From positions 930,809 to 994,808 of the forward strand of contig NZ_CM002299.1 of the NCBI RefSeq assembly GCF_000153125.2: 64,000 nt of DNA, in the 5' to 3' direction. Both the position numbers and the translations under genes were made by a program. This DNA is from Congregibacter litoralis KT71. Its GTDB lineage: Bacteria; Pseudomonadota; Gammaproteobacteria; Pseudomonadales; Halieaceae. Below, piece by piece: positions 1 through 64,000 of the stretch; position 1 is the first letter of the stretch; each line of letters opens with the position of its first letter. The notes beneath the pieces were generated by a model. That model did no database searches. It saw only the letters and a list, made by a program, of their open reading frames with translations, and was not told the DNA's origin.

Positions 1-249
1 TGGATTTATGGCACTGCCGGCGAAGCCAGTGAAAGCCTCTACAGCTCAGACCTCGCAGGCCCCCTGGCATTGGTGATGGGCGCCGAAGGCGCCGGTATGC
101 GACGCCTCACCCGGGAGCGCTGCGACTTCCTCGTCAACCTCCCCATGGCCGGTGCCGTGAGCAGCCTCAACGTCTCCGTCGCAACCGGTGTCTGTCTCTT
201 TGAAATCCGCCGTCAAAGACTGCTTGCAGAGGACGCTGGGGGCCTGTAG
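1..249 (+). CDS. rlmB: 23S rRNA (guanosine-2'-O)-methyltransferase RlmB, C-terminal part
   Basis: Only the last 82 codons lie in the window; the start is upstream of base 1. The visible part carries two SpoU/TrmH-family signatures: MGAEGAGM, which helps form the S-adenosylmethionine-binding trefoil knot, and [16 protein letters not shown], the C-terminal knot motif. RlmB methylates the 2'-OH of G2251 (E. coli numbering) in the ribosomal P-loop. Its position just before rpsF-rpsR-rplI matches the usual gammaproteobacterial order, which separates it from other SpoU paralogues. Confidence 0.9.
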
Positions 250-304
250 ACTCCGCGCCTCAAAATTTGGGCGGTCGCTCTTGGCCGTTTCTCCTTGTCA
301 TACG

Positions 305-324
305 GCTTTGCAAAGAGGCAAAGC
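305..324 (+). promoter_or_regulatory. Hairpin in the rpsF leader, possible S6:S18 autoregulatory site
   Basis: GCTTTGC and GCAAAGC form a perfect 7-bp stem around an AAAGAG loop, 30 nt before the rpsF start. Leaders of rpsF operons in many bacteria contain an RNA element bound by the S6:S18 complex that represses the operon. The hairpin is seen; assigning it to that family is inference from position only. Confidence 0.35.
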
Positions 325-354
325 GGATGACTAAAACCCGTAAGGAGCTCGTTG

Positions 355-807
355 ATGCGACACTACGAAATCGTGTTCATGGTGCATCCGGACCAGTCTG
401 AACAGGTCCCCGGCATGATTGAACGCTACACCAACACCATCACTAAAGACGGTGGATCCGTACACCGACTGGAAGACTGGGGTCGCCGACAGCTGGCTTT
501 CCCCATCGCCAAGGTTCACAAGGCTCACTACATCCTGATGAATGTCGAGGCTTCCAACGAAGCCATGGATGAGCTCACAACGACTTTCCGCTATAACGAT
601 GCCGTTATCCGTAACCTCGTGATCCGTCGCGACGAGCCGGTACTGGAAGAGTCGCCCATCATGAAGGCCGAGAAAGAGAGCCGCGAGCGCAAGTCCCGTT
701 ATGAGGACCGTCAAGGTAGCGAGAAGCCCCGTCGCGATAGCGAAGGTGGGGACAGCAAGACCTCTGACGACAGCAACGAACCAGCTACTGCAGAAGCAGA
801 AGCTTAA
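355..807 (+). CDS. rpsF: 30S ribosomal protein S6 (bS6)
   Basis: bS6 binds the platform of the 30S subunit together with bS18. The protein opens [20 protein letters not shown] and contains the family stretch [19 protein letters not shown] 355 is chosen over the in-frame TTG at 352 because AAGGAG (342-347) is well spaced from it. The length is 150 aa, longer than the roughly 100-residue core, because of a charged tail after about residue 105 rich in E, R, K, S and D; variable acidic tails are usual in this family. It is first in an operon with rpsR, the DUF2232 gene and rplI. Confidence 0.97.
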
Positions 808-847
808 GTCGCGGCCCCATAAGCGGACCTATAAGGAGTAATTTCAG

Positions 848-1075
848 ATGGCACGTTTTTTCCGTCGTCGTAAGTTTTGTCGTTTTACCGCTGAAGGCGT
901 TAAAGAGATCGATTACAAGGATCTCGATACCCTGAAAGCCTATATTTCTGAAACCGGCAAGATTGTTCCCAGCCGTATCACCGGCACAAAAGCGAAGTAT
1001 CAGCGTCAGCTTTCCACCGCGGTTAAGCGCGCACGGTTTCTCGCTCTGTTGCCCTATACAGACGGCCACCGCTGA
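848..1075 (+). CDS. rpsR: 30S ribosomal protein S18 (bS18)
   Basis: The protein has 75 aa, the normal length, starts [17 protein letters not shown] and ends [14 protein letters not shown], both family hallmarks. bS18 binds with bS6 to the platform of the small subunit. It lies 40 bp after rpsF with AAGGAG just ahead of the ATG. The cysteine in RRKFCRF is a common position in S18. Nothing in it is unusual. Confidence 0.97.
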
Positions 1076-1136
1076 TTTCGGGGGCGTCGCGGATGTTGAT
1101 CCCGGCGTCATCTGTTTCGGTAAGTAGGTAAACGGC

Positions 1137-2165
1137 ATGCAGGGTCTTGCCAGGTTTGCAATGAGTGGGCGCTATCGCGCACTGCTCCTTGCTATCGCAA
1201 GTTCCGGAAGTCTTCTGTTTGCCTGGATTGGCGCGGCGGTGGTCGCTTTGGTGACCCTGCGAAAAGGCGCTCAGGAAGGGTTTTGGATCGTGCTTTGGGC
1301 GTCCTTGCCGGCGCTCCTGGTGACCCGGGTGTCCGGCGATAGCAGCGCCCTGGTGATGCTCCTTGGCACAGCGGTGTTGGCCTGGGTGTTGCGCACATCC
1401 GTGAACCTGGCATTGACCGCCGTTGTCAGTGCCGGGGTTGCACTGGTCACCGGTGCGGGGTTGCTGGCTTTTGGTCAGTCCATGCTCTCGGAGCTAGCGG
1501 CGCTGTTTGCGCAGTTTTTTACGGCCCTGGAGAAGCAGACCCTGGAAGCCGGGGGTGAGTCCCTGGGACTTCAGCCCCCCACGCTGGCCCAGTTGGCCGG
1601 CATGATGGGCACGGCAAACGGGGCTTTGAGTTTTTTGTGCCTGTCACTGGCGCGCTACTGGCAGGCAGCGTTGTACAACCCGGGAGGTTTTGGCGAGGAG
1701 TTCAGAGAACTGCAGCTGCCAAAGACCCTGGTGTGGGCCCTGGCGGTGGCAGCCACCAGTTTGGCGGCCGCAGGGCTGGCTTACCGGAGCTGGGGAGCGG
1801 CACTGCTCTTGCCTCTCACCATTGCGGGATTTGCGCTCTTGCACGCCAGGGCGCGTTACAAGGGCCAGAGCAGCTTTTGGATGGGTGGCATTTATGCCGC
1901 ATGGCTCGTGTTTGATGCCGCCAAATTAGGGCTTGTAGGACTCGTGCTTGCGGACACGCTGCTGGATTTTCGCCATCGCTGGCAACTCAAGGCGTCAACG
2001 GGCCTGGAGCCGCACGACGGGTCGAGAGATGATGAGTCGAGAGACCGCGGGTCGAGAGAGGCAGAGCCGCCCCGGGATAGCGATGCAGGGAACGAGCACG
2101 ATGAGCATCGGCCAGAAGAACAGGATGTGCCGGATGACGATGATCCGGACAACAAAAAAGATTAA
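1137..2165 (+). CDS. DUF2232 (YybS-like) integral membrane protein
   Basis: A hydrophobic protein of 342 aa with about eight membrane segments between residues 10 and 285, followed by a very hydrophilic acidic tail rich in D, E and R (about residues 290-342). Its place between rpsR and rplI is where many gammaproteobacteria, including Pseudomonas, keep a DUF2232 membrane protein of unknown role. No catalytic motif is visible. ATG 1137 is used; a second in-frame ATG lies at 1161. No strong ribosome-binding site precedes either, so the exact start is uncertain. Cotranscription with ribosomal protein genes is likely from the spacing. Confidence 0.75.
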
Positions 2166-2218
2166 TTCGCACTAGTGAGATAGCAGTGCTCCTGAGCACT
2201 GATACAGAGGACCAAACC

Positions 2219-2668
2219 ATGGAAATTATTCTGCTGGAAAACATCGGCAACCTCGGCGGCCTGGGTGACAAGGTTACCGTCAAGGCTGGCTATGGCCGTA
2301 ACTTTCTGATCCCTCAGGGCAAAGCGGTGCCCGCGACAGAAGCAAACGTCAAAGAGTTTGAAGCACGGCGTGCAGAACTTGAGCGTGCCGCGGCGGAAGC
2401 ACTGACAGCGGCGGAGAAGCGCGCGGAAGCGTTGGCGGCCCTCGACGTGATCACCATCGAAGCCAATGCCGGTGAAGAGGGCAAGCTGTTCGGCTCCATC
2501 GGTACCCGCGACATCGCCGATGTCGTCACCGCGGCGGGCTGTGAGATTGACAAGTCTGAAGTCCGACTGCCCGAGGGTGCGCTTCGGGAAACGGGTGAAT
2601 ACAGCATTGCAATTCAGGTTCACCCCGACGTCATGACCGACGTTACCCTGGCCGTAGTACCAGAGTAG
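2219..2668 (+). CDS. rplI: 50S ribosomal protein L9 (bL9)
   Basis: The protein begins [32 protein letters not shown], the conserved N-terminal rRNA-binding domain, then has a long alanine/glutamate-rich helix and a C-terminal domain. Its 149 aa match the family. The ATG at 2219 is chosen because the domain starts there and AGAGG (2206-2210) is suitably spaced; an in-frame opening from 2186 adds residues with no family match. L9 binds domain V of 23S rRNA and limits frameshifting. Two terminator hairpins follow. Confidence 0.97.
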
Positions 2669-2696
2669 TACCTGCGTAGTACCTGAGTAAGGGGTC

Positions 2697-2727
2697 TCGA
2701 AGCGGCAACTTCCGGCTTCGATCTTTT
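2697..2727 (+). terminator. Rho-independent terminator after rplI
   Basis: TCGAAGC (2697-2703) pairs perfectly with GCTTCGA (2715-2721) and is followed by TCTTTT. It lies 28 bp after the rplI stop, the expected end of the rpsF operon. Confidence 0.75.
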
Positions 2728-2748
2728 CCTCAGGGAACTTCTTGAATA

Positions 2749-2778
2749 AAACGCGGCTTTCGGGCCGCGTTTGCTTTT
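2749..2778 (+). terminator. Second rho-independent terminator before dnaB
   Basis: AAACGCGGC (2749-2757) pairs with GCCGCGTTT (2764-2772) around a 6-nt loop and is followed by GCTTTTT. This GC-rich 9-bp stem with a T-run is stronger than the hairpin just upstream and separates the ribosomal operon from dnaB. Confidence 0.85.
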
Positions 2779-2832
2779 TACCTATCTTAATTTGGGCTAC
2801 TCTGGACAGCCCTGTGCCGCCAAGGCCCGCTG

Positions 2833-4272
2833 ATGGCAGACACTAGCCCACAACAATCCTCCTATCCCCGGGGCTCACAACAGTCTCAGTCCAACCGTCC
2901 CTATGACGGGGATGTGGCCCGCATAAAGCTCCAGCCGCAATCCATTGAAGCCGAACAGTCCGTTATCGGTGGCCTTATGATCTCCCAGGATGCCTGGGAC
3001 AGCGTGGCGGAGATGGTGAGTCCGGAGGACTTTTATCGTCCCGATCACCGTTTGATCTTCAGGCAGATACGCCACCTCGCCGAAGCCGCCCAGCCCGTTG
3101 ATGTGGTGACCCTTGCCGACCAGCTGCAGCTCAGTGGTGAACTGGATGCCGCCGGGGGGCATGCTTACCTCTCGGAGCTTGCCGAAAACACGCCCAGTGC
3201 CTCGAATATTCGTGCCTATGCTCAGGTGGTGCGTGAGCGTTCGGCGCTCCGGAGCCTCATTGAGGCGGCGCAGGAAATCGCCGATAGCGGATTCACGCCC
3301 GAGGGTCGCACGTCCGCGGAGCTCATCGACGAGGCGGAGCGCCTGATCATGCAGATCGGTGAGCAGGGTCCCAAAGCCGGCGGGCCCCAGGATGTGGGCA
3401 CGCTGCTCACAGAAACGGTGCAACGCATCGAGGAACTCTGTAACAGCGGCGGCGAGATTACGGGTTTAACCACGGGATACATCGACCTCGACAAGTTTAC
3501 CTCGGGTCTTCAAAAGTCTGATCTGGTGATTGTGGCCGGGCGACCCTCCATGGGTAAGACCGCCTTCGCCATGAACCTGGTGGAGAACGCCATCCTTGCC
3601 CAATCGGATCCGGTACTCGTGTTCTCCATGGAAATGCCCGCCGAGGCGCTGATGATGCGTTTGTTGTCGTCGATTGGTCGCATTGATCAGACCCTGGTGC
3701 GCACGGGGCGCCTTGATCAGGCCGGCTGGGAGAGCCTCTCCAACGCGGTCGGAAAGCTGAAAAATACGGGTCTGCTCATTGACGACACACCCGCTTTGAC
3801 GCCCACGGAGGTTCGCAGCCGCGCCCGACGGGTCAAGCGCGAACACGGCAACATCGCCATGATCATGATTGACTACATGCAGCTGATGCAGGTTGCGGGA
3901 GCGTCCGAGGGCCGCACGGCGGAGATCTCGGAGATTTCGCGTAGCCTCAAGGCCATCGCGAAAGAGTTCCGATGCCCTGTAGTGGCCTTGTCCCAGCTCA
4001 ACCGTTCTCTGGAGCAGCGCCCGAACAAGCGGCCGGTGAATTCAGATCTGCGGGAGTCCGGCGCCATCGAGCAGGACGCAGATGTGATTATGTTTATCTA
4101 TCGTGATGAGGTGTATAACCCCGACTCCGCGGATAAAGGCATCGCAGAAATCATTATCGGCAAACAGCGAAACGGTCCCATCGGTACCTGCCGTCTGGCG
4201 TTCTTTGGGGAATACACCCGCTTTGAAAATCTTGCCCGGGGCGCCTCGGGCGGATATTCCGAAGGGTTCTGA
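2833..4272 (+). CDS. dnaB: Replicative DNA helicase DnaB
   Basis: DnaB is the hexameric 5'-3' helicase that unwinds DNA at the replication fork and recruits primase. The 479-aa protein has an N-terminal DnaB domain (about residues 35-140, from LQPQSIEAEQSVIGGLM), a linker, and a RecA-like motor with Walker A GRPSMGKTA at about 236-244, Walker B-type MIMIDYMQLM, and the C-terminal SDLRESGAIEQDAD motif. ATG 2833 fits the family length. It follows rplI as in Pseudomonas, but alr, often next, is absent. The genes behind it on the other strand encode replication-loader-like proteins. Confidence 0.97.
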   Translation: MADTSPQQSSYPRGSQQSQSNRPYDGDVARIKLQPQSIEAEQSVIGGLMISQDAWDSVAEMVSPEDFYRPDHRLIFRQIRHLAEAAQPVDVVTLADQLQLSGELDAAGGHAYLSELAENTPSASNIRAYAQVVRERSALRSLIEAAQEIADSGFTPEGRTSAELIDEAERLIMQIGEQGPKAGGPQDVGTLLTETVQRIEELCNSGGEITGLTTGYIDLDKFTSGLQKSDLVIVAGRPSMGKTAFAMNLVENAILAQSDPVLVFSMEMPAEALMMRLLSSIGRIDQTLVRTGRLDQAGWESLSNAVGKLKNTGLLIDDTPALTPTEVRSRARRVKREHGNIAMIMIDYMQLMQVAGASEGRTAEISEISRSLKAIAKEFRCPVVALSQLNRSLEQRPNKRPVNSDLRESGAIEQDADVIMFIYRDEVYNPDSADKGIAEIIIGKQRNGPIGTCRLAFFGEYTRFENLARGASGGYSEGF

Positions 4273-4330
4273 TTGGACGCATGCGTGCCCGGCAGCTAGC
4301 TCGGCGCAGAGCACCGGGCCCTAAAGCTCA

Positions 4331-5365
4331 TCAATCCATACCAGCCTGAGCGCGCACATAGCGTGCAGCGTCTTCATGGGTAGCGAACCAGACATCACCC
4401 TTGCTCTTTATGTGCTCGATGAGGCCCTCGAGGGCGACAATGCGTGAGCGGTGGCCACTCACATGGGGGTGCAGGGTGAGGAGGAACAGCGTGCCTTCTT
4501 CCCAGGCTTTATCAAATTCATCGATCCACACCTGCATGATGTCCCGGGGGTTCATGTAGCGGTTGCCCAGGGGGTTCATGAGGGGTGCATCGTCCAGAAT
4601 CCAGTCTACGGGCAGCTCCACAAGATCCGTAGGCTCCCCATTCTGCACCAGCTCGTAAGGTCGATCGTCGTGCATAAGTGAGCTCTCGTAGAGGAAACCC
4701 ATCTCGCGGACGATGGAGAGCGTGGCGGGACTGTGGTTCCAGGACGGTGCGCGATAGCCCACGGGGCGTCTGCCACTGATCTCCTCAATGGTATCCATCG
4801 CCTGCGCTAGAAGCCGCGCTTCCGTGTCGGCATCGAGGCTGGTATTGCGTTCATGTATCCAGCCATGGACAGCAATCTCATGATCCCCCGATGCATTGAT
4901 CAGCGCGGCCTGCTCCGGCGCGATTTTCAGGCTCCAGGCAGGAAAGAAAAACGTCGAGGGGATGGCCTCGTCATCCACAAGCTTGACGATGCGGGGCAGG
5001 GCCACGCGGTGCCCGTACTGCCCCTGAGAGAGGGGGCCGATGCTCACTTCGCCGGTGCGCAGGCCCATGACCGTTTCGTTATCCACGTCAAAGGACAATA
5101 GCACCGCCACCCGGGCGCCACCGGGCCATTGCTCTGGTGTGAGATCCTTTCCTGCCCGCACCTGATTAACCGCATTAAAGACCGTGTCGTCAGACCAGTT
5201 CCAGGGGGTTGCGGGATCCTCGCTCTGCGCGAGGGATGCGCCGGACAGCAAAGCCCCGGCGAGACCCGCCAGGGCGCCGAGACACAGGCGCTTCATGGTC
5301 CGACGGGGAGGTCGCAGAGCAGCTTGTCGGTCAGATGGCAGGGCAAAATTGTGAGGTGACAGCAT
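4331..5365 (-). CDS. Exported polysaccharide deacetylase (NodB/CE4 family)
   Basis: This is a carbohydrate esterase 4-type metal-dependent deacetylase. Motifs include VLLSFDVDNETV (catalytic Asp plus metal-site Asp), HGWIHE for the two metal histidines, YRAPSWNHS and the late LTLHPHVSGH. That last form is typical of the branch containing PuuE allantoinase and Helicobacter PgdA rather than chitin-type NodB. A hydrophobic stretch at residues 24-46 ending GASLAQ looks like a signal peptide. The start at 5365 has TAGGAAG upstream and lies 8 bp after the preceding gene's stop, so it is likely coupled; MKRLCLG at 5296 would give a conventional signal peptide. The substrate is unknown; peptidoglycan or a surface glycan are options. 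Confidence 0.8.
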   Translation of the reverse strand: MLSPHNFALPSDRQAALRPPRRTMKRLCLGALAGLAGALLSGASLAQSEDPATPWNWSDDTVFNAVNQVRAGKDLTPEQWPGGARVAVLLSFDVDNETVMGLRTGEVSIGPLSQGQYGHRVALPRIVKLVDDEAIPSTFFFPAWSLKIAPEQAALINASGDHEIAVHGWIHERNTSLDADTEARLLAQAMDTIEEISGRRPVGYRAPSWNHSPATLSIVREMGFLYESSLMHDDRPYELVQNGEPTDLVELPVDWILDDAPLMNPLGNRYMNPRDIMQVWIDEFDKAWEEGTLFLLTLHPHVSGHRSRIVALEGLIEHIKSKGDVWFATHEDAARYVRAQAGMD

Positions 5366-5373
5366 GAGGCTTC

Positions 5374-6045
5374 CTAGGTGAGATCGTTGTCGTTTTTCAG
5401 GCGTTGCAACTGTGCGAGGGCTGCTTCTCCCTCCAGAGCCGTTGAGCTTAAGCGGTTTTTTGCCGGCGCCGGCACCGGGGGTGTTTCCTCACCCGCGAGC
5501 ACCGCTGCGCAGCGAGACTGATAGTGGCTCTTAAACAGCGGCCAGCTTTGGGCTTCGGCGCTGGTGGCCAGCTGTTGCCAGCCGCTGTCCCGACCGGCCC
5601 AGTAAACCGCCGGATGGGACCAGCGCTTATGTTCTGGCGGTGAGCCGGCGTTGCAGGCCTCCAGGTAGGCCGTTCTGGCCGCCGGGAGCCCCAGGGCCGG
5701 CAGACTCTCTTCGCAACACTTGTGCATACGATTCAGCGTCGGCAGATACTCGCTGTTTTCAATGGCGAGCTTGGCACCCTGGAGGATCTGGACAGGAGGG
5801 ATATCTTTCAGGGAGTCCAGCCACAGCTTTTTGATCTGTCTCAGCTGCTCGGCCTCGCTAAACGCCGCGTAGTACTGGTTGTGGTAATTCAGTCGGAAAA
5901 GCGCAAAGACCTGGTTGATGGCCTCGACCAGTGCGGGCTCCGGCTTGAGGCGCGAGTCACTCTGCCCAGGAGGTATCGGTGAGGTCGCTTTCGAGGCTGC
6001 TATCTCGCGTTCGACGCGCTGCGCCAGTTCCCCGCTGTCCTCCAT
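5374..6045 (-). CDS. Phage lambda P-like putative DnaB helicase loader
   Basis: The 223-aa protein resembles lambda replication protein P in layout: a central helical part with INQVFALF, then LWLDSLKDIPPVQILQGAKLA, YLPTLNRMHKCCEES, and a later HPAVYWAGRDSGW. Lambda P captures DnaB and loads it at the phage origin. The start at 6045 is well marked by AGGAG (complement of 6052-6056); an upstream ATG at 6096 lacks this. The gene overlaps the upstream DnaT-like gene by 89 bp in another frame. Its neighbours dnaB and radA fit a replication role. The family call rests on motif-level resemblance and is moderately sure; the loader role is inference. Confidence 0.6.
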   Translation of the reverse strand: MEDSGELAQRVEREIAASKATSPIPPGQSDSRLKPEPALVEAINQVFALFRLNYHNQYYAAFSEAEQLRQIKKLWLDSLKDIPPVQILQGAKLAIENSEYLPTLNRMHKCCEESLPALGLPAARTAYLEACNAGSPPEHKRWSHPAVYWAGRDSGWQQLATSAEAQSWPLFKSHYQSRCAAVLAGEETPPVPAPAKNRLSSTALEGEAALAQLQRLKNDNDLT

Positions 6046-6718
6046 GATCAACTCCTGTCGTTTCCTGTTGCTGTCGCGCCCATTGGAATTGTACATGCTG
6101 TTTGAATCGATTTTGCCAGGCGTGCCCGGCGCTCCCTCTTTCCCGCCAATACAGCGTGAAATCCTCTATCTGCTGCAGGGCAAATCCTCGGGGCACGCCA
6201 TGAAAACGCTCAAGGAGTTCGAGCATGTCCTCGCTGGGTTGAAAGTCCGGTGGCAGGGGTTCTCCCGTGCGTTTGGCGGGTCTGGGCATCGCCGCCGCGG
6301 GTGCTTTTCTTTCGGTGGCTGGCGTTGCCATGGTGGGCGCGGCTGCTTTTGCAGGGGTGGTCGATGCTGAGGCATGGGAAGCCTGGCTTGTCGATGCCGC
6401 AGTGCTGGCGGGAGATTCGTTGATCGCCAGCAGCAGACAGTCCTGAGCCGCTGTCTGTCGATCGATGCACAACAGACCCAGGGACTCCAGGGACTCGCAC
6501 ACGCTCTCAAGTTCCCGCGGATTCCAGAAGGGTAGCAGCTGAAGCAGGTAGGCCCGGCTGACGTGGAGCCAGGCCAGGCCATCGCGACGGGTCGCCGGCT
6601 GGTGGAGATACAAGCCCTTGATTTGCTGCAGCAATACCGCCTCGGCCAGGCCCACAGCCGCCGCCAGCTCAGCGGAAAAAACCAGTTGCGAGTCGGGAAT
6701 GAGGGGGCGAGGAGCCAT
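5957..6718 (-). CDS. DnaT-like primosomal/ssDNA-binding domain protein
   Basis: A two-part protein of 253 aa. Residues 1-95 look like a winged-helix replication-initiator module (FSAELAAAVGLAEAVLLQQI, then LPFWNPRELESVCESLESLGL). An alanine/proline/threonine-rich linker follows to about residue 148. The C-terminal part, FQPSEDMLELLERF then IEDFTLYWRERG and WQNRFKQHVQFQW, matches the DnaT C-terminal ssDNA-binding domain. DnaT works in primosome assembly with PriA/PriB and DnaC. ATG 6718 is preferred over GTG 6724 because AGAAG is well spaced from it. It heads an operon with the lambda-P-like gene and the deacetylase. Confidence 0.65.
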   Translation of the reverse strand: MAPRPLIPDSQLVFSAELAAAVGLAEAVLLQQIKGLYLHQPATRRDGLAWLHVSRAYLLQLLPFWNPRELESVCESLESLGLLCIDRQTAAQDCLLLAINESPASTAASTSQASHASASTTPAKAAAPTMATPATERKAPAAAMPRPAKRTGEPLPPDFQPSEDMLELLERFHGVPRGFALQQIEDFTLYWRERGSAGHAWQNRFKQHVQFQWARQQQETTGVDHGGQRGTGAARRTRDSSLESDLTDTSWAE

Positions 6719-6811
6719 GCACACTTCTGCTTAAAGATAGCGGCCGCACAGCATACCCAGCTTGCGTCATTAGTTGTAGCATCGCGCCTGAGTTTTCACA
6801 GGGAAATGTTG

Positions 6812-8182
6812 ATGGCCAAGGCAAAAACAGCCTTCGTTTGCAGTGATTGCGGTTCGGACTATCACAAGTGGCAGGGACAGTGCAGTGACTGCGGTGCCTG
6901 GAACACGCTCAGTGAAATTCGTCTGGGCAGCGCTAAGAGCACCAGCCGTGCCCCCGCGGGACGCAGCGGTTTTGCGGGAGAGCTCGCGCCGGCGCGGGTG
7001 CTGAGCGAGATCGATGTCTCCGAGGTCAGGCGCATTCCCACGGGTATGGCCGAATTTGATCGTGTGCTGGGAGGAGGGCTGGTCCCGGGGTCGGCCATTC
7101 TTCTCGGCGGAAACCCGGGGGCCGGAAAAAGCACACTGCTTCTCCAGGCCTGCTGCGGGCTCGCAAGTCGCATGCCGGCACTCTATGTCACCGGCGAGGA
7201 AAGCCCCCAGCAGATCGCCATGCGCGCTCAGCGTCTGTCGCTGCCCCTGGATGAATTGAAGCTCATGGCGGAGACCAATGTGGAAGCCATCCTGGCGGCG
7301 CTGGATAAGCACCAGCCCCGGCTCCTGGTGGTCGATTCCATCCAGGTGGTCTACAGCGAAGAGCTGAGTTCGGCCCCCGGGAGCGTGTCCCAGGTGCGGG
7401 AGTGCGCGGCAACCCTCACCCGGGCAGCGAAGCAGCGGGGCATCGTGTTGCTGCTGGTGGGTCACGTCACCAAGGATGGCAGTCTCGCCGGCCCTAAAGT
7501 GCTGGAACACATGATCGACTGTTCCGTATTGCTTGAGAGCTCCGACGACCAACGTTTTCGCACCCTGCGGGGACAGAAAAACCGCTTTGGGGCGGTGAAC
7601 GAGCTGGGTATTTTTGCCATGACGGAGCAGGGTCTCCGGGAGGTGCGAAACCCCTCGGCAATTTTTCTGGAGCGGGGCGAAAAGCAGTCCTCAGGCAGCG
7701 TTGTGATGGTGGTCTGGGAGGGCACGCGCCCCCTGCTGGTGGAAATACAGGCCCTTGTCGATGACAGTCCTCTGGGAAATCCCCGCCGCCTGGCGGTGGG
7801 TCTGGAACAGAATCGCCTGGCGATGCTCCTGGCCATCCTCCATCGCCACGGTGGCTTGCAGGTAGGGGATCAGGATGTTTTTGCCAATGTGGTCGGTGGT
7901 GTCCGAGTCCTGGAGACCAGCGTTGACCTCGCGTTGCTCCTGGCTATCGTTTCGAGCTTCCGGGACCGTCCATTACCCCGCGATCTCGTGGTCTTCGGCG
8001 AGGTGGGACTCGCTGGTGAGATTCGCCCTGTGCCCTCGGGGCAGGAGCGTCTGTCCGAGGCGGCGAAACATGGTTTCGCCAGAGCGATAGTGCCCCGGGG
8101 CAACGCCCCCAAGACGGCACCCAGGGGCATGGAGGTACACGCCGTGGCTACCCTGGGAGAGGCGTTGGCGCTGGATTTCTAG
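6812..8182 (+). CDS. radA: DNA repair protein RadA
   Basis: RadA is a RecA-like branch-migration helicase active in recombination and fork repair. The 456-aa protein has an N-terminal C4 zinc finger (CSDCG and CSDCG, residues 10-30), Walker A GGNPGAGKST, the RadA-specific KNRFG motif and a C-terminal Lon-protease-like domain. ATG 6812 is used, with CAGGGA at 6799-6804; the frame stays open far upstream, but only into sequence antisense to the DnaT-like gene. It converges with the parvulin gene with only 10 bp between the stops. Confidence 0.96.
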   Translation: MAKAKTAFVCSDCGSDYHKWQGQCSDCGAWNTLSEIRLGSAKSTSRAPAGRSGFAGELAPARVLSEIDVSEVRRIPTGMAEFDRVLGGGLVPGSAILLGGNPGAGKSTLLLQACCGLASRMPALYVTGEESPQQIAMRAQRLSLPLDELKLMAETNVEAILAALDKHQPRLLVVDSIQVVYSEELSSAPGSVSQVRECAATLTRAAKQRGIVLLLVGHVTKDGSLAGPKVLEHMIDCSVLLESSDDQRFRTLRGQKNRFGAVNELGIFAMTEQGLREVRNPSAIFLERGEKQSSGSVVMVVWEGTRPLLVEIQALVDDSPLGNPRRLAVGLEQNRLAMLLAILHRHGGLQVGDQDVFANVVGGVRVLETSVDLALLLAIVSSFRDRPLPRDLVVFGEVGLAGEIRPVPSGQERLSEAAKHGFARAIVPRGNAPKTAPRGMEVHAVATLGEALALDF

Positions 8183-8192
8183 TCCGTTCGCA

Positions 8193-9089
8193 TCAGCTGT
8201 CGGATGTTTCCGCAGGTGTTTGAATTTTCACGGTGTAGCGGTCAAGGAGGCTCGCGTAGAGCTCCTCCCGGGCTTTCTCCACGTGTTCCGCGCGCCAGTC
8301 GCGCAGCACGGCGGCGCGCACAGCACCGAGGGGTGGTTGCGCCCGGGCGCGTACACTTTCGATAAAGACCAGGTGGTAGCCATAGGCTGAGGGCACCGGA
8401 CCGGACCAGCGGCCCTCGGGGAGGGCGCTCAGGCTATCGGTAAAGCCCTGACCAAAGCGACTGGCAAGTTCTGTTTCCCGCGTGTCCTCATAGCGTTGGG
8501 GCATGGCCAGAGCATCACCGAGGGCAGGGTCCGCCTCTGGATCGGCAGGCGCGAGGCCGGCGAGGGCCGAGGCTGCATCGCCTCTGGCGTCTTCCCGGCG
8601 GTCACTGCTGAAAAATCGATGGCGAAGGCTATAGCGGGCGTCTTCGCTGTAGTCCGTCATACGGGTCTCATACCATTGCTGCAGCTCGTCCTCTGATGGT
8701 TCCACCGAGGCGGCAAACTGGTCCATAAAGGATTCATACTTCTGACGGAGACGACGGCGCACGACAGGGTCGTTGGCCGCAAAGCCCAGGGCAAGGGCCT
8801 CCCGGTTGGCGATCTCCTCGCGGATGTAATCGTCCAGCAAACCCTTGAGTTCAAGGGCCTTAGGAGGACGTCGCCAGACGCGGGTATAGGCGGCAATCAA
8901 CTGTTCCTGCTGGGCAACGCTGACGACGATGTCCTCGTTGCTGCTGTCTTGATCATTGAGGGACAGGTAAGCGAAGAACAGCAAGAGACCCAGCAGGACA
9001 AAATGCAGGAGAGGGTCCCGGAAGAGCCCCCTTCCGGCAGACCTTTCCGTCAAGGTGTCAGCGCTCGCCACTCTTGCTTTTTTCAACAC
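8193..9089 (-). CDS. Membrane-anchored PpiC-type (parvulin) peptidyl-prolyl isomerase
   Basis: The 298-aa protein has one membrane segment near the N-terminus (LLHFVLLGLLLFFAYLSL, about residues 27-44), so the rest is probably periplasmic. A SurA/PpiD-like chaperone helix region follows, and the C-terminal half carries a rotamase domain ending with GRWSGPVPSAYGYHLVFIE, the usual end of a parvulin fold. It probably helps fold exported proteins. The start is GTG at 9089, 8 bp after the PilZ gene's stop, suggesting coupling. The rotamase core is divergent, so activity is not assured. Confidence 0.7.
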   Translation of the reverse strand: MLKKARVASADTLTERSAGRGLFRDPLLHFVLLGLLLFFAYLSLNDQDSSNEDIVVSVAQQEQLIAAYTRVWRRPPKALELKGLLDDYIREEIANREALALGFAANDPVVRRRLRQKYESFMDQFAASVEPSEDELQQWYETRMTDYSEDARYSLRHRFFSSDRREDARGDAASALAGLAPADPEADPALGDALAMPQRYEDTRETELASRFGQGFTDSLSALPEGRWSGPVPSAYGYHLVFIESVRARAQPPLGAVRAAVLRDWRAEHVEKAREELYASLLDRYTVKIQTPAETSDS

Positions 9090-9097
9090 CCTCGCCG

Positions 9098-9466
9098 CTA
9101 CTGCTTGTTCAGTTTTTCGATGTCGGCTTCGAGGGCGAGGGGGTCCGGGATATGCTCGGAGAGCAGAGAGCGCAGGGGCTCGACATTGTTACCGTCGCCG
9201 TGCTGCACCGCAAAACCCAGTCTCCCGGCTTCGACGTGTTGCAGGTAGGCATGCAGTTCCAGAATGCCGTAGCGGCCCGCGTCGATCACCAGGGTGAAGG
9301 GCTCGTTGTACTGTGCGTCCCAGACATCCGGCTGATCCGTGGATACCCCCGCCACAGAAATATCGATCAGTCGTTGCTTCCAGACGCTGCCACCCTGGTG
9401 AATCTCCACCGGGAGGTCGATTTTTGCGCGGGAAAACGCGCGGCGCTCCCCGGGGAAATCACTCAT
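9098..9466 (-). CDS. PilZ-domain c-di-GMP-binding protein
   Basis: A single-domain protein of 122 aa. Both c-di-GMP-binding signatures are present: RxxxR at residues 9-13 (RAFSR) and DxSxxG at residues 35-40 (DISVAG). It is therefore a likely cyclic-di-GMP receptor, perhaps acting on motility, surface polysaccharide or a partner enzyme. A GGDEF cyclase lies 15 kb away, but no direct link can be drawn. ATG 9466 has AGAGG upstream at good spacing. It is probably cotranscribed with the parvulin gene. Confidence 0.85.
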   Translation of the reverse strand: MSDFPGERRAFSRAKIDLPVEIHQGGSVWKQRLIDISVAGVSTDQPDVWDAQYNEPFTLVIDAGRYGILELHAYLQHVEAGRLGFAVQHGDGNNVEPLRSLLSEHIPDPLALEADIEKLNKQ

Positions 9467-9528
9467 TCTTTAACCTCTGATACACAAGCTACGCCGCATT
9501 GAATCACAGCCCGGGGCCGCTGGAAACG

Positions 9529-11193
9529 CTATTTTAGCTTGCGGTAGCGAAGGCGCTGGGGCTGGTCCGCTGCGGCACCCATACGCTGGCGTCGGTCTTC
9601 CTCGTAATCGCTGTAATTCCCCTCGTGAAACACCACACCACCATCATCTTCATAGGCAAGAATGTGGGTGGCGACCCGGTCCAGGAACCAGCGATCGTGA
9701 GAAATGATCATGGCCGATCCGGGAAACGCCAGAATGGCCTCTTCGAGGGCGCGAAGGGTCTCCACATCGAGGTCATTTGTGGGCTCGTCAAGAAGAAGCA
9801 CGTTTGCCCCCTGCTTCAACAGCTTGGCGAGGTGCAGGCGATTGCGCTCACCACCGGAGAGGTCCTTTACATATTTTTGCTGGTCGGCACCCTTGAAGTT
9901 AAAGCGACCCACGTAGGAGCGGGAATTCACCTCATAGCCGCCGATGTTCATGATGTCGTGGCCTTCAGAAATCTCCTCCCAGACGGTTTTCTCGCCCGCG
10001 AGATCTTCCCGGGACTGGTCCACGTAGGCGAGTTTGACCGTTTCACCGAGTTCGATGGTCCCCGCGTCGGGCTGCTCTTCGCCGTTGATCAGTCGGAACA
10101 GGGTGGATTTACCCATGCCATTGGCACCGATGATCCCGACGATGCTGCCCTTGGGTACGGAAAGCGTCAGATCTTCAAAGAGAAGACGATCGTCGTAGGT
10201 TTTGCGAAGATTCTGTATCTCGATGACCTTGTCCCCCAGGCGGGGGCCCGGGGGAATGTAGATCTCATTGGTCTCGTTGCGGCTCTGAAATTCCTGGGAC
10301 TGGAGCTCTTCAAAGCGGGCCAGGCGTGCCTTGCTCTTGGCCTGGCGGCCTTTGGGGTTGCTGCGCACCCACTCTAGCTCGGCCTTGATGGCTTTCTGGT
10401 GCGAGGCTTCCTGCCGCTGTTCCGACTCCAGTCGCTGCTCCTTGGCATTGAGCCAGTCGGAGTAGTTTCCTTCGTAGGGAATGCCGCGGCCGCGATCCAG
10501 CTCGAGGATCCAGCCCGCGGCGTTGTCCAGAAAATAGCGGTCGTGGGTGATAGCGACGACGGTACCGGGAAAATCCTCTAAAAAGCGCTCAAGCCAGGCG
10601 ACGCTCTCTGCATCGAGATGGTTGGTAGGCTCATCCAGGAGCAGCATGTCCGGTCCGGAGAGCAGTAGCCGGCACAGCGCCACCCGACGACGTTCACCAC
10701 CGGAGAGCGTGCTGACGTCGGCGTCCCATGGAGGTAGACGCAAGGCGTCGGCGGCAACTTCCAGACGGTGATCGATATTGTGGGCGTCCGTAGCCTGAAT
10801 AATATCTTCAAGGCGCGCCTGTTCCTTTGCAAGGGCATCAAAATCCGCGTCGGGCTCAGCATAGTCGGCATAAACCTTTTCCAGGCCTGCGAGGGCATCC
10901 AGGGCGTCGCTCAGGCCCTCCTCGACGTTGCCGCGGACATCTTTGGCGGGATCCAGCTGTGGCTCCTGGGGCAGATAGCCGATTTTGAGATCGGGCTGGG
11001 GGCGGGCCTCCCCCAGAATGTCCGTGTCCAAACCCGCCATGATCTTCAGGAGTGTCGACTTGCCGGAGCCATTAAGACCCAAAACACCAATCTTGGCGCC
11101 GGGAAAGAACGACAGGGAGATGTTTTCAAGGATGGTCTTCTTCGGTGGGACGACCTTGCCCACACGGTTCATGCTGTAGACGTACTGTGCCAT
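9529..11193 (-). CDS. ettA: Energy-dependent translational throttle protein EttA (ABC-F ATPase)
   Basis: EttA binds the ribosomal E site and gates the first elongation step according to the ATP/ADP ratio. The 554-aa protein has two ABC domains: Walker A GLNGSGKST and GANGMGKST, signatures LSGGERRRVALCR and LSGGERNRLHLAK, and Walker B LLLDEPTNHLD and LLLDEPTNDLD. The start MAQYVYSMNRVGKVVPPKK and the length are exactly EttA-like rather than Uup or YheS. No membrane segments occur, as expected for ABC-F. It is divergent from glyA, with the shared promoter region at 11194-11319. Confidence 0.95.
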   Translation of the reverse strand: MAQYVYSMNRVGKVVPPKKTILENISLSFFPGAKIGVLGLNGSGKSTLLKIMAGLDTDILGEARPQPDLKIGYLPQEPQLDPAKDVRGNVEEGLSDALDALAGLEKVYADYAEPDADFDALAKEQARLEDIIQATDAHNIDHRLEVAADALRLPPWDADVSTLSGGERRRVALCRLLLSGPDMLLLDEPTNHLDAESVAWLERFLEDFPGTVVAITHDRYFLDNAAGWILELDRGRGIPYEGNYSDWLNAKEQRLESEQRQEASHQKAIKAELEWVRSNPKGRQAKSKARLARFEELQSQEFQSRNETNEIYIPPGPRLGDKVIEIQNLRKTYDDRLLFEDLTLSVPKGSIVGIIGANGMGKSTLFRLINGEEQPDAGTIELGETVKLAYVDQSREDLAGEKTVWEEISEGHDIMNIGGYEVNSRSYVGRFNFKGADQQKYVKDLSGGERNRLHLAKLLKQGANVLLLDEPTNDLDVETLRALEEAILAFPGSAMIISHDRWFLDRVATHILAYEDDGGVVFHEGNYSDYEEDRRQRMGAAADQPQRLRYRKLK

Positions 11194-11319
11194 AGCGGTG
11201 TGTATTTCCTCTGTTTGAACGCGCGGATTCTAACAAAAGCGCCGACGAGATAGGCCAGATGCCGGCTTTCGGTTAAAATCCCGCCTTTCCCACCTTTAAG
11301 CGCATCAGGAGAGATCGCC

Positions 11320-12615
11320 ATGTTTGACGATGCCATGTCCATTGAGGGCTTCGACGATGCCCTGTTTTCTGCCATCTGTGACGAGGAGCGTCGTCAGGAA
11401 GAGCATATTGAACTCATTGCCTCGGAGAACTACGCCAGCCCACGGGTGCTTCAGGCGCAGGGTTCTGTGCTAACGAACAAGTATGCCGAGGGCTACGCCG
11501 GCAAGCGTTACTACGGCGGTTGTGAATTCGTAGATAAGGCTGAGGAGCTGGCAATCGAGCGCGCCAAGGCGCTGTTTGGCGCCGACTACGCAAACGTGCA
11601 GCCCCATTCGGGCTCCCAGGCAAACTCGGCGGTGTTTCAGGCATTGGTAACACCCGGGGATACGATTCTGGGTATGAGTTTGGCGGACGGAGGCCATCTT
11701 ACCCACGGTGCCAAGCCCAATTTCTCCGGTAAGCACTACAACGCGGTGCAGTACGGGCTGGACAACGCCACGGGAGAAATCGATTACGACCAGATTGACG
11801 CCCTTGCCCGGGAACATAAACCCGCCATGATTATCGGTGGTTTCTCGGCTTATAGTCGCGTGGTGGACTGGGCCCGTTATCGCGCCATCGCCGACGAGGT
11901 GGGTGCCTATCTGCTGGTGGATATGGCGCACGTTGCCGGACTAGTGGCGGCGGGGGTTTATCCCAACCCTGTTCCCTATGCCGATGTGGTCACATCGACT
12001 ACGCACAAAACCCTTCGCGGTCCCCGGGGCGGCATTATTCTGGCTAAAGCCAATGAAGCGCTGGAAAAGAAATTCCAGTCTGCGGTGTTCCCCGGTGGCC
12101 AGGGTGGTCCCCTCATGCATGCCATCGCGGCAAAAGCCGTGAGTTTTCTCGAGGCTCAGCAGCCCGACTTCGTTGTCTATCAGAAGCAGGTGGTGGCGAA
12201 CGCCCGGACTATGGCAGCGACCTTTATGGAGCGCGGTATCAACATCGTATCCGGTGGTACAGACAATCACCTGATGCTGGTCGATCTCATCGGTAAGTCT
12301 TATACCGGTAAAGATGCCGATGCCGCTCTCGAGGCGGCAAACATTACCGTGAACAAAAACGCGGTGCCCAACGACCCCCGCTCACCGTTTATCACCTCGG
12401 GGTTGCGCGTGGGCACGCCGGCGATTACCACACGCGGTTTTGGCGAAAAGGAAACCCGGGAGCTCACGAACTGGATGTGTGATGTCCTGGAAGCGCTGGA
12501 AACGGGCGATGCCGAGGCAACGATCGCCAAAGTGAAAACCCAGGTCCTCGCTATCTGCGCACGTTTTCCCGTTTACGGGGAACGTCCCGCGGCCGGGGCG
12601 GCGGTCGCCGCCTGA
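11320..12615 (+). CDS. glyA: Serine hydroxymethyltransferase
   Basis: GlyA interconverts serine and glycine with tetrahydrofolate, a main source of one-carbon units. The PLP lysine lies in [14 protein letters not shown], and the substrate-binding motif [13 protein letters not shown] is near the N-terminus. ATG 11320 follows AGGAGA (11306-11311). The 431 aa exceed the usual 417 or so, owing to a few N-terminal residues (MSIEGFDD at 11335 is an alternative start) and an alanine-rich tail. The order glyA-nrdR-ribD is common in gammaproteobacteria. Confidence 0.97.
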
Positions 12616-12663
12616 GCCCGGGCGCGAGCGAACGCCAAAGACGCAGCCGCTCGTGCCGTAAGC

Positions 12664-12709
12664 TTCGCAGCACCTTCGCAGCAACTTTCTCAGCAACTTT
12701 CACAGCAAC
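12664..12709 (+). repeat. Four-unit imperfect tandem repeat before nrdR
   Basis: Four consecutive units of 11-12 bp, TTCGCAGCACC, TTCGCAGCAAC, TTTCTCAGCAAC and TTTCACAGCAAC, end 14 bp before the nrdR ATG. A similar CAGCA-rich, C/A-biased stretch precedes ribE (14420-14460). They may keep the mRNA unstructured around the start or be simple slippage products. Confidence 0.7.
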
Positions 12710-12723
12710 AAAGGCCTCCGTCC

Positions 12724-13224
12724 ATGCACTGTCCGTTTTGCTCGGATGACGACACCAAGGTGATCGATTCCCGTCTGGTGACCGACGGGGCCCAGGTGCG
12801 TCGCCGTCGTGAATGCCTGTCCTGCAAGGAACGCTTTACGACCTACGAGCAGGCCGAGCTGGTCATGCCCCGGGTCATCAAGCAAAACGGTAGTCGCGAA
12901 CCCTTCAACGAGGACAAGCTGCGCGCCGGGTTTCTCCGCGCATTGGAAAAGCGTCCCGTGTCCGTGGAGCTGATTGAGGCGGAAATAAGCCATATCAAAC
13001 AGAAACTCCGCGCCACCGGTGAACGGGAGGTGAACTCCCGGGTGCTCGGGGAGCTGGTGATGGACAGTCTCAAAGAGCTGGACAAGGTCGCCTACGTGCG
13101 CTTCGCGTCGGTGTATCGGAGTTTTGAGGATATCGCTGAGTTTCAGGCCGCTATCGAGCGACTGCAGGCCGAACCGGAACGAAAACTCGCCACGGATTCT
13201 TCCTCTGCTGACAGCGACGCCTGA
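12724..13224 (+). CDS. nrdR: Transcriptional repressor NrdR
   Basis: NrdR represses ribonucleotide reductase genes by sensing ATP and dATP. The 166-aa protein begins [17 protein letters not shown]; the zinc ribbon uses CPFC and CLSC. It is followed by an ATP-cone domain starting [21 protein letters not shown] short tail rich in acidic and serine residues ends it. It lies 15 bp before ribD, the typical arrangement. No NrdR box was searched for systematically. Confidence 0.96.
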
Positions 13225-13239
13225 GGAGTCTTTTGTCCC

Positions 13240-14373
13240 ATGGCCGTTGCAATGCCAAGTGATACTCCCGACGCTGGCGATCGCCAGTTCATGGCCCGTG
13301 CTCTGCGTCTTGCGGAGCGAGGTAAATACTGGGCCCGGCCCAATCCCCATGTGGGCTGCGTACTGGTTCGAGACTCTACGGTGGTGGGTGAGGGTTTTAC
13401 CCAGCCCGCCGGGGGCGATCATGCCGAGATAATGGCGCTCAAGGCCGCCGGTGATGCCGCCCGCGGCAGCACCGCTTACGTCACGCTGGAGCCCTGTGCA
13501 CATACGGGACGTACGCCTCCCTGCTGCAATGCCTTGATAGCCGCCGGTGTTGCAAGGGTCTTCGTGGGTTTGCGGGATCCCAATCCCAAAGTGGATGGCG
13601 GAGGCATTCATCGCCTTCAGGCTGAGGGCCTGGCCGTTCACCAGGGCCTGATGGCCGACCAGGTGGAGGCGCAGCTGGCAGGATTTCTGCAGCGCCAGCG
13701 TCTCGGCAGGCCTCGATTGCGCATCAAGCTGGCGATGTCTCTTGATGGGCGGACGGCTATGGCGTCGGGAGAAAGTCAGTGGATCACGGGGCCTCAGGCG
13801 CGTTTGGATGTGCAAAAACTCCGCGCGGAGAGCTGCGCCATTCTCACGGGCGTAGGGACCGTGCTGGAGGATGATTGCGCATTGACCGTGCGGGACAGCG
13901 CCTTTGACGATGAGCTATTGCCCGCTCCGCAACGTCGTGCCCTCAGGGTCGTTGCGGACAGGCACCTGCGTACGCCGGCGCACGCCGCGGTCCTGCAGGG
14001 CGAGCAGCCCAGTCTGATTCTTCATGGAAGTGGCGCCGATGCCTCGCATCTTCCGGAAACCCTGGAGCACCTGGCGCTGCCCGGTGAGGCGGGTGGTGTT
14101 GCACCGGCAGAAATCATGGCTGCCCTCGCCGCGAGGGAGTGCAACGAGATTCTGCTAGAATCCGGGCCCACTTTGGCGGGTGCCATGCTGCGAAGCGGTA
14201 TGGCGGATGCGCTGATTGTGTATATCGCGCCGGTCCTGTTGGGTAGCCGCGCTCGGCCCTTGCTGGAGTTGCCCCTCGATGAGATGGCGGAGGCGCTCAG
14301 ATTGCAGTTGGTCGATCGCCGGCAGATAGGCGACGACCATCGATTCGTTTTTGTGCCGCAGAGTGTCGCGTAG
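13240..14373 (+). CDS. ribD: Bifunctional riboflavin deaminase/reductase RibD
   Basis: RibD catalyses the second and third steps of riboflavin synthesis, deamination then side-chain reduction. Residues 1-150 form the cytidine-deaminase-like domain with the zinc motif HAEIMAL and PCAHTGRTPPC. The C-terminal reductase domain starts near RLRIKLAMSLDGRTAMASGES and includes GPTLAGAMLRSGMADAL. The length of 377 aa is normal. It is followed after a 99-bp gap by ribE; I see no FMN riboswitch in that gap. Confidence 0.95.
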   Translation: MAVAMPSDTPDAGDRQFMARALRLAERGKYWARPNPHVGCVLVRDSTVVGEGFTQPAGGDHAEIMALKAAGDAARGSTAYVTLEPCAHTGRTPPCCNALIAAGVARVFVGLRDPNPKVDGGGIHRLQAEGLAVHQGLMADQVEAQLAGFLQRQRLGRPRLRIKLAMSLDGRTAMASGESQWITGPQARLDVQKLRAESCAILTGVGTVLEDDCALTVRDSAFDDELLPAPQRRALRVVADRHLRTPAHAAVLQGEQPSLILHGSGADASHLPETLEHLALPGEAGGVAPAEIMAALAARECNEILLESGPTLAGAMLRSGMADALIVYIAPVLLGSRARPLLELPLDEMAEALRLQLVDRRQIGDDHRFVFVPQSVA

Positions 14374-14472
14374 CAGCTGTCCTCTAAGCATTATTGACGC
14401 CAATCGTTACAAGATTCTTTACAACAGCACCAACAACCAGCACAGCAAGTAGCAGCAGATTAAGGTAATCGT

Positions 14473-15138
14473 ATGTTCACGGGTATTATTCAGGCAGTGG
14501 GTACGGTCGCGGCACAGCAGCCCAGCGGCGGTGATCTGCGTTTGCGGATTCATACGGGGAAGCTGTCCCTTGACGATGTAGGTATCGGTGACAGTATTGC
14601 TACCAATGGTGTCTGCCTGACGGTGACGGAGCTGCCCGGCGATGGATTCTGGGCGGATGTATCCCGCGAAACTCTGAACCTCACGACCCTGGGTAATCTC
14701 TCCCAGGGTTCCCCCGTCAATCTTGAGAAATCCCTGACACCCCAGAGCCGCCTGGGTGGTCACATTGTGAGCGGCCATGTGGATGGGCTTGGAGAAATTG
14801 TCAGCATGGTCGAGGATGCGAGGTCCTGGCGTGTTGTGGTCCGCGCTCCCGACGCCCTCGCAAAATACATTGCTCACAAGGGGAGCATTTGCATCGACGG
14901 CACGAGCCTGACGGTAAACGCGGTTGATGGCGCCTGTTTCGATCTCAACATCATCCCCCAGACAATGACTGAAACCGTATTTGAGCATTACAGCCCCGGC
15001 AGTCCCGTGAACCTCGAAGTGGATGTGATTGCCCGCTACCTCGAGCGCCTGCTCCAGGGCACGGCGGCGGCGAGTCCCGGTGGGGGCATCGACTATCAGA
15101 CCCTGGCGGACAACGGATATCTGGATAAAGGCGCATGA
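14473..15138 (+). CDS. ribE: Riboflavin synthase alpha chain
   Basis: This enzyme dismutates two molecules of 6,7-dimethyl-8-ribityllumazine to riboflavin. It starts MFTGIIQAVGTV, the conserved catalytic N-terminus, and has two lumazine-binding repeats (MFTGIIQ... and LGGHIVSGHVDGLGEI...), each with a related beta-barrel pattern. The 221 aa are normal. The stop overlaps the ribB start by 4 bp (ATGA), indicating translational coupling. Confidence 0.95.
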   Translation: MFTGIIQAVGTVAAQQPSGGDLRLRIHTGKLSLDDVGIGDSIATNGVCLTVTELPGDGFWADVSRETLNLTTLGNLSQGSPVNLEKSLTPQSRLGGHIVSGHVDGLGEIVSMVEDARSWRVVVRAPDALAKYIAHKGSICIDGTSLTVNAVDGACFDLNIIPQTMTETVFEHYSPGSPVNLEVDVIARYLERLLQGTAAASPGGGIDYQTLADNGYLDKGA

Positions 15139-16277
15139 GCAAGTTGAGCATTAGCAGTGTTGGGGAGTTACTCGACGATCTCCGTCAGGGCCGCATGGTG
15201 GTCATTCTCGACGAGAGAAATGAAAAGGACGCGCGTAATAACGAGGGCGTCGTCATGGTGGCGGCGGAACATTGCTCCGCAGAGCACGTGACGTTTATGG
15301 CCCGCAAGGCGCGGGGACTCGTATGCCTGGCGCTCACCCAGGAGCGCTGCGAGCAGTTGGATCTGCCGCCCATGGTCGCCGGTGCTGCGAGCGATAACTC
15401 GCACTTCACCCTGTCTATTGAGGCCGCGAAGGGTATCGATACGGGGATTTCTGCAGCCGACAGGGCACATACGGTGCAGGTGGCCGTGGCGGCGCAGGCT
15501 GAGCCGGCCGATATTGTGCAACCGGGCCATATCTTTCCTTTGGCGGCCCAGGCGGGAGGCGTGCTCACCCGCGCGGGGCATACGGAGACCGCTGTGGATT
15601 ACACGCGCATAGCCGGCCTTACGCCCGCGGCAGTGATTGCTGACGTGCTGGATGATCAGGGAGAACTCGCCGACGGACCGGCATTGACGGCCTTTGCCGA
15701 AGAGCATGGTCTTAAGGTCGGAACCGTGGCGGATCTCATTCACTACCGCATTGCTAACGAGCAAACGATTGAACGGGTGCGTGAGGGCGTTATCTCCACC
15801 CGCTATGGCAACTTTCAGCTGGCCACCTACCGTGACCGCACCCATGGCGGCCTGCATATTGCCCTGAGTCTCGGAGAAATCAGCGCCACGGAGCCTACCC
15901 TGGTGCGGGTGCATGCGACATCTACTCTGCGGGATCTCCTGGGCAGCGATGTTCAGGGGCAAGTGGGCTGGAGCGTTCAGCGAAGCCTCGCTGCCATCGC
16001 CAAGAGCGGGTCAGGGGTTTTGGTCTTGCTGGGCCGTAGCGAAACGGACGAGCAGCTACTCCACAGTGTGGATCTGGCCCTGGGCGAAATCGAACCCCGG
16101 GACCCCAAGGCGAGCGATAGCTACAACACCGTGGGTGTGGGATCCCAGATCCTGCGCGAATTGGGGGTGGGTAAGATTCGCCTTATGGGTGCGCCGATCA
16201 AGTACAATGCCATCTCCGGATTTGGTCTTGAGGTCATTGATTATCTCGAGCCTGTGGTGTCAGAAGAAATTATTTAA
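15135..16277 (+). CDS. ribB: RibB/RibBA-like protein with altered DHBP-synthase site and zinc-less GCHII-like domain
   Basis: The architecture is that of RibBA: an N-terminal 3,4-dihydroxy-2-butanone-4-phosphate synthase domain (about 1-200) and a C-terminal GTP cyclohydrolase II-like domain (205-380). The C-terminal half lacks the zinc cysteines: where active enzymes have VHSEC and CDCG it reads VRVHATSTLRDLLGSDVQGQ, so it cannot be a normal GCHII, as known for RibBX-type fusions. The N-terminal acidic loop, usually DDEDRENEG, is four residues longer and reads DERNEKDARNNEG (26-38), with Asn35 replacing the first glutamate of RENEG. A later catalytic Glu appears as Asp170 (VIADVL); His149 is kept. 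It sits between ribE and ribH; a separate intact ribA is at 19473. Confidence 0.85.
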   Translation: MSKLSISSVGELLDDLRQGRMVVILDERNEKDARNNEGVVMVAAEHCSAEHVTFMARKARGLVCLALTQERCEQLDLPPMVAGAASDNSHFTLSIEAAKGIDTGISAADRAHTVQVAVAAQAEPADIVQPGHIFPLAAQAGGVLTRAGHTETAVDYTRIAGLTPAAVIADVLDDQGELADGPALTAFAEEHGLKVGTVADLIHYRIANEQTIERVREGVISTRYGNFQLATYRDRTHGGLHIALSLGEISATEPTLVRVHATSTLRDLLGSDVQGQVGWSVQRSLAAIAKSGSGVLVLLGRSETDEQLLHSVDLALGEIEPRDPKASDSYNTVGVGSQILRELGVGKIRLMGAPIKYNAISGFGLEVIDYLEPVVSEEII

Positions 16278-16341
16278 ACGCGAGAACGAGAGCGCTGTCA
16301 TTGGAAAAGGTGACGGCCAAAAAGAGTGAGACGAGTAGATC

Positions 16342-16815
16342 ATGAGTAGCCTGAAAACCATCGAAGGGACAATGACGCACACAAGCGGGCGTTACGCGCT
16401 CCTGGTGGGTCGCTGGAACAGTTTTGTAGTAGAGCATTTGCTCGAGGGCGCCGTGGATACGCTAAAGCGGCATGGCGTTGCTTCCGAGCAAATCACCGTC
16501 ATCCGTGTACCCGGAGCGTTTGAGATTCCCCTGGCCTGTCAGCGCCTGGCCAAAACCGGGAGCTACGATGCCATTGTGGCCCTGGGCGCCGTGATTCGTG
16601 GCGGTACTCCCCACTTCGAACACGTGGCCGGAGAGTGCACCAAGGGCATTGCCCAGGTCAGCCTCAACCACGATATTCCCATCGCCTTTGGTGTACTGAC
16701 GGTAGACAGTATCGAGCAGGCTATTGAACGTTCGGGCACCAAGGCAGGAAACAAGGGTGTGGAAGCCGCACTGTCGGCGCTGGAAATGGTCAGCCTCCTG
16801 AGCCAGTTCGACTGA
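16342..16815 (+). CDS. ribH: 6,7-dimethyl-8-ribityllumazine synthase
   Basis: Lumazine synthase condenses the RibD product with the DHBP-synthase product and usually forms large capsids or pentamers. Family motifs visible are [45 protein letters not shown] with the catalytic histidine, and [11 protein letters not shown]. The 157 aa are normal. A start at [15 protein letters not shown] (16372) is possible but 16342 keeps usual length. It is 1 bp from the nusB GTG, so coupling is likely. Confidence 0.95.
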
Positions 16816-16816
16816 G

Positions 16817-17269
16817 GTGTCGAAACAGGCTCAACAGGAACTGGTTGCCCGGCGAAGGAAGGCACGCCATTACGCCCTCCAGGCCCTGTATCAGTGGCAC
16901 ATGGCGGGTGCCACTGCTACGGATATTGAGGCGGAATTCCGCACGGATTATGACTTTTCCGTCGTGGATCTGGAGTATTTCCAGGCCCTGATTCACGGCG
17001 TTCCACCTTTGGTGGAGGAGCTTGATAGTTTGCTCGAGCCCCTCCTGGACCGGGAAATCCGCGAGCTCGATCCCATTGAGCGCTCCCTGCTTCGCATGGG
17101 TGGCTTTGAGCTTCGCGATCGCATCGACGTGCCTTACCGGGTGGTGATTAACGAGTCCGTGGCGCTGGCCAAAAAATTTGGTGCCGCGGAGAGCTACAAG
17201 TACATCAATGGCGTGCTCGACAAGTTGGCACGACAGCTGCGCGGTCCCGAGGTCAGTGCCGGGCGGTAA
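16817..17269 (+). CDS. nusB: Transcription antitermination factor NusB
   Basis: NusB binds boxA RNA with S10 (NusE) for rRNA antitermination. The 150-aa all-helical protein has ARHYALQALYQWHMAG near the N-terminus and the later motifs ELDPIERSLLRMGGFEL and VVINESVALAKKFGAAESYKYINGVLDKLA. It starts at GTG 16817, one base after the ribH stop. Its end overlaps the proposed thiL start by 14 bp. Synteny ribH-nusB-thiL is standard. Confidence 0.96.
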   Translation: MSKQAQQELVARRRKARHYALQALYQWHMAGATATDIEAEFRTDYDFSVVDLEYFQALIHGVPPLVEELDSLLEPLLDREIRELDPIERSLLRMGGFELRDRIDVPYRVVINESVALAKKFGAAESYKYINGVLDKLARQLRGPEVSAGR

Positions 17270-18188
17270 GCAGCCGCGCGACGAGTTCAGCCTCATCGCG
17301 CGCTACCTCAAAGAGCTGGACAGGGGGCCGGCTGTCGTTGTGGGAAACGGCGATGACGGCGCGGTTCTGCGCCTGGATGCTCACGAGGAACTGGTGGTAT
17401 CTGTCGATAGCATGCTCGAAGGCGTGCATTTTCCCTTTGATTCCCCGCCCTCGGAACTTGCCTACCGGGCCGTGGCCGCTGCCACCAGCGATCTGGCGGC
17501 GATGGGTGCCAGACCTCTGGGCATGACTCTGGCCCTTACGATCCCCGAGGCCGACGACGCCTGGTTACGCGAGCTGCGCTTGGGATTAAGTGATGCCGTA
17601 GGGGATTTTTCCCTGCCCCTGGTCGGTGGCGATTTAACGCGAGGTAGTTTGACGCTGAGCGTGCAGGTGATGGGTGCGGTCCCCGCAGGTGGGGCTATCC
17701 GCCGCGACGGTGCCAGGCCCGGGGACAGGGTTTGTGTCAGTGGCCCCCTGGGTGATGCGGCGGCGGGCCTTGCGCTTATTGAAGGCCGCGTTGCCGGAGA
17801 CGGGCCGGCCAATACTGCATTGCGAGAGCATTTTTGGAGACCCATGCCCGCTCTCGATCTGGGCATAAGTCTGCGGGGAAAGGCGACTGCTGCCGTGGAT
17901 GTGTCTGATGGACTTCTCGCTGATCTGGGGCACATCGCCGAGGCGAGTAAGGTTTGCGTGATCGTCGATTCGTCGCAGTTGCCGATCTCCGAGGCAGTGA
18001 ATTCTATAGCGTCAGGGGAGCAGGCCCTCGCCTGGGCCCTGGGTGGCGGTGAAGACTATTGCCTCGGCTTTACCCTACCAGAGTCCCATGAGCTCCCACC
18101 GGGGTCCTGTGTAATAGGACGCGTTGAGGAGGGCGCCGGTGTACGCTGTGATGCCGCCGACGCCGTGGATGGATATCGTCATTTTTAA
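17256..18188 (+). CDS. thiL: Thiamine-monophosphate kinase
   Basis: ThiL phosphorylates thiamine monophosphate to the active cofactor. Family motifs are EFSLIARYL at the N-terminus, VVGNGDDGAVL, DSMLEGVHFPFD, AATSDLAAMGARP, VGGDLTRGSLTLSV and VDVSDGLLADLGHI. GTG 17256 is inferred as the start because the domain begins a few residues later (MPGGKQPRDEFSLIARYL); further upstream the frame only runs antiparallel to nusB coding sense. A GAGG lies close ahead of it, at short spacing. This gives 310 aa, close to the family's usual size. Confidence 0.92.
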   Translation: MPGGKQPRDEFSLIARYLKELDRGPAVVVGNGDDGAVLRLDAHEELVVSVDSMLEGVHFPFDSPPSELAYRAVAAATSDLAAMGARPLGMTLALTIPEADDAWLRELRLGLSDAVGDFSLPLVGGDLTRGSLTLSVQVMGAVPAGGAIRRDGARPGDRVCVSGPLGDAAAGLALIEGRVAGDGPANTALREHFWRPMPALDLGISLRGKATAAVDVSDGLLADLGHIAEASKVCVIVDSSQLPISEAVNSIASGEQALAWALGGGEDYCLGFTLPESHELPPGSCVIGRVEEGAGVRCDAADAVDGYRHF

Positions 18189-18201
18189 GGAGGATGTTCC
18201 T

Positions 18202-18231
18202 GTGAATCTTTTGAGCGCTGTGTCCCTGTGA
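18202..18231 (+). other. Nine-codon micro-ORF with strong ribosome-binding site overlapping the pgpA start
   Basis: GTG 18202 opens a frame reading MNLLSAVSL and ending at TGA 18229-18231. AAGGAGG at 18187-18193 is the best Shine-Dalgarno sequence in the area and is placed for this GTG. The pgpA GTG (18228-18230) overlaps the micro-ORF stop. The layout suggests re-initiation on pgpA. Whether the peptide is made is unknown. Confidence 0.4.
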
Positions 18232-18707
18232 GCGCGCTGCCCCGTCCGAATCTCGCGGATCCCGTGCAGCTCCTCGCTTTCGGCCTTGGCTCGGGGCTTG
18301 CGCCAAAAGCGCCGGGCACCGTCGGTACCGTGGCTGCGCTACCTTTTTACATGCTTATGGCAAGCCAGTCCTTGTGGGTTTATAGCGGCATTGTGGTGCT
18401 GGCAGCCATCGTCGGCGTGTGGATTTGCGACCGCGCCAGCAAGGCGCTGAACGTCCATGATCACCCGGGCATCGTCTGGGACGAGTTTGTGGGGCTTTGG
18501 ATAGCACTCTGGGCCATGCCTGCAGAGCCTCTATGGGTGCTTGCGGGTTTTCTGGTTTTCCGCCTTTTTGATATTGCAAAGCCCTGGCCCATCGGGTGGC
18601 TGGATCGCCATGCCCGTGGTGGCTTTGGCATCATGATTGATGACGTTGTAGCCGGCCTGCTGGCCTGCGGTGTGCTGCATCTCGCGCTGCGCTTCGGAGC
18701 TGGATAG
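18228..18707 (+). CDS. pgpA: Phosphatidylglycerophosphatase A
   Basis: PgpA dephosphorylates phosphatidylglycerophosphate to phosphatidylglycerol in the inner membrane. The protein reads LLAFGLGSGLAPKAPGTVGT, then DHPGIVWDEFVGLWIAL, FRLFDIAKPWPIGWLD and GGFGIMIDDVVAG, all family motifs, with about four membrane helices in 159 aa. The GTG start has no good ribosome-binding site of its own, but the stop of a nine-codon frame with a strong one overlaps it. Its stop shares a base with the next gene's GTG. Confidence 0.93.
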   Translation: MSALPRPNLADPVQLLAFGLGSGLAPKAPGTVGTVAALPFYMLMASQSLWVYSGIVVLAAIVGVWICDRASKALNVHDHPGIVWDEFVGLWIALWAMPAEPLWVLAGFLVFRLFDIAKPWPIGWLDRHARGGFGIMIDDVVAGLLACGVLHLALRFGAG

Positions 18708-19375
18708 TGAGCGCGAGATTGCCAGGGGGAATGCGAGTGCGAGGGAGAAAGGGAGCACTACCGCTGCTGTTGTTTCTCGTTTGCTCGTGGGTGACGGCGA
18801 CGGAGATACAGGTGGAGGCCCTGCTTCCCGGCCTGGCCGTCATGCAGATTGATGGTCGCCGGGTGACTCTCCGTGAAGGTCAGAGCGAGAGCGGTGTGAA
18901 GCTTCTCGCAGCGGATGCCCAATCGGCTTTGGTGGAAGTTGGGGGGCGGCAGCAGCGTTTGCGCGTCTCCCAGCGTATCAGCGGTCAGTTTGCTGCCCCG
19001 GCCGAGCGCAGCATCACGATTCCCCGAAACGATCAGATGCAATATGTCACTACTGCAGAGATCAACAACGTTCGCCTCTCCGTGATTGTAGATACGGGCG
19101 CAAACATTATTGCCTTGAACAGCCGCGACGCCCGCGCCGTTGGTATCGCTGATGACGAAGGCGCGGCCGCGCGAGTGCAGACGGCGGGATCCATCGTGCC
19201 AGCGCGGCGGGTTGTGTTGGATGCGGTTACCGTGGGCGGCATCCGCGTTGAGGGCGTCGCGGCAACGGTTATCGATGGCGATCAGCCCTCTGTTGCGCTG
19301 TTGGGAATGAGTTTCCTGCAACATGTCGATATACAGGAGCAGGGCGGCATCCTGACGCTGAAAGCGCTGTGGTAA
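18707..19375 (+). CDS. Exported retropepsin-like aspartic protease
   Basis: The 222-aa protein has a signal-peptide-like segment (GALPLLLFLVCSWVTA, about residues 16-31). The C-terminal domain from about residue 100 has the retropepsin signature VIVDTGANI, with DTG giving the catalytic aspartate of a homodimeric clan AA protease, and a flap/late strand VALLGMSFLQHVDIQ. Related bacterial proteins are annotated as TIGR02281-type clan AA proteases; their substrates are unknown. It overlaps pgpA by one base (TAGTGA), so translation is probably coupled. Confidence 0.8.
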   Translation: MSARLPGGMRVRGRKGALPLLLFLVCSWVTATEIQVEALLPGLAVMQIDGRRVTLREGQSESGVKLLAADAQSALVEVGGRQQRLRVSQRISGQFAAPAERSITIPRNDQMQYVTTAEINNVRLSVIVDTGANIIALNSRDARAVGIADDEGAAARVQTAGSIVPARRVVLDAVTVGGIRVEGVAATVIDGDQPSVALLGMSFLQHVDIQEQGGILTLKALW

Positions 19376-19472
19376 GCCCGGTGTTGAGCACTTCGCGATG
19401 GCCGATTTTACGGTTCGTGAGCCCTCTGAGCTCTGGTAGACTAGCGCGCCCTCATCATGACTGGATGAATCT

Positions 19473-20066
19473 GTGTCCGTAAGATTTGTAGAGGCTTCCC
19501 GCCTGCCCACCGACTGGGCCGTGTTCACCATGCACGGTTTCGAGGACGTGACCGCAAATAAGGAGCACCTGGTGCTTACCCTGGGTGATGTGTCGACTGA
19601 CGAACCTGTGCTCACGCGGGTGCATTCCGAGTGCCTGACCGGCGACACGCTTTTCAGTCTCCGCTGCGACTGCGGTAATCAGCTTCAGGCGGCGCTCCGC
19701 GCCATTGCCCACGAGGGGCGGGGGGCGTTGCTCTATCTGCGGCAGGAGGGGCGGGGCATTGGACTCCTTAACAAAATTAGGGCGTACAAGCTGCAGGACG
19801 AGGGTGCCGATACCGTAGAGGCCAATGAGCAGCTGGGGTTTGGCGCGGATATGCGCGACTACTCAATTGTGCAGCCTATGTTTGCTCATCTACAGATGAG
19901 CAAGGTGCGGCTAATGACTAATAATCCCCGAAAAGTCTCTGCCCTGACAGATCTGGGAATTGAAGTGACGGAGCGTGTTGCGCTGCAGTGCGACAGCAAT
20001 CCCCATAACGAGAAGTATCTCCAGACGAAAGGGGCCAAGCTGGGCCATATGTTTGAGGCGCGTTAG
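19473..20066 (+). CDS. ribA: GTP cyclohydrolase II
   Basis: RibA opens the imidazole ring of GTP, the first committed step of riboflavin synthesis. The zinc site is intact: VHSECLTGD and [10 protein letters not shown] supply three cysteines. The catalytic stretches [20 protein letters not shown] and LMTNNPRKV are also present. The 197 aa match stand-alone RibA. The start is GTG 19473 without a convincing ribosome-binding site. It complements the zinc-less GCHII-like domain of the ribB product and is convergent with ispA. Confidence 0.95.
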
Positions 20067-20138
20067 AGTCCGACGGCCTGAGCCCGCGCAGCTCACCATC
20101 GCGCAGCTCTCCATGAGGGATGCGTTGCGGGGGCGGTT

Positions 20139-20972
20139 TTAACGGTCGCGTTTCACCATTTTTCCAAGCAATGCTCGCAGGCTGTCGGCGCTGCTATCCC
20201 AGTCGGCTATCAAAGCCAGAGCTTCATCATAAAGTTCCATTGCCAGGGTCTGAGCAGTCTCGACTCCCATGAGCGCAACGTAGGTTGTTTTGCCAGCTGC
20301 TGCATCTTTGCCTGCAGTCTTGCCTAAGGTGCTGCTGTCACTGCGCACGTCGATAACGTCATCAATGATTTGAAACGCCAGCCCGATTTTTTCTCCTACG
20401 GTTTCCAGTGTGGCTAGCTGAGCGTCCGTGGCGTTTCCCACGATGCCGCCCATAACAAGCGCGGCGGTAATAAGCGCGCCGGTTTTGAGAGCGTGGATGT
20501 TTTTCAAATCGTCGAGGCTGAGGTCTTTGTTTGTTGCCTCAATATCCAGGCCCTGCCCACCCACCATGCCATCAAAGCCTGCGGCTTTCGCGAGTCGTGC
20601 AATCAGTCTGACGCGCTGTTCGGTGCTCAGTTCATCATCATTGGCAATGAGTTCAAAGGCTTTCGCCTGCAACCCGTCCCCTACGAGAATCGCCGTTGCC
20701 TCATCAAAGGCAACATGCAGCGTAGGACGGCCCCGCCGAAGGTCATCGTCATCCATGGCTGGAAGATCGTCGTGGATCAGCGAGTAGGTGTGGATCAGTT
20801 CGATGGCCTCCGCCGAGGGGCCTGCGAGGGCTTCTGCCCTGTCGTTACCCGTGGCGCGGGCAGAGGCCTCAAGGAGTTGGGGGCGGAGGCGTTTGCCGGG
20901 AATGTTCAGGGAGTAACTCCTCGCGTCGTTCAGGCGCGTCGGGTTCATCTCGTATTTCCCGGGTGGAGGCAT
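20139..20972 (-). CDS. ispA: Farnesyl (geranyl) diphosphate synthase, short N-terminus
   Basis: IspA condenses isopentenyl diphosphate with dimethylallyl and geranyl diphosphate. First aspartate-rich motif: IHDDLPAMDDDDLRRG; second: FQIIDDVIDV; KTGALI and GQGLD are also present. At 277 aa it is about 20 residues shorter than usual. The match begins at LNDARSYSLNIPGKRLRP, and an in-frame TAG lies three codons before ATG 20972, so the normal first helix is missing. No good ribosome-binding site is seen; MNPTRL at 20948 is an alternative. It follows xseB closely, in one operon. Confidence 0.9.
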   Translation of the reverse strand: MPPPGKYEMNPTRLNDARSYSLNIPGKRLRPQLLEASARATGNDRAEALAGPSAEAIELIHTYSLIHDDLPAMDDDDLRRGRPTLHVAFDEATAILVGDGLQAKAFELIANDDELSTEQRVRLIARLAKAAGFDGMVGGQGLDIEATNKDLSLDDLKNIHALKTGALITAALVMGGIVGNATDAQLATLETVGEKIGLAFQIIDDVIDVRSDSSTLGKTAGKDAAAGKTTYVALMGVETAQTLAMELYDEALALIADWDSSADSLRALLGKMVKRDR

Positions 20973-21000
20973 TGCGATCTAAGCGTTGGAGCCGTTGACA

Positions 21001-21228
21001 CTATACAGCGTCGTCTTCAGACGACTCTTCAGTCGACGCTTTGTCAATGAGAAGCTGAACTCGTTGCTCGGCTTCAACGAGTTGTTGCTGAGCAGCTTTG
21101 ATAGCCGCGATGCCTTTTTCGTAAGTCTCTAAGGAATCCTCCAGTCCTGCATCGCCGCTTTCAAGGCGCTGCACCAGCTCGTCAACTTCTTTTACCGTGG
21201 ATTCAAAGTTCGGTTTTTTCTTCGTCAC
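21001..21228 (-). CDS. xseB: Exodeoxyribonuclease VII small subunit
   Basis: XseB is the small subunit that binds XseA in many copies to form exonuclease VII, which degrades single-stranded DNA. The 75-aa protein reads FESTVKEVDELVQRLESGDAGLEDSLETYEKGI, the family consensus, as helical hairpin sequence. The tail is acidic. It lies 28 bp before ispA. dxs lies upstream of it rather than downstream of ispA, a rearranged order of the usual xseB-ispA-dxs trio. Confidence 0.94.
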   Translation of the reverse strand: MTKKKPNFESTVKEVDELVQRLESGDAGLEDSLETYEKGIAAIKAAQQQLVEAEQRVQLLIDKASTEESSEDDAV

Positions 21229-21343
21229 GTTCTCTCGCTAAGTGGCTAATCTGGAAACTAATGGTTAAAGCTCCGCTAGGTGGCGGAATAAGGCTGCAGC
21301 AGGCACCAGGTTTTACTGGAGAATCTGAGGGCCTAGCACATCG

Positions 21344-23284
21344 CTAGCTTCTACTCACTTGCGCCAGCGGACTCGGATCAGCAGAGCGTGTCGTGGCCGA
21401 TTTCCCTGCATCAATAATTGGATCCGCATAAGCGCCTGCAAGCTGTCGAAGCATTGCCTGATCGCCATGGTCAATAAATTCATCGGGTATGCCGAAGTGC
21501 TTAACCGGGCAGCGGACATTGTTCTGAGACAGATACTCCGCGACCGCCGACCCCGCTCCTCCCGCGATAGCGTTTTCTTCCAAAGTGATAATCAGACTAT
21601 GGCTGGCGGCAAGCTCCAGGATCATTTCTTCGTCCAGGGGCTTCACCCAGCGCATATCGACTACCGTTGCATCTAACTCTTCGCCGGCTTTCATGGCCTC
21701 GGAGAATAGCGCGCCAAAATTCAGGATTGCGATCTCTTGACCCGGTCTCACGAGTACTGCTTTTCCAATTGGCAGTTCAGCCATGGTTTCTTCGATGAGT
21801 GCGCCGGGACCGGTGCCCCGCGGGTAACGGATAGCCGCCGGGCCAGGGTGGCGATAGGCCGTATATAGCATCTGGCGGCACTCGTTTTCGTCCGAGGGCG
21901 CACCGATGACCATGTTCGGAATACAGCGTAGATAACTAATATCAAAGGCGCCGTGGTGGGTGGGTCCGTCCTGACCCACCAGGCCCGCGCGATCAATGGC
22001 AAAAGTAACGTCGAGCTTTTGCAGGGCAACGTCGTGCACCAGTTGGTCATAGGCGCGCTGCAGAAACGTGGAGTAGATGGCAACCACCGGCTTCGCCCCT
22101 TCGCAGGCCATACCGGCAGCCAGTGTCACTGCATGCTGTTCGGCGATGGCCACGTCAAAAAAACGATCCGGGTATTGTGCGGCGTAGGGCACCATCCCCG
22201 AGCCTTCGCACATCGCCGGCGTGATCGCCATGAGTCTGTCGTCCGTCGCAGCCATATCACACAGCCACTGCCCGAACACATCCTGATACTTCACTTTCTT
22301 CAAAGTAGGCGGCGGTGCTGCAGGGGGCGCATCGCCTGCCTCGAGACTCGGTTTCACTTCCAGTTTGTTAATCGCATGGAAGCCAATGGGATCCGCCTCA
22401 GCAGGCGAATAGCCTTTGCCCTTCATGGTGAGAACGTGAAGGAATTGGGGTCCCTCAAGATCGCGCATGTTCTCCAGGGTCTGAACGAGCTGGGGTAGAT
22501 CATGACCATCAATGGGGCCAATGTAATGCCAGCCGAGCTCCTCAAATAAAGTGCCGGGCGCCACCATGCCCTTCATATGCTCTTCGGTACGCTTAGCGAG
22601 ATCCCAGGCGGGCTTGATCATGGCGAGGGCCCGTTTGCCGCCCTCGCGCATGCTGATATAGGTTTTGCTTGCCCATATTTTCGCAAAGTATTTGGCGAGG
22701 CCACCGGTGTTTTTGCCAATGGACATTTGGTTGTCGTTGAGAATCACCAGCATATTGGGGCGCACGTCGCCAGCATGGGCCAGGGCTTCAAAGGCCATGC
22801 CGCCGGTAATCGCACCGTCTCCAATGACCGCCACAACACGACGGGGGTCCTTTTCCCGGGCTGCGGCCAAAGCCATGCCCATGGCGGCGGAAATGCTGGT
22901 GGAGGAGTGCCCGACGCCAAAAGTGTCGTAGTCGCTCTCGCTGCGTTTTGGAAAACCCGCGAGACCGCCAGCCTGCCGTATGGTGTGCATGCGTTGCATG
23001 CGACCCGTGAGAATTTTGTGGGGGTAAGCCTGGTGCCCCACGTCCCACACCACCCTGTCCCGCGGCGTGTCAAACACTCTGTGTAGTGCAATCGTCAGCT
23101 CTACGACGCCGAGACCGGCGCCAAAGTGTCCGCCGGACTGTCCTGCACTGAATAACAGATAGGAGCGCAATTCTTCCGGGAGGGCTTCCAGCTCTTCTTC
23201 AGGGAGTTCGGACAAATTCAGGCCCTGGTCAATTTTGTCCAGAACCGGAGTGTTGGGGCGTGCCGTGGGAAGTTCATTAAACAT
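21344..23284 (-). CDS. dxs: 1-deoxy-D-xylulose-5-phosphate synthase
   Basis: DXS is a thiamine-diphosphate enzyme making deoxyxylulose phosphate from pyruvate and glyceraldehyde-3-phosphate, the entry to the MEP isoprenoid pathway. Motifs: [19 protein letters not shown], the ThDP motif [20 protein letters not shown], and [21 protein letters not shown] 23284 ([13 protein letters not shown]) is chosen; the open frame to 23392 runs into the neighbouring gene and lacks family match. This gives 646 aa, slightly long. A proline/alanine-rich insert around residues 312-325 (DAPPAAPPP) accounts for part of that. Confidence 0.96.
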
Positions 23285-23351
23285 CGCGAAAGTGTAGCTC
23301 AAAATACGCGTTGTTGGTGGTCGTTGTGACAGACAATTATTGGCGGGGTTT

Positions 23352-24077
23352 TTACCGCGGGGCGTCGTCGCGCGCTTTGATTTCCGTAGCAAGCAGCAGA
23401 GTTATCCGTGCATAACCCGCTGGGCTGAGGTTTACACCGTCGCCCCGATAATACTCAGGGTTAGGCGTGCCTGCCGCTCCCTGTAGCATGGGGTTGGGGT
23501 CAATGATAGTCAGGTCTGGAACTTCGTCAGCCATAAGCTTGAGGAGGTCGCCGATCTTCTCGATACGTTCTGCGTCATCGGGGTGCAGCGGCATTTGCAC
23601 CGGCGCAATCACATAACGCCAGCTGCTTGCTCCGTACTCCTCATCGAGTTTTAACAGTGCTCGCATACTGTCCCGAAAATCTGCCGGTGTTTTCTCGTCA
23701 CGGAGGTGCAAATCTGCGTAACCCGGAAATATCACCAGAATGTCGGGACGATAGAACGCTGCCAGGCGATCAAAGTGGTAGGACAGATCCTCCAGAGTCG
23801 CATCGCCCAGAGGTCTGAGTAATGTTTGGTGAGGAAGGAGCCCGGCGGGTAAGTCCTTCCATAAACGAACACGATGACCGCCGATCACCACGATGGGTTT
23901 GTCGGGTAGTTTTTTGTCCAGATCGCTGTCAGCGAGGTCAGCAATGTCGGCGTTCCAGACTTCCGGGGACGGATCGAGGTAGTTGTTCAGGTCTGAGGCC
24001 AGGATAAATGTGAAATGAATGAGGGGCAGGCAGAGCAATAGCCCCGCCAGGGTTCGTAATGATTTCCATTGATACAT
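23352..24077 (-). CDS. SGNH-hydrolase-like exported protein with lost catalytic motifs
   Basis: The 241-aa protein has an N-terminal hydrophobic segment ([18 protein letters not shown]) that anchors or exports it. The rest follows SGNH order: [12 protein letters not shown] where block I (GDS) is expected, [11 protein letters not shown] around block III, and [18 protein letters not shown] where block V would read DGxH. The catalytic serine appears as Gly/His and the block V histidine as Asn, so normal esterase activity is unlikely. Such domains also occur in acyltransferase-type glycan modification proteins. It lies 67 bp upstream of dxs on the same strand; no functional link is evident. Confidence 0.5.
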
Positions 24078-24215
24078 ACTGTATCCCCCGTATTCGCAGG
24101 TAAGTGTGTCCTAGCAGGGGATGGCGGGCAATGACCCAATCGAGACCCTGTGATCGATGTCTCATCCACAGTGTTGGTCCTTACCCGAAGGGGCCGCGGA
24201 GTGTACACTTTTGCC

Positions 24216-25415
24216 ATGATTTACCTGCGCAACATACCCGACGACGAGCTTTTCTCGGCGCAGCTCGAGCTGCTTATGCAGCATGGGCGCATCGCATCGA
24301 TGATGGCCAACCTCATCGGCGCGATAGCGGCAATGGCATTGTTGTGGCCCTATTTCGAGCCTCAAAGCCTGTTGTTGTGGGGCTTTGGTCTGATGATTCT
24401 GTTGTTGCTGCGATCCCTTTATATGAGTGGTGCCCTTGCCGATCGACGCTATGTGTCCCGGCCAAAGCGGGTATTCTGGCTGCTTATCCTGGGGTCGGCG
24501 GTGACGGGGCTGGCGTGGTCAGGGACTTACATCTACGTTGGTCAATTCCTGCCTCCCACGCTCCAGTATCTGTTACTCCTCATTGTGGTGATGATCTCCG
24601 CTATCTCCCTCGCGGTAATGGTCGTGGTGCGGGAGTACTTTCTGGTTTTTGTTTTTTCTGCGCTATGGCCCATCGCCTGGTGGTGTCTGGCTCACTTTTG
24701 GGACCAGCCCCATAACCTCCTTCTGGGTATTCTGCTTCTCGCTCTGACGGGTTTGCTGGTGGCAGCGAGTAACGGTATTCACGATACTTTTAGACGTATG
24801 CTGAGCCTTAACTGGCAACAGGAGGCCATGGCGCGCGAGCTGGGGCAGATCACGAACTCCCTGCGTGATCGCAATCTGCAGCTACAGGAAGCCCGACGGC
24901 AGCTGACGGATCTTGCCAACATTGACGAGCTCACAGGCCTCGGCAATCGCCGCCTTGTTAATCAGACGCTCAGGGAAGAGGTTAACCGTGCGCGACGGAG
25001 TCATGGCTGGTTGTCCGTAGTGCTAATCGATGTGGATTTTTTCAAAAAGTACAACGACACCTATGGACATCCTGCGGGTGACGAAGTACTTCGCCGGATC
25101 GGTGACATTATGCAGCGTGCCACGGCCCGGGCGGGCGAGGTGGCGGCGCGCTACGGCGGCGAGGAGTTTATCCTGGTGCTACCCGGGGCGAAGGCAGCGG
25201 ATGCCCTGCGCACCGCGGAGCGTCTCAAACGGCTGGTTTATGAAGAGAATATTCCCCACAGCGCATCGGAGGTATCGGATCGCATCAGCATTTCCCAGGG
25301 CGTGCTTTCTATCATGCCCGATGAGGATGTGGATCCAGGCGTTCTCGTGGACCGCGCTGACGCCGCGCTGTACACAGCAAAGCGGGAGGGACGTGACCAG
25401 ATCGCCGTGGTGTAA
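24216..25415 (+). CDS. Membrane-bound diguanylate cyclase (GGDEF)
   Basis: The protein makes cyclic di-GMP from GTP. Its first 195 or so residues hold about six membrane segments of no recognised sensor family, followed by a short coiled coil and a GGDEF domain. The active-site loop reads RYGGEEF, an active variant, with NIDELTGLGNRR and DVDFFKKYNDTYGHPAGDEVL upstream. The inhibitory I-site, normally RxxD five residues ahead, reads RAGE here, so product inhibition may be weakened. ATG 24216 is preferred; GTG 24150 is an alternative. It is divergent from the SGNH-like gene. Confidence 0.9.
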   Translation: MIYLRNIPDDELFSAQLELLMQHGRIASMMANLIGAIAAMALLWPYFEPQSLLLWGFGLMILLLLRSLYMSGALADRRYVSRPKRVFWLLILGSAVTGLAWSGTYIYVGQFLPPTLQYLLLLIVVMISAISLAVMVVVREYFLVFVFSALWPIAWWCLAHFWDQPHNLLLGILLLALTGLLVAASNGIHDTFRRMLSLNWQQEAMARELGQITNSLRDRNLQLQEARRQLTDLANIDELTGLGNRRLVNQTLREEVNRARRSHGWLSVVLIDVDFFKKYNDTYGHPAGDEVLRRIGDIMQRATARAGEVAARYGGEEFILVLPGAKAADALRTAERLKRLVYEENIPHSASEVSDRISISQGVLSIMPDEDVDPGVLVDRADAALYTAKREGRDQIAVV

Positions 25416-25432
25416 GGTGGCCTGGCAGTGCA

Positions 25433-26482
25433 TTACCCGCTTAAACGCGGTAGCCCGTGCGTCAGCAAGAAGCGAAGCTTTGCTGGCATAAAAGTTAGCC
25501 TCGCAAAAAAATCCCGAGCGGATTGCACGTTCTCCGCCCGGCTTAACTGTCGTTGTCTGTAGATCTTTGGTGCAAGCTTGATTAACTCACGCATCGCGGG
25601 GTAGTAAATTTTCGTGACCGGCTTAAAAGACTGATGCACTAACGATAATAGAATCGCCTCTGCAACCCAGGAAAGAAGGAAAGCGAGCGTTAAGGGGGCA
25701 ATGGATACTGCCGGAAAAAAGATCAGCAGAATGCTCAGCCTGTTCCGTTCGCTTAGGAAGCGGCGTCGAAAACTTGTTGTGCCGGTTTGATCCGCTTTGC
25801 CTCCACCAAATGAGAACCCCGAGTGATGGAGGTAGCTGGAGCCCTGCGCGATGCTTACACTTCTTCCGACGGAGCGAGCTGACAGGCATAGAAACAGGTC
25901 CTCGCCGATAGATTCCAGCCACGGAGGAAAGCCGCCCGACGAGCAGAAATACGCTTGTTCAACCCACAGACAGGCGCCGATTACAGTGACCAGTTTTTCA
26001 GGGTTGTGATCTTTGAGGGGGTAGGGAACTGCGAGAATATCTAATCCCATCCCTGCGTCGATGAGTTCCAAGGTAGACGATTGATACTGCTCCAGAGAAA
26101 GTATCGCTTCAGGATCCTTCGCTGCTTGCTTTGCAAAGGCCTCCAGCGCGCCGGGGCGCAAGGCAGCATCGTTGTTTAGAAGCAGCAGATACTTCCCGGA
26201 AGCCTGCGAGGCCATGATGTTGTTTGCCGAGCAATAGCCAACGTTCTGGGTGCCTTCTATCAAGGTTACGGTGGAAGAGTACCGCTGTTTGATAATGTCT
26301 CTGGATCTGTCTTCTGATGCATCGTCATACACCAAAATCTCAACCCCCTGATCCAGCTGCTGGCCCAGGACGGAGTCAATGCATTCTTCAATCAATGACG
26401 AGCCACTAGGCAATAGTGTGGCCCCGTTAAAATTGGCTACGCAGACCGTTACGAGAGGTTGAGATTGTTTATCCATTGCCAT
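25433..26482 (-). CDS. Glycosyltransferase family 2
   Basis: An inverting GT-A glycosyltransferase of 349 aa. The nucleotide-sugar fold is seen in PLVTVCVANFNGATLLPSG, ILVYDDASEDRSRDII and LLLLNNDAALRPGALEAF (DxD-equivalent NND). A hydrophobic stretch near residues 245-280 suggests membrane association. It overlaps the epimerase gene by 34 bp and is last in a chain with the epimerase and GT4 genes, so a role in a surface polysaccharide such as O-antigen or exopolysaccharide is inferred. Base composition looks less GC-rich than around it. Confidence 0.85.
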   Translation of the reverse strand: MAMDKQSQPLVTVCVANFNGATLLPSGSSLIEECIDSVLGQQLDQGVEILVYDDASEDRSRDIIKQRYSSTVTLIEGTQNVGYCSANNIMASQASGKYLLLLNNDAALRPGALEAFAKQAAKDPEAILSLEQYQSSTLELIDAGMGLDILAVPYPLKDHNPEKLVTVIGACLWVEQAYFCSSGGFPPWLESIGEDLFLCLSARSVGRSVSIAQGSSYLHHSGFSFGGGKADQTGTTSFRRRFLSERNRLSILLIFFPAVSIAPLTLAFLLSWVAEAILLSLVHQSFKPVTKIYYPAMRELIKLAPKIYRQRQLSRAENVQSARDFFARLTFMPAKLRFLLTHGLPRLSG

Positions 26483-27390
26483 GTGCTTTCCAGGCCTTCT
26501 GTAAGCGAGGTCTCTGATGACCAGCTGAAGTGATCGTCTGCCTTGGCGCCGGAAAGTTCGACGATATTCGGGTCCTCTTTTCTGGCATCTATCTGACGTA
26601 ACTTTGCCTTGTTCCCTGAGACCTTTTCAGAGTGTCCTATCAGCTCTGCGAGCGTGGTTGAGTGGCCAGAGCAGACGTTGTATGTTTCGTGGCCTCGCAT
26701 GGTGCCTGACTTCTGTATGCACATGCTCAGGAGGTGACAAAAATCGTCTACATACAGATAGTCCCGACTGCTGTGCATGTTGCCAACAATTTCAAACACT
26801 CGATTTTCCCTTAAAGTTGTTAGCAGTGTCGGGATAACCGCAAAGCCTTTTTTCGGTAGTTGGCCCGGGCCGTAGATGTTACTTGGCCTGAGCACGGTAA
26901 CTGGTGTTCCTGTTCTTGAGCTAAAAGCATGGAGCAGGCTCTCTGCAGCTACCTTCGACGCCCCGTAGTAGGAAAGGGGGGCTGGTAATAGGCTCTCGGA
27001 AATTGCCGTGTGGGGCAATTGCTCGGGCTGTCCGTAAACGGCACCACCACCAGAGCTTACAAACAACAAGCAGCCATTAAAGTCCCGTTGCATTGCTTCA
27101 ATCAACCGGGACAGAGGAGCCAGATTCGTTGCAATCTCAAGAGATGGCTGCGATGAGGAGCTTGCCGGTGTTGTGTCCCACGCCAGGTGTATCACCGTAT
27201 CTGCCTGACGTAATTCTTCAGACAGTACGGCGATGTTCTCGTAATTGCTTCCGACATAGCGAACGCCGTCCAACTGCTCTTTCGGTATCTTTCTCGACAG
27301 GCTTGTTACAGCGAAGCCTCGGGTTGAGAGGTATCGAGTTAGAGCAGATCCCAGGAAGCCGTTGCCGCCCAAAAGCAGAATACGTTTCAC
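26449..27390 (-). CDS. NAD-dependent epimerase/dehydratase (extended SDR)
   Basis: A nucleotide-sugar-modifying extended short-chain dehydrogenase of 313 aa. The Rossmann motif is ILLGGNGFLGSALTRYL (GxxGxxG, residues 8-14), followed by TVIHLAWDTTPA, and the catalytic SYYGASK (YxxxK). VLRPSNIYGPGQ is the usual substrate-site stretch. The exact reaction (for example 4-epimerisation) cannot be told. Its start overlaps the GT4 stop by 4 bp and its end overlaps the GT2 gene by 34 bp, so all three are likely cotranslated. Confidence 0.88.
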   Translation of the reverse strand: MKRILLLGGNGFLGSALTRYLSTRGFAVTSLSRKIPKEQLDGVRYVGSNYENIAVLSEELRQADTVIHLAWDTTPASSSSQPSLEIATNLAPLSRLIEAMQRDFNGCLLFVSSGGGAVYGQPEQLPHTAISESLLPAPLSYYGASKVAAESLLHAFSSRTGTPVTVLRPSNIYGPGQLPKKGFAVIPTLLTTLRENRVFEIVGNMHSSRDYLYVDDFCHLLSMCIQKSGTMRGHETYNVCSGHSTTLAELIGHSEKVSGNKAKLRQIDARKEDPNIVELSGAKADDHFSWSSETSLTEGLESTWQWINNLNLS

Positions 27391-28508
27391 AAGAGGGACC
27401 CGTAAATCGCGCGGAAACGGCCCGCACAGTCATTCCATGAGCCATAGCTATCGCGGGCGACCGCTGAAGCATTTTTCGACATGAATTTTCGAATTTTTGC
27501 CTTGTCGAGGTTTTTTACAGCCTCGACATATGCAGCTTCTGTGTCCACGAGAAAGCCTGTTTTACGATGATCGATCGTGCAGCGATGAGCAGGCAGCGAA
27601 GAACCAATAATTGGGATTCCAGCTGCCATAGCCTCTAGCATGACCTGAGGCCTACCCTCGGCATGTTCGCTGAGAGAGATAAGCGCTTTTGTTTTCGGAA
27701 ACCAGGACTCCGCCAGCACCTCCCCGGTAAGCGGCCCATGGTGTTCCACCCACTCGGGAATCGACAGCTGCTCCTGGTTAGGTCCCACAAGGTGAAGAGG
27801 GTTGCTCCTGGAGAAGAGCTCTTTGCTCCATTGAAAAAGCGGCCCCATCTTATTTTTGGTCACTCGGGAAACGCATAAATATAGCTCTCTGTCTGAATCG
27901 GGTCCATTGCCTAGGTCGAACCACTTAGCGTCAATGCCAAAATTAGTCGTCCTTATTTCTGCAACATCCCCAAAAAAATCTTTCAGGCGTGGTTCCATCC
28001 AGGATGCATTGGGTGCGAGAACACATCGGTTGGTTTTTAGAGCCGCCCGCAGGAGAAATCTCATGCCGGGAACACCGAGTAGGTGGTAATCCGTACCGAG
28101 AACCGTGATTACCGCCTTTCGGTTCATTCCAATGAGCGGTATCGCGTTCTGCAGCCAGTTAATGTGAAGTATGTCCGCATTGCTTCGACGGTATTGATGC
28201 CGTAAGCGAGCGAGTAGCTCCAGGGAAGTCAGAGCCCCGTCCACTGGCTTGTTTCTCAAGAGGTGCGCGACTCCTCCTTTGTCCGACATTTTTCTAAGAA
28301 ATCTAACGTCAGGTTCGCTGGCCGTATATTCCGCCCTCTCGTGCAGGGGGCCTTTGGGAGACCAAAGGCGAATCTGCAGTTGTGGGTGGGCTGCCGCTGC
28401 GTCCACCATGGACTTTATAAAAAGGCCCTGCCAATCAATGTCTGATCGTGGGTAGCTCGTAGCTATCATTTGAACAGAGACTTGTTTGTTTCCAGGTGCC
28501 TCAAGCAT
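27387..28508 (-). CDS. Glycosyltransferase family 4
   Basis: A GT-B retaining glycosyltransferase of 373 aa. The GT4 signature is in the C-terminal half, SLSEHAEGRPQVMLEAMAAGIPIIGSS, where the two glutamates of the E-x7-E motif are visible. The N-terminal half contains ADILHINWLQNAIPL and VITVLGTDYHLLG, usual for acceptor domains. ATG 28508 lies inside the end of hslR (8-bp overlap); MIATSYPRSD at 28469 is an alternative start. It probably builds a surface glycan with the downstream epimerase and GT2. Confidence 0.87.
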   Translation of the reverse strand: MLEAPGNKQVSVQMIATSYPRSDIDWQGLFIKSMVDAAAAHPQLQIRLWSPKGPLHERAEYTASEPDVRFLRKMSDKGGVAHLLRNKPVDGALTSLELLARLRHQYRRSNADILHINWLQNAIPLIGMNRKAVITVLGTDYHLLGVPGMRFLLRAALKTNRCVLAPNASWMEPRLKDFFGDVAEIRTTNFGIDAKWFDLGNGPDSDRELYLCVSRVTKNKMGPLFQWSKELFSRSNPLHLVGPNQEQLSIPEWVEHHGPLTGEVLAESWFPKTKALISLSEHAEGRPQVMLEAMAAGIPIIGSSLPAHRCTIDHRKTGFLVDTEAAYVEAVKNLDKAKIRKFMSKNASAVARDSYGSWNDCAGRFRAIYGSLL

Positions 28509-28902
28509 CGTTCAGGTTTTGAAACCGATGAATCTGCCGGCGGGCCCGCTTGTCGGGCTTTCCCGGTGGCCGGTCGATCATGCCGCCGGCAAGTTTGCGG
28601 GCCTGGGCTGACTGCTCCCGTCTTGCGATGCTTTCCTCGGTTTCTTCATAAAGCGCCTGCGCCTCGGGGGCACCGCGCCGCTGGTCGCTGAGGCCAAGGA
28701 CTATAACGTCCCGTTCATCCCAACCCTGACGTATGCGAAGCTGGTCCCCAACGACAATTTCCCGGGAAACTTTTACCCGCTGGCCCCCAAGCTGTACCTT
28801 GCCGCCTTCAATCGCCGCTTTTGCTAGGCTGCGTGTTTTGAAAAAGCGCGCCGCCCACAGCCATTTGTCGATGCGCAATTTTTCTGCGGACAGGGTGCTC
28901 AT
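28501..28902 (-). CDS. hslR: Heat shock protein 15 (HslR), S4-domain RNA-binding
   Basis: HslR (Hsp15) rescues stalled 50S subunits carrying peptidyl-tRNA. The 133-aa protein begins with an S4 RNA-binding domain: RIDKWLWAARFFKTRSLAKAAIEGGKV, then GDQLRIRQG, and has a basic C-terminal tail (GKPDKRARRQIHRF). It overlaps yrfG by 4 bp (ATGA) and the GT4 gene by 8 bp. The yrfG-hslR pair is conserved with E. coli. Confidence 0.93.
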   Translation of the reverse strand: MSTLSAEKLRIDKWLWAARFFKTRSLAKAAIEGGKVQLGGQRVKVSREIVVGDQLRIRQGWDERDVIVLGLSDQRRGAPEAQALYEETEESIARREQSAQARKLAGGMIDRPPGKPDKRARRQIHRFQNLNDA

Positions 28903-29561
28903 GGGCGGGCCTGAGGCATGATCTCGTCAAAATGGTGAATCCCAGGAAAGCGGGTGTCCATGCGTTTCTGTTGGGAACTGTCCGGCTGCAGGAGCGTCAA
29001 CAGGTGTCGGATGCCATAGGTTTTTGCCGCGTCCAGCACGGACTCGGTGTCATCGATGAACAGTGTTGTCTCAGGATCGAAGGGATGCAGTTCCTGAAGG
29101 CGCTCCCAAAAAACCTGCTGCTCCTTTGGGGCGTCGAGGTCATGGGAGACCACGATACGGTCGAACCACTGTGTAATATCCACCTCGGCCATTTTGATAT
29201 TCAGGGTTTCTCTGTGGGCGTTGGTCACCAGTAAAACGTCCATAGGTTGCGTTCGTAACCAGCGAAGAAAATCCAGGGAAAAGGGCCGCATACGAATCAT
29301 GTGCTTGAGTTCGCGCTTGAGAGTCGGGATGTCCATTCCCAGTTCCCGGGACCAATGATCGAGACAGTACCATGGCAGCGAGCCTCGCACGGATGCGAAG
29401 CCGCCATGAATTTCAGCGATGGCTTCGTCTTCCGGTATGCCTCGGGTTTTAGCGTAGGCGCGCGGCAGATACTCCATCCAGAAATGGTTATCGTAGTGGA
29501 GGTCCAGCAGGGTGCCGTCCATGTCCAGGAGTACCGTGCGAATGTTAGGCCAGTCAATCAT
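28899..29561 (-). CDS. yrfG: HAD-family GMP/IMP nucleotidase YrfG
   Basis: A haloacid-dehalogenase hydrolase of 220 aa. Motif I is LLDMDGTLLDLHYD with the catalytic aspartates, motif II VLLVTNAH, and motif IV LFIDDTESVLDAA. The long stretch FWMEYLPRAYAKTRG and gene order next to hslR match E. coli YrfG, a purine nucleotidase. Its start at 29561 is 23 bp from the cysQ ATG on the other strand, so both promoters must overlap neighbouring coding sequence. Confidence 0.88.
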   Translation of the reverse strand: MIDWPNIRTVLLDMDGTLLDLHYDNHFWMEYLPRAYAKTRGIPEDEAIAEIHGGFASVRGSLPWYCLDHWSRELGMDIPTLKRELKHMIRMRPFSLDFLRWLRTQPMDVLLVTNAHRETLNIKMAEVDITQWFDRIVVSHDLDAPKEQQVFWERLQELHPFDPETTLFIDDTESVLDAAKTYGIRHLLTLLQPDSSQQKRMDTRFPGIHHFDEIMPQARP

Positions 29562-29584
29562 TGCTGGGTGCTATAGTAGCGCTT

Positions 29585-30439
29585 ATGCAAATCCCTGGGC
29601 ACTTAATCTTGACGCGGACGGATATCCTGGCGCTTCTGGATCTTTGTCATCAGGCCTCGGAGCGCATTGTGCAGTTCTACAACGATGAGGCCAGCGCGAG
29701 CCTCTTCAGCAGCAAGGAAGACCGCACGCCGCTCACCCAGGCAGATCTCACTTCCCACCAGATACTGAGCAGCGGCCTGGCCGCGTTGAATCCTGAACTG
29801 CCTCTGCTGTCCGAGGAGTGCAGTAGCAGCGAAATAGCCGGGCGACATCAGTGGAACAGTTTCTGGATGGTCGATCCCCTCGATGGCACGCGGGAATTTC
29901 TTGAGCGCACGGGAGAATTCACGATTAATATTGCCCTGATCGAAGAACAGCGCCCGACCGTTGGCCTGATCTACGAACCTCTTAAGCATAAAGCCAGTCT
30001 GGGCATCGTAGGGGCAGGAGCCTGGGAGTTGAGGTGGGAAGAGGGCAGTTGGCGATCTACGGCAATCACAACCCGCAGGCTTCCTGCCCGAGAGTTGGTG
30101 CTTTTGGCGAGTAAAAGGCACCGCAATCCGCAGTTGGATGATTGCATCGCCTATCTTGAGTCGAGCCACGATATCGCGCGGCAAAACAGTGGCAGCGCGC
30201 TGAAGTTCTGCGACCTTGCGGCGGGCCAGGGGGATTGTTATCCGCGTTTTTCCCCCTGCAGCGAGTGGGATGTCGCCGCCGGGGATGCCCTGGTCTCTGC
30301 TGCGGGAGGGGCGGTTTATGGATTGAATGGCGCGCCCCTTCGGTACAACGCTCGAGATACCCTGTTAAGCCCACACTTTGTAGCGGTGGGCGATAGCTCC
30401 GCTGCCCTGTGGGCCGGGCTCCTGGAGAGTGTTCAGTGA
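29585..30439 (+). CDS. cysQ: 3'(2'),5'-bisphosphate nucleotidase CysQ
   Basis: CysQ hydrolyses 3'-phosphoadenosine 5'-phosphate, a by-product of sulfate assimilation. Inositol-monophosphatase-fold metal motifs: LLSEECSSSEI, the WMVDPLDGTREFLERTGEFTINIALI motif, and WDVAAGDALVSAAGG. ATG 29585 gives 284 aa, somewhat longer than E. coli's 246; no clear ribosome-binding site is seen. In gammaproteobacteria cysQ is often near nudE, yrfG and hslR, which matches here. Confidence 0.92.
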   Translation: MQIPGHLILTRTDILALLDLCHQASERIVQFYNDEASASLFSSKEDRTPLTQADLTSHQILSSGLAALNPELPLLSEECSSSEIAGRHQWNSFWMVDPLDGTREFLERTGEFTINIALIEEQRPTVGLIYEPLKHKASLGIVGAGAWELRWEEGSWRSTAITTRRLPARELVLLASKRHRNPQLDDCIAYLESSHDIARQNSGSALKFCDLAAGQGDCYPRFSPCSEWDVAAGDALVSAAGGAVYGLNGAPLRYNARDTLLSPHFVAVGDSSAALWAGLLESVQ

Positions 30440-30536
30440 GCTGTTTGGGGGGTAAGAGAGGTCTTGTCTGCGGGCGGGGGCACGGTTATCTTTCATCTTC
30501 TCTTTACCGAGCGACGACAGGCGGGACCTCCAGTAT

Positions 30537-30782
30537 ATGAACTGGCCACCGGGCAAGGAACCAGGCGCTGATGCAGAAGCCGCAAACGAGGTTTTGACGC
30601 CTGCCATGCGTCTGTTACAGCTACAGTCCCGTCACCGGGCTCTGGATATCCGTATCACCGAAATGCAGCAGTACCCCTATCAGAATCAGATTTTGTTGCA
30701 ACGCCTCAAGAAAGAGAAATTGCGGCTCAAAGACACCATTGCGCTGTTGAAGGATGACATGATTCCGGATTTGGACGCCTAA
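30537..30782 (+). CDS. YdcH/DUF465 family small coiled-coil protein
   Basis: An 81-aa helical protein. The C-terminal part reads LQLQSRHRALDIRITEM and then LQRLKKEKLRLKDTIALL, the pattern of YdcH/DUF465 proteins (HxxLDxxI then LKKEKLxLKDxI). The function of this family is unknown. It sits between cysQ and the AGMO-like gene, 27 bp before the latter, so they may be cotranscribed. Confidence 0.75.
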   Translation: MNWPPGKEPGADAEAANEVLTPAMRLLQLQSRHRALDIRITEMQQYPYQNQILLQRLKKEKLRLKDTIALLKDDMIPDLDA

Positions 30783-30809
30783 AGAGAGCTTTGGACAGCA
30801 TCTGACGCC

Positions 30810-32135
30810 ATGGATCTTGTCGTATACGCCGTTCCCCTTTTTATTCTGGCCATGGTCTTCGAACTCCTCTGGGGGCTGCGTGTTGGCCGCAATACCTATC
30901 GGGTAAATGATGCGGTGAGCAGTCTCTTTCTCGGGACGCTGAGCCAGGCGCGAAAATTTGTCACCCTCGGTGTGGGGGGCTATATCTACCACCTCACCAC
31001 GGAGTACTTTTCCCTGCCCCTCATGAGCGCTGAAAGCTTATGGACCTGGGTGCTGGCCATGGTGCTCTATGACTTCTGCTACTACTGGCTTCACCGCATG
31101 GGCCATGAGCGAACCATATTGTGGGCGGCTCACGTAGCCCATCATCAGAGTGAAGATTACAACCTCTCGACGGCCCTTCGCCAAACCAGCACCGGCTTTC
31201 TCTTGGGCTGGATCTTCTACCTGCCGATGTTTGCGCTGGGCATACCGGCGGTCGTGGTGGTCACTGTCGGCTCCATAAACCTGATCTACCAGTTCTGGGT
31301 TCACACGGAGCATGTTGGCAAGCTGGGGTGGTACGAGTGGATTTTTGTTACGCCGTCGAATCATCGCGTTCACCATGCCCAAAACGAGCGCTACCTCGAT
31401 CGCAACTACGGAGGTTTGTTTATTCTCTGGGATCGTCTCTTCGGCACCTTTCAGGAAGAGCTGGATTCTGATCCGCCGATTTATGGGATCCGCGGTCCTC
31501 TAAAGAGCTTTAACCCCCTCCGAGCCTTAACCCATATCTATGGCGATATGCTGCGCGATTCCTGGCGCGCGGCGCGCTGGCGCGACAAGTTACATGTGTG
31601 GGTGGCGCGCAATGGCTGGCGCCCTGCCGACGTGGAGGCGAGATATCCCCTGAACAAGCCATCCCTCGAGGCCTTTGAGCGCTTCGATCCGCCCATGAGT
31701 CTCGGGGTAAAACTCTATGCGCTTTTCCAGCTGGTAGCGGTGGTAGCGCTGCTGGCCTACCTGCAGTCGGGGACCCTTCAGAGCTATGGCACGGGTGTCG
31801 CGCTGGTGCTGGGAATGCTCTGGACCACCATTACCACGGCTTACTGGATGGAAGGGCGGTCCGTGACAAGAGGGTTTGTCTTTGACAGCTTGCGCTTGCT
31901 GGGTCTTTGTTGCGGATTGTTAATGATGCCCGCGACGGAACCTCTCAACCTCGCAATAGCCGTCTATTTATGGGCCAATCTCGCGATCCTCATTGCGGTG
32001 GCTGCCACGGTTAACGGGAAGGAGAATGGGCAGAAGTTAGCGGAGGGACCAAGGGAAGAAGCCTCGGGGGCAGGACTTGTGAGAAAGAGTGCGGAGTCCC
32101 TTGCTGAACCTTCCAAACCGCTAAACCTGACTTAG
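30810..32135 (+). CDS. AGMO/TMEM195-like membrane di-iron hydroxylase (sterol desaturase superfamily)
   Basis: An integral membrane hydroxylase of 441 aa. The histidine boxes of the superfamily are clear: HRMGH (95-99), HVAHH (108-112), HTEH (165-168) and HRVHH (185-189). The context YDFCYYWLHRMGHE, SEDYNLSTALRQ, YQFWVHTE and DRNYGGLFILWDRLFGTF matches animal alkylglycerol monooxygenase more than fungal sterol desaturases. AGMO cleaves ether lipids using tetrahydrobiopterin; whether the bacterial enzyme does so is unknown. Further hydrophobic helices fill residues 300-420. The stop overlaps the convergent antiporter's stop by 4 bp. Confidence 0.85.
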   Translation: MDLVVYAVPLFILAMVFELLWGLRVGRNTYRVNDAVSSLFLGTLSQARKFVTLGVGGYIYHLTTEYFSLPLMSAESLWTWVLAMVLYDFCYYWLHRMGHERTILWAAHVAHHQSEDYNLSTALRQTSTGFLLGWIFYLPMFALGIPAVVVVTVGSINLIYQFWVHTEHVGKLGWYEWIFVTPSNHRVHHAQNERYLDRNYGGLFILWDRLFGTFQEELDSDPPIYGIRGPLKSFNPLRALTHIYGDMLRDSWRAARWRDKLHVWVARNGWRPADVEARYPLNKPSLEAFERFDPPMSLGVKLYALFQLVAVVALLAYLQSGTLQSYGTGVALVLGMLWTTITTAYWMEGRSVTRGFVFDSLRLLGLCCGLLMMPATEPLNLAIAVYLWANLAILIAVAATVNGKENGQKLAEGPREEASGAGLVRKSAESLAEPSKPLNLT

Positions 32136-33733
32136 GCTGTCGACGGGGTGCTCTCATCGTCATCCCGTTCATCCTGCCTGCGCTCGCGCAGCCCCTTTGC
32201 AGCATGGGCCGCAAAGCCCTCCCCGGCCTGGGCATAGAGATTAAAGGCAGAAATGCCCTTTGCCTCCAGGGCTGAGGCTTCTTCGTCAAAGCGTACAACG
32301 GCGGCAATACGTCCCGTGAAACCCATCTCTCGTAGAATACCTGCAACCAGAAGGTTTTCCTGATGGTTGGTGAGGGCGAGCATTACCAGCTCAAGTTCAT
32401 CGAGATCCACGCGATGCCAGAAGTCCGGATCACTGGCGTCCGCCGCAGCGACACGCCGGTGCATAGCAATATGTTGGGCGAGCTTGCGATCGTTATCATC
32501 GATGCCCAGCACTTCCCGACCATAGCTCCTGGCAATGGCCTCGTAAGCTCCCGTACCGATGTTGCCCATTCCGAGCACCAGCACGCGCACGTCCCGGGTG
32601 TCGGGCTGTGAAGCGCGAACCAGGGGCGATTCATGACGTAGCAGGCGCGTCCGGTGTCGCCGGTACAAGCTGTGGGACAGCCGGTTGAGGGGGGAGGCCG
32701 CGATAAAACTCATCGCGATAGCAATAGACATGGCACCGCTCCACTCGCCGCCTATCCAGCCCTGACTGGCGGCCACGGCAATGACAATAAGTCCAAACTC
32801 GCTGTGGTTCGCCAGGCTGTTGGACGCCAGGAGTGCGGTGCGCGGCGCGACGTGAAAGCGCGTGAACAGCGGGAAGTAAAGCAAGGGCTTGAGGAGTGCC
32901 AGACTGCCGAGAATCAAGGCCAGAATCATAAGGCTCGGCGAGGGCCAGCCACTGAGGCCGATGGATAGAAAAAATCCAACGAGGAAGAGGTCCTTGAAAT
33001 ACAGAAGGTTTCGCGCCAGCTCCTTGCCTTTTTGCTCTCCCGCGAGGAGGACGCCGATGAGGAGTGCGCCCAGATCCCCTTTAATGCCCACGCTATCGAA
33101 AAGTTGTGCGCCGAGAATGGCCAGAGCAAAACCCGCCAGGGTGAACAACTCTCCATGGCCGGCAAGACGCAGCATGCTCAGGATGGGTCGCCGGGCAGGG
33201 AACAGCAATAGCAACCAGAGTGCTGATAACTCCGGCATCTTCCCCGTGGAGGCGGCCAGAAACAGCACGGCGGCCAAATCCTGAATAATCAGGACGCCTA
33301 CGGCCAGGTTGGCGTGCCGGGAGGCCATTTCGCCCCGCTCCTGCATGATTTGTATGACAAAAACCGTGCTGGAGAAACTGAAGGCAAAGGCTATGACCAG
33401 CTTTGCGTTCATCGATAGGCCCAGCTGGGGTAGAAACTGCGCGGCGAGGCTCAGGATCGCGAGCACCACAAGTTGAGTCACCAACATGTGTATCACCGTT
33501 GTGCCCCAGATACGTGGTTGCAGCAAATCGCGAATCTGAAGTTTCAGACCGATGCTGAAGAGAAGCAGGGTTATTCCCATCTCCGAGAGCACCGCAAGCA
33601 TTTCTCCGCCGTCGACATGAAGCTCGTGAAGCACGAAGCCCGCAGCAAGGTAGCCGATGAGCGCAGGCATGCCGATAGCCCTGCTCGCCATGCCGCATGC
33701 AAGCGCTACGATAATCAGCAGGGGATCAGGCAT
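32132..33733 (-). CDS. CPA2-family cation/proton antiporter with TrkA-N (RCK) domain
   Basis: A KefB/KefC-like transporter of 533 aa. About twelve membrane helices fill residues 1-355, including the CPA2 ion-site region GVLIIQDLAAVLFLA (two aspartate-type antiporter positions) and ALLIGVLLAG. A cytosolic Rossmann domain follows with VLVLGMGNIGTGAYEAI (GxGxxG) and IDDN, the NAD-binding TrkA-N pattern. The tail is charged. It likely exchanges K+ or Na+ for H+. It overlaps a small membrane-protein gene upstream by 8 bp. Confidence 0.88.
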   Translation of the reverse strand: MPDPLLIIVALACGMASRAIGMPALIGYLAAGFVLHELHVDGGEMLAVLSEMGITLLLFSIGLKLQIRDLLQPRIWGTTVIHMLVTQLVVLAILSLAAQFLPQLGLSMNAKLVIAFAFSFSSTVFVIQIMQERGEMASRHANLAVGVLIIQDLAAVLFLAASTGKMPELSALWLLLLFPARRPILSMLRLAGHGELFTLAGFALAILGAQLFDSVGIKGDLGALLIGVLLAGEQKGKELARNLLYFKDLFLVGFFLSIGLSGWPSPSLMILALILGSLALLKPLLYFPLFTRFHVAPRTALLASNSLANHSEFGLIVIAVAASQGWIGGEWSGAMSIAIAMSFIAASPLNRLSHSLYRRHRTRLLRHESPLVRASQPDTRDVRVLVLGMGNIGTGAYEAIARSYGREVLGIDDNDRKLAQHIAMHRRVAAADASDPDFWHRVDLDELELVMLALTNHQENLLVAGILREMGFTGRIAAVVRFDEEASALEAKGISAFNLYAQAGEGFAAHAAKGLRERRQDERDDDESTPSTA

Positions 33734-34148
33734 TGCTCACTCCCGGTTCCCCGGGGTCCTCAGACACTGCCGCAGCATCGCGAAGCCCGGGTTCAATCTT
33801 CTGGTGGTCGGGGTGGAGTGACGCCCACAAAGGGGGAATGCACAAGAGGGCTATGCTGAGATCCGTCGCGATGCGCAGAAGCTCCCAGGCGGGAATGTCC
33901 AGGGGGTATATCCCGAACCACCCGCGCAGGGGGGGCAGGATAATCGCAAGGAAAAGGGAAAACCGGGAGATGCCAAAGAGCCCCAAGCCCAGAAGCAGAT
34001 AAAAGGAGCCGCTTAAAGCAATGAGCAGCAGGCCGGGGGTGGTGGGCAGTAGCCACAGCGTGACGCATTGACCCGCGCCGGAGATCGTCGCCAGTATCGC
34101 CGCCATATTGCGGAGCTTGAGGGGGTCTGTGTCGGGATGCTTGATCAC
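33726..34148 (-). CDS. Small integral membrane protein of unknown function
   Basis: A 140-aa protein with about four membrane helices (for example LLLIALSGSFYLLLGLGLFGI and LFLAIILPPLRGWFGIYPL) and a hydrophilic C-terminus. I do not recognise the family. Its stop overlaps the start of the antiporter gene by 8 bp, so the two are likely cotranslated. A role tied to the antiporter is possible but rests on location alone. Confidence 0.65.
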   Translation of the reverse strand: MIKHPDTDPLKLRNMAAILATISGAGQCVTLWLLPTTPGLLLIALSGSFYLLLGLGLFGISRFSLFLAIILPPLRGWFGIYPLDIPAWELLRIATDLSIALLCIPPLWASLHPDHQKIEPGLRDAAAVSEDPGEPGVSNA

Positions 34149-34194
34149 GTGGAGAACGTTACCACAGAGCCGTGACGATACTGTATCGCAGAGA

Positions 34195-35100
34195 CTAGCT
34201 CCGTGCTTTGGCTACGGCAGACTGGGTTTCCCGTCCCAGCTTTTTACAACAGCTTCTTCCCACATCAATGAGAGCGTCCAGATTGACGCCGGTGTCGATG
34301 CCCATTCCCTGAAGCATGTAGACCACGTCTTCCGTGGCGACATTGCCACTGGCGCCGGCTGCGTAAGGGCAGCCGCCTAGGCCCGCGACGGAGCTGTCAA
34401 TGCGAGTGATGCCATGCTGCAGACCCACCAGTATGTTCGCCAGGGCCTGGCCATAGCTATTGTGACAGTGGAGGGCCAGTCGCCGAGCCGAGAGCGTCGG
34501 CACCAGTGTCTCGAGGAGCCTGTCCATGGACCCGGGGGTGCCCGTGCCGATCGTGTCTCCCAGGGAGACCTCATAACATCCCATGTCCAAGAGGGCCTGA
34601 GATACGGCAAGCACCGCAGGGGGCTCTATCTGGCCCTCGTAGGGGCAACCCAGGACGCAGGACACGTAGCCCCGGACCCTGACTCCTGCGGTTTTCGCGG
34701 CTTCCATGACGGGTAGGAATCGCGCGATGCTCTCTTCGATGGAGCAATTGATGTTGCGCTGGGAAAAAGACTCTGAGGCCGCCGCGAATACTGCGACCTC
34801 GCTGGCGTTGGCCTCCATGGCGCGCTCAAAGCCCTTGAGGTTGGGGGTAAGTGCGGCGTAGGTGACGTCCGGGGCCCGCTTTATCTGCTGAAACACATCG
34901 CCGCTATCCGCCATCTGGGGAATCCAGCGAGGATTTACGAAGCTGCCGGTTTCCACGTAGCCAAGGCCCGCCGCCACGAGTCCCTCGACCAGCGCAACTT
35001 TGTCTTCGGTCGCCAGAGGGGCGCTTTCGTTCTGTAGGCCATCCCGGGGGCCAACCTCCACAATGGACACCGCGTCCGGGTAATTGAAGGATGTGCTCAT
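34195..35100 (-). CDS. liuE: Hydroxymethylglutaryl-CoA lyase
   Basis: This TIM-barrel lyase splits HMG-CoA to acetoacetate and acetyl-CoA, the last step of leucine degradation. The N-terminus has VEVGPRDGLQNE (metal and catalytic residues), and the signature SVAGLGGCPYAAGASGNVATEDV contains the active-site cysteine. The 301 aa are typical. It is the last gene of the liu operon and overlaps liuD by 4 bp. Confidence 0.95.
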   Translation of the reverse strand: MSTSFNYPDAVSIVEVGPRDGLQNESAPLATEDKVALVEGLVAAGLGYVETGSFVNPRWIPQMADSGDVFQQIKRAPDVTYAALTPNLKGFERAMEANASEVAVFAAASESFSQRNINCSIEESIARFLPVMEAAKTAGVRVRGYVSCVLGCPYEGQIEPPAVLAVSQALLDMGCYEVSLGDTIGTGTPGSMDRLLETLVPTLSARRLALHCHNSYGQALANILVGLQHGITRIDSSVAGLGGCPYAAGASGNVATEDVVYMLQGMGIDTGVNLDALIDVGRSCCKKLGRETQSAVAKARS

Positions 35101-37094
35101 GAATCGCTCGAACCTTCAAAGTCCACCAGGCTTGCGCCGCGATCGACCAGATCGCCCGGATTACAGCGAAACCCTTTGACCGTGCCCGCGGAGGGCGCCC
35201 GCAGGGTCTGCTCCATTTTCATGGCCTCGATGACTACAACGGGATCTCCGGCACTGACCTCAGTACCCGGCTCCACGAGAAGCGCAACGACGGTGCCGTG
35301 CATGGGAGCTCCGAAATCGCTATCGCCCGCGGCTGCGGCGGTGGCGTCCGCCACCGTGAGTTGTTTTTCAGCAAAGTGAAACGCACCGTCGTCCCAGAAC
35401 AAGGTGAATTCGCCATTCTCTTCGGCAAAACTGCCGCGATAGCGGTGCCCATCGAGCTCCAGCATCAACACATCATCGCGGAGGTCGCCGCGGATTGTCG
35501 CCGTTTCGTCGTCCAGAAGAAGCTCGAGGTGATCGCCGCGGTCCACAAGCTCTACGAGATACTCCTCACCATGACAGAGCACGTCGAAACGCTGACTGTG
35601 GGGAGTGTTCATACGCCAGCCCCGGCTGTCAGCCCAGGGTGAATACTGATCATTCCCGGCGCTTTCGTTGGCTAGTCGCCTAAGGGACAGCAGTGCCAGG
35701 GCCGCGGCGGCGAGGTCGCGGTTTTTCTGCGCGGGAGGGGCGCGGAAAAGATCCTCGTGATGACGTTCGATAAAGTGCGTATCAAGATCGCAATGCGCAA
35801 AGGCGGGCAGTGCGGCGATGTTGTAGAGAAACGCGATGTTGCTCGCGGGGCCCGCAACGCGGAAGGCGCTCAGGGCGCGGGTCAGGCGTCGACGTGCCTC
35901 TTCGCGGGTATCCCCATGAACAATGAGCTTTGCGATCATGGGGTCGTAATAGGGGCTGATCTCACTGCCCTCAATGACCCCGGTGTCTATGCGCAGGGAG
36001 GGGCCTTCGGGCGGCAGGCGCAGATAATTGATGACGCCGGTAGAGGGGAGGAAGTCCTGCTCCGTATCCTCGGCGTAGATGCGCGCTTCCATGGCATGAC
36101 CGTCTACGCGGATCTCACCCTGGCTCAGGGGCAGCGCTTCACCGGCGGCAACGCGCAGCTGCCATTCGACAAGATCCTGGCCCGTGATCATTTCTGTCAC
36201 GGGGTGCTCCACCTGCAGGCGGGTGTTCATTTCCATAAAGAAGAATTGCTCTGAAGCATCGAGCAGGAACTCCACGGTGCCCGCACCGAGATAATCAATG
36301 GCGCGGGCGGCATCCACGGCGGCTTCACCCATGGCGCGGCGGAGCTCATCGGAAAGTCCCGGTGCCGGTGCCTCTTCGATCACCTTTTGATGACGCCGCT
36401 GAATAGAGCAATCCCTCTCCGCGAGGTACACGCCGTTACCGTGTCCGTCACAAAAGACCTGAACTTCCACGTGGCGGGGTCTTTGAATGAGTTTTTCGAT
36501 GAGCATGCGGTCATCGCCGAAACTGGCGCTTGATTCCCGCCGCGCAGCCGCCAGGGCTTCGCTGAACTCCTCGGGGCCATGCACGGCGCGCATACCTTTA
36601 CCGCCACCTCCGGCGGTGGCCTTGAGGAGCACCGGATAACCCATGGCGTCTGCGTGCTCGCGGAGTACGGCATCGCTCTGATCGTCACCGTGATATCCGG
36701 GGATCAGGGGCACGCCCGCTTGCTCCATAATGCTTTTAGCACGGGACTTCGAACCCATGGAGTCAATAGCGGAAGCGCCGGGACCGATAAATACAATGCC
36801 TGCGGCTTCACAGGCGCGGGCAAAGCTCGCGTTTTCAGACAGGAAGCCGTAGCCCGGGTGTATCGCTTCGCTGGCGGTTTCCAAAGCCGCCTGAAGAATT
36901 TTGTCCTGGTCCAGATAGGAGAGCGTCGCCGCCGATTCACCAATATGCACCGCCTGATCGGCCAGCTGCACATGGAGTGCGTTTCGGTCGGCATCGGAAT
37001 ACACCGCGACGGTGCGGATGCCCAACGCCTTCGCGGTGTGGATGACACGGCAGGCAATCTCTCCGCGATTCGCTATGAGAATTCGGTTAAACAT
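35097..37094 (-). CDS. liuD: Methylcrotonyl-CoA carboxylase biotin-containing subunit
   Basis: This subunit carboxylates its own biotin and serves LiuB. Residues 1-450 form biotin carboxylase (FNRILIANRGEIACRVI, ATP-grasp loop KATAGGGGKGMRAV, and EMNTRLQVEHPVTEMITG). The biotinyl domain at the C-terminus has the lysine in VIEAMKMEQTL. The 665 aa match LiuD/MccA. A one-base overlap with liuC (TGATG) shows coupling. birA, whose product attaches biotin, lies just beyond the operon. Confidence 0.95.
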   Translation of the reverse strand: MFNRILIANRGEIACRVIHTAKALGIRTVAVYSDADRNALHVQLADQAVHIGESAATLSYLDQDKILQAALETASEAIHPGYGFLSENASFARACEAAGIVFIGPGASAIDSMGSKSRAKSIMEQAGVPLIPGYHGDDQSDAVLREHADAMGYPVLLKATAGGGGKGMRAVHGPEEFSEALAAARRESSASFGDDRMLIEKLIQRPRHVEVQVFCDGHGNGVYLAERDCSIQRRHQKVIEEAPAPGLSDELRRAMGEAAVDAARAIDYLGAGTVEFLLDASEQFFFMEMNTRLQVEHPVTEMITGQDLVEWQLRVAAGEALPLSQGEIRVDGHAMEARIYAEDTEQDFLPSTGVINYLRLPPEGPSLRIDTGVIEGSEISPYYDPMIAKLIVHGDTREEARRRLTRALSAFRVAGPASNIAFLYNIAALPAFAHCDLDTHFIERHHEDLFRAPPAQKNRDLAAAALALLSLRRLANESAGNDQYSPWADSRGWRMNTPHSQRFDVLCHGEEYLVELVDRGDHLELLLDDETATIRGDLRDDVLMLELDGHRYRGSFAEENGEFTLFWDDGAFHFAEKQLTVADATAAAAGDSDFGAPMHGTVVALLVEPGTEVSAGDPVVVIEAMKMEQTLRAPSAGTVKGFRCNPGDLVDRGASLVDFEGSSDS

Positions 37095-37906
37095 CAGTGT
37101 TTGCTCCCTGGGGTCCAGTTCGCCGGACGCTTCTGGAGAAATGCCTGGAGGCCTTCCTGGCCCTCTTCGGAGACGCGCAGATGGGCAATTCGCGCGCTGG
37201 TGTCATCAATCAAGTGCGCATCGACGGCTTTGCCCGTGAGGTCCCGCACGAGGACCTTGGCTGCGCCCATCGCCAGAGGGCCGTTAGAAAGGAGAGCCTT
37301 AACAATGTCGTCTACTGTGCTGTCGAGTTCATCGACGTCGCAGCATTCATGAATGAGCTGTATATCCCGGGCACGGTGCGCGTCGAATCGCTCTGCGGTG
37401 AGGAAGAGGCGCCGCGCCCAGCGGGGCCCCATGGCTTCGATGACGTGGGGCCCGATGGTCGCAGGTATGAGGCCGATACGCGTTTCCGTCAGCCCGAAAA
37501 GGGCCCTGTCGCTGGCGATGGCAATGTCGCAACAGCTGATGAGGCCCACGGCACCGCCAAAAGCATTGCCCTGGACCTTCGCAATGGTCGGCTGGGGCAG
37601 GGTCTTCAGCGTTTGTAGCATGGTCGCCAGAGCGCGGGCATCGTCAAGATTGTGCCCGTAATCAAACTCCGCCATGCGCTTCATATAGGCAAGATCCGCC
37701 CCGGCGGAGAAGCTCTTACCTTCGGCCTCCAAAATGACGGCGCGGACGTCGTCACGCTCGGCAAGATGGGAGAAATGCGATTGCATCAGCGCGATCATCC
37801 CGTCGTCGAAGGCATTGTGTTTTTCGGGACGGTTGAGGCAAACCCGGGCAATGCCCTGCGCGTCTACCTGGCAACTGACTAAGGATTCGGAACCGCTGTT
37901 CATCAT
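37094..37906 (-). CDS. liuC: Methylglutaconyl-CoA hydratase
   Basis: A crotonase-fold hydratase converting 3-methylglutaconyl-CoA to HMG-CoA. The oxyanion-hole pieces are SFSAGADLAYMKRM and GNAFGGAVGLISCCDIAIA; the catalytic glutamate lies in LTETRIGLIPATI. The 270 aa are typical. The pathway assignment rests on its place between liuB and liuD. It starts 7 bp after the liuB stop. Confidence 0.92.
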   Translation of the reverse strand: MMNSGSESLVSCQVDAQGIARVCLNRPEKHNAFDDGMIALMQSHFSHLAERDDVRAVILEAEGKSFSAGADLAYMKRMAEFDYGHNLDDARALATMLQTLKTLPQPTIAKVQGNAFGGAVGLISCCDIAIASDRALFGLTETRIGLIPATIGPHVIEAMGPRWARRLFLTAERFDAHRARDIQLIHECCDVDELDSTVDDIVKALLSNGPLAMGAAKVLVRDLTGKAVDAHLIDDTSARIAHLRVSEEGQEGLQAFLQKRPANWTPGSKH

Positions 37907-37913
37907 GGGTGAC

Positions 37914-39521
37914 CTACATTCGAAACACGCCGAAGCGTGATTCTGTTACTGGCGTATTGAGGGACGCGGAGAGCGCCAGGGCTAACACCTGACGTGTGTC
38001 CATGGGATCAATGACGCCGTCGTCCCAGAGTCGGGCCGAGGCGTAAAAAGGATGCCCCTGGGCTTCGTAGCGGTCCAGGATAGGTTGCTTGAAGCTCGCC
38101 TCCTCCTCATCGCTCATGCTCTCATTACGCCGTGCAAGCTGGTCCTGTTTGACCGTGGCCAAGACGCTGGCTGCCTGCTCGCCGCCCATTACGGATATGC
38201 GGGCATTGGGCCACATGAACATAAAACGGGGGTCGTAGGATCGGCCACACATCGCGTAGTTTCCTGCGCCAAAGGAGCCGCCGATAACCACGGTGAATTT
38301 GGGAACGTCGGCGCAGGCCACGGCGTGCACCATCTTCGCACCGTGGCGGGCAATACCCTCTGCTTCGTATTCGCGACCCACCATGAAGCCGTTGATGTTC
38401 TGCAAAAACAGCAGGGGGATCTTGCGCTGTGCGCAAAGCTCGACAAAGTGGGCGCCTTTCACGGCGGACTCGGAGAACAGGATACCGTTATTGGCGACGA
38501 TGCCGATGGGATACCCATGGAGGCGCGAGAATCCGCACACCAGGGTATCGCCGAAGAGTGCTTTGAACTCGTCAAAGGCCGAGTCATCGACAATCCTTGC
38601 GATGACTTCCCGCACATCAAAGGGCTGGCGTCGGTCCGCGGGGACAATGCCGTAGAGGTCCGCAGCAGGGTAGCGGGGTTCGACGGGCGCCTTGACTTCG
38701 ATATTGACCTGCTTGACGCGATTGAGATTGGCGACGGATTGTCGCAACAGGGCCATCGCATGGCGATCATCGTTTGCGTAATGATCGGTGACACCGGACT
38801 GCCGGCAGTGCACGTCGGCTCCACCGAGTTCTTCGGCGCTGACGACTTCGCCCGTTGCTGCTTTGACCAGCGGCGGTCCACCCAGAAAAATGGTGCCCTG
38901 TTCACGTACGATTATCGACTCATCCGCCATGGAAGGGATGTAGGCCCCCCCGGCGGTGCAGCTTCCCAGGACTGCCGCGAGTTGCGGAATGCCCTTGGCC
39001 GACATGCGCGCCTGATTGTAAAAGGCGCGGCCAAAGTGCTCCCGGTCGGGAAACACCTCATCCTGCAGGGGCAGGAACGCACCGCCGGAGTCCACCAGGT
39101 AAAGGCAGGGGAGGTTGTTCTGTTCAGCGATGGTCTGCGCGCGGGCTTGTTTTTTGACTGTGAGGGGGTAGTAAGTGCCGCCTTTGACCGTGGCGTCGTT
39201 GATAAACACCATACATTCGTGTCCGCTGACACGACCGATACCGGTGATGATGCCGGCGCCGGGCACCTCGTCCTCATAGACCTCATGGGCGGCGAGCTGG
39301 GACAGCTCCAGAAACGGGGTTCCCGGGTCCAGGAGCGCATCAAGACGCTCCCTAGGTAAAAGTTTTCCTCGGGAAACATGTCGTTCCCGAGCGACTTCAC
39401 CACCGCCTTCGCTGATTTTTGCGACCAGTTCACGGAGACTTTTAACCTGACGCCGCATGGCCCGTTGATTGTCCAGGGCCGCGGGGTCATTCGCGTTGTA
39501 TCGAGTCTGAAGAATTGTCAT
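37914..39521 (-). CDS. liuB: Methylcrotonyl-CoA carboxylase carboxyltransferase subunit
   Basis: The carboxyltransferase subunit moves CO2 from biotin to 3-methylcrotonyl-CoA. The 535-aa protein contains the two crotonase-like lobes: [22 protein letters not shown] and [16 protein letters not shown] in the first, and [26 protein letters not shown] with [14 protein letters not shown] in the second. The start is ATG 39521 ([13 protein letters not shown]), 10 bp after the liuA stop; the frame continues upstream but only antisense to liuA frame content. Confidence 0.95.
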
Positions 39522-39531
39522 AGAAGAATAC

Positions 39532-40701
39532 TCAGGCCGAGGCTTTGAAAAGTTCGCGGCCAATGAGCATACGCCGAATTTCCGATGTGCCCGCACCAAT
39601 TTCGTAGAGCTTGGCGTCGCGCAACAGGCGTCCGGCATTGGCTTCGTTGGTATAGCCGTAACCCCCCAGGGCCTGAATCGTTTGGAGCGCGAGCTGCGTC
39701 GCTTTTTCTGCTGTGTACAGAATCACCGCCGCGCAGTCCTGTCGCGTTTCTTCCCCGCGATCACAGGCTGCGGCGACCATATACAGATAAGACCGACAGG
39801 CGTTGAGGTCGGCATACATATCGGCAAGTTTGCCCTGCATGAGCTGGAACTCGCCGATGGCCTGGCCAAACTGATTCCGTGTGTGGAGGTAGGGCAGTAC
39901 CTCGTCGATGCAGGCCTGCATGATGCCTACGGGTCCACCGGATAGGACCGTCCGCTCGTAATCCAGGCCCGACATGAGAATCTCAACGCCTTTGCCCTCT
40001 TCCCGGAGAATATTCTCGGCGGGCACGATGCAGTCTTCGAACACCAGCTCGCAGGTGTTGGATCCCCGCATGCCCAGTTTGTCCAGCTTCGGCGATCGGG
40101 AGAACCCGGGGTAGTCACGTTCCACGATGAACGCCGTGATACCGCGGGAGCCAGCATCTATATCGGTTTTTGCATAGATGACGTAGATGTCGGCGTCCGG
40201 CCCGTTGGTAATCCACATTTTTGTGCCGTTGAGAACGTAATGGTCTCCTTCACGACGGGCGTTGAGCTTCATGCTTACGACATCGGAACCTGCGTTGGCT
40301 TCAGACATCGCCAGGGCGCCGACGTGCTCTCCGGTGCAGAGTTTGGGCAGATAGTGGGATCGCTGGGCATCGTTACCATGGCGCTGGATCTGGTTCAGGC
40401 AGAGGTTCGACATGGCTCCATAGGACAGGCCCACGGAGCCCGAGGCGCGGCTGATTTCTTCCATGACGATGGAGTGGGCAAGGTAGCCCATACCGCTACC
40501 CCCGAACTCCTCGTCGACGGTGATGCCCAGGAGGCCCATGGCGCCCAGCTTGGGCCAGAGATCCGCAGGGAAGTCATTGTCCTGATCGATCTTCGCGGCG
40601 CGAGGTTTGATCTCTTTCTCGCACATTTGATGCACCGCATCCCGAAGCATGTCGATGTCCTCGCCAAGCCCGAAATTGAGAGTGGGGTATCCGGTGTTCA
40701 T
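39532..40701 (-). CDS. liuA: Isovaleryl-CoA dehydrogenase
   Basis: A FAD acyl-CoA dehydrogenase oxidising isovaleryl-CoA to 3-methylcrotonyl-CoA. Motifs: [51 protein letters not shown] and, near the C-terminus, [12 protein letters not shown] and [18 protein letters not shown]. The isovaleryl-specific glutamate lies early in the IVD family ([12 protein letters not shown] region). The 389 aa are typical. It is the first structural gene after liuR in the operon. Confidence 0.95.
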
Positions 40702-40720
40702 ACGCTGTGCTCCTTGCGCG

Positions 40721-41137
40721 TTAAGCAGAAAGTGATTTGTGAGGCTGTTGGTCTCGGTGTTTTTCCCGGGCTTCGCGACAGAGTCCTTCGACCTCGTCCA
40801 GGGCGGCTAGCATGTCGTCAAGATCTTTGCGTTGCTGTTCCAGCGCCGCCCGGCGTTTGCCGATGCGCGATAGCAGGGAGTCGAGTTGGGCCGAGTCGCT
40901 TTCGCCGGGGTGGTACATATCAATGATTTCGACGCTCTCGGCGAGGCTGAGACCAATGCGCTTACCTCGGAGGATGAGTCGGATTCGGGCCCGGTCGGCG
41001 GGGGTGTAAATGCGTTTTTGTCCGGATCGAAGAGGCTTGATAAAGCCTCTCTCTTCATAGAAGCGGATTGTGCGCGTGGAGATATCAAACTCCCGCGACA
41101 GCTCAGAAATTGTGAAGCGTTTTTGAGACGATGACAT
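40721..41137 (-). CDS. liuR: MerR-family regulator LiuR of leucine/isovalerate degradation
   Basis: The 138-aa protein has an N-terminal MerR winged helix ([28 protein letters not shown], residues 8-35), a [22 protein letters not shown] wing region, and a dimerising coiled coil (about 80-125). It lacks the cysteines of metal-sensing MerR proteins. As in Pseudomonas and other proteobacteria, it heads the liuABCDE operon and probably responds to a pathway CoA intermediate. An 18-bp perfect palindrome lies 18 bp upstream of its start. Confidence 0.92.
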
Positions 41138-41155
41138 GGCTTCAGTCTAGCTTAC

Positions 41156-41173
41156 GTTTACGTTAACGTAAAC
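41156..41173. promoter_or_regulatory. LiuR operator-like palindrome
   Basis: GTTTACGTTAACGTAAAC is a perfect 18-bp inverted repeat in the liuR/birA divergent gap, with an extra half-site-like TTACG just to its left. MerR regulators bind such dyads between -35 and -10. Its location upstream of liuR suggests self-control of the liuRABCDE operon. The palindrome is seen; binding by LiuR is inference. Confidence 0.75.
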
Positions 41174-41281
41174 ATAGAAAAACGCTCCCGGGTGCTTCGA
41201 CTGTTTGGCGGTTCTATGGGTGCCGATGGCCGGGAACGACTTTGCTATGATCCGCTGCCGTCACGAAAAAGGTTTGTCCTG

Positions 41282-42262
41282 ATGTCCGCCACAGATGTTT
41301 TAGCGACGCTTGCTGATGGTGCTGTCCACTCGGGGGCAGACCTTGCCCGGCACCAGGGTCTGAGTCGCACGGCCATATGGAAGCAGGTGGCCACCCTGGA
41401 GAAGCTGGGTATCAAGGTGACGCGGGTGCGCGGGCAGGGCTATCAGATTGAAGGGGGGCTGGATCTCCTGGACGAGCAGCGTATCCGCGATGCCATAGAT
41501 ACCGACGCGTCCACCTGGCTTCACGATTTACAGATTCATCAGAGCATAGACTCCACGAACGCGGAGCTCCGGCGACAAACACCCTTTGGCAGACGTGCGT
41601 CCGTCTGCCTTGCGGAGAGTCAGAGTGCGGGTCGCGGCCGTCGTGGTCGTTCCTGGGTGAGTCCCTTTGCCAGCAGCATTTATCTGTCCGTTGGTTGGCA
41701 ATTCCGTGGCGGGGCTGAGGTCCTCGAGGGGCTCTCCCTGGCTATCGGCGTTGCCGTGGGTGAAGCCCTCGGGGAGTTGGGCGTCGACAGCATTGCGTTG
41801 AAGTGGCCCAACGACATCTATCTCGACGGGAAAAAGCTTGCGGGCATCCTTGTGGAGATGAGCGGCGATTTTTCCGGACCCTGTGATGTGGTTGTCGGGA
41901 TCGGGATCAATGTGCAGCTTCCCGACGGCGCGGCGGAGGGAATCGAGCAGCCCTGGGCGGACCTTCGGGACTCCGGTCAGGGAGCGTTTACCCGAAGCGT
42001 CCTCGTGGGAAAGCTCCTCAGTCATTTGCTCCCTGCCCTCGCCACCTACGAGGAGCATGGATTTGCCCCCTGGCGGGAGCGCTGGCTGGCGATGGATGCT
42101 TTCGCGGGTCGACCGGTTATCGTGGACAACAATGGTCGGCGCCTGTCCGGGACAGCCGCCGGGGTTGATGCGCGGGGTGCTCTGCTTCTCAGCACCGGTG
42201 CGGGTGTGCAAAGCATCTACGGTGGGGAAGTCTCTCTGCGACTGCAGGAAGCGGCGCAATGA
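41282..42262 (+). CDS. birA: Biotin--protein ligase / biotin operon repressor BirA
   Basis: BirA activates biotin to biotinyl-AMP, attaches it to carboxylases and can repress bio genes. The N-terminus (about residues 1-60) is a winged helix (GADLARHQGLSRTAIWKQVATLEKLG), then the ligase domain has AESQSAGRGRRGRSW for biotinyl-AMP binding and LKWPNDIYLDGKKLAGILVE. A C-terminal SH3-like domain follows. ATG 41282 gives 326 aa; an opening from 41192 would add an unmatched extension. It overlaps coaX by 4 bp (ATGA). Confidence 0.95.
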   Translation: MSATDVLATLADGAVHSGADLARHQGLSRTAIWKQVATLEKLGIKVTRVRGQGYQIEGGLDLLDEQRIRDAIDTDASTWLHDLQIHQSIDSTNAELRRQTPFGRRASVCLAESQSAGRGRRGRSWVSPFASSIYLSVGWQFRGGAEVLEGLSLAIGVAVGEALGELGVDSIALKWPNDIYLDGKKLAGILVEMSGDFSGPCDVVVGIGINVQLPDGAAEGIEQPWADLRDSGQGAFTRSVLVGKLLSHLLPALATYEEHGFAPWRERWLAMDAFAGRPVIVDNNGRRLSGTAAGVDARGALLLSTGAGVQSIYGGEVSLRLQEAAQ

Positions 42263-43035
42263 CGGGGGCGTTAATCCTTCTGGACATCGGTAACAGTGGT
42301 GCGAAGTGGCTACGCATAGACGAGGGAAAGATATCGGGGGCGGGGCGCCTCGACACCGCCCAGATCCCGAAAACGCTGGGACCTAGCCTCCAAAATGCCA
42401 AAGTACTGATTGCCAGTGTCGCGGCGCCGGAGCTGCAGCAGGAACTCTCTGAAAAACTGAGCGCCCAAGGCGCTGTTGTGTGGTTCGCTCAAACCCGAGA
42501 CTCCTTGGACGGGCTGGTGAATTCCTACGCCGACCCCGAGCGTATGGGGGTAGACCGTTGGCTGGCGATGCTGGCTGCCCGACGCCGGCATAGCGGGTAC
42601 TTATGCGTGGTTGATGCGGGCTCTGCTCTAACCATCGACCTGGTGGCCCCCGGTGGAGAGCACGAGGGAGGCTATATCATTCCGGGTACGGCGCTTATGG
42701 AGCGGGCACTTTTTGCAGACACCAGACGGGTTCGCGACCGTGTTGCCGGTGCTGTTTCTCTTCTTCCGGGCCGTTCTACCGCAGAGGCAGTAAGCCACGG
42801 TCTCCTGCTTGCGCAGGCCGGTGCCGTGGATCTGGCCTTGAAGCGCGCCTCGCAGCGGGGAGAAACCCCGCGATTACTTCTCTGTGGAGGTGGGGCGGAG
42901 CAGCTGGCAGAGGCACTGAGTTGCGAGTACACCCTGGCACCGCGCCTGGTGTTTGAAGGTCTGCTGCGGCAGGCCGAGGTGGAGTGTGCTGAGATGCTCG
43001 CGCTTCATGGAGTGTCTTCAGCTCTACTTTTTTGA
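42259..43035 (+). CDS. coaX: Type III pantothenate kinase
   Basis: CoaX catalyses the first step of coenzyme A synthesis and lacks feedback inhibition by CoA. The 258-aa protein begins with the phosphate motif LLLDIGNSGAKW-like sequence (LILLDIGNSGAKWLRI) and contains MGVDRWLAMLAA, VVDAGSALTIDLVAPGGEHEGGYIIPG and LLLCGGGAEQLAEAL. birA-coaX synteny is typical for pseudomonads and relatives, where the tRNA-tuf cluster soon follows; here 9.5 kb of other genes come first. Confidence 0.95.
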   Translation: MTGALILLDIGNSGAKWLRIDEGKISGAGRLDTAQIPKTLGPSLQNAKVLIASVAAPELQQELSEKLSAQGAVVWFAQTRDSLDGLVNSYADPERMGVDRWLAMLAARRRHSGYLCVVDAGSALTIDLVAPGGEHEGGYIIPGTALMERALFADTRRVRDRVAGAVSLLPGRSTAEAVSHGLLLAQAGAVDLALKRASQRGETPRLLLCGGGAEQLAEALSCEYTLAPRLVFEGLLRQAEVECAEMLALHGVSSALLF

Positions 43036-43036
43036 C

Positions 43037-43124
43037 TGATTGAGGGCGTCGCCATCTTGAACTAACTTCACGCTCCTCGCGTCTTTGTCAGCGAAGCTCA
43101 GTAGGTTGGGGATCTGGCTCGTAA
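43037..43124 (+). pseudogene. Decayed promoter plus 5' half of a tRNA-Thr gene
   Basis: This stretch, starting 2 bp after the coaX stop, aligns without gaps (constant offset 9495) to the promoter and 5' half of the tRNA-Thr(TGT) gene at 52532-52619. TGATTGAGGGCG matches the -35 region (10/12), CGCTCCTCGC the GC-rich discriminator (9/10), and GCGAAGCTCAGTAGGTTGGG the acceptor/D-arm (17/20). It ends at an anticodon-loop-like CTCGTAA opposite TTTGTAA. No T-arm or 3' acceptor follows. It is a tRNA relic; whether it came from this tRNA or a lost sister gene is uncertain. Confidence 0.6.
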
Positions 43125-43278
43125 CACCTCGATGACCCTCGTGCGTGAGGTCACCTAAGGCAAAGAAAACGTGGAAGTTTTTCGAAAGATCCGTATCCGC
43201 TCACCGGCGCTGCGCGGTGCGATGGTGGCATCGGTTTAGCGCTGTGAAGGTCGAACAAAAAGCGGGGTTTCAGCTTCC

Positions 43279-44601
43279 TCAAGCTGTTATTCTTTTTAGC
43301 GCTGAAACTAATTGTCTAAGGTCATTGGGTGTTGTAAAAACCTGGGGTGTGATCCTAACGCAGGCGCCGTCAGCCAAGCCATAGCGCGCCACTGAGAAAA
43401 TCCCGAAATCGGCCTCCAAGGTTTTTTGTAGTGCTTTGGCATCGTCGTCGCTATTTTTACCGAGCAATCGAAATGAGCCCATGCCCGTGCGAGATTCGGG
43501 ATCTGCGCCCCCCAGTACCTCGATGTGGCTTAAGGTTTCAGCCTCTTCTCTCCACAATTCATTCAGGTAACGAAGGCGCGCCGTTTTGTTAGCACCGCCC
43601 ACCGCGTTGTGAAATCCAAGGGCATCAGGCACGGCGATGATCGCCGCGAAATTGATGGTCCCGGGGTGAACTCGCGCGCCGACGGACTTGCTCGATAGAT
43701 CTCTCTCGCCTGGATGCACCTTGATTTTCTCTCTAGTACCACGGCGCATATAAAGCGCGCCTACTCCCAGGGGCGCGCCTATCCATTTGTGAAGATTGAA
43801 CGCTGCCCAGTCCACTCCCAAATCCGTGATGCGATAGTCCAGCAAGCCCCAGGACTGTGCATTGTCGCAAATCACATCTATGCCACGGAGGCGAGCTTCC
43901 GCAGTGATCTTGGCGACAGGGAGTACTAAGCCATGCTGATTGCTCACATGAGTGAGTAGCATCAGCTTGAGTTTAGGGTTCGCATCAAAAGCTTCGGTGT
44001 AGGCCGCCAATAGTTCAGCTTGCGTCGCTCTGCGAGGTAGGGCAAGTTCCACTGCTTTGACACCCCGACTCTGCTCAAGAGAGCGCATCAGCGTTTTGAA
44101 GCTAGGGTAGTCGACGTCAGCCAGCAGGACTGAGTCTCCTGTTTTTAGGGAATCGTATTGCAGGATCAGGCTCTGGATCGATTCCGTGGCATTTCGCGTA
44201 AGCACTATCTCGTCAGGCTCCGCTCCGAGTAATGCAGCGGCCTGTTCCACGGCGCGCCTGTAATCGGAAGAAAACTCCTTTCGCGCATAGAAGGAATTCT
44301 GCGTATTTACGCGTTCTAACGCCTGAAGATAGGAGGATTGTACGGGCCGAGGCATCTTTCCCCAGTAGCCGTGCTCCAGGTTAACAATGCCTTCCGTGCG
44401 GTCATAAAACGATGCCACTCTCTGCCAGTAAGATTCGTCGCGAGCGAGATCCTCGGCGGACGTCCCTGAAGGACTCTCGGGTAGGGAGTCGGATGCTGCT
44501 CCGAGTGCACCGTGACCCCACAGCATGGCGCCCGCGGCGGCAGTCCCCATGCCTGCCATAAGCCTGCGACGGCTCAGCTTGCCTACGTTTGTATTAATCA
44601 C
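43279..44601 (-). CDS. Tat-exported class V aminotransferase-fold PLP enzyme (isopenicillin N epimerase-like)
   Basis: A PLP enzyme of 440 aa of the class V fold, the group with isopenicillin N epimerase, cysteine lyases and kynureninase. The PLP lysine is K272 in NLHKWIGAPLG; the cofactor aspartate lies in VICDNAQSWG. The N-terminus has SRRRLMAGMG followed by an alanine-rich hydrophobic stretch, a twin-arginine signal. GTG 44601 is chosen because GGAGAG sits 5 nt ahead; GTG 44634 would lengthen the signal. It lies 73 bp after the oxidase gene, in the same operon. The reaction could be racemisation, lyase or transamination; sequence does not decide. Confidence 0.8.
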   Translation of the reverse strand: MINTNVGKLSRRRLMAGMGTAAAGAMLWGHGALGAASDSLPESPSGTSAEDLARDESYWQRVASFYDRTEGIVNLEHGYWGKMPRPVQSSYLQALERVNTQNSFYARKEFSSDYRRAVEQAAALLGAEPDEIVLTRNATESIQSLILQYDSLKTGDSVLLADVDYPSFKTLMRSLEQSRGVKAVELALPRRATQAELLAAYTEAFDANPKLKLMLLTHVSNQHGLVLPVAKITAEARLRGIDVICDNAQSWGLLDYRITDLGVDWAAFNLHKWIGAPLGVGALYMRRGTREKIKVHPGERDLSSKSVGARVHPGTINFAAIIAVPDALGFHNAVGGANKTARLRYLNELWREEAETLSHIEVLGGADPESRTGMGSFRLLGKNSDDDAKALQKTLEADFGIFSVARYGLADGACVRITPQVFTTPNDLRQLVSALKRITA

Positions 44602-44674
44602 TGCTGCTCTCCATGCCCGTTCCAATCGTTTCACGCGTGTTGCTATCTCACGCGTTCACCCCGGGGAGGGTGTA

Positions 44675-45844
44675 CTAGCTCAATCGCGCGGCCATCGCTG
44701 CGTGACCCTCGACCATACGCTGTACTTCGTCTTCTCTCGGGTTGAGGTCCCAGTCGTTTTTATCTACGGACCCGCCGAGGAGTATCCCGGTCTTTCTCGG
44801 GAATGTGTAGAGAAGTCCGTGCTCCCTGACGACTCCTGCATAGCCGTAGTCGATATCGTTCTGGGGGAGGAGGAAGCTGAGCTGGCCACGCGCGGGGATC
44901 AGGCTTTCGTCATCAAACAATCTGGCCGCACCAAGCCCGGTGCAGTTCACGATGCTGCGCTCGGCCAAGGCTTCGACATCATCTGCAGTTTCAAAAGCGA
45001 CTTCTCTGAGTTTTCCGCCTGCACCCGTAAAGTCACGCATCAGTGCTCGCAGGTATATGTCTGGGTCAATCATGAGCGTGTAGTAAGCGTCGTGGTAAGC
45101 AAAGCCGAAGGGGCCGTTCTTTTGATTACGTACCAGTCCCGGGTAAAGGCTGTCTCCACCGATGTAGGGGGTCGATGTGTCCATTGATGCCTCACTCAGC
45201 GAGTACTGTCGTATCCAGTAGACGCCATACGTAGGGTCGTTGGCATAGCCAATAAAGCGCCTAAAAGCGATCTGAGATGCCAAATCCAGCATTTGCAGAG
45301 TGGAGTGACTTACCTGCTCTCGCTCAAAAAGCGTTACCGGGTGCCACATTGCTCCAGCGACGTTGGATGTGGTGTACGGTGGGAAGTCTTTGGCGTAGAT
45401 CGTGACACCGGCGCCGGCCCTTTGAAGTTGAAGAGCGGTGGAAAGGCCAATAACACCTGAGCCCAGAACGGCAACATCTCTGCGCCCGAAATCTTTCACC
45501 AGTGCAGCAGCGAGCTCCGCTACTCCCCATGACAGAGATACGCCGCCCCCTCCATGGCCATAGTTATGTACAACATCTTTTGCCCCCAGTTTTACCGCCT
45601 GCAGTCTGGGTCCAGGCTTTCGAAACGGCCGTAGCCCAACAATGGTGCGCGTTACGCGGTCCAGGGAGGACTTCACGGGCATCATGCCTGCACTGATCGG
45701 TTGCACGAGGGCATCAGCAATCCCACCCGGAGGCTGCGCTGATAGCGCCTGACGAGACCTTAGTGAGGAGTTTGGTGATGCGGCACAGCCTGCAAGCGAG
45801 GTCGCGCCGAGCGCGGCTGCGGCTAAAAATTTTCTGCGATTCAT
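44675..45844 (-). CDS. Tat lipoprotein, circularly permuted D-amino-acid-oxidase-type flavoprotein
   Basis: A 389-aa FAD protein of the D-amino acid oxidase family. Residues 1-20 (MNRRKFLAAAALGATSLAGC) combine a twin-arginine motif with a lipobox ending in Cys20, so it is probably a membrane-attached lipoprotein exported folded. Residues 67-107, GLRPFRKPGPR and VVHNYGHGGGGVSLSWG, are what classical enzymes carry at their C-terminus. The FAD motif VLGSGVIGLS follows at 126-135, then TTSNVAGAMWHP, VNCTGLGA (299-306) and YTFPRKTGILLGG (346-358), and the protein stops where the moved segment would begin. R80 and Y346 correspond to the substrate-carboxylate Arg and Tyr. It is the first gene of the operon with the class V enzyme. 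Confidence 0.8.
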   Translation of the reverse strand: MNRRKFLAAAALGATSLAGCAASPNSSLRSRQALSAQPPGGIADALVQPISAGMMPVKSSLDRVTRTIVGLRPFRKPGPRLQAVKLGAKDVVHNYGHGGGGVSLSWGVAELAAALVKDFGRRDVAVLGSGVIGLSTALQLQRAGAGVTIYAKDFPPYTTSNVAGAMWHPVTLFEREQVSHSTLQMLDLASQIAFRRFIGYANDPTYGVYWIRQYSLSEASMDTSTPYIGGDSLYPGLVRNQKNGPFGFAYHDAYYTLMIDPDIYLRALMRDFTGAGGKLREVAFETADDVEALAERSIVNCTGLGAARLFDDESLIPARGQLSFLLPQNDIDYGYAGVVREHGLLYTFPRKTGILLGGSVDKNDWDLNPREDEVQRMVEGHAAMAARLS

Positions 45845-45982
45845 TGGCGTAGGCCTTTGCTTTCGGGGGACATATCAGACTTGATTAGCTGTCCATGCTT
45901 ATAAAAGTAACTCTGATTGAGGAGTTTGGTTCAAAGTTAGAAGAATAGCCACAACGCTTTTCGAGCTATCATAGAAGCACTG

Positions 45983-46002
45983 ATTCGGTGCGTGCACCGA
46001 AT
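45983..46002. promoter_or_regulatory. Perfect palindrome, possible operator
   Basis: ATTCGGTGC and GCACCGAAT are separated by GT. The site lies 139 bp upstream of the oxidase start, suited to a dimeric regulator. No regulator gene is present in the cluster, so the binder would be encoded elsewhere. Confidence 0.5.
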
Positions 46003-46333
46003 TTGAGCATGGGGGCAACGCGGTCATTCTTGAAGCAGGGCTCGCACTTGAGCGGTGCGTTTTCAGGAAAAAAATCTGAAAAATCCTGTTGCTGAGGTTG
46101 CCTCTGCCATTCCTCTGCGGCCCATATTTAGAAAGTCATGTCGTCAAATTCCGGGAATTTTGAGAGCCTCTTTGGTTCTTCTAGTTTGGAAAAAAAGCCG
46201 AGAAAACCTGTGCGAAAGTCATTTTACGCTTTCTAAGCAGCGCCATTCTTCGTTGGCGCAAATCTCCATGTGAAGCTGTTCACCGACTTCTAGTTGGTAC
46301 GTGTTTTGCTGTTCTCGATTCCAGTCGCCTAGT

Positions 46334-46356
46334 CGTGAGTTAGAGAACAACTCACG
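46334..46356. repeat. 8-bp-stem hairpin in the TonB receptor leader
   Basis: CGTGAGTT and AACTCACG flank AGAGAAC. A-runs rather than T-runs follow on the plus strand, so it is not a terminator for plus-strand transcription. It may be an operator or an RNA hairpin in the long leader of the receptor mRNA. Confidence 0.5.
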
Positions 46357-46537
46357 AAAAAAGTGCGTTTGCAATATTCGGCCAGGTTGCATCTCGAATC
46401 CAATATTGCGTCTTGGAGCTGAGCCGCCCGAGTGCGTGTTGCAGCTCAGGGTGGCGCGCGTGACCAGAAAACAGCGGTAGAACCAACATCAAGTTACCGG
46501 CGTTAGATCGGCCAGAAATGCTACACAGGAGAAAACC

Positions 46538-49216
46538 ATGCAACACAAACTGAAGCCATTGCCGTACGCGCTTGCGATCCTTTCCGCGGGCCTTTCCGCG
46601 ACATACCTCCCGGAAGCGCTTGCACAGGACCCCACCGCTTTAGAGGAAGTCGTAATTACAGGCCTTCGCGGTGAGCCCCGATCGGCCGTTGACTCTGCAG
46701 TGCCTATTGATACTTTTGGATTGGAGCAGATCGAAGCGGTTTCGCATACCGATACGGTCGATATTCTTCAAACACTGGTCCCATCTTTTAACGTGAGTCG
46801 GCAGCCCATTTCAGATGGAGCGTCTTTTATTCGACCGGTGCAGCTCCGGGGTCTTGATTCACACCACGCTCTCGTTCTTGTGAACGGTAAGCGACGTCAT
46901 CGAGCCTCGTTAGTGCAGATAGGTGGCTCAGGCACTCAGGGTCCGGATGTAGCGACAATTCCAGCCGCTGCGATTCAATCGATTGAGGTTCTTCGAGATG
47001 GTGCCAGTTCGCAGTATGGATCCGATGCCATCGCAGGCGTTATGAACTTTAACCTTAAAGAGAACAGTGAGGGTTTTGATCTCACCATCGACACCGGGGA
47101 ATATTTTGAGGGCGATGGTGCGGCTTATACCGTGCAGGGAAACATCGGTCTCCCGCTGGGAGATAAGGGTTTTCTTTCTATTTCAGCTGAGATAAATGAC
47201 TCGGAGTTTACGGAGCGATCAGAGCAATACTGTGAAAGTTGGTTCTGCCTTGATCAGGGTAATCCGCGATTCACAGAGCAAAGTGAGCTTCGACAGGGCT
47301 TTGTAAGTGGAACGCCAACTCCTGGCGCTTCTGCAAGAATTCAAGCTTTGCAATCGGCATTTCCCGGCGGTGTAGATGCGGCATCCGTGGAGGGCGAGAA
47401 CGCTATGCCCTGGGGTATTCCCAACAGAGAGCATCAAATGTTCTTCTTCAACGCGGGCTATGACCTGGACAACGGCATGGAGTTGTACGCATTTGGTAAT
47501 TACGGCTCCGTTCAAAGCGACGGAAGTTTCTTCTATCGCTATCCGGGCAACGGCACAATCGAGGATCTTCGTGAAGAAGATGGTTCTATTTACAACCCGC
47601 TGGATAAATTTGCCGGGGGATTTACGCCGAGATTTGAGGGTGAAGTCGAGGATGTCTCCCTTGCGGGAGGCCTCCGGGGTAACCTGAGTGATGCAACTAC
47701 ATTTGACCTTAGCGCGCGATTTGGGTCCAACGAGATTGACTACCGATTGTTTAACACGATTAACCCGTCCCTTGGTTCAGCTTCACCGACAGACTTTCGG
47801 CCTGGCACATTGACGAACGAAGAGTTCCAGCTTCAGCTCGATCTGGCTACTGAGTTTGATGTTGGCTTGGCTTCACCTTTGGTATTTGCGTACGGCGCAA
47901 GCTACCTTGATGAAACCTACGACGTAGGGGAGTCGAGTGACGAGGCTTCTTACATTGCCGGTCCTCATGCGGTTGCGGATCCTTATGGCCTTTGTAACGA
48001 CGATGGAACACCTACCGCTGCTGGCTTGGCGGCGACCAATGCTCCCGCCGACGAGGCGCTGAACTGTGCGGATCCTGATGACCCGGTATTCACCGTCGTT
48101 GGCGTTGGATCTAACGGGTTTCCCGGCTACTCACCTGCGTTTTCTGAGGAATACACTCGTGACTCCTACGCTTTCTATGGTGACCTTTCAGCTGACGTAA
48201 CAGATCAGCTACTGCTGCAGGGTGCATTGCGATATGAGGATTACTCTGACTTTGGAAGCGAGGTTGTGGGTAAGGTCGCAGCGCGTTATCGGATAAATGA
48301 TGCCTTTGCATTGCGTGGTTCCTTTGGCACCGGTTTTCGAGCGCCAACACCTGGTCAACAGGGAACAACAAACGTGTCTACGCGGCTGCCAAATGGTTTT
48401 CCGGTTGCGACAGGCCTGTTTCCTGCAGGCGGAACCGTGGCTCAGGCCTTGGGTGCACAAGAGCTTGCCCCAGAGACTTCAACAAGTTTTACCGTGGGGT
48501 TCACGCTGGAGTTAGAGAACCTGTCGCTGACTTTTGACGCTTATAGCATCGACATCGATGATCGCTTCCGCGCGATATCAACGCTGGATGTCAGCTCAGA
48601 TCCGAATGGTGACCCGGATGCTTACGAGCGCTTCCTGGCTCTCCAGGCAGCAGGTGTTGCCGGGGCAGAAAGCATTGGTGGCGTCAACTACTTCCAGAAC
48701 GCGATCAACACTGAGACCCGAGGGTTCGATATTGTCGCCAACTACCCGATGAGCTGGTCGAACGGGCAGTCGACGGACTTTTCCCTGGCTATGAACTACA
48801 ACGAGCAGGAGATTACCGACGATCCTCTTGACGTTCTCAATCCTGAGGGCGAGTTCGATCTTGAAAACCAGTTGCCGAACGTTAGATGGAATGCGACTGC
48901 GTTTCACAGTTTTGGGGATTTCTCGCTGATGGGGCGCGCGCGCTACTTTGGTGAGTGGGAAGATTCCGATAACACATCACCACTGTCGATCCAAACCTAT
49001 GACCCGGTTGTCTTCTTCGATCTCGAAGGCTCATGGCAGATTAATGCCAATCTGAGGGCTTCCATCGGTGGTCGTAACATCTTCGACGAATACCCGGATC
49101 AGGTCGATAGGGTCGCGAGTGACAACGACTACTGTTGCGGTCGTCTCTATCCGTCTACGAGCGTTGCTGATTGGCAAGGCGGCTACTACTACGCACGACT
49201 CCGTGTCGACTTCTGA
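46538..49216 (+). CDS. TonB-dependent outer membrane receptor
   Basis: An outer-membrane active-transport receptor of 892 aa. The Sec signal peptide ends near ALAQ (residue 30); a TonB-box-like LEEVVITG follows. The plug domain has VQLRGLDSHHALVLVNGKRRHRA and IQSIEVLRDGASSQYGSDAIAGVMNF (residues 105-175). The 22-strand barrel fills the rest and ends in YYYARLRVDF with terminal Phe. Cysteine pairs YCESWFC and DYCCG suggest loop disulfides. It is divergent from the oxidase operon and leads the TSUP-aminotransferase-DJ-1 genes. The substrate is not readable from sequence; context suggests an amino-acid- or peptide-like compound. Confidence 0.92.
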   Translation: MQHKLKPLPYALAILSAGLSATYLPEALAQDPTALEEVVITGLRGEPRSAVDSAVPIDTFGLEQIEAVSHTDTVDILQTLVPSFNVSRQPISDGASFIRPVQLRGLDSHHALVLVNGKRRHRASLVQIGGSGTQGPDVATIPAAAIQSIEVLRDGASSQYGSDAIAGVMNFNLKENSEGFDLTIDTGEYFEGDGAAYTVQGNIGLPLGDKGFLSISAEINDSEFTERSEQYCESWFCLDQGNPRFTEQSELRQGFVSGTPTPGASARIQALQSAFPGGVDAASVEGENAMPWGIPNREHQMFFFNAGYDLDNGMELYAFGNYGSVQSDGSFFYRYPGNGTIEDLREEDGSIYNPLDKFAGGFTPRFEGEVEDVSLAGGLRGNLSDATTFDLSARFGSNEIDYRLFNTINPSLGSASPTDFRPGTLTNEEFQLQLDLATEFDVGLASPLVFAYGASYLDETYDVGESSDEASYIAGPHAVADPYGLCNDDGTPTAAGLAATNAPADEALNCADPDDPVFTVVGVGSNGFPGYSPAFSEEYTRDSYAFYGDLSADVTDQLLLQGALRYEDYSDFGSEVVGKVAARYRINDAFALRGSFGTGFRAPTPGQQGTTNVSTRLPNGFPVATGLFPAGGTVAQALGAQELAPETSTSFTVGFTLELENLSLTFDAYSIDIDDRFRAISTLDVSSDPNGDPDAYERFLALQAAGVAGAESIGGVNYFQNAINTETRGFDIVANYPMSWSNGQSTDFSLAMNYNEQEITDDPLDVLNPEGEFDLENQLPNVRWNATAFHSFGDFSLMGRARYFGEWEDSDNTSPLSIQTYDPVVFFDLEGSWQINANLRASIGGRNIFDEYPDQVDRVASDNDYCCGRLYPSTSVADWQGGYYYARLRVDF

Positions 49217-49352
49217 GTAGCAAGCCAGCTTATGTATGACGTCTTAGAGCGTCCCAAGGGAGTAAGCACTCCAAACTTACGATGATGAAGACAAACATGA
49301 CTTTTCTCATGTTGCGACAACAGGGGTTAGAGCAGGGGTGGTTGGCCACGAA

Positions 49353-50156
49353 ATGTTGATGTTCATCGTGCTTTTGAGTGGAGCTGGGATGATTGCGGGT
49401 TTGACCGCGGGCTTGTTTGGCGTGGGTGGTGGCTTTGTTGTCGTCCCGGCGTTGCTCGCGGTGTTCCCATTTTTAACGGACCAAACGGACAACCTCATGA
49501 TGGTGGCAGTTGGGACGTCGCTGGCAACGATAGTGGTTTCGTCCGCACGTGCTGTACATGCACACAATAAAAGGGACGCGGTTGACTTTGCACTTCTCAA
49601 AGATTGGGCTGTTTGGGTGCTGATGGGAGTGCTTGCCGGGCTTTGGATTGCGTCGATGGCTGACAGTGAAAGACTCATCATGGTGTTTGCTGTGGGTGTG
49701 TTGATCTACTCAATCTACTTTTTGTTTCCTTCCATGTTTGATCGTTTCAAGGGGCGCTGGGCAATGCCGACCGGGGCAGGGAAGGCCGCGTTAGCCAGTG
49801 GTCTTGGCGGGTTCTCGGCACTACTTGGTATAGGTGGTGGCACAATTACGGTGCTGACCATGGTCATCTGCAACAGGCCGATACATCAGGCTGTTGCGAC
49901 GGCTTCAGGTGTTGGTTTTTTGATTGGTCTTCCAGGTATGTTGGGTTTTGTGGTCATGGGTCTGGGCGCAGATAACCTCCCGATAGGATCCCTAGGTTAC
50001 GTAAATATGCCGGCGCTTGCTGCGATCGCTTTCTTCTCCGTGTTGACCGCACCGCTGGGTGCTAAGTTGGCCCATAGTTTGGATGCTAATCAGTTAAAGC
50101 GTATTTTCGGCGTGTATTTGGTTGTGGTATCTGTCTCTATGTTCATTAAGGTGTAG
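49353..50156 (+). CDS. TauE/SafE (TSUP) family membrane permease
   Basis: A 267-aa inner membrane protein with about eight helices. The duplicated TSUP signatures are GLTAGLFGVGGGFVVVPALL near the N-terminus and SGLGGFSALLGIGGGTITV in the second half. Members move sulfite, sulfoacetate, taurine-related or other small organic anions. ATG 49353 is used because AGGGGTGG is suitably placed; GTG 49338 is an alternative. It is 136 bp after the receptor gene, and that gap has hairpins (ACATGA/TCATGT) but no clear terminator. Confidence 0.88.
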   Translation: MLMFIVLLSGAGMIAGLTAGLFGVGGGFVVVPALLAVFPFLTDQTDNLMMVAVGTSLATIVVSSARAVHAHNKRDAVDFALLKDWAVWVLMGVLAGLWIASMADSERLIMVFAVGVLIYSIYFLFPSMFDRFKGRWAMPTGAGKAALASGLGGFSALLGIGGGTITVLTMVICNRPIHQAVATASGVGFLIGLPGMLGFVVMGLGADNLPIGSLGYVNMPALAAIAFFSVLTAPLGAKLAHSLDANQLKRIFGVYLVVVSVSMFIKV

Positions 50157-50303
50157 ACAGGGCGGTGAATGACGAGTCTACAAGAGGTACCTCGCAGGGG
50201 CACCAGGACGGCTAACAGTTCTTTAGATCGAAGACTTAATTTCCACGGCTAATGTTTGTGGAGAAAAATAGCAGCGGTATTTAACAGCAAAAGGGTGATC
50301 ATA

Positions 50304-51458
50304 ATGACAGCAGATTTCAATCGCAGAAAATTTCTATTCGGTGCAGCAGGCGCCTTAGCCGTTGTTACCGCGAGCAAGCAAGGTGTAGCGATAGCGGAGA
50401 GCTCTCCGAAGATCACGCGGCTCAAACCGGCATATGGGCCCGCCGCTGGAATTGCTAAATTGAATGCCAATGAGAATCCCTACGGCCCGAGCGAGGCTGC
50501 CCTCGCTGCTATTCAGGAGGCGAGTGCTAGCGGCGCTTATTACGTAAACGAGTCAGCTCGAGCCTTGCAAGCCATGATTGCTGAGCGACACGGTGTTGAC
50601 CCCGAGTACGTTGCACTTAGCTCGGGTTCCAGCGGTGCTTTGGTGGCCTGCGCGGTGTCGGCAGGCCAGAGCGGCAACATCCTGGGGCCGGACCTTTTCT
50701 GGGACACAACATCCAAAAGTGTGGAGAAGCAGGGTATCGCGGAGATTACGCGCTTACCCAAAACGCCGGGGCTTGAGATAGATTTGCAGACAATGTACGA
50801 GTCAATCGATGACTCGATAGCCATGGTGCAAGTGGTTAATCCCAACAACCCAACCGGTCTGCTGATGGACCCCGTTGCGTTGCGGGCCTTTTGTAAAAAA
50901 GCGTCTGCGAAGGCGACGGTGCTTGTTGATGAAGCTTATAACGAGCTTACGGATATGCCTCAAGAGAACACGATGGTTCCTCTTGTCAAAGAAGGCTACG
51001 ACGTAATCGTGGCGAGAACGTTCTCCAAGATCTATGGCCTTGCTGGTATGCGCGTCGGCTACATCATCGCAGCACCGGAAAAGATCGAGGCGATGAGCCG
51101 CTATGGTATTGGATGGTATGGCCTAAATCAGGCAGGCTTGGCTGCTGCGGTGGCGAGCTATGAGGACCAGGTCTTTATGGATGCTTCGCGGGCTAAGATC
51201 CGAGAGGGTCGTGAAATGGTGTACGCGGCTCTGAAAGAGAATGGCCTGTCCGGGCTGCCTTCGCAGACCAACTTTATTTTTGTGGATCTGGGTTCGATCA
51301 ACGCTCAGACCTTCCGCGAGGAGATGGCAAAGGAGAATGTGCTTATTCGGGGTATCTATCGCGACTACACGAATTGGTCGCGTGTGAGCATGGGTCGTTT
51401 GGAGCATGTCCAGATGTATGTAGACGCTTTGCCGAAGGTGCTCTCGAGGCTAAGTTAA
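50304..51458 (+). CDS. Tat-exported HisC-like class I/II aminotransferase
   Basis: A fold-type I aminotransferase of 384 aa close to histidinol-phosphate aminotransferase. It shows KLNANENPYGPSEAAL (52-67), NPNNPTG (179-185), VDEAYNEL (208-215) and the PLP lysine K242 in TFSKIYGLAGMRVGY. The N-terminus NRRKFLFGAAGALAVV is a twin-arginine signal with a hydrophobic core, so it is predicted to act outside the cytoplasm, which a histidine biosynthesis enzyme would not. ATG 50304 has AAGGGTG upstream. The substrate is unknown; neighbours suggest an amino acid taken up or released at the surface. Confidence 0.85.
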   Translation: MTADFNRRKFLFGAAGALAVVTASKQGVAIAESSPKITRLKPAYGPAAGIAKLNANENPYGPSEAALAAIQEASASGAYYVNESARALQAMIAERHGVDPEYVALSSGSSGALVACAVSAGQSGNILGPDLFWDTTSKSVEKQGIAEITRLPKTPGLEIDLQTMYESIDDSIAMVQVVNPNNPTGLLMDPVALRAFCKKASAKATVLVDEAYNELTDMPQENTMVPLVKEGYDVIVARTFSKIYGLAGMRVGYIIAAPEKIEAMSRYGIGWYGLNQAGLAAAVASYEDQVFMDASRAKIREGREMVYAALKENGLSGLPSQTNFIFVDLGSINAQTFREEMAKENVLIRGIYRDYTNWSRVSMGRLEHVQMYVDALPKVLSRLS

Positions 51459-51526
51459 GGGCCGCTGGGTAGGGCTTGACCTCCCGAGCGAGGGTGACCA
51501 CGATAGTGTCTTGAAAGGATTCTGAT

Positions 51527-52420
51527 ATGCACGATGATGGTAATCCTCAGGCTCTGCGTGCGGGCGATGGGATTTCTGGCGGCGACGGGAGCTCGGGCTT
51601 AGCCTCTGCCTCATCTTCTACGCGTCGGATGTTTTTGGGCGCTGGTGCTGCTCTGGGTGTTGCCGCGGCAATGGGCGGTGTAGCTAACGGTGCGTCTTCA
51701 TCCAAGCCGGGTCCACAGAGAGTTGACCCTGGTGAGGGTAAGGGAATGTCGGTCGCGGTGATGGTGTTTGACCGCATAACGCAGCTTGATGCAACTGCCC
51801 CCATTGAGGTTTTCGCCAAGGCGGGTTGGACGGTGTTTACCGTAGCGCCTGAGCGACGCCTGGTAACTTCGGGCTCAGGTCTGAAAATCATGCCCGATTA
51901 TGATTATGAATCCGCCCCGCAGGCAGACATTCTTTGCGTGCCGGGCGGTGGCGGTGTGAACCCGCTGCTGACGGATACCGCGACTTTAAACTTTGTGCGC
52001 GAGACTGCTGCCAGCGCGATCTATGTCACGTCAGTGTGTACGGGGTCGCTTATTCTCGGTGCAGCGGGCTTGCTCCGGGGTAAGCATGCGACAACGCACT
52101 GGGCCTCCCACCACTTTTTGGAAAGTTTCGGCGCCATTCCAGTAAAAGAGCGAGTGGTGGTGGATGGGCGCTTGATTACGGGCGGTGGGGTAACCGCCGG
52201 GGTAGATTTTGCCTTCACTGTGCTGGATGAAGTCCTAGGGCGAGATGTCGCCGCTTTGACGATGCTCGCGCTTGAGTACGATCCTGCGCCCCCATTCACG
52301 GGAGGTGTGCCCGGTAATACCGCAAAGGGCATCGTAGAGCGCTACGGCGAAGCGGCTCGGGGTTCTTTGGATCAACGTGGTCAGCAAGTTGCAGCCGCTG
52401 CCGCTGCGCTCGCTGTCTAG
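51527..52420 (+). CDS. Tat-exported DJ-1/PfpI protein, isonitrile hydratase-like
   Basis: The 297-aa protein has a glycine/serine-rich start, then STRRMFLGAGAALGVAAAMG (31-50), a twin-arginine signal. The DJ-1/PfpI domain begins near residue 74. The nucleophile is C171 in VTSVCTGSLILGAAGLLRGKHATTHW, a pattern shared with isonitrile hydratase and with the amidase-like domain of some AraC regulators, though no DNA-binding domain is present. The extra C-terminal tail is alanine-rich. ATG 51527 follows AAAGGA. It is 68 bp after the aminotransferase, presumably cotranscribed. Confidence 0.8.
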   Translation: MHDDGNPQALRAGDGISGGDGSSGLASASSSTRRMFLGAGAALGVAAAMGGVANGASSSKPGPQRVDPGEGKGMSVAVMVFDRITQLDATAPIEVFAKAGWTVFTVAPERRLVTSGSGLKIMPDYDYESAPQADILCVPGGGGVNPLLTDTATLNFVRETAASAIYVTSVCTGSLILGAAGLLRGKHATTHWASHHFLESFGAIPVKERVVVDGRLITGGGVTAGVDFAFTVLDEVLGRDVAALTMLALEYDPAPPFTGGVPGNTAKGIVERYGEAARGSLDQRGQQVAAAAAALAV

Positions 52421-52534
52421 CTTTTCGCTATTTTCTATTTGGAGTAGACGCCGTATTGAATACCGAGGGGTTGTGTTGCCTGTTAAGAGCTGGCTATGAA
52501 AAGGACTTTTGTGACGCTTTTTTGCGGTGAGTGA

Positions 52535-52563
52535 TTGAAAGCGGTCGATTGCTTGATTACACT
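52535..52563 (+). promoter_or_regulatory. Sigma70 promoter of tRNA-Thr(TGT)
   Basis: TTGAAA (52535-52540), a 17-bp spacer and TACACT (52558-52563), followed by a GC-rich discriminator CGCGCACCTCGCG typical of stringently controlled stable-RNA promoters. The tRNA starts 19 bp after the -10. Confidence 0.65.
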
Positions 52564-52581
52564 CGCGCACCTCGCGTGTTG

Positions 52582-52657
52582 GCTGGCGTAGCTCAGTAGG
52601 TAGAGCAGCTGATTTGTAATCAGCCGGTCGGGGGTTCGATTCCTCTCGCCAGCTCCA
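52582..52657 (+). tRNA. tRNA-Thr (anticodon TGT)
   Basis: Full cloverleaf: acceptor GCTGGCG pairs with CGCCAGC, D-arm GCTCAGTAGGTAGAGC, anticodon loop TTTGTAA, T-arm with GGTTCGATTCC, and encoded CCA. In E. coli the corresponding thrU is the first gene of thrU-tyrU-glyT-thrT-tufB; here an IS element separates it from tRNA-Tyr. Confidence 0.97.
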
Positions 52658-52677
52658 TATTTATCAGGTGCTTGCTT

Positions 52678-52713
52678 GGCACATAGGTAACAGTTTATTC
52701 CGAGGACATAGGT
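52678..52713. repeat. Left terminal inverted repeat of the IS481-type element
   Basis: It begins GGCACATAGGT, contains TTTATTCCG and ends with a second ACATAGGT. The two ACATAGGT copies within the arm are 25 bp apart and may be transposase-binding repeats. Confidence 0.88.
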
Positions 52714-52720
52714 GCCACTT

Positions 52721-53872
52721 TCACCTGGTTAGCGGAGCGAAGGGGTTTTGGCCCACAGGCTCCACGCGATTCTCGGTCTGGTCAAAAAATCCTAAGTCAT
52801 AGTCCATAAAGCTGACAAGCCAAATTTCGTCAGCAATCTCTCTAATCCCTACATACTGGCCCGCGAAGACCGTGCTGAAGTTAATCTTGCGTCGGCCTAT
52901 GCAGATCCTGCCACACTGAGTGACTTGTATTGTTCGGTCACTGAACGGGTATTCCAGTGGCTCTGGATGGAAGTACTCGCGGGGTGAGGGTGTGTACAGC
53001 TCGGCGGGATACAGGCCGTTAAGTGCCTGCTGCGGGCGGTCCTGGTTGTAACCCTCGATGAAGTCGTCAAAACGACCCTGCTGCTGTAGGAAGTTGAAGG
53101 AAGCTGGTTTGGTGGCCTCCTTCTTTAGAGTGAGATGCATGCGTTCATGGCGGCCATTCTGCTGCGGATTGCCGGGCTTGATCCGCTCGATACGAATACC
53201 CAAGCGCAGCCACCATACCGAGAGTTTGCTCAGACCAAACAGTGCGTGGGCTGAGGCGAAGGGGACGCCATTGTCAGTACGCATGGCTGCGGGCAGACCA
53301 AACTCCTTGAAAGTGCGCTCAAAAACGGGAAATGCACCCCTCTCTTTAGTGGACTCAAGACCTTCGCAGGCCAATAAATATCGTGAGCGCTGGTCGGTAA
53401 TGGTCAGCGGGTAACAATATTTTTTGTTGCCCAGTAAAAATTGGCCTTTGTAGTCAGCGCACCAGAGCGCGTTTGGCGTGAGCGCTTCACTGAGTTCTGT
53501 CCCCTTTGCTTTGTAGCGTCGGCGCTTACGTCTCTTGACCAGTCCATGCCGATCCAGAATCGCATGAATGGTACTGGGAGCAGGCGGCTTGACCATCGGA
53601 ATTTGCTTGATGAGCTTGTCCCGAATTTTAGGTGCACCCCAGGTTGTGTGCTCGCGCTTGATGGCCAAGATGGCCTTCTCGATCTGGAACGGCGTTTTGT
53701 TGGGGTGCCGGTAGGGGCTTTTTGCGCGGTCTTCGAGTCCTCGGATACCGAACTCTTTGTAGCGATTGAAGATTTTGTAGCCGGTCTTTCGGGAGATGCC
53801 GAATTCACGACACAACTCGCTCATCTTCTCGCCATCAAGCCTACGCGCAACAAATCTGAGACGTTCATCCAT
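52721..53872 (-). CDS. IS481-family transposase (DDE integrase core)
   Basis: A 383-aa transposase. The N-terminal helix-turn-helix is MSELCREFGISRKTGYKIFNRYKEFG. The DDE catalytic core is read as LWCADYKGQF (D), MRTDNGVPFA (D) and GNPQQNGRHERMHLTLKKE (E). The IS481 family has just such a single-frame retroviral-type transposase. ATG 53872 (MDERLRFVARR) has AAGGAG 9 bp ahead, so it is preferred to ATG 53896. No frameshift or stop interrupts it. Confidence 0.93.
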   Translation of the reverse strand: MDERLRFVARRLDGEKMSELCREFGISRKTGYKIFNRYKEFGIRGLEDRAKSPYRHPNKTPFQIEKAILAIKREHTTWGAPKIRDKLIKQIPMVKPPAPSTIHAILDRHGLVKRRKRRRYKAKGTELSEALTPNALWCADYKGQFLLGNKKYCYPLTITDQRSRYLLACEGLESTKERGAFPVFERTFKEFGLPAAMRTDNGVPFASAHALFGLSKLSVWWLRLGIRIERIKPGNPQQNGRHERMHLTLKKEATKPASFNFLQQQGRFDDFIEGYNQDRPQQALNGLYPAELYTPSPREYFHPEPLEYPFSDRTIQVTQCGRICIGRRKINFSTVFAGQYVGIREIADEIWLVSFMDYDLGFFDQTENRVEPVGQNPFAPLTR

Positions 53873-53928
53873 TTGGTTACACTCCTTCCAAGGCATCCGG
53901 GGATCTCCCTCAAATGCCTCAATGTGTA

Positions 53929-53964
53929 ACCTATGTGCCCGGAATAAAGTGGAACCTATGTGCC
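53929..53964. repeat. Right terminal inverted repeat of the IS481-type element
   Basis: The reverse complement begins GGCACATAGGT and shares 31 of 36 bases with the left end, including TTTATTCCG and the second ACATAGGT. Confidence 0.88.
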
Positions 53965-54198
53965 GATATACTCATCAGGGTCCGTACCGGTCCCGGTCCT
54001 ATCTCCACAGGCTTGAGCAAATCCTCGTTTCTTTATCTGCGTATGACCACGGCAGGCTGACGACAAAAATCGCTTGGCGAAACTATGTCTTGGCGCTCCT
54101 GAAGAAGCTTCGGATCGGCCCTTTCTTTTGTGAAAGTCACCCCACTGGTGAAGTCTGCGCGCTTTTGCTGCTCGCCCGGGCCTTCACCCCTAGAAATC

Positions 54199-54227
54199 TG
54201 TTGACATTGTCTGGGCTCATCTGGACA
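54199..54227 (+). promoter_or_regulatory. Promoter of the tRNA-Tyr-Gly-Thr-tuf operon
   Basis: A perfect -35 TTGACA (54199-54204) is followed after 17 bp by GACAAT (54222-54227), 14 bp before the tRNA-Tyr gene. It lies outside the IS, so the downstream tRNAs do not depend on the tRNA-Thr(TGT) promoter cut off by the insertion. Confidence 0.65.
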
Positions 54228-54241
54228 ATGTGCCGCCTTTC

Positions 54242-54325
54242 GGAGGGGTTCCCGAGTGGCCAAAGGGATCAGACTGTAAATCTGACGCGCGAGCTTCGGT
54301 GGTTCGAATCCACCTCCCTCCACCA
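54242..54325 (+). tRNA. tRNA-Tyr (anticodon GTA)
   Basis: Class II tRNA with a long variable arm: acceptor GGAGGGG with TCCCTCC (one G-T pair), anticodon loop CTGTAAA, T-arm GGTTCGAATCC, encoded CCA. It is the first gene after the promoter at 54199. Confidence 0.97.
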
Positions 54326-54459
54326 TAAGTTTTTGAAAAGAAAGTAAATTAAGCGTCGGTATTGCAGTCAGGCCGGTGTAACAGAGCGTCTCGCGACCAC
54401 AGGATAGGTGGCCGTGCTAGGCGCTCTGCGGCTTGTGCTGATGAGGCAGGGTTGGTGCC

Positions 54460-54533
<74 letters not shown>

Positions 54534-54704
54534 GCAACGACTCGATTTTGTGGTCAGGGTCTGGAGCCTGATGGTGGCTGACGCAGCTTGCGTGCCGAGA
54601 TAGGGTCGTCGGTTTGAAGCAGTAAAAAAGTAGTAGGTAATTCCGGCATTTGCCGGTAGGCGCTTCGAGTTTGGGCGTCGACGCAGTGAAGAAGCAGTCT
54701 ACAG

Positions 54705-54780
<76 letters not shown>

Positions 54781-54930
54781 TTGCTTTGGCTGCTATGAAA
54801 GCGGTTGGTAAGCGGTAGCAGTTGGTAGTTAGGGTTGTGTGTGGTGGACGCGATTTGCGCGTAACGCTTTAAAAGAATCAAAGATGATGTGTGGCGGGTA
54901 ATCGCCACCGGTGCAAGGAGAGTAGTTGTA

Positions 54931-56154
54931 ATGGCAAAAGCAGCATTTGAGCGCGATAAGCCCCACGTTAACGTGGGAACGATTGGACACGTTGACCACG
55001 GTAAGACGACGCTGACGGCGGCGCTTACACGGGTTTGCTCAGAAGTATGGGGCGGCGATCTCGTAGCGTTTGACGGTATTGATAACGCACCGGAAGAGAA
55101 AGAGCGCGGCATTACGATTGCGACTTCACACGTTGAGTACGAGTCGGATTCACGCCACTACGCGCACGTTGACTGCCCCGGGCACGCGGATTATGTGAAG
55201 AACATGATCACCGGTGCGGCGCAGATGGACGGCGCTATCCTGGTATGTGGCGCGACGGACGGCCCTATGCCCCAGACCCGCGAGCACATCCTCCTGTCTC
55301 GCCAGGTAGGCGTACCTTACATCGTGGTTTTCCTGAACAAGGCGGATCTGCTGGCTGAAGACTGTGGCGGTGCGGACTCCGAAGAGTACGAAGAGATGAA
55401 AGAACTGGTAGAGATGGAGCTTCGTGAGCTTCTTGACCAGTACGAGTTCCCCGGTGACGACACACCGATCATCTGTGGTTCAGCGCTGATGGCTCTGAAC
55501 GGCGAAGACGACAACGAACTGGGCACCACGGCTGTTAAGACCCTGGTTGAGACGCTGGATTCTTACATCCCTGAGCCCGAGCGTGCCATTGACCAGCCTT
55601 TCCTGATGCCTGTAGAGGACGTGTTCTCTATCTCCGGTCGTGGCACGGTTGTTACTGGTCGAGTTGAGCGCGGTATCGTGACTGTTGGCGACGAGATTGA
55701 GATTGTCGGCATCAAGGACACGGCGAAGACGACTTGCACCGGTGTTGAGATGTTCCGCAAGCTCCTTGACGAAGGTCGTGCGGGTGAGAACGTAGGTGTT
55801 CTCCTGCGTGGTACGAAGCGCGAAGAAGTTGAGCGTGGTCAGGTTCTGTCCAAGCCCGGCAGCGTGAATCCTCACACGAAGTTTGAGTCTGAGGTTTATG
55901 TTCTGTCCAAGGATGAGGGTGGTCGTCACACGCCGTTCTTCAAGGGCTACCGTCCGCAGTTTTACTTCCGTACGACGGACGTAACCGGCGCATGTGAGCT
56001 TCCTGACGGCGTTGAGATGGTGATGCCGGGTGACAACGTACAGATGGTTGTGACCCTGATTGCACCGATTGCGATGGAAGAAGGTCTGCGTTTTGCTATC
56101 CGTGAGGGTGGTCGAACCGTAGGCGCTGGCGTTGTCGCTAAGATCATCGAGTAA
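54931..56154 (+). CDS. tuf: Elongation factor Tu
   Basis: EF-Tu delivers aminoacyl-tRNA to the ribosomal A site with GTP. The 407-aa protein starts [21 protein letters not shown]1 is [10 protein letters not shown]2 includes RGITI, G3 [13 protein letters not shown]4 NKAD and G5 GSAL. Domains II and III follow to the terminal VAKIIE. ATG 54931 has AAGGAG at 54915-54920; the frame open from 54889 is untranslated leader. Strong codon bias fits a highly expressed gene. Confidence 0.98.
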
Positions 56155-56471
56155 CGCTGACTAGTCTTGTTGCGGTCAGCGCCGCCGCATCCGTTTCTTC
56201 GCGTCGCGCTTTGCGCTCCTGATTGCTACGAAACGGACACGGCGGCACTGCCCTCGGCAGGACTAGCGAATCTCGGTGGTGTTGCGAAGCGAGTGTCAGA
56301 GCGCTAGCAGCGAGCGTAGTAATACCGGCGAGAATCGCGGATCTCACTGGATAAATTGTGTGATCCGCTGCGGCTCAAGATGCTGTAACGACCAAGCCGG
56401 ACCGTTGTTTGACGGTTCGGCTTCGTCGTCTGAAGACGAAAGAGTCTGTGGACGACGACATAACAGGTTCC
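56155..56471. other. 317-bp structured spacer between tuf and tRNA-Trp
   Basis: No gene is seen. Nested inverted repeats dominate: CTAGTC (56161-56166) with GACTAG (56261-56266), and a 17-nt arm at 56181-56197 matching the reverse complement of 56230-56246 with two mismatches. A small CTGCC/GGCAG hairpin lies at 56248-56260. Later hairpins include CCGGACCGT/ACGGTTCGG near 56398-56421 and TTCGTC/GACGAA just after. None has a T-run, so they are not ordinary terminators; processing of the tuf-tRNA transcript is one possible role. Confidence 0.6.
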
Positions 56472-56547
<76 letters not shown>

Positions 56548-56602
56548 TATCGGCAGGATATAGTTCGGAGCGAGAGCTCCTGAGCTTTATGAAGGTAGTT
56601 GA

Positions 56603-56965
56603 ATGAGTGCAGAAGCACCCGTAAGCCGTTTTGACGGCATGAAATGGCTGGTTGTTGCCGCCTTGGTCGCCGTGGCCGTTGTGGGCAATAGCTATTTCGC
56701 AAACGAATCGTTGTTGTATCGCGTGCTCGGTATCGTGGCGCTCGCGGCAGCCGCTGGTTTTGTAGCGCTGCAGACCGCGAAGGGCGCGTCTTTCTGGTCC
56801 CTGGTAAAGGGTTCGCGCACGGAGATCCGTAAGGTTGTCTGGCCCACGCGACAGGAAACAGTGCAGACCACAATGATTGTTGTGGCCTTTGTTTTGGTGG
56901 TGGCGTTGATTCTCTGGGGACTGGATTCGTTCCTGGGTTGGCTTGTTTCGCTAGTCATTGGCTAG
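56603..56965 (+). CDS. secE: Preprotein translocase subunit SecE
   Basis: SecE clamps SecY in the Sec translocon. The 120-aa protein has the three-helix form of gammaproteobacteria: two helices in residues 13-60 and the essential C-terminal one ([24 protein letters not shown]) preceded by the conserved amphipathic [20 protein letters not shown] lies 7 bp before ATG 56603. nusG follows after 20 bp. Confidence 0.95.
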
Positions 56966-56985
56966 GGTTGGATCGGAGAAAGAGA

Positions 56986-57519
56986 ATGGCAATGCGTTGG
57001 TATGTTGTGCACGCCTACTCGGGCTACGAGAAAAAAGTAGCGACCGCTCTTCAGGAGCGAATCGAGCTGCACGGTATGGGCGATCGCTTCGGCGATGTGC
57101 TGGTGCCCACAGAGGAAGTCGTTGAGATGCGGGCTGGTCAGAAGCGCCGCAGTGAGCGCAAGTTTTTCCCGGGCTATGTCCTGGTGCAAATGGAGCTGGG
57201 CGACGATACCTGGCACCTGGTGAAAGAGACGCCCCGGGTATTGGGCTTCATTGGTGGCAAGGCGGATGCGCCTGCGCCCATCACCGACGCGGAGGCCCAG
57301 GCCATCCTGAGTCGCATCGAAGAGGGCACCGAAGCACCGCGGCCCAAGACGATGTTTGAGCCTGGTGAAATGGTTCGCGTTATCGACGGTCCTTTCAACG
57401 ACTTTAATGGTGTTGTTGAAGAAGTGAATTACGAAAAGAGCCGCTTGAACGTTGCGGTACTGATCTTCGGGCGTTCAACGCCGGTAGAGCTGGAATTCGG
57501 TCAGGTCGAAAAGGCCTGA
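56986..57519 (+). CDS. nusG: Transcription termination/antitermination factor NusG
   Basis: NusG binds RNA polymerase and links it to Rho or the ribosome. The 177-aa protein starts [19 protein letters not shown]; the NGN domain has [31 protein letters not shown] and the KOW domain [36 protein letters not shown] 56986 has GGAGAA 5 bp upstream. A longer opening from 56938 lies in the secE end and has no family match. Confidence 0.97.
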
Positions 57520-57685
57520 TCAAGGGTTGCGGCGGCGAAGGGGGTCTTTTGGACTTTCGGGCCGGCGCAGCAAATAGAGGCGGACGGTAACCCGTCCAGA
57601 TTGGGGAGGTTGTAGCGCAGAGTTCTCGGGGCAGTGTCCCGAGAGAATTTGCGGCTCAACCGTTTGAACCCAGGAGAATGTAATC
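57520..57685 (+). promoter_or_regulatory. rplK leader with two hairpins, possible L1 autoregulatory region
   Basis: Two perfect hairpins are visible: GGACGG-TAAC-CCGTCC (57582-57597) and TCTCGGG-GCAGTGT-CCCGAGA (57624-57644). AGGAG lies at 57672-57676. In many bacteria L1 represses the rplK-rplA message by binding its leader. The segment 57624-57637 recurs exactly in the rplJ leader. The hairpins are seen; regulation is inferred. Confidence 0.45.
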
Positions 57686-58120
57686 ATGGCAAAGAAAGTC
57701 GAAGCCTACATCAAGCTTCAGGTGCCTGCCGGTCAGGCAAACCCGAGTCCTCCCGTGGGCCCGGCGCTGGGTCAGCACGGCGTCAACATCATGGAATTCT
57801 GTAAGGCCTTCAATGCGGAAACGCAGGGTACGGAGCCCGGTCTTCCCATTCCTGTAGTGATCACCGTTTACAGTGACCGCTCCTTTACCTTCATCAAGAA
57901 GACTCCGCCCGCATCGGTACTGCTGCGCAAGGTTGCCGGTATCGCCAAGGGATCCGGTGAGCCGAACACCAAGAAGGTGGCAAAAGTGAATCGCGCGCAG
58001 CTTGAAGAAGTTGCGGAGCAGAAATGGCCTGATCTGACGGCTGCGGACATGGATGCTGCAGTACGTACCATCGCTGGCAGTGCTCGCTCTGCCGGTATTG
58101 ACGTTGAGGGGGTTAAGTAA
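57686..58120 (+). CDS. rplK: 50S ribosomal protein L11 (uL11)
   Basis: uL11 forms the GTPase-associated centre with 23S rRNA and L10. The 144-aa protein starts [47 protein letters not shown] sequence (first part visible at residues 1-43), with the conserved proline-rich hinge, and [14 protein letters not shown] in the C-terminal domain. The stop shares one base with the rplA ATG, so translation is coupled. Confidence 0.97.
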
Positions 58121-58815
58121 TGGCTAAGCTCAGCAAGCGGGTTAAAAATGCTCGCGAAAAAATCGACCCCACACGCGCTTATTCTCTTGACGAGGCGGTG
58201 AGCCTGCTCAAGGAAGTGTCAACGGTAAAGTTTAACGAGACCGTAGAGGTCGCCGTGAAGCTCGGCATCGATGCCCGTAAATCTGACCAGGCGGTTCGCG
58301 GCGCTACTACTTTGCCTCACGGCACGGGTAGCGATGTGCGTGTTGCCGTGTTTGCCCAGGGTGACGCGGCCGAGAAAGCGACTGCCGCTGGCGCTGATCT
58401 TGTCGGCATGGATGACCTTGCTGAGCAAATCAAGGGCGGCATGATGGATTTTGACGTAGTTGTTGCTTCTCCCGACGCCATGCGCGTCGTTGGTCAGCTG
58501 GGTCAGGTGCTGGGTCCGCGTGGTCTGATGCCGAACCCGAAAACCGGAACGGTAACTCCCGACGTAGAAACTGCTGTAAAGAACGCCAAGGCGGGCCAGA
58601 TGCGGTACCGCACGGACAAGAACGGCATTGTTCACGGTGGCATTGGCAAGATCAGCTTCGAAGCGGATGCGATTCGTGGCAACCTCGAAGCGGTGCTCGC
58701 GGATCTCCGTAAGGGCAAACCCGCTGCGTCCAAGGGCGTTTATATGAGGAAGGTAACGCTGTCCACCACCATGGGTCCCGGCGTTACCCTGGATCAAACG
58801 TCTCTGGAGGCTTAA
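58120..58815 (+). CDS. rplA: 50S ribosomal protein L1 (uL1)
   Basis: uL1 forms the mobile L1 stalk at the E site and is a known translational repressor of its own operon. The 231-aa protein has [32 protein letters not shown] and the signature [16 protein letters not shown]. Length and ends are typical. It overlaps rplK by one base. Confidence 0.97.
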
Positions 58816-59196
58816 CGCCACCGTTTGATCCCACAGAACGATTGGTAAGACAAGGCAGCGGGGCTTCACAAGAGCGTCGTTGCCGGGGCCGCACAGGGAG
58901 GTGTGGTCAACGATGACAATAGCCGAAACCCGGTCGATGTCGTCCTTTGATGAGGTCTCTGCAAAAGGCTGTCAGCACGCGAAAGTGTGCGGGATTTGCC
59001 AGGCGCTGATGACCATCAAAGACCGTAGGTGCGCGACAGACTATTGACCTCTCGGGGCAGTGTGTCGCTCTTAATCCAGCCAAGAGGTTGAGCCTGCGCA
59101 GATGGTGAGAAGATTCACCACATGAGTGGTGTCGTCGCGCAACGTGCTTTGCACGCTGCCTTCGGTGCCTGAGTAAGTAATCCAGGAGTATAACCA
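58816..59196 (+). promoter_or_regulatory. 381-bp rplJ leader (probable L10 autoregulatory leader)
   Basis: No protein gene is supported. A 6-bp hairpin CCGCAC-AGGGAG-GTGTGG (58889-58906) and other complementary stretches are seen. TCTCGGGGCAGTGT at 59049-59062 is identical to the hairpin segment in the rplK leader. L10 with L12 represses its message through a structured leader in enterics; the position and length fit that, but consensus matching was not possible by eye. The region may also hold a promoter for rplJL. Confidence 0.45.
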
Positions 59197-59730
59197 GTGG
59201 CAATTGGACTCGAGGACAAGAAAGCGATCGTAGCTGAAGTCAATGAGACTGCCACCAGTGCTATGTCTCTCGTTATTGCTGATGCACGTGGTGTGTCGGT
59301 AGGCGGGATGACGGCGCTGCGCAAGGAAGCTCGTGAAAGTCAGGTAACTGTGCGTGTAGTGCGCAACACCTTGGCCAAACGGGCTCTGGAAGGAACCGAT
59401 TACGAGTGCGTCAATGACGCCCTCGTCGGTCCTTCACTGTTCGGATTTTCTATGGAAGATCCGGGCGCTGCAGCGAGACTCTTCAAGGACTTCGCGAAAG
59501 ATAACGATGCCTTTGAAGTGAAAGCATTGGCGGTGAGCGGCCAGATGCTGGGTGCGGATCAGTTGGATGTGCTGGCGAAGTTGCCAACGCGCGATCAGGC
59601 ACTCTCGATGTTGATGAGTGTGATGAAAGCGCCGGTGACGAAGCTGGCTCAGACGATGAACGAAGTACCTGGAAAGTTGGTTCGCACGCTGGCAGCAGTA
59701 CGCGATCAGAAAGAGCAGGAAGCGGCCTAA
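59197..59730 (+). CDS. rplJ: 50S ribosomal protein L10 (uL10)
   Basis: uL10 anchors the L7/L12 stalk. The 177-aa protein reads [38 protein letters not shown] and [19 protein letters not shown], with the C-terminal helix that binds L12 dimers ([22 protein letters not shown]). Start is GTG 59197 with AGGAG at 59184-59188. Confidence 0.97.
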
Positions 59731-59793
59731 AAACCCCTTTTTGCATTCAGCCAGAATCCGCTAGCAATAGCAGAAGATTAGGAGATAGACCTC

Positions 59794-60174
59794 ATGGGTA
59801 TGTCAAAAGACGACATTCTTACGGCAATCGCCGAGATGAGCGTAATGGAAGTAGTCGAGCTCATCGATGCAATGGAAGAGAAGTTCGGTGTAACCGCAGC
59901 GGCTGCAGTAGCAGCAGCTCCGGCAGCAGCTGGTGGTGACGCCGGCGGCGCAGCCGAAGAGCAGACTGAGTTTGACGTGATGCTGACCGCCGCGGGCGAG
60001 AAGAAAGTGAACGTCATCAAGGTTGTTCGTGCAGTAACCGGTCTTGGCTTGAAAGAAGCCAAAGGTCTGGTGGACGGCGCTCCTTCTGCAATCAAGGAAG
60101 GCGCTTCCAAAGAAGAAGCAGAAGACATCAAGAAGCAGCTTGAAGAAGCTGGTGGCTCCGCGGAGCTTAAGTAA
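59794..60174 (+). CDS. rplL: 50S ribosomal protein L7/L12 (bL12)
   Basis: bL12 recruits translational GTPases. The 126-aa protein has the N-terminal dimerisation domain ([30 protein letters not shown]), an alanine/glycine hinge and the C-terminal domain [39 protein letters not shown]. It starts at ATG 59794; MSKDD at 59800 is a possible alternative. An attenuator-like terminator lies before rpoB. Confidence 0.97.
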
Positions 60175-60207
60175 TCTTGAAGTCTGCTCGGGTACGCCCG
60201 GGCACCG

Positions 60208-60240
60208 AAAGGCTGGTGGGTCTTTGCCCACCGGCCTTTT
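60208..60240 (+). terminator. Hairpin terminator/attenuator between rplL and rpoB
   Basis: AAAGGCTGGTGGG (60208-60220) pairs with CCCACCGGCCTTT (60227-60239), 13 bp with one G-T pair, around TCTTTG, and ends in a T-run. In E. coli a partial terminator at this place makes RNA polymerase subunits less abundant than L7/L12; the same role is likely. Confidence 0.85.
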
Positions 60241-60327
60241 CCCGCTCTGGTCGTTGTTAATTCAGCGCTAGCGGAGAACGAATTTTTTTGGCCAACGTTG
60301 CTTGGCTTTTAACGCTGGGGAGTATAG

Positions 60328-63300
60328 ATGCCTTACTCGTACACTGAGAAAAAACGCATCCGCAAGGATTTCGGCACGATGCCGACGGTCATGGATGTGC
60401 CCTACCTGCTGGCGATTCAGCTTGATTCGTATCGCAAGTTCACGCAGCAGGGCGTATCCCTGGAAGAGCGTTTGGACTACGGCTTACATGCCGCCTTTAA
60501 GTCCGTGTTCCCGATTGTCAGCTACAGCGGCAATGCGGCACTCGAATATGTGGATTACCGTCTCGGTACCCCCGTATTCGATGTGAGCGAGTGCCAGCTC
60601 CGTGGCGTCACCTATTCCTGCTCCCTGCGGGTCAAGGTGCGGCTGATCATCTACGATAAGGAAAGCTCCAACAAGACCATCAAGGACATCAAAGAGCAGG
60701 AAGTCTACATGGGCGAGATTCCGCTCATGACAGACAACGGTACCTTCGTCATCAACGGTACCGAGCGGGTAATTGTTTCCCAGCTGCATCGCTCCCCCGG
60801 TGTGTTCTTTGATCACGACAAGGGCAAAACCCATTCATCGGGCAAGCTTCTGTACTCTGCGCGGATCATTCCCTACCGCGGTTCCTGGTTGGATTTTGAG
60901 TTTGATCCCAAGGACATGGTGTTTGCGCGAATCGATCGTCGCCGCAAGCTGCCCGCGACTATCCTCCTGCGCGCCCTGGGTTATGAGTCAGAAGAAATTC
61001 TGTCCATGTTCTACGACTTCAACGTGTTCACCGTCGATGCTGACGGCGGCTACAACATGGAGCTTATCCCCGAGCGTCTCCGTGGGGATGTTGCTGCCTT
61101 TGACATCATGATCGGCAAGAAAGTGATTGTTGAGCAGGGTCGTCGCATCACTGCCCGTCACATTCGCGAGCTTGAGAAAGCCGGCGCTACGGAATTGCCC
61201 GTACCCCCGGAGTATCTCCATGGACGCGCCCTGGCGAAGAACATAGTCGATGAAAAGAGCGGCGAAGTTCTGTTTGAATGCAACACCGAAGTGAATGAAG
61301 AAGTGCTTTCGCAGCTTGCGGAAGCCAAGATCACGGCTATCGAAACCCTGTACACCAACGAGCTGGATTGCGGGCCCTTCATTTCTCACACCCTGCGTCA
61401 GGATTCCACGCGCAACGAACTCGAGGCGCTGGTTGAGATCTATCGCATGATGCGTCCCGGCGAGCCGCCGACCAAGGAGTCTGCCGAGAACCTGTTCCAG
61501 AATCTGTTCTTCTCCCCTGATCGCTATGACTTGTCTGGCGTGGGTCGTATGAAGTTCAACCGTCGTCTCGGTCGCGAAGAGATTGTCGGTGAAGGTACGC
61601 TTTCCCGTGAGGATATCGTTGACGTGCTCCAGACCCTGGTGGGCATCCGCAACGGTAAAGGCATGGTTGATGATATCGATCACCTGGGTAACCGCCGTAT
61701 TCGAAGCGTCGGCGAAATGGCTGAGAACCAGTTCCGCGTCGGTCTGGTCCGGGTAGAGCGCGCAGTTAAAGAGCGTCTGTCCATGGCAGAAAGCGAAGGC
61801 CTGATGCCCCAGGATCTCATCAACGCCAAGCCCGTATCGGCAGCGGTGAAAGAGTTCTTTGGCTCAAGCCAGTTGTCCCAGTTCATGGATCAGAACAACC
61901 CTCTGTCCGAAGTGACGCACAAGCGCCGTGTTTCTGCGCTTGGACCCGGTGGTCTGACCCGTGAGCGAGCAGGTTTTGAAGTGCGCGATGTACACCCGAC
62001 GCACTACGGCCGTGTATGCCCGATTGAAACACCGGAAGGACCCAACATCGGTCTGATTAATTCTCTTGCGGTCTATGCCCGCACTAACGAGTATGGATTC
62101 CTTGAGAGTCCCTATCGAAAAGTGATCGACGGCGTTGTTACCGACGAGATTGAGTATTTGTCGGCCATCAACGAAGCCGAGCACGTGATTGCCCAGGCCT
62201 CTGCGGAACTCGACAGCAAGAATCGTTTTGTTGACGATCTGATTGCCGTTCGTCACCTGAACGAATTTACGGTCATGGATCCTGAGCGCATCGACTACAT
62301 GGATGTGTCTCCCCAGCAGATCGTATCGGTAGCGGCAGCGCTGATTCCGTTCCTTGAGCACGATGACGCCAACCGCGCCCTCATGGGCTCGAACATGCAG
62401 CGTCAGGCAGTGCCTACCCTGCGCAGTGAGAAGCCCCTTGTCGGTACCGGCATGGAGCGTTTTGTTGCCGCAGACTCGGGTGTGTGTGTCGTCGCGAAGC
62501 GTCCCGGATTCATCGATTCTGTTGATGCGAGCCGCATCGTGGTGCGAGTGGACGATTCAGAGGTGGGGGCCGGTGAGGCGCCCGTCGACATCTACAACCT
62601 GACCAAATACACCCGTTCGAACCAGAACACCTGTATCAACCAGCGTCCCATCGTGAGTCGCGGCGATACCGTGGCACGCGGCGATATCCTTGCCGATGGA
62701 CCGTCCATCGACCTGGGTGAGCTGGCGCTGGGGCAGAACATGCGCATCGCGTTCATGCCCTGGAATGGTTACAACTTCGAGGATTCGATTCTCGTCTCCG
62801 AGCGGGTTGTGAAGGAGGACCGTTTCACGACGATCCACATCCAGGAACTGACCTGTATTGCACGGGATACCAAGCTGGGCTCCGAAGAGATCTCCGGTGA
62901 TATCCCCAATGTCGGTGAAGGTGCGCTGTCAAATCTGGATGAGTCCGGCATCGTTTACATCGGTGCGGAAGTGGACGCCGGTGACATTCTTGTTGGTAAG
63001 GTGACCCCCAAGGGCGAGACACAGCTTACCCCGGAAGAGAAGCTCCTCCGCGCGATCTTCGGCGAGAAGGCATCGGATGTGAAAGACACCTCCCTGCGTG
63101 TGCCCTCCAGCACCAAGGGTACGGTCATTGACGTTCAGGTCTTTACCCGCGACGGCCTCGAGAAGGACGCCCGGGCCAAGCACATCGAAAAGACGCAGCT
63201 CGATGAGTATCGAAAGGATCTCAAGGAAGAGTTTCGTATTTATGAGGAGGCGACCTTCTCATGGCTGGGCAATCTCATCAGTGGTGCGAAAACCGTCAGC

Positions 63301-64000
63301 GGTGGTGGTCTGTCCAAGGGCACCAAGCTGACCGCTGAAGTGCTCGAAGGTCTCGATCGTGAGCAGTGGTTCAAGCTCAAGCTTGATAACCCGGAGCTCA
63401 ACGAAGCCCTGGCTTCCGCGCAAAACCAGCTTGAGGAGCAGAACAAGCATCTCGAGGAGCGTTTTGAAGACAAGAAGAACAAGCTCCAGAGCGGTGATGA
63501 TCTGGCGCCGGGCGTCCTGAAGATCGTCAAGGTTTACCTCGCCGTGAAGCGTCGTATTCAGCCGGGTGACAAGATGGCCGGCCGTCACGGTAACAAGGGT
63601 GTGATCTCCGTGATCATGCCGGTGGAGGATATGCCCTACGATGAAAACGGTGAGCCCGTGGACATCGTGCTCAACCCTCTGGGTGTTCCCTCGCGCATGA
63701 ACGTCGGACAGATTCTGGAGACTCACCTGGGTATGGCGGCTCGCGGTCTTGGAGACAAGATCAACGAGATGCTTGAGGAGCAGCGCAAAACCGCTGACAT
63801 CCGCAAGTTCCTCGAGAGCATCTATAACAACGGTGCTGGCCGGGCTGCCGACATTAAAGGTCTGAAAGACAATGAAGTCATGGATCTGGCGAAAAATCTG
63901 AGAGCCGGTGTGCCCATGGCGACGCCGGCCTTTGATGGCGCTGCCGAAGAGTCTATCAAGGCCCTCCTGGAGCTGGCCGGGCTGGATCGCAGCGGTCAGG
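60328..64000 (+). CDS. rpoB: DNA-directed RNA polymerase beta subunit, 5' part
   Basis: The catalytic beta subunit; about 1224 codons are in the window and the gene continues beyond base 64000. It starts [16 protein letters not shown]. The rifampicin-binding region (residues about 512-542) reads [31 protein letters not shown], with the sensitive-type residues at the usual resistance positions. Later, GEMPEDMPY-like active-site sequence ([17 protein letters not shown]) and [12 protein letters not shown], the conserved active-site lysine region, are present. ATG 60328 has GGGGAG just upstream. rpoC presumably follows. Confidence 0.98.

Follow-up and report, generated by a model that had tools for sequence, protein, structure and literature searches.

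A circularly permuted member of the D-amino-acid oxidase family, predicted to be a Tat-exported lipoprotein, in Congregibacter litoralis and other bacteria

Introduction

D-amino-acid oxidase (DAAO, EC 1.4.3.3) is a textbook flavoenzyme, and in its classical form the electrons are passed to O2, giving H2O2. In human DAAO, R283 is presumably the residue that binds the substrate carboxylate, and Y224 and Y228 are taken here to be the substrate-binding tyrosines. A circular permutation has been described in a flavoprotein, reportedly in a flavin-binding fold other than that of DAAO. Classical members of the family, among them the human (2du8), the Rasamsonia (7ct4) and the bacterial enzymes, carry the FAD motif first and the NYGHGG segment last. 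According to PMC9844085, GxRPxR and YGHGGxG are named elements of the bacterial DAAOs, both are also present in some glycine oxidases, and the substrate tyrosine is not conserved even among DAAOs.

In the 64,000-nucleotide stretch of Congregibacter litoralis KT71 DNA analysed here (the window; NZ_CM002299.1, positions 930,809 to 994,808), an ORF on the minus strand at 44675..45844, with an ATG start, encodes a DAAO-type flavoprotein of 389 residues that does not follow the FAD-first, NYGHGG-last order. GLRPFRKPGPR is found at residues 70-80 and HNYGHGGGGVSLSWG at residues 93-107, whereas the FAD motif VLGSGVIGLS occupies residues 126-135 and the chain ends 22 residues past LGGSVDKNDWDLN; the first-pass annotation of the locus had the sequence coordinates right. 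Since the order is rotated, the protein was classed as a permuted variant and not as a classical DAAO. Once rotated, it is homologous to the classical enzymes over roughly the whole catalytic domain, sharing with them the GxGxxG, Arg-Pro, GxRPxR and YGHGGxG elements and one substrate tyrosine. Unlike them, it has the rotated order, falls on a separate branch of the tree, bears a predicted Tat signal with a lipobox, and does not keep the residues equivalent to Y224 and Q53. The same rotation sets it apart from human D-aspartate oxidase (DASPO, 6rkf), which by sequence scores best among the solved relatives, and from the D-aspartate oxidase of Cryptococcus (9vpf). With ThiO and the wider DAO-fold family it shares PF01266, but its ThiO score is far under the cut-off.

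A natural permutation of the DAAO fold, present across phyla, appears to have gone unnoticed so far. In this regard, no description of a permuted DAAO was found in the open-licence PMC literature, and in four papers on circular permutation or non-sequential alignment (PMC12667903, PMC11757225, PMC2395249 and PMC2213659) the word 'oxidase' had no match. The database names of these proteins are 'FAD-dependent oxidoreductase', 'D-amino-acid oxidase' and 'glycine/D-amino acid oxidase-like deaminating enzyme', and the permutation may have escaped attention because profile searches perhaps merge the two halves into one family match, on top of the generic 'FAD-dependent oxidoreductase' naming. If confirmed, such proteins would provide a natural test of how well the fold and its FAD site accept altered termini, and they could supply biocatalysis and D-amino-acid sensing with DAAOs of a different build. 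They would also be grounds for seeking periplasmic D-amino-acid oxidation and H2O2 production in marine and soil bacteria. Moreover, an alignment of bacterial DAAOs that presumes the classical order may miss the permuted branch.

Sequence evidence for a rotated order

Homology to the DAAO family, as originally proposed in the first-pass annotation, is borne out by the matches to DAAO and DASPO sequences and by a PF01266 (DAO) score of 124.4 bits against a cut-off of 27.9. The PF01266 match falls into two stretches, whereas a classical bacterial DAAO (P0125) gives a single one. A phmmer search of the PDB sequences matched 17 DAAO or DASPO sequences, 16 of them in two stretches, and the three alignments examined show the swapped order. 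For 6rkf (whole-sequence E 3.9e-28), residues 123-377 of the protein align with positions 14-263 of the chain and residues 66-118 with positions 281-336, this last segment of 53 residues reaching a domain E of 1.2e-07. When the protein was rotated (122-389 followed by 52-121), the same structure was matched in one stretch, positions 3-335 to 15-336, with an E of 2.9e-29. When a classical-DAAO profile was run against the C. litoralis genome, the gene was recovered as three separate matches, the one to profile positions 304-362 being located 5′ of those to 7-96 and 146-286.

The point of rotation was located with hhalign by comparing a family profile (residues 52-389) with 120 classical bacterial DAAOs at 24 cuts. 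This profile was built from 99 of the 120 best homologues, the N-terminally short ones being left out. The native order scored 262, a cut at residue 120 scored 409 and the cuts from 118 to 122 scored 408-410, all other cuts tried giving lower values; once rotated, the family profile matches the classical bacterial DAAOs end to end. Plasmid records, of which the best 60 of 62 and the best 40 of 57 matching ones were compared, behave in the same manner. The plasmid DAAOs of Streptomyces, Streptantibioticus, Nocardia, Tsukamurella and Burkholderia glumae align in one piece with 97-99% of the rotated query, as against 62-69% of the native one. For proteins of Rhizobium, Bradyrhizobium, Nonomuraea, Kozakia and Niveispirillum, a single alignment starts in the transposed segment (native query residue 49-70) and continues into the core (334-389). 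Altogether, the two-stretch PDB matches, the match after rotation, the profile pieces and the predicted secondary structure all agree with the circular permutation advanced in the first-pass annotation, and there is hardly any doubt that the 389-residue protein is a circularly permuted member of the DAAO family.

Predicted fold and the new join

The transposed segment, residues 66-118 (45491..45649, on the minus strand like all features of the gene), is the counterpart of the strands and helix that end classical DAAO (human DASPO 281-336), and within it the HNYGHGGGG of residues 93-101 (45542..45568) aligns with human 307-315. The domain opens with four predicted secondary-structure elements that correspond to the last four of a classical DAAO, and residues 64-117 are modelled with high confidence as the strand-strand-strand-helix succession of the classical C-terminal segment. 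Failure of this region to complete the DAAO fold had been singled out beforehand as fatal to a permutation; the model predicts the classical pattern instead, from which we infer that residues 64-117 occupy the place of the C-terminal segment in the fold. The model comparison, done with a sequential aligner, covers residues 120-389 and places human DASPO at the top, tied with DAAO. The final helix, residues 371-386 (44687..44734), lies beside the new chain end and maps to the classical helix 287-299, which precedes the GxRP strand. The model is of low confidence in an active-site loop at residues 161-170 (mean pLDDT 61).

In this rearrangement, the classical C-terminal strands and helix (GxRPxR...HNYGHGG...WG) have moved ahead of the FAD-binding strand, with what appears to be a tight linker between both parts, and the chain now ends at the helix formerly preceding the segment. 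Spacing and the rotation optimum put the point where the former C-terminal helix runs directly into the first FAD strand at residues 119-123 (45476..45490), next to the FAD-binding beta-alpha-beta unit of residues 123-151 (45392..45478), which contains VLGSGVIGLS. NYGHG and the FAD motif are 33 residues apart in 115 of 118 exported-type homologues and 36-37 residues apart in 103 of 113 members of the cytosolic branch, and such a nearly fixed spacing points to a structurally tight join.

Active site and export signal

Both the key arginine and the key tyrosine of the substrate site had been described as kept in the first-pass annotation, a statement that holds for the arginine and for one tyrosine. 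By alignment, R72 (45629..45631) is the equivalent of human R283 and is an arginine in 56/56 permuted and 31/31 classical rows, and Y346 (44807..44809) is the equivalent of Y228, with tyrosine in 43/56 permuted rows, histidine in 8/56, and phenylalanine in 24/31 classical rows. The second tyrosine, human Y224, is replaced by H342. Human Q53, replaced by H168, is not kept either, and because this position also varies widely in the permuted branch, the substrate range may differ from that of human DAAO. Human R286 (R75) and H307-G315 (H93-G101) are kept. The glycines of the GxGxxG fingerprint (G128, G130 and G133) are invariant in the 99 aligned sequences, and the two named elements of bacterial DAAOs read G70-L-R72-P73-F-R75 and Y95-G-H-G-G-G-G101. 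NCBIfam names no specific function for the protein: its best match is ThiO (TIGR02352), with 58.2 bits against a cut-off of 250.8, and DadA (NF001933) scores 24.3 against 383. The DadA cut-off is reached by nothing in the C. litoralis genome and by one protein in 14 control genomes, and the classical-DAAO profile finds in C. litoralis this gene and one short Rossmann-type match only.

The N-terminus, MNRRKFLAAAALGATSLAGCAAS, carries a predicted Tat signal followed by a lipobox. Residues 1-20 (45785..45844) include R3-R4-K-F-L and then LAGC, where C20 would be the lipid-modified cysteine; by eye and by a simple pattern, the twin-arginine motif, the hydrophobic stretch and the lipobox cysteine are all present in MNRRKFLAAAALGATSLAGC, and R3 and R4 are invariant in the 99 aligned sequences. 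Export as a Tat lipoprotein, the reading given in the first-pass annotation, is very probable on these sequence features. Simple patterns flag 109 of the best 120 exported-type homologues as Tat-like and 76 as having a lipobox, the Tat pattern being a rough one that also flags 14 of 120 classical DAAOs. Homologues of the same order that carry both signals, as the annotation had proposed to collect, amount to 74 of those 120, and 35 have the Tat signal only.

A second permuted branch comprises the Rhizobium, Bradyrhizobium and Nonomuraea proteins together with 119 further proteins among the matches listed, 112 of which are permuted by motif and seven lack a motif by the pattern used. Its members have a median of 25 residues ahead of GxRP (110 of 120 measured), and of its best 120 matches only one is Tat-like by the simple pattern. 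Since a permuted branch exists without a signal peptide, the permutation needs no export, and the tree gives no indication that it arose for anchoring. The idea that moving the segment to the front suited a lipid anchor consequently finds no backing in this signal-less branch, nor in the exported-type homologues with a Tat signal and no lipobox.

Proposed function and electron acceptor

We consider as the best explanation, with a probability of about 0.7, that the protein is a permuted DAAO-family enzyme, exported by Tat and lipid-anchored, which oxidises periplasmic D-amino acids. The protein would bind FAD in the cytoplasm, be exported in a folded state by Tat and be anchored by the lipid at C20, facing the periplasm. 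There, D-amino acids would be oxidised to imino acids, which would then give a 2-oxo acid and ammonia, whereas the electrons would be passed to O2 to give H2O2, as in classical DAAO. As far as the sequence can tell, the oxidation of amino acids is probable; that it is D-specific with O2 as acceptor has about an even chance.

On the other hand, the same permuted fold could belong to a dehydrogenase whose electrons go not to O2 but to a cytochrome c in the periplasm or a quinone in the membrane. A lipid anchor beside the membrane would suit such a role, and the permuted enzyme of Kozakia baliensis is followed 5 bp on by a cytochrome c gene; however, the Kozakia protein is divergent and sits in another sub-branch, a heuristic scan found signal-bearing CxxCH ORFs less than 3 kb from the gene in 6 of the 80 genome loci, and there is no CxxCH ORF within 3 kb of the C. 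litoralis copy, all of which makes a dehydrogenase unlikely here. The CxxCH ORFs of the six loci lie 193-2356 bp away, under record titles that give Gammaproteobacteria or Pseudomonadales in five cases and Proteobacteria in one.

Two observations on such neighbours can be added. Six proteobacterial MAG loci (L014, L016, L018, L019, L022 and L024) have, 0.2-2.4 kb downstream of the permuted gene, a CxxCH ORF with a length near 460 codons and a signal-like start. The flavoprotein encoded at the Kozakia baliensis plasmid locus (L114, 2908..4568) is permuted and divergent, with a Tat-like signal but without a lipobox, and the cytochrome c gene comes next; the two possibly form a periplasmic dehydrogenase pair, and this neighbour suggests that the acceptor in Kozakia may not be O2.

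Gene neighbourhood

Downstream of the permuted DAAO gene, on the same strand and after a gap of 40 bp, lies an aminotransferase class V gene (43279..44634, minus strand, GTG start; PF00266 131.7 bits) whose product has a Tat-like N-terminus and scores well below the NCBIfam cut-offs for SufS and PvdN. The divergent neighbour on the other side is a TonB-dependent receptor gene (46538..49216, plus strand; PF00593 and PF07715). It could be argued from the adjacency of these three genes (43279-49216), and from a weak likeness of the aminotransferase to PvdN, a periplasmic protein (72.7 bits, the cut-off being 650), that the permuted enzyme works with the other two as a tailoring enzyme for an amino-acid residue of a siderophore-like small molecule, either imported or exported. 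Nevertheless, tblastn against all loci compared matches the aminotransferase beside the permuted gene at the C. litoralis locus only. Of the 20 other genomes that have the permuted enzyme, 6 contain a homologue of it, located on a different contig or at a distance of 0.8 Mb, and so do 2 of 23 genomes in which no permuted enzyme was detected, the two sets being unmatched by taxonomy; such a tailoring role is therefore quite improbable.

The aminotransferase is patchily distributed (9 of 44 genomes searched) and is treated here as an incidental neighbour of the permuted oxidase. More generally, no conserved neighbourhood was found, either by ORF clustering or among 46 close same-strand neighbours at the 80 loci (L001-L080), and because the neighbourhood is not conserved, the context neither supports nor names a substrate. 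A link to phages was not seen either, as there was no match in PHROGs.

A perfect 9-bp inverted repeat, ATTCGGTGC-GT-GCACCGAAT (45983..46002), possibly an operator, precedes the DAAO start codon by around 140 bp. No second copy within two mismatches was found in the genome, and a single copy names no regulon. Other neighbourhoods were noted in the signal-less permuted branch: two rhizobial plasmids (L111, 1363..5690, and L112, 1491..5717) carry the gene of a signal-less permuted DAAO flanked on one side by a gene annotated as an FAD-binding oxidoreductase, which in the Bradyrhizobium plasmid L111 is of the berberine-bridge type, and on the other by that of a thiamine-diphosphate enzyme, and in Nonomuraea (L113) an enzyme of similar look, by eye, comes after the permuted gene.

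Distribution and origin of the permutation

Of 7998 candidates scored in a protein search, 2580 were homologues at E ≤ 0.001, and the best 120 of these were examined. NYGHG precedes the FAD motif in 118 of them, the other two being fragments without the segment. With a classical Vibrio query, the best 120 matches comprised 102 proteins classical by both motifs and 18 without one of the motifs, and none was permuted. With 118/120 permuted in one top list and 0/120 in the other, the two groups are unmixed in either. At least 584 genome stretches encode relatives, permuted or not, and the best 80 of these 584 are all permuted, a selection by similarity to the permuted query that is no measure of how common the order is. 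By their record titles, these loci cover at least five phyla (Pseudomonadota, Acidobacteriota, Gemmatimonadota, Bacteroidota and Verrucomicrobiota) as well as single Zixibacteria and Dadabacteria MAGs, and a permuted member is also found in a record of the actinomycete Nonomuraea. At shorter range the distribution is patchy: counting the C. litoralis genome itself, the permuted enzyme was detected in 2 of 140 genomes of its own family, the Halieaceae (E ≤ 1e-40), and in at least 20 of 398 genomes sampled from its own phylum (E ≤ 1e-15), the latter being a lower bound as up to four candidates per genome were scored.

The protein has a single NYGHG motif, N-terminal to the FAD motif, and its native position is devoid of the segment; a second NYGHGG in that native place had been set beforehand as the finding that would speak against a permutation. 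No protein of the 363 compared, and none of the 80 genome loci, contains two copies, which disposes of a chance motif, a fusion or a duplicated segment, and the same order in 80/80 of the best-matching loci disposes of an assembly artefact. That there is no permutation at all, an unrelated N-terminal domain mimicking NYGHGG or a fusion having supplied a second copy, has a negligible probability in view of the vacant native position, the 53-residue match of the segment to DASPO and the end-to-end match upon rotation. No intermediate with a tandem duplication was seen among the sequences compared (the 120 best of 2580, 2436 and 3582 matches).

In a maximum-likelihood tree in which rotated sequences were aligned to classical ones, a single branch splits the 56 permuted from the 31 classical rows, with a support of 100/100 and presence in 100% of 200 bootstrap trees, the bootstrap falling short of full convergence and L031, a permuted row, standing on a long branch. 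Separate trees keep the split, with support of 0.998 for the FAD core alone and 0.859 for the transposed segment alone; these trees include 15 additional cytosolic rows and leave out seven classical rows whose segment start was not recognised. If the root is placed on the classical side, the signal-less permuted branch is the sister of the exported one. The classical control model can be aligned over its full length with solved structures of glycine, sarcosine and related oxidases, so that the FAD-first order is common in the wider family and, most simply, ancestral, and the single-branch split fits one ancient permutation. We thus favour, with some reserve, a scenario where one ancient permutation split the DAAO family into a classical branch and a permuted one. 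The latter would span five or more bacterial phyla and consist of two wings, one cytosolic and the other large, Tat-exported and for the most part lipid-anchored, and it would confer periplasmic D-amino-acid oxidation on many bacteria, some of them without a classical DAAO, C. litoralis included. So far the permuted branch counts 233 proteins and 80 genome loci, two overlapping sets, and its actual size is probably in the thousands.

Two plasmid relatives deserve a separate mention. In a Mesorhizobium plasmid (L115, 2735..3798), a permuted DAAO is annotated as two genes; a natural split into two subunits was considered and rejected, because the first ORF stops within the FAD motif, and the locus is read as a disrupted gene. 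A plasmid of the archaeon Halostagnicola larsenii (L107, 1480..2658) encodes an FAD-binding oxidoreductase that covers 99% of the rotated query with 27% identity and has no NYGHG by the pattern used. This protein may be an archaeal DAAO relative in the classical order, and PMC9844085 reports another archaeal DAAO.
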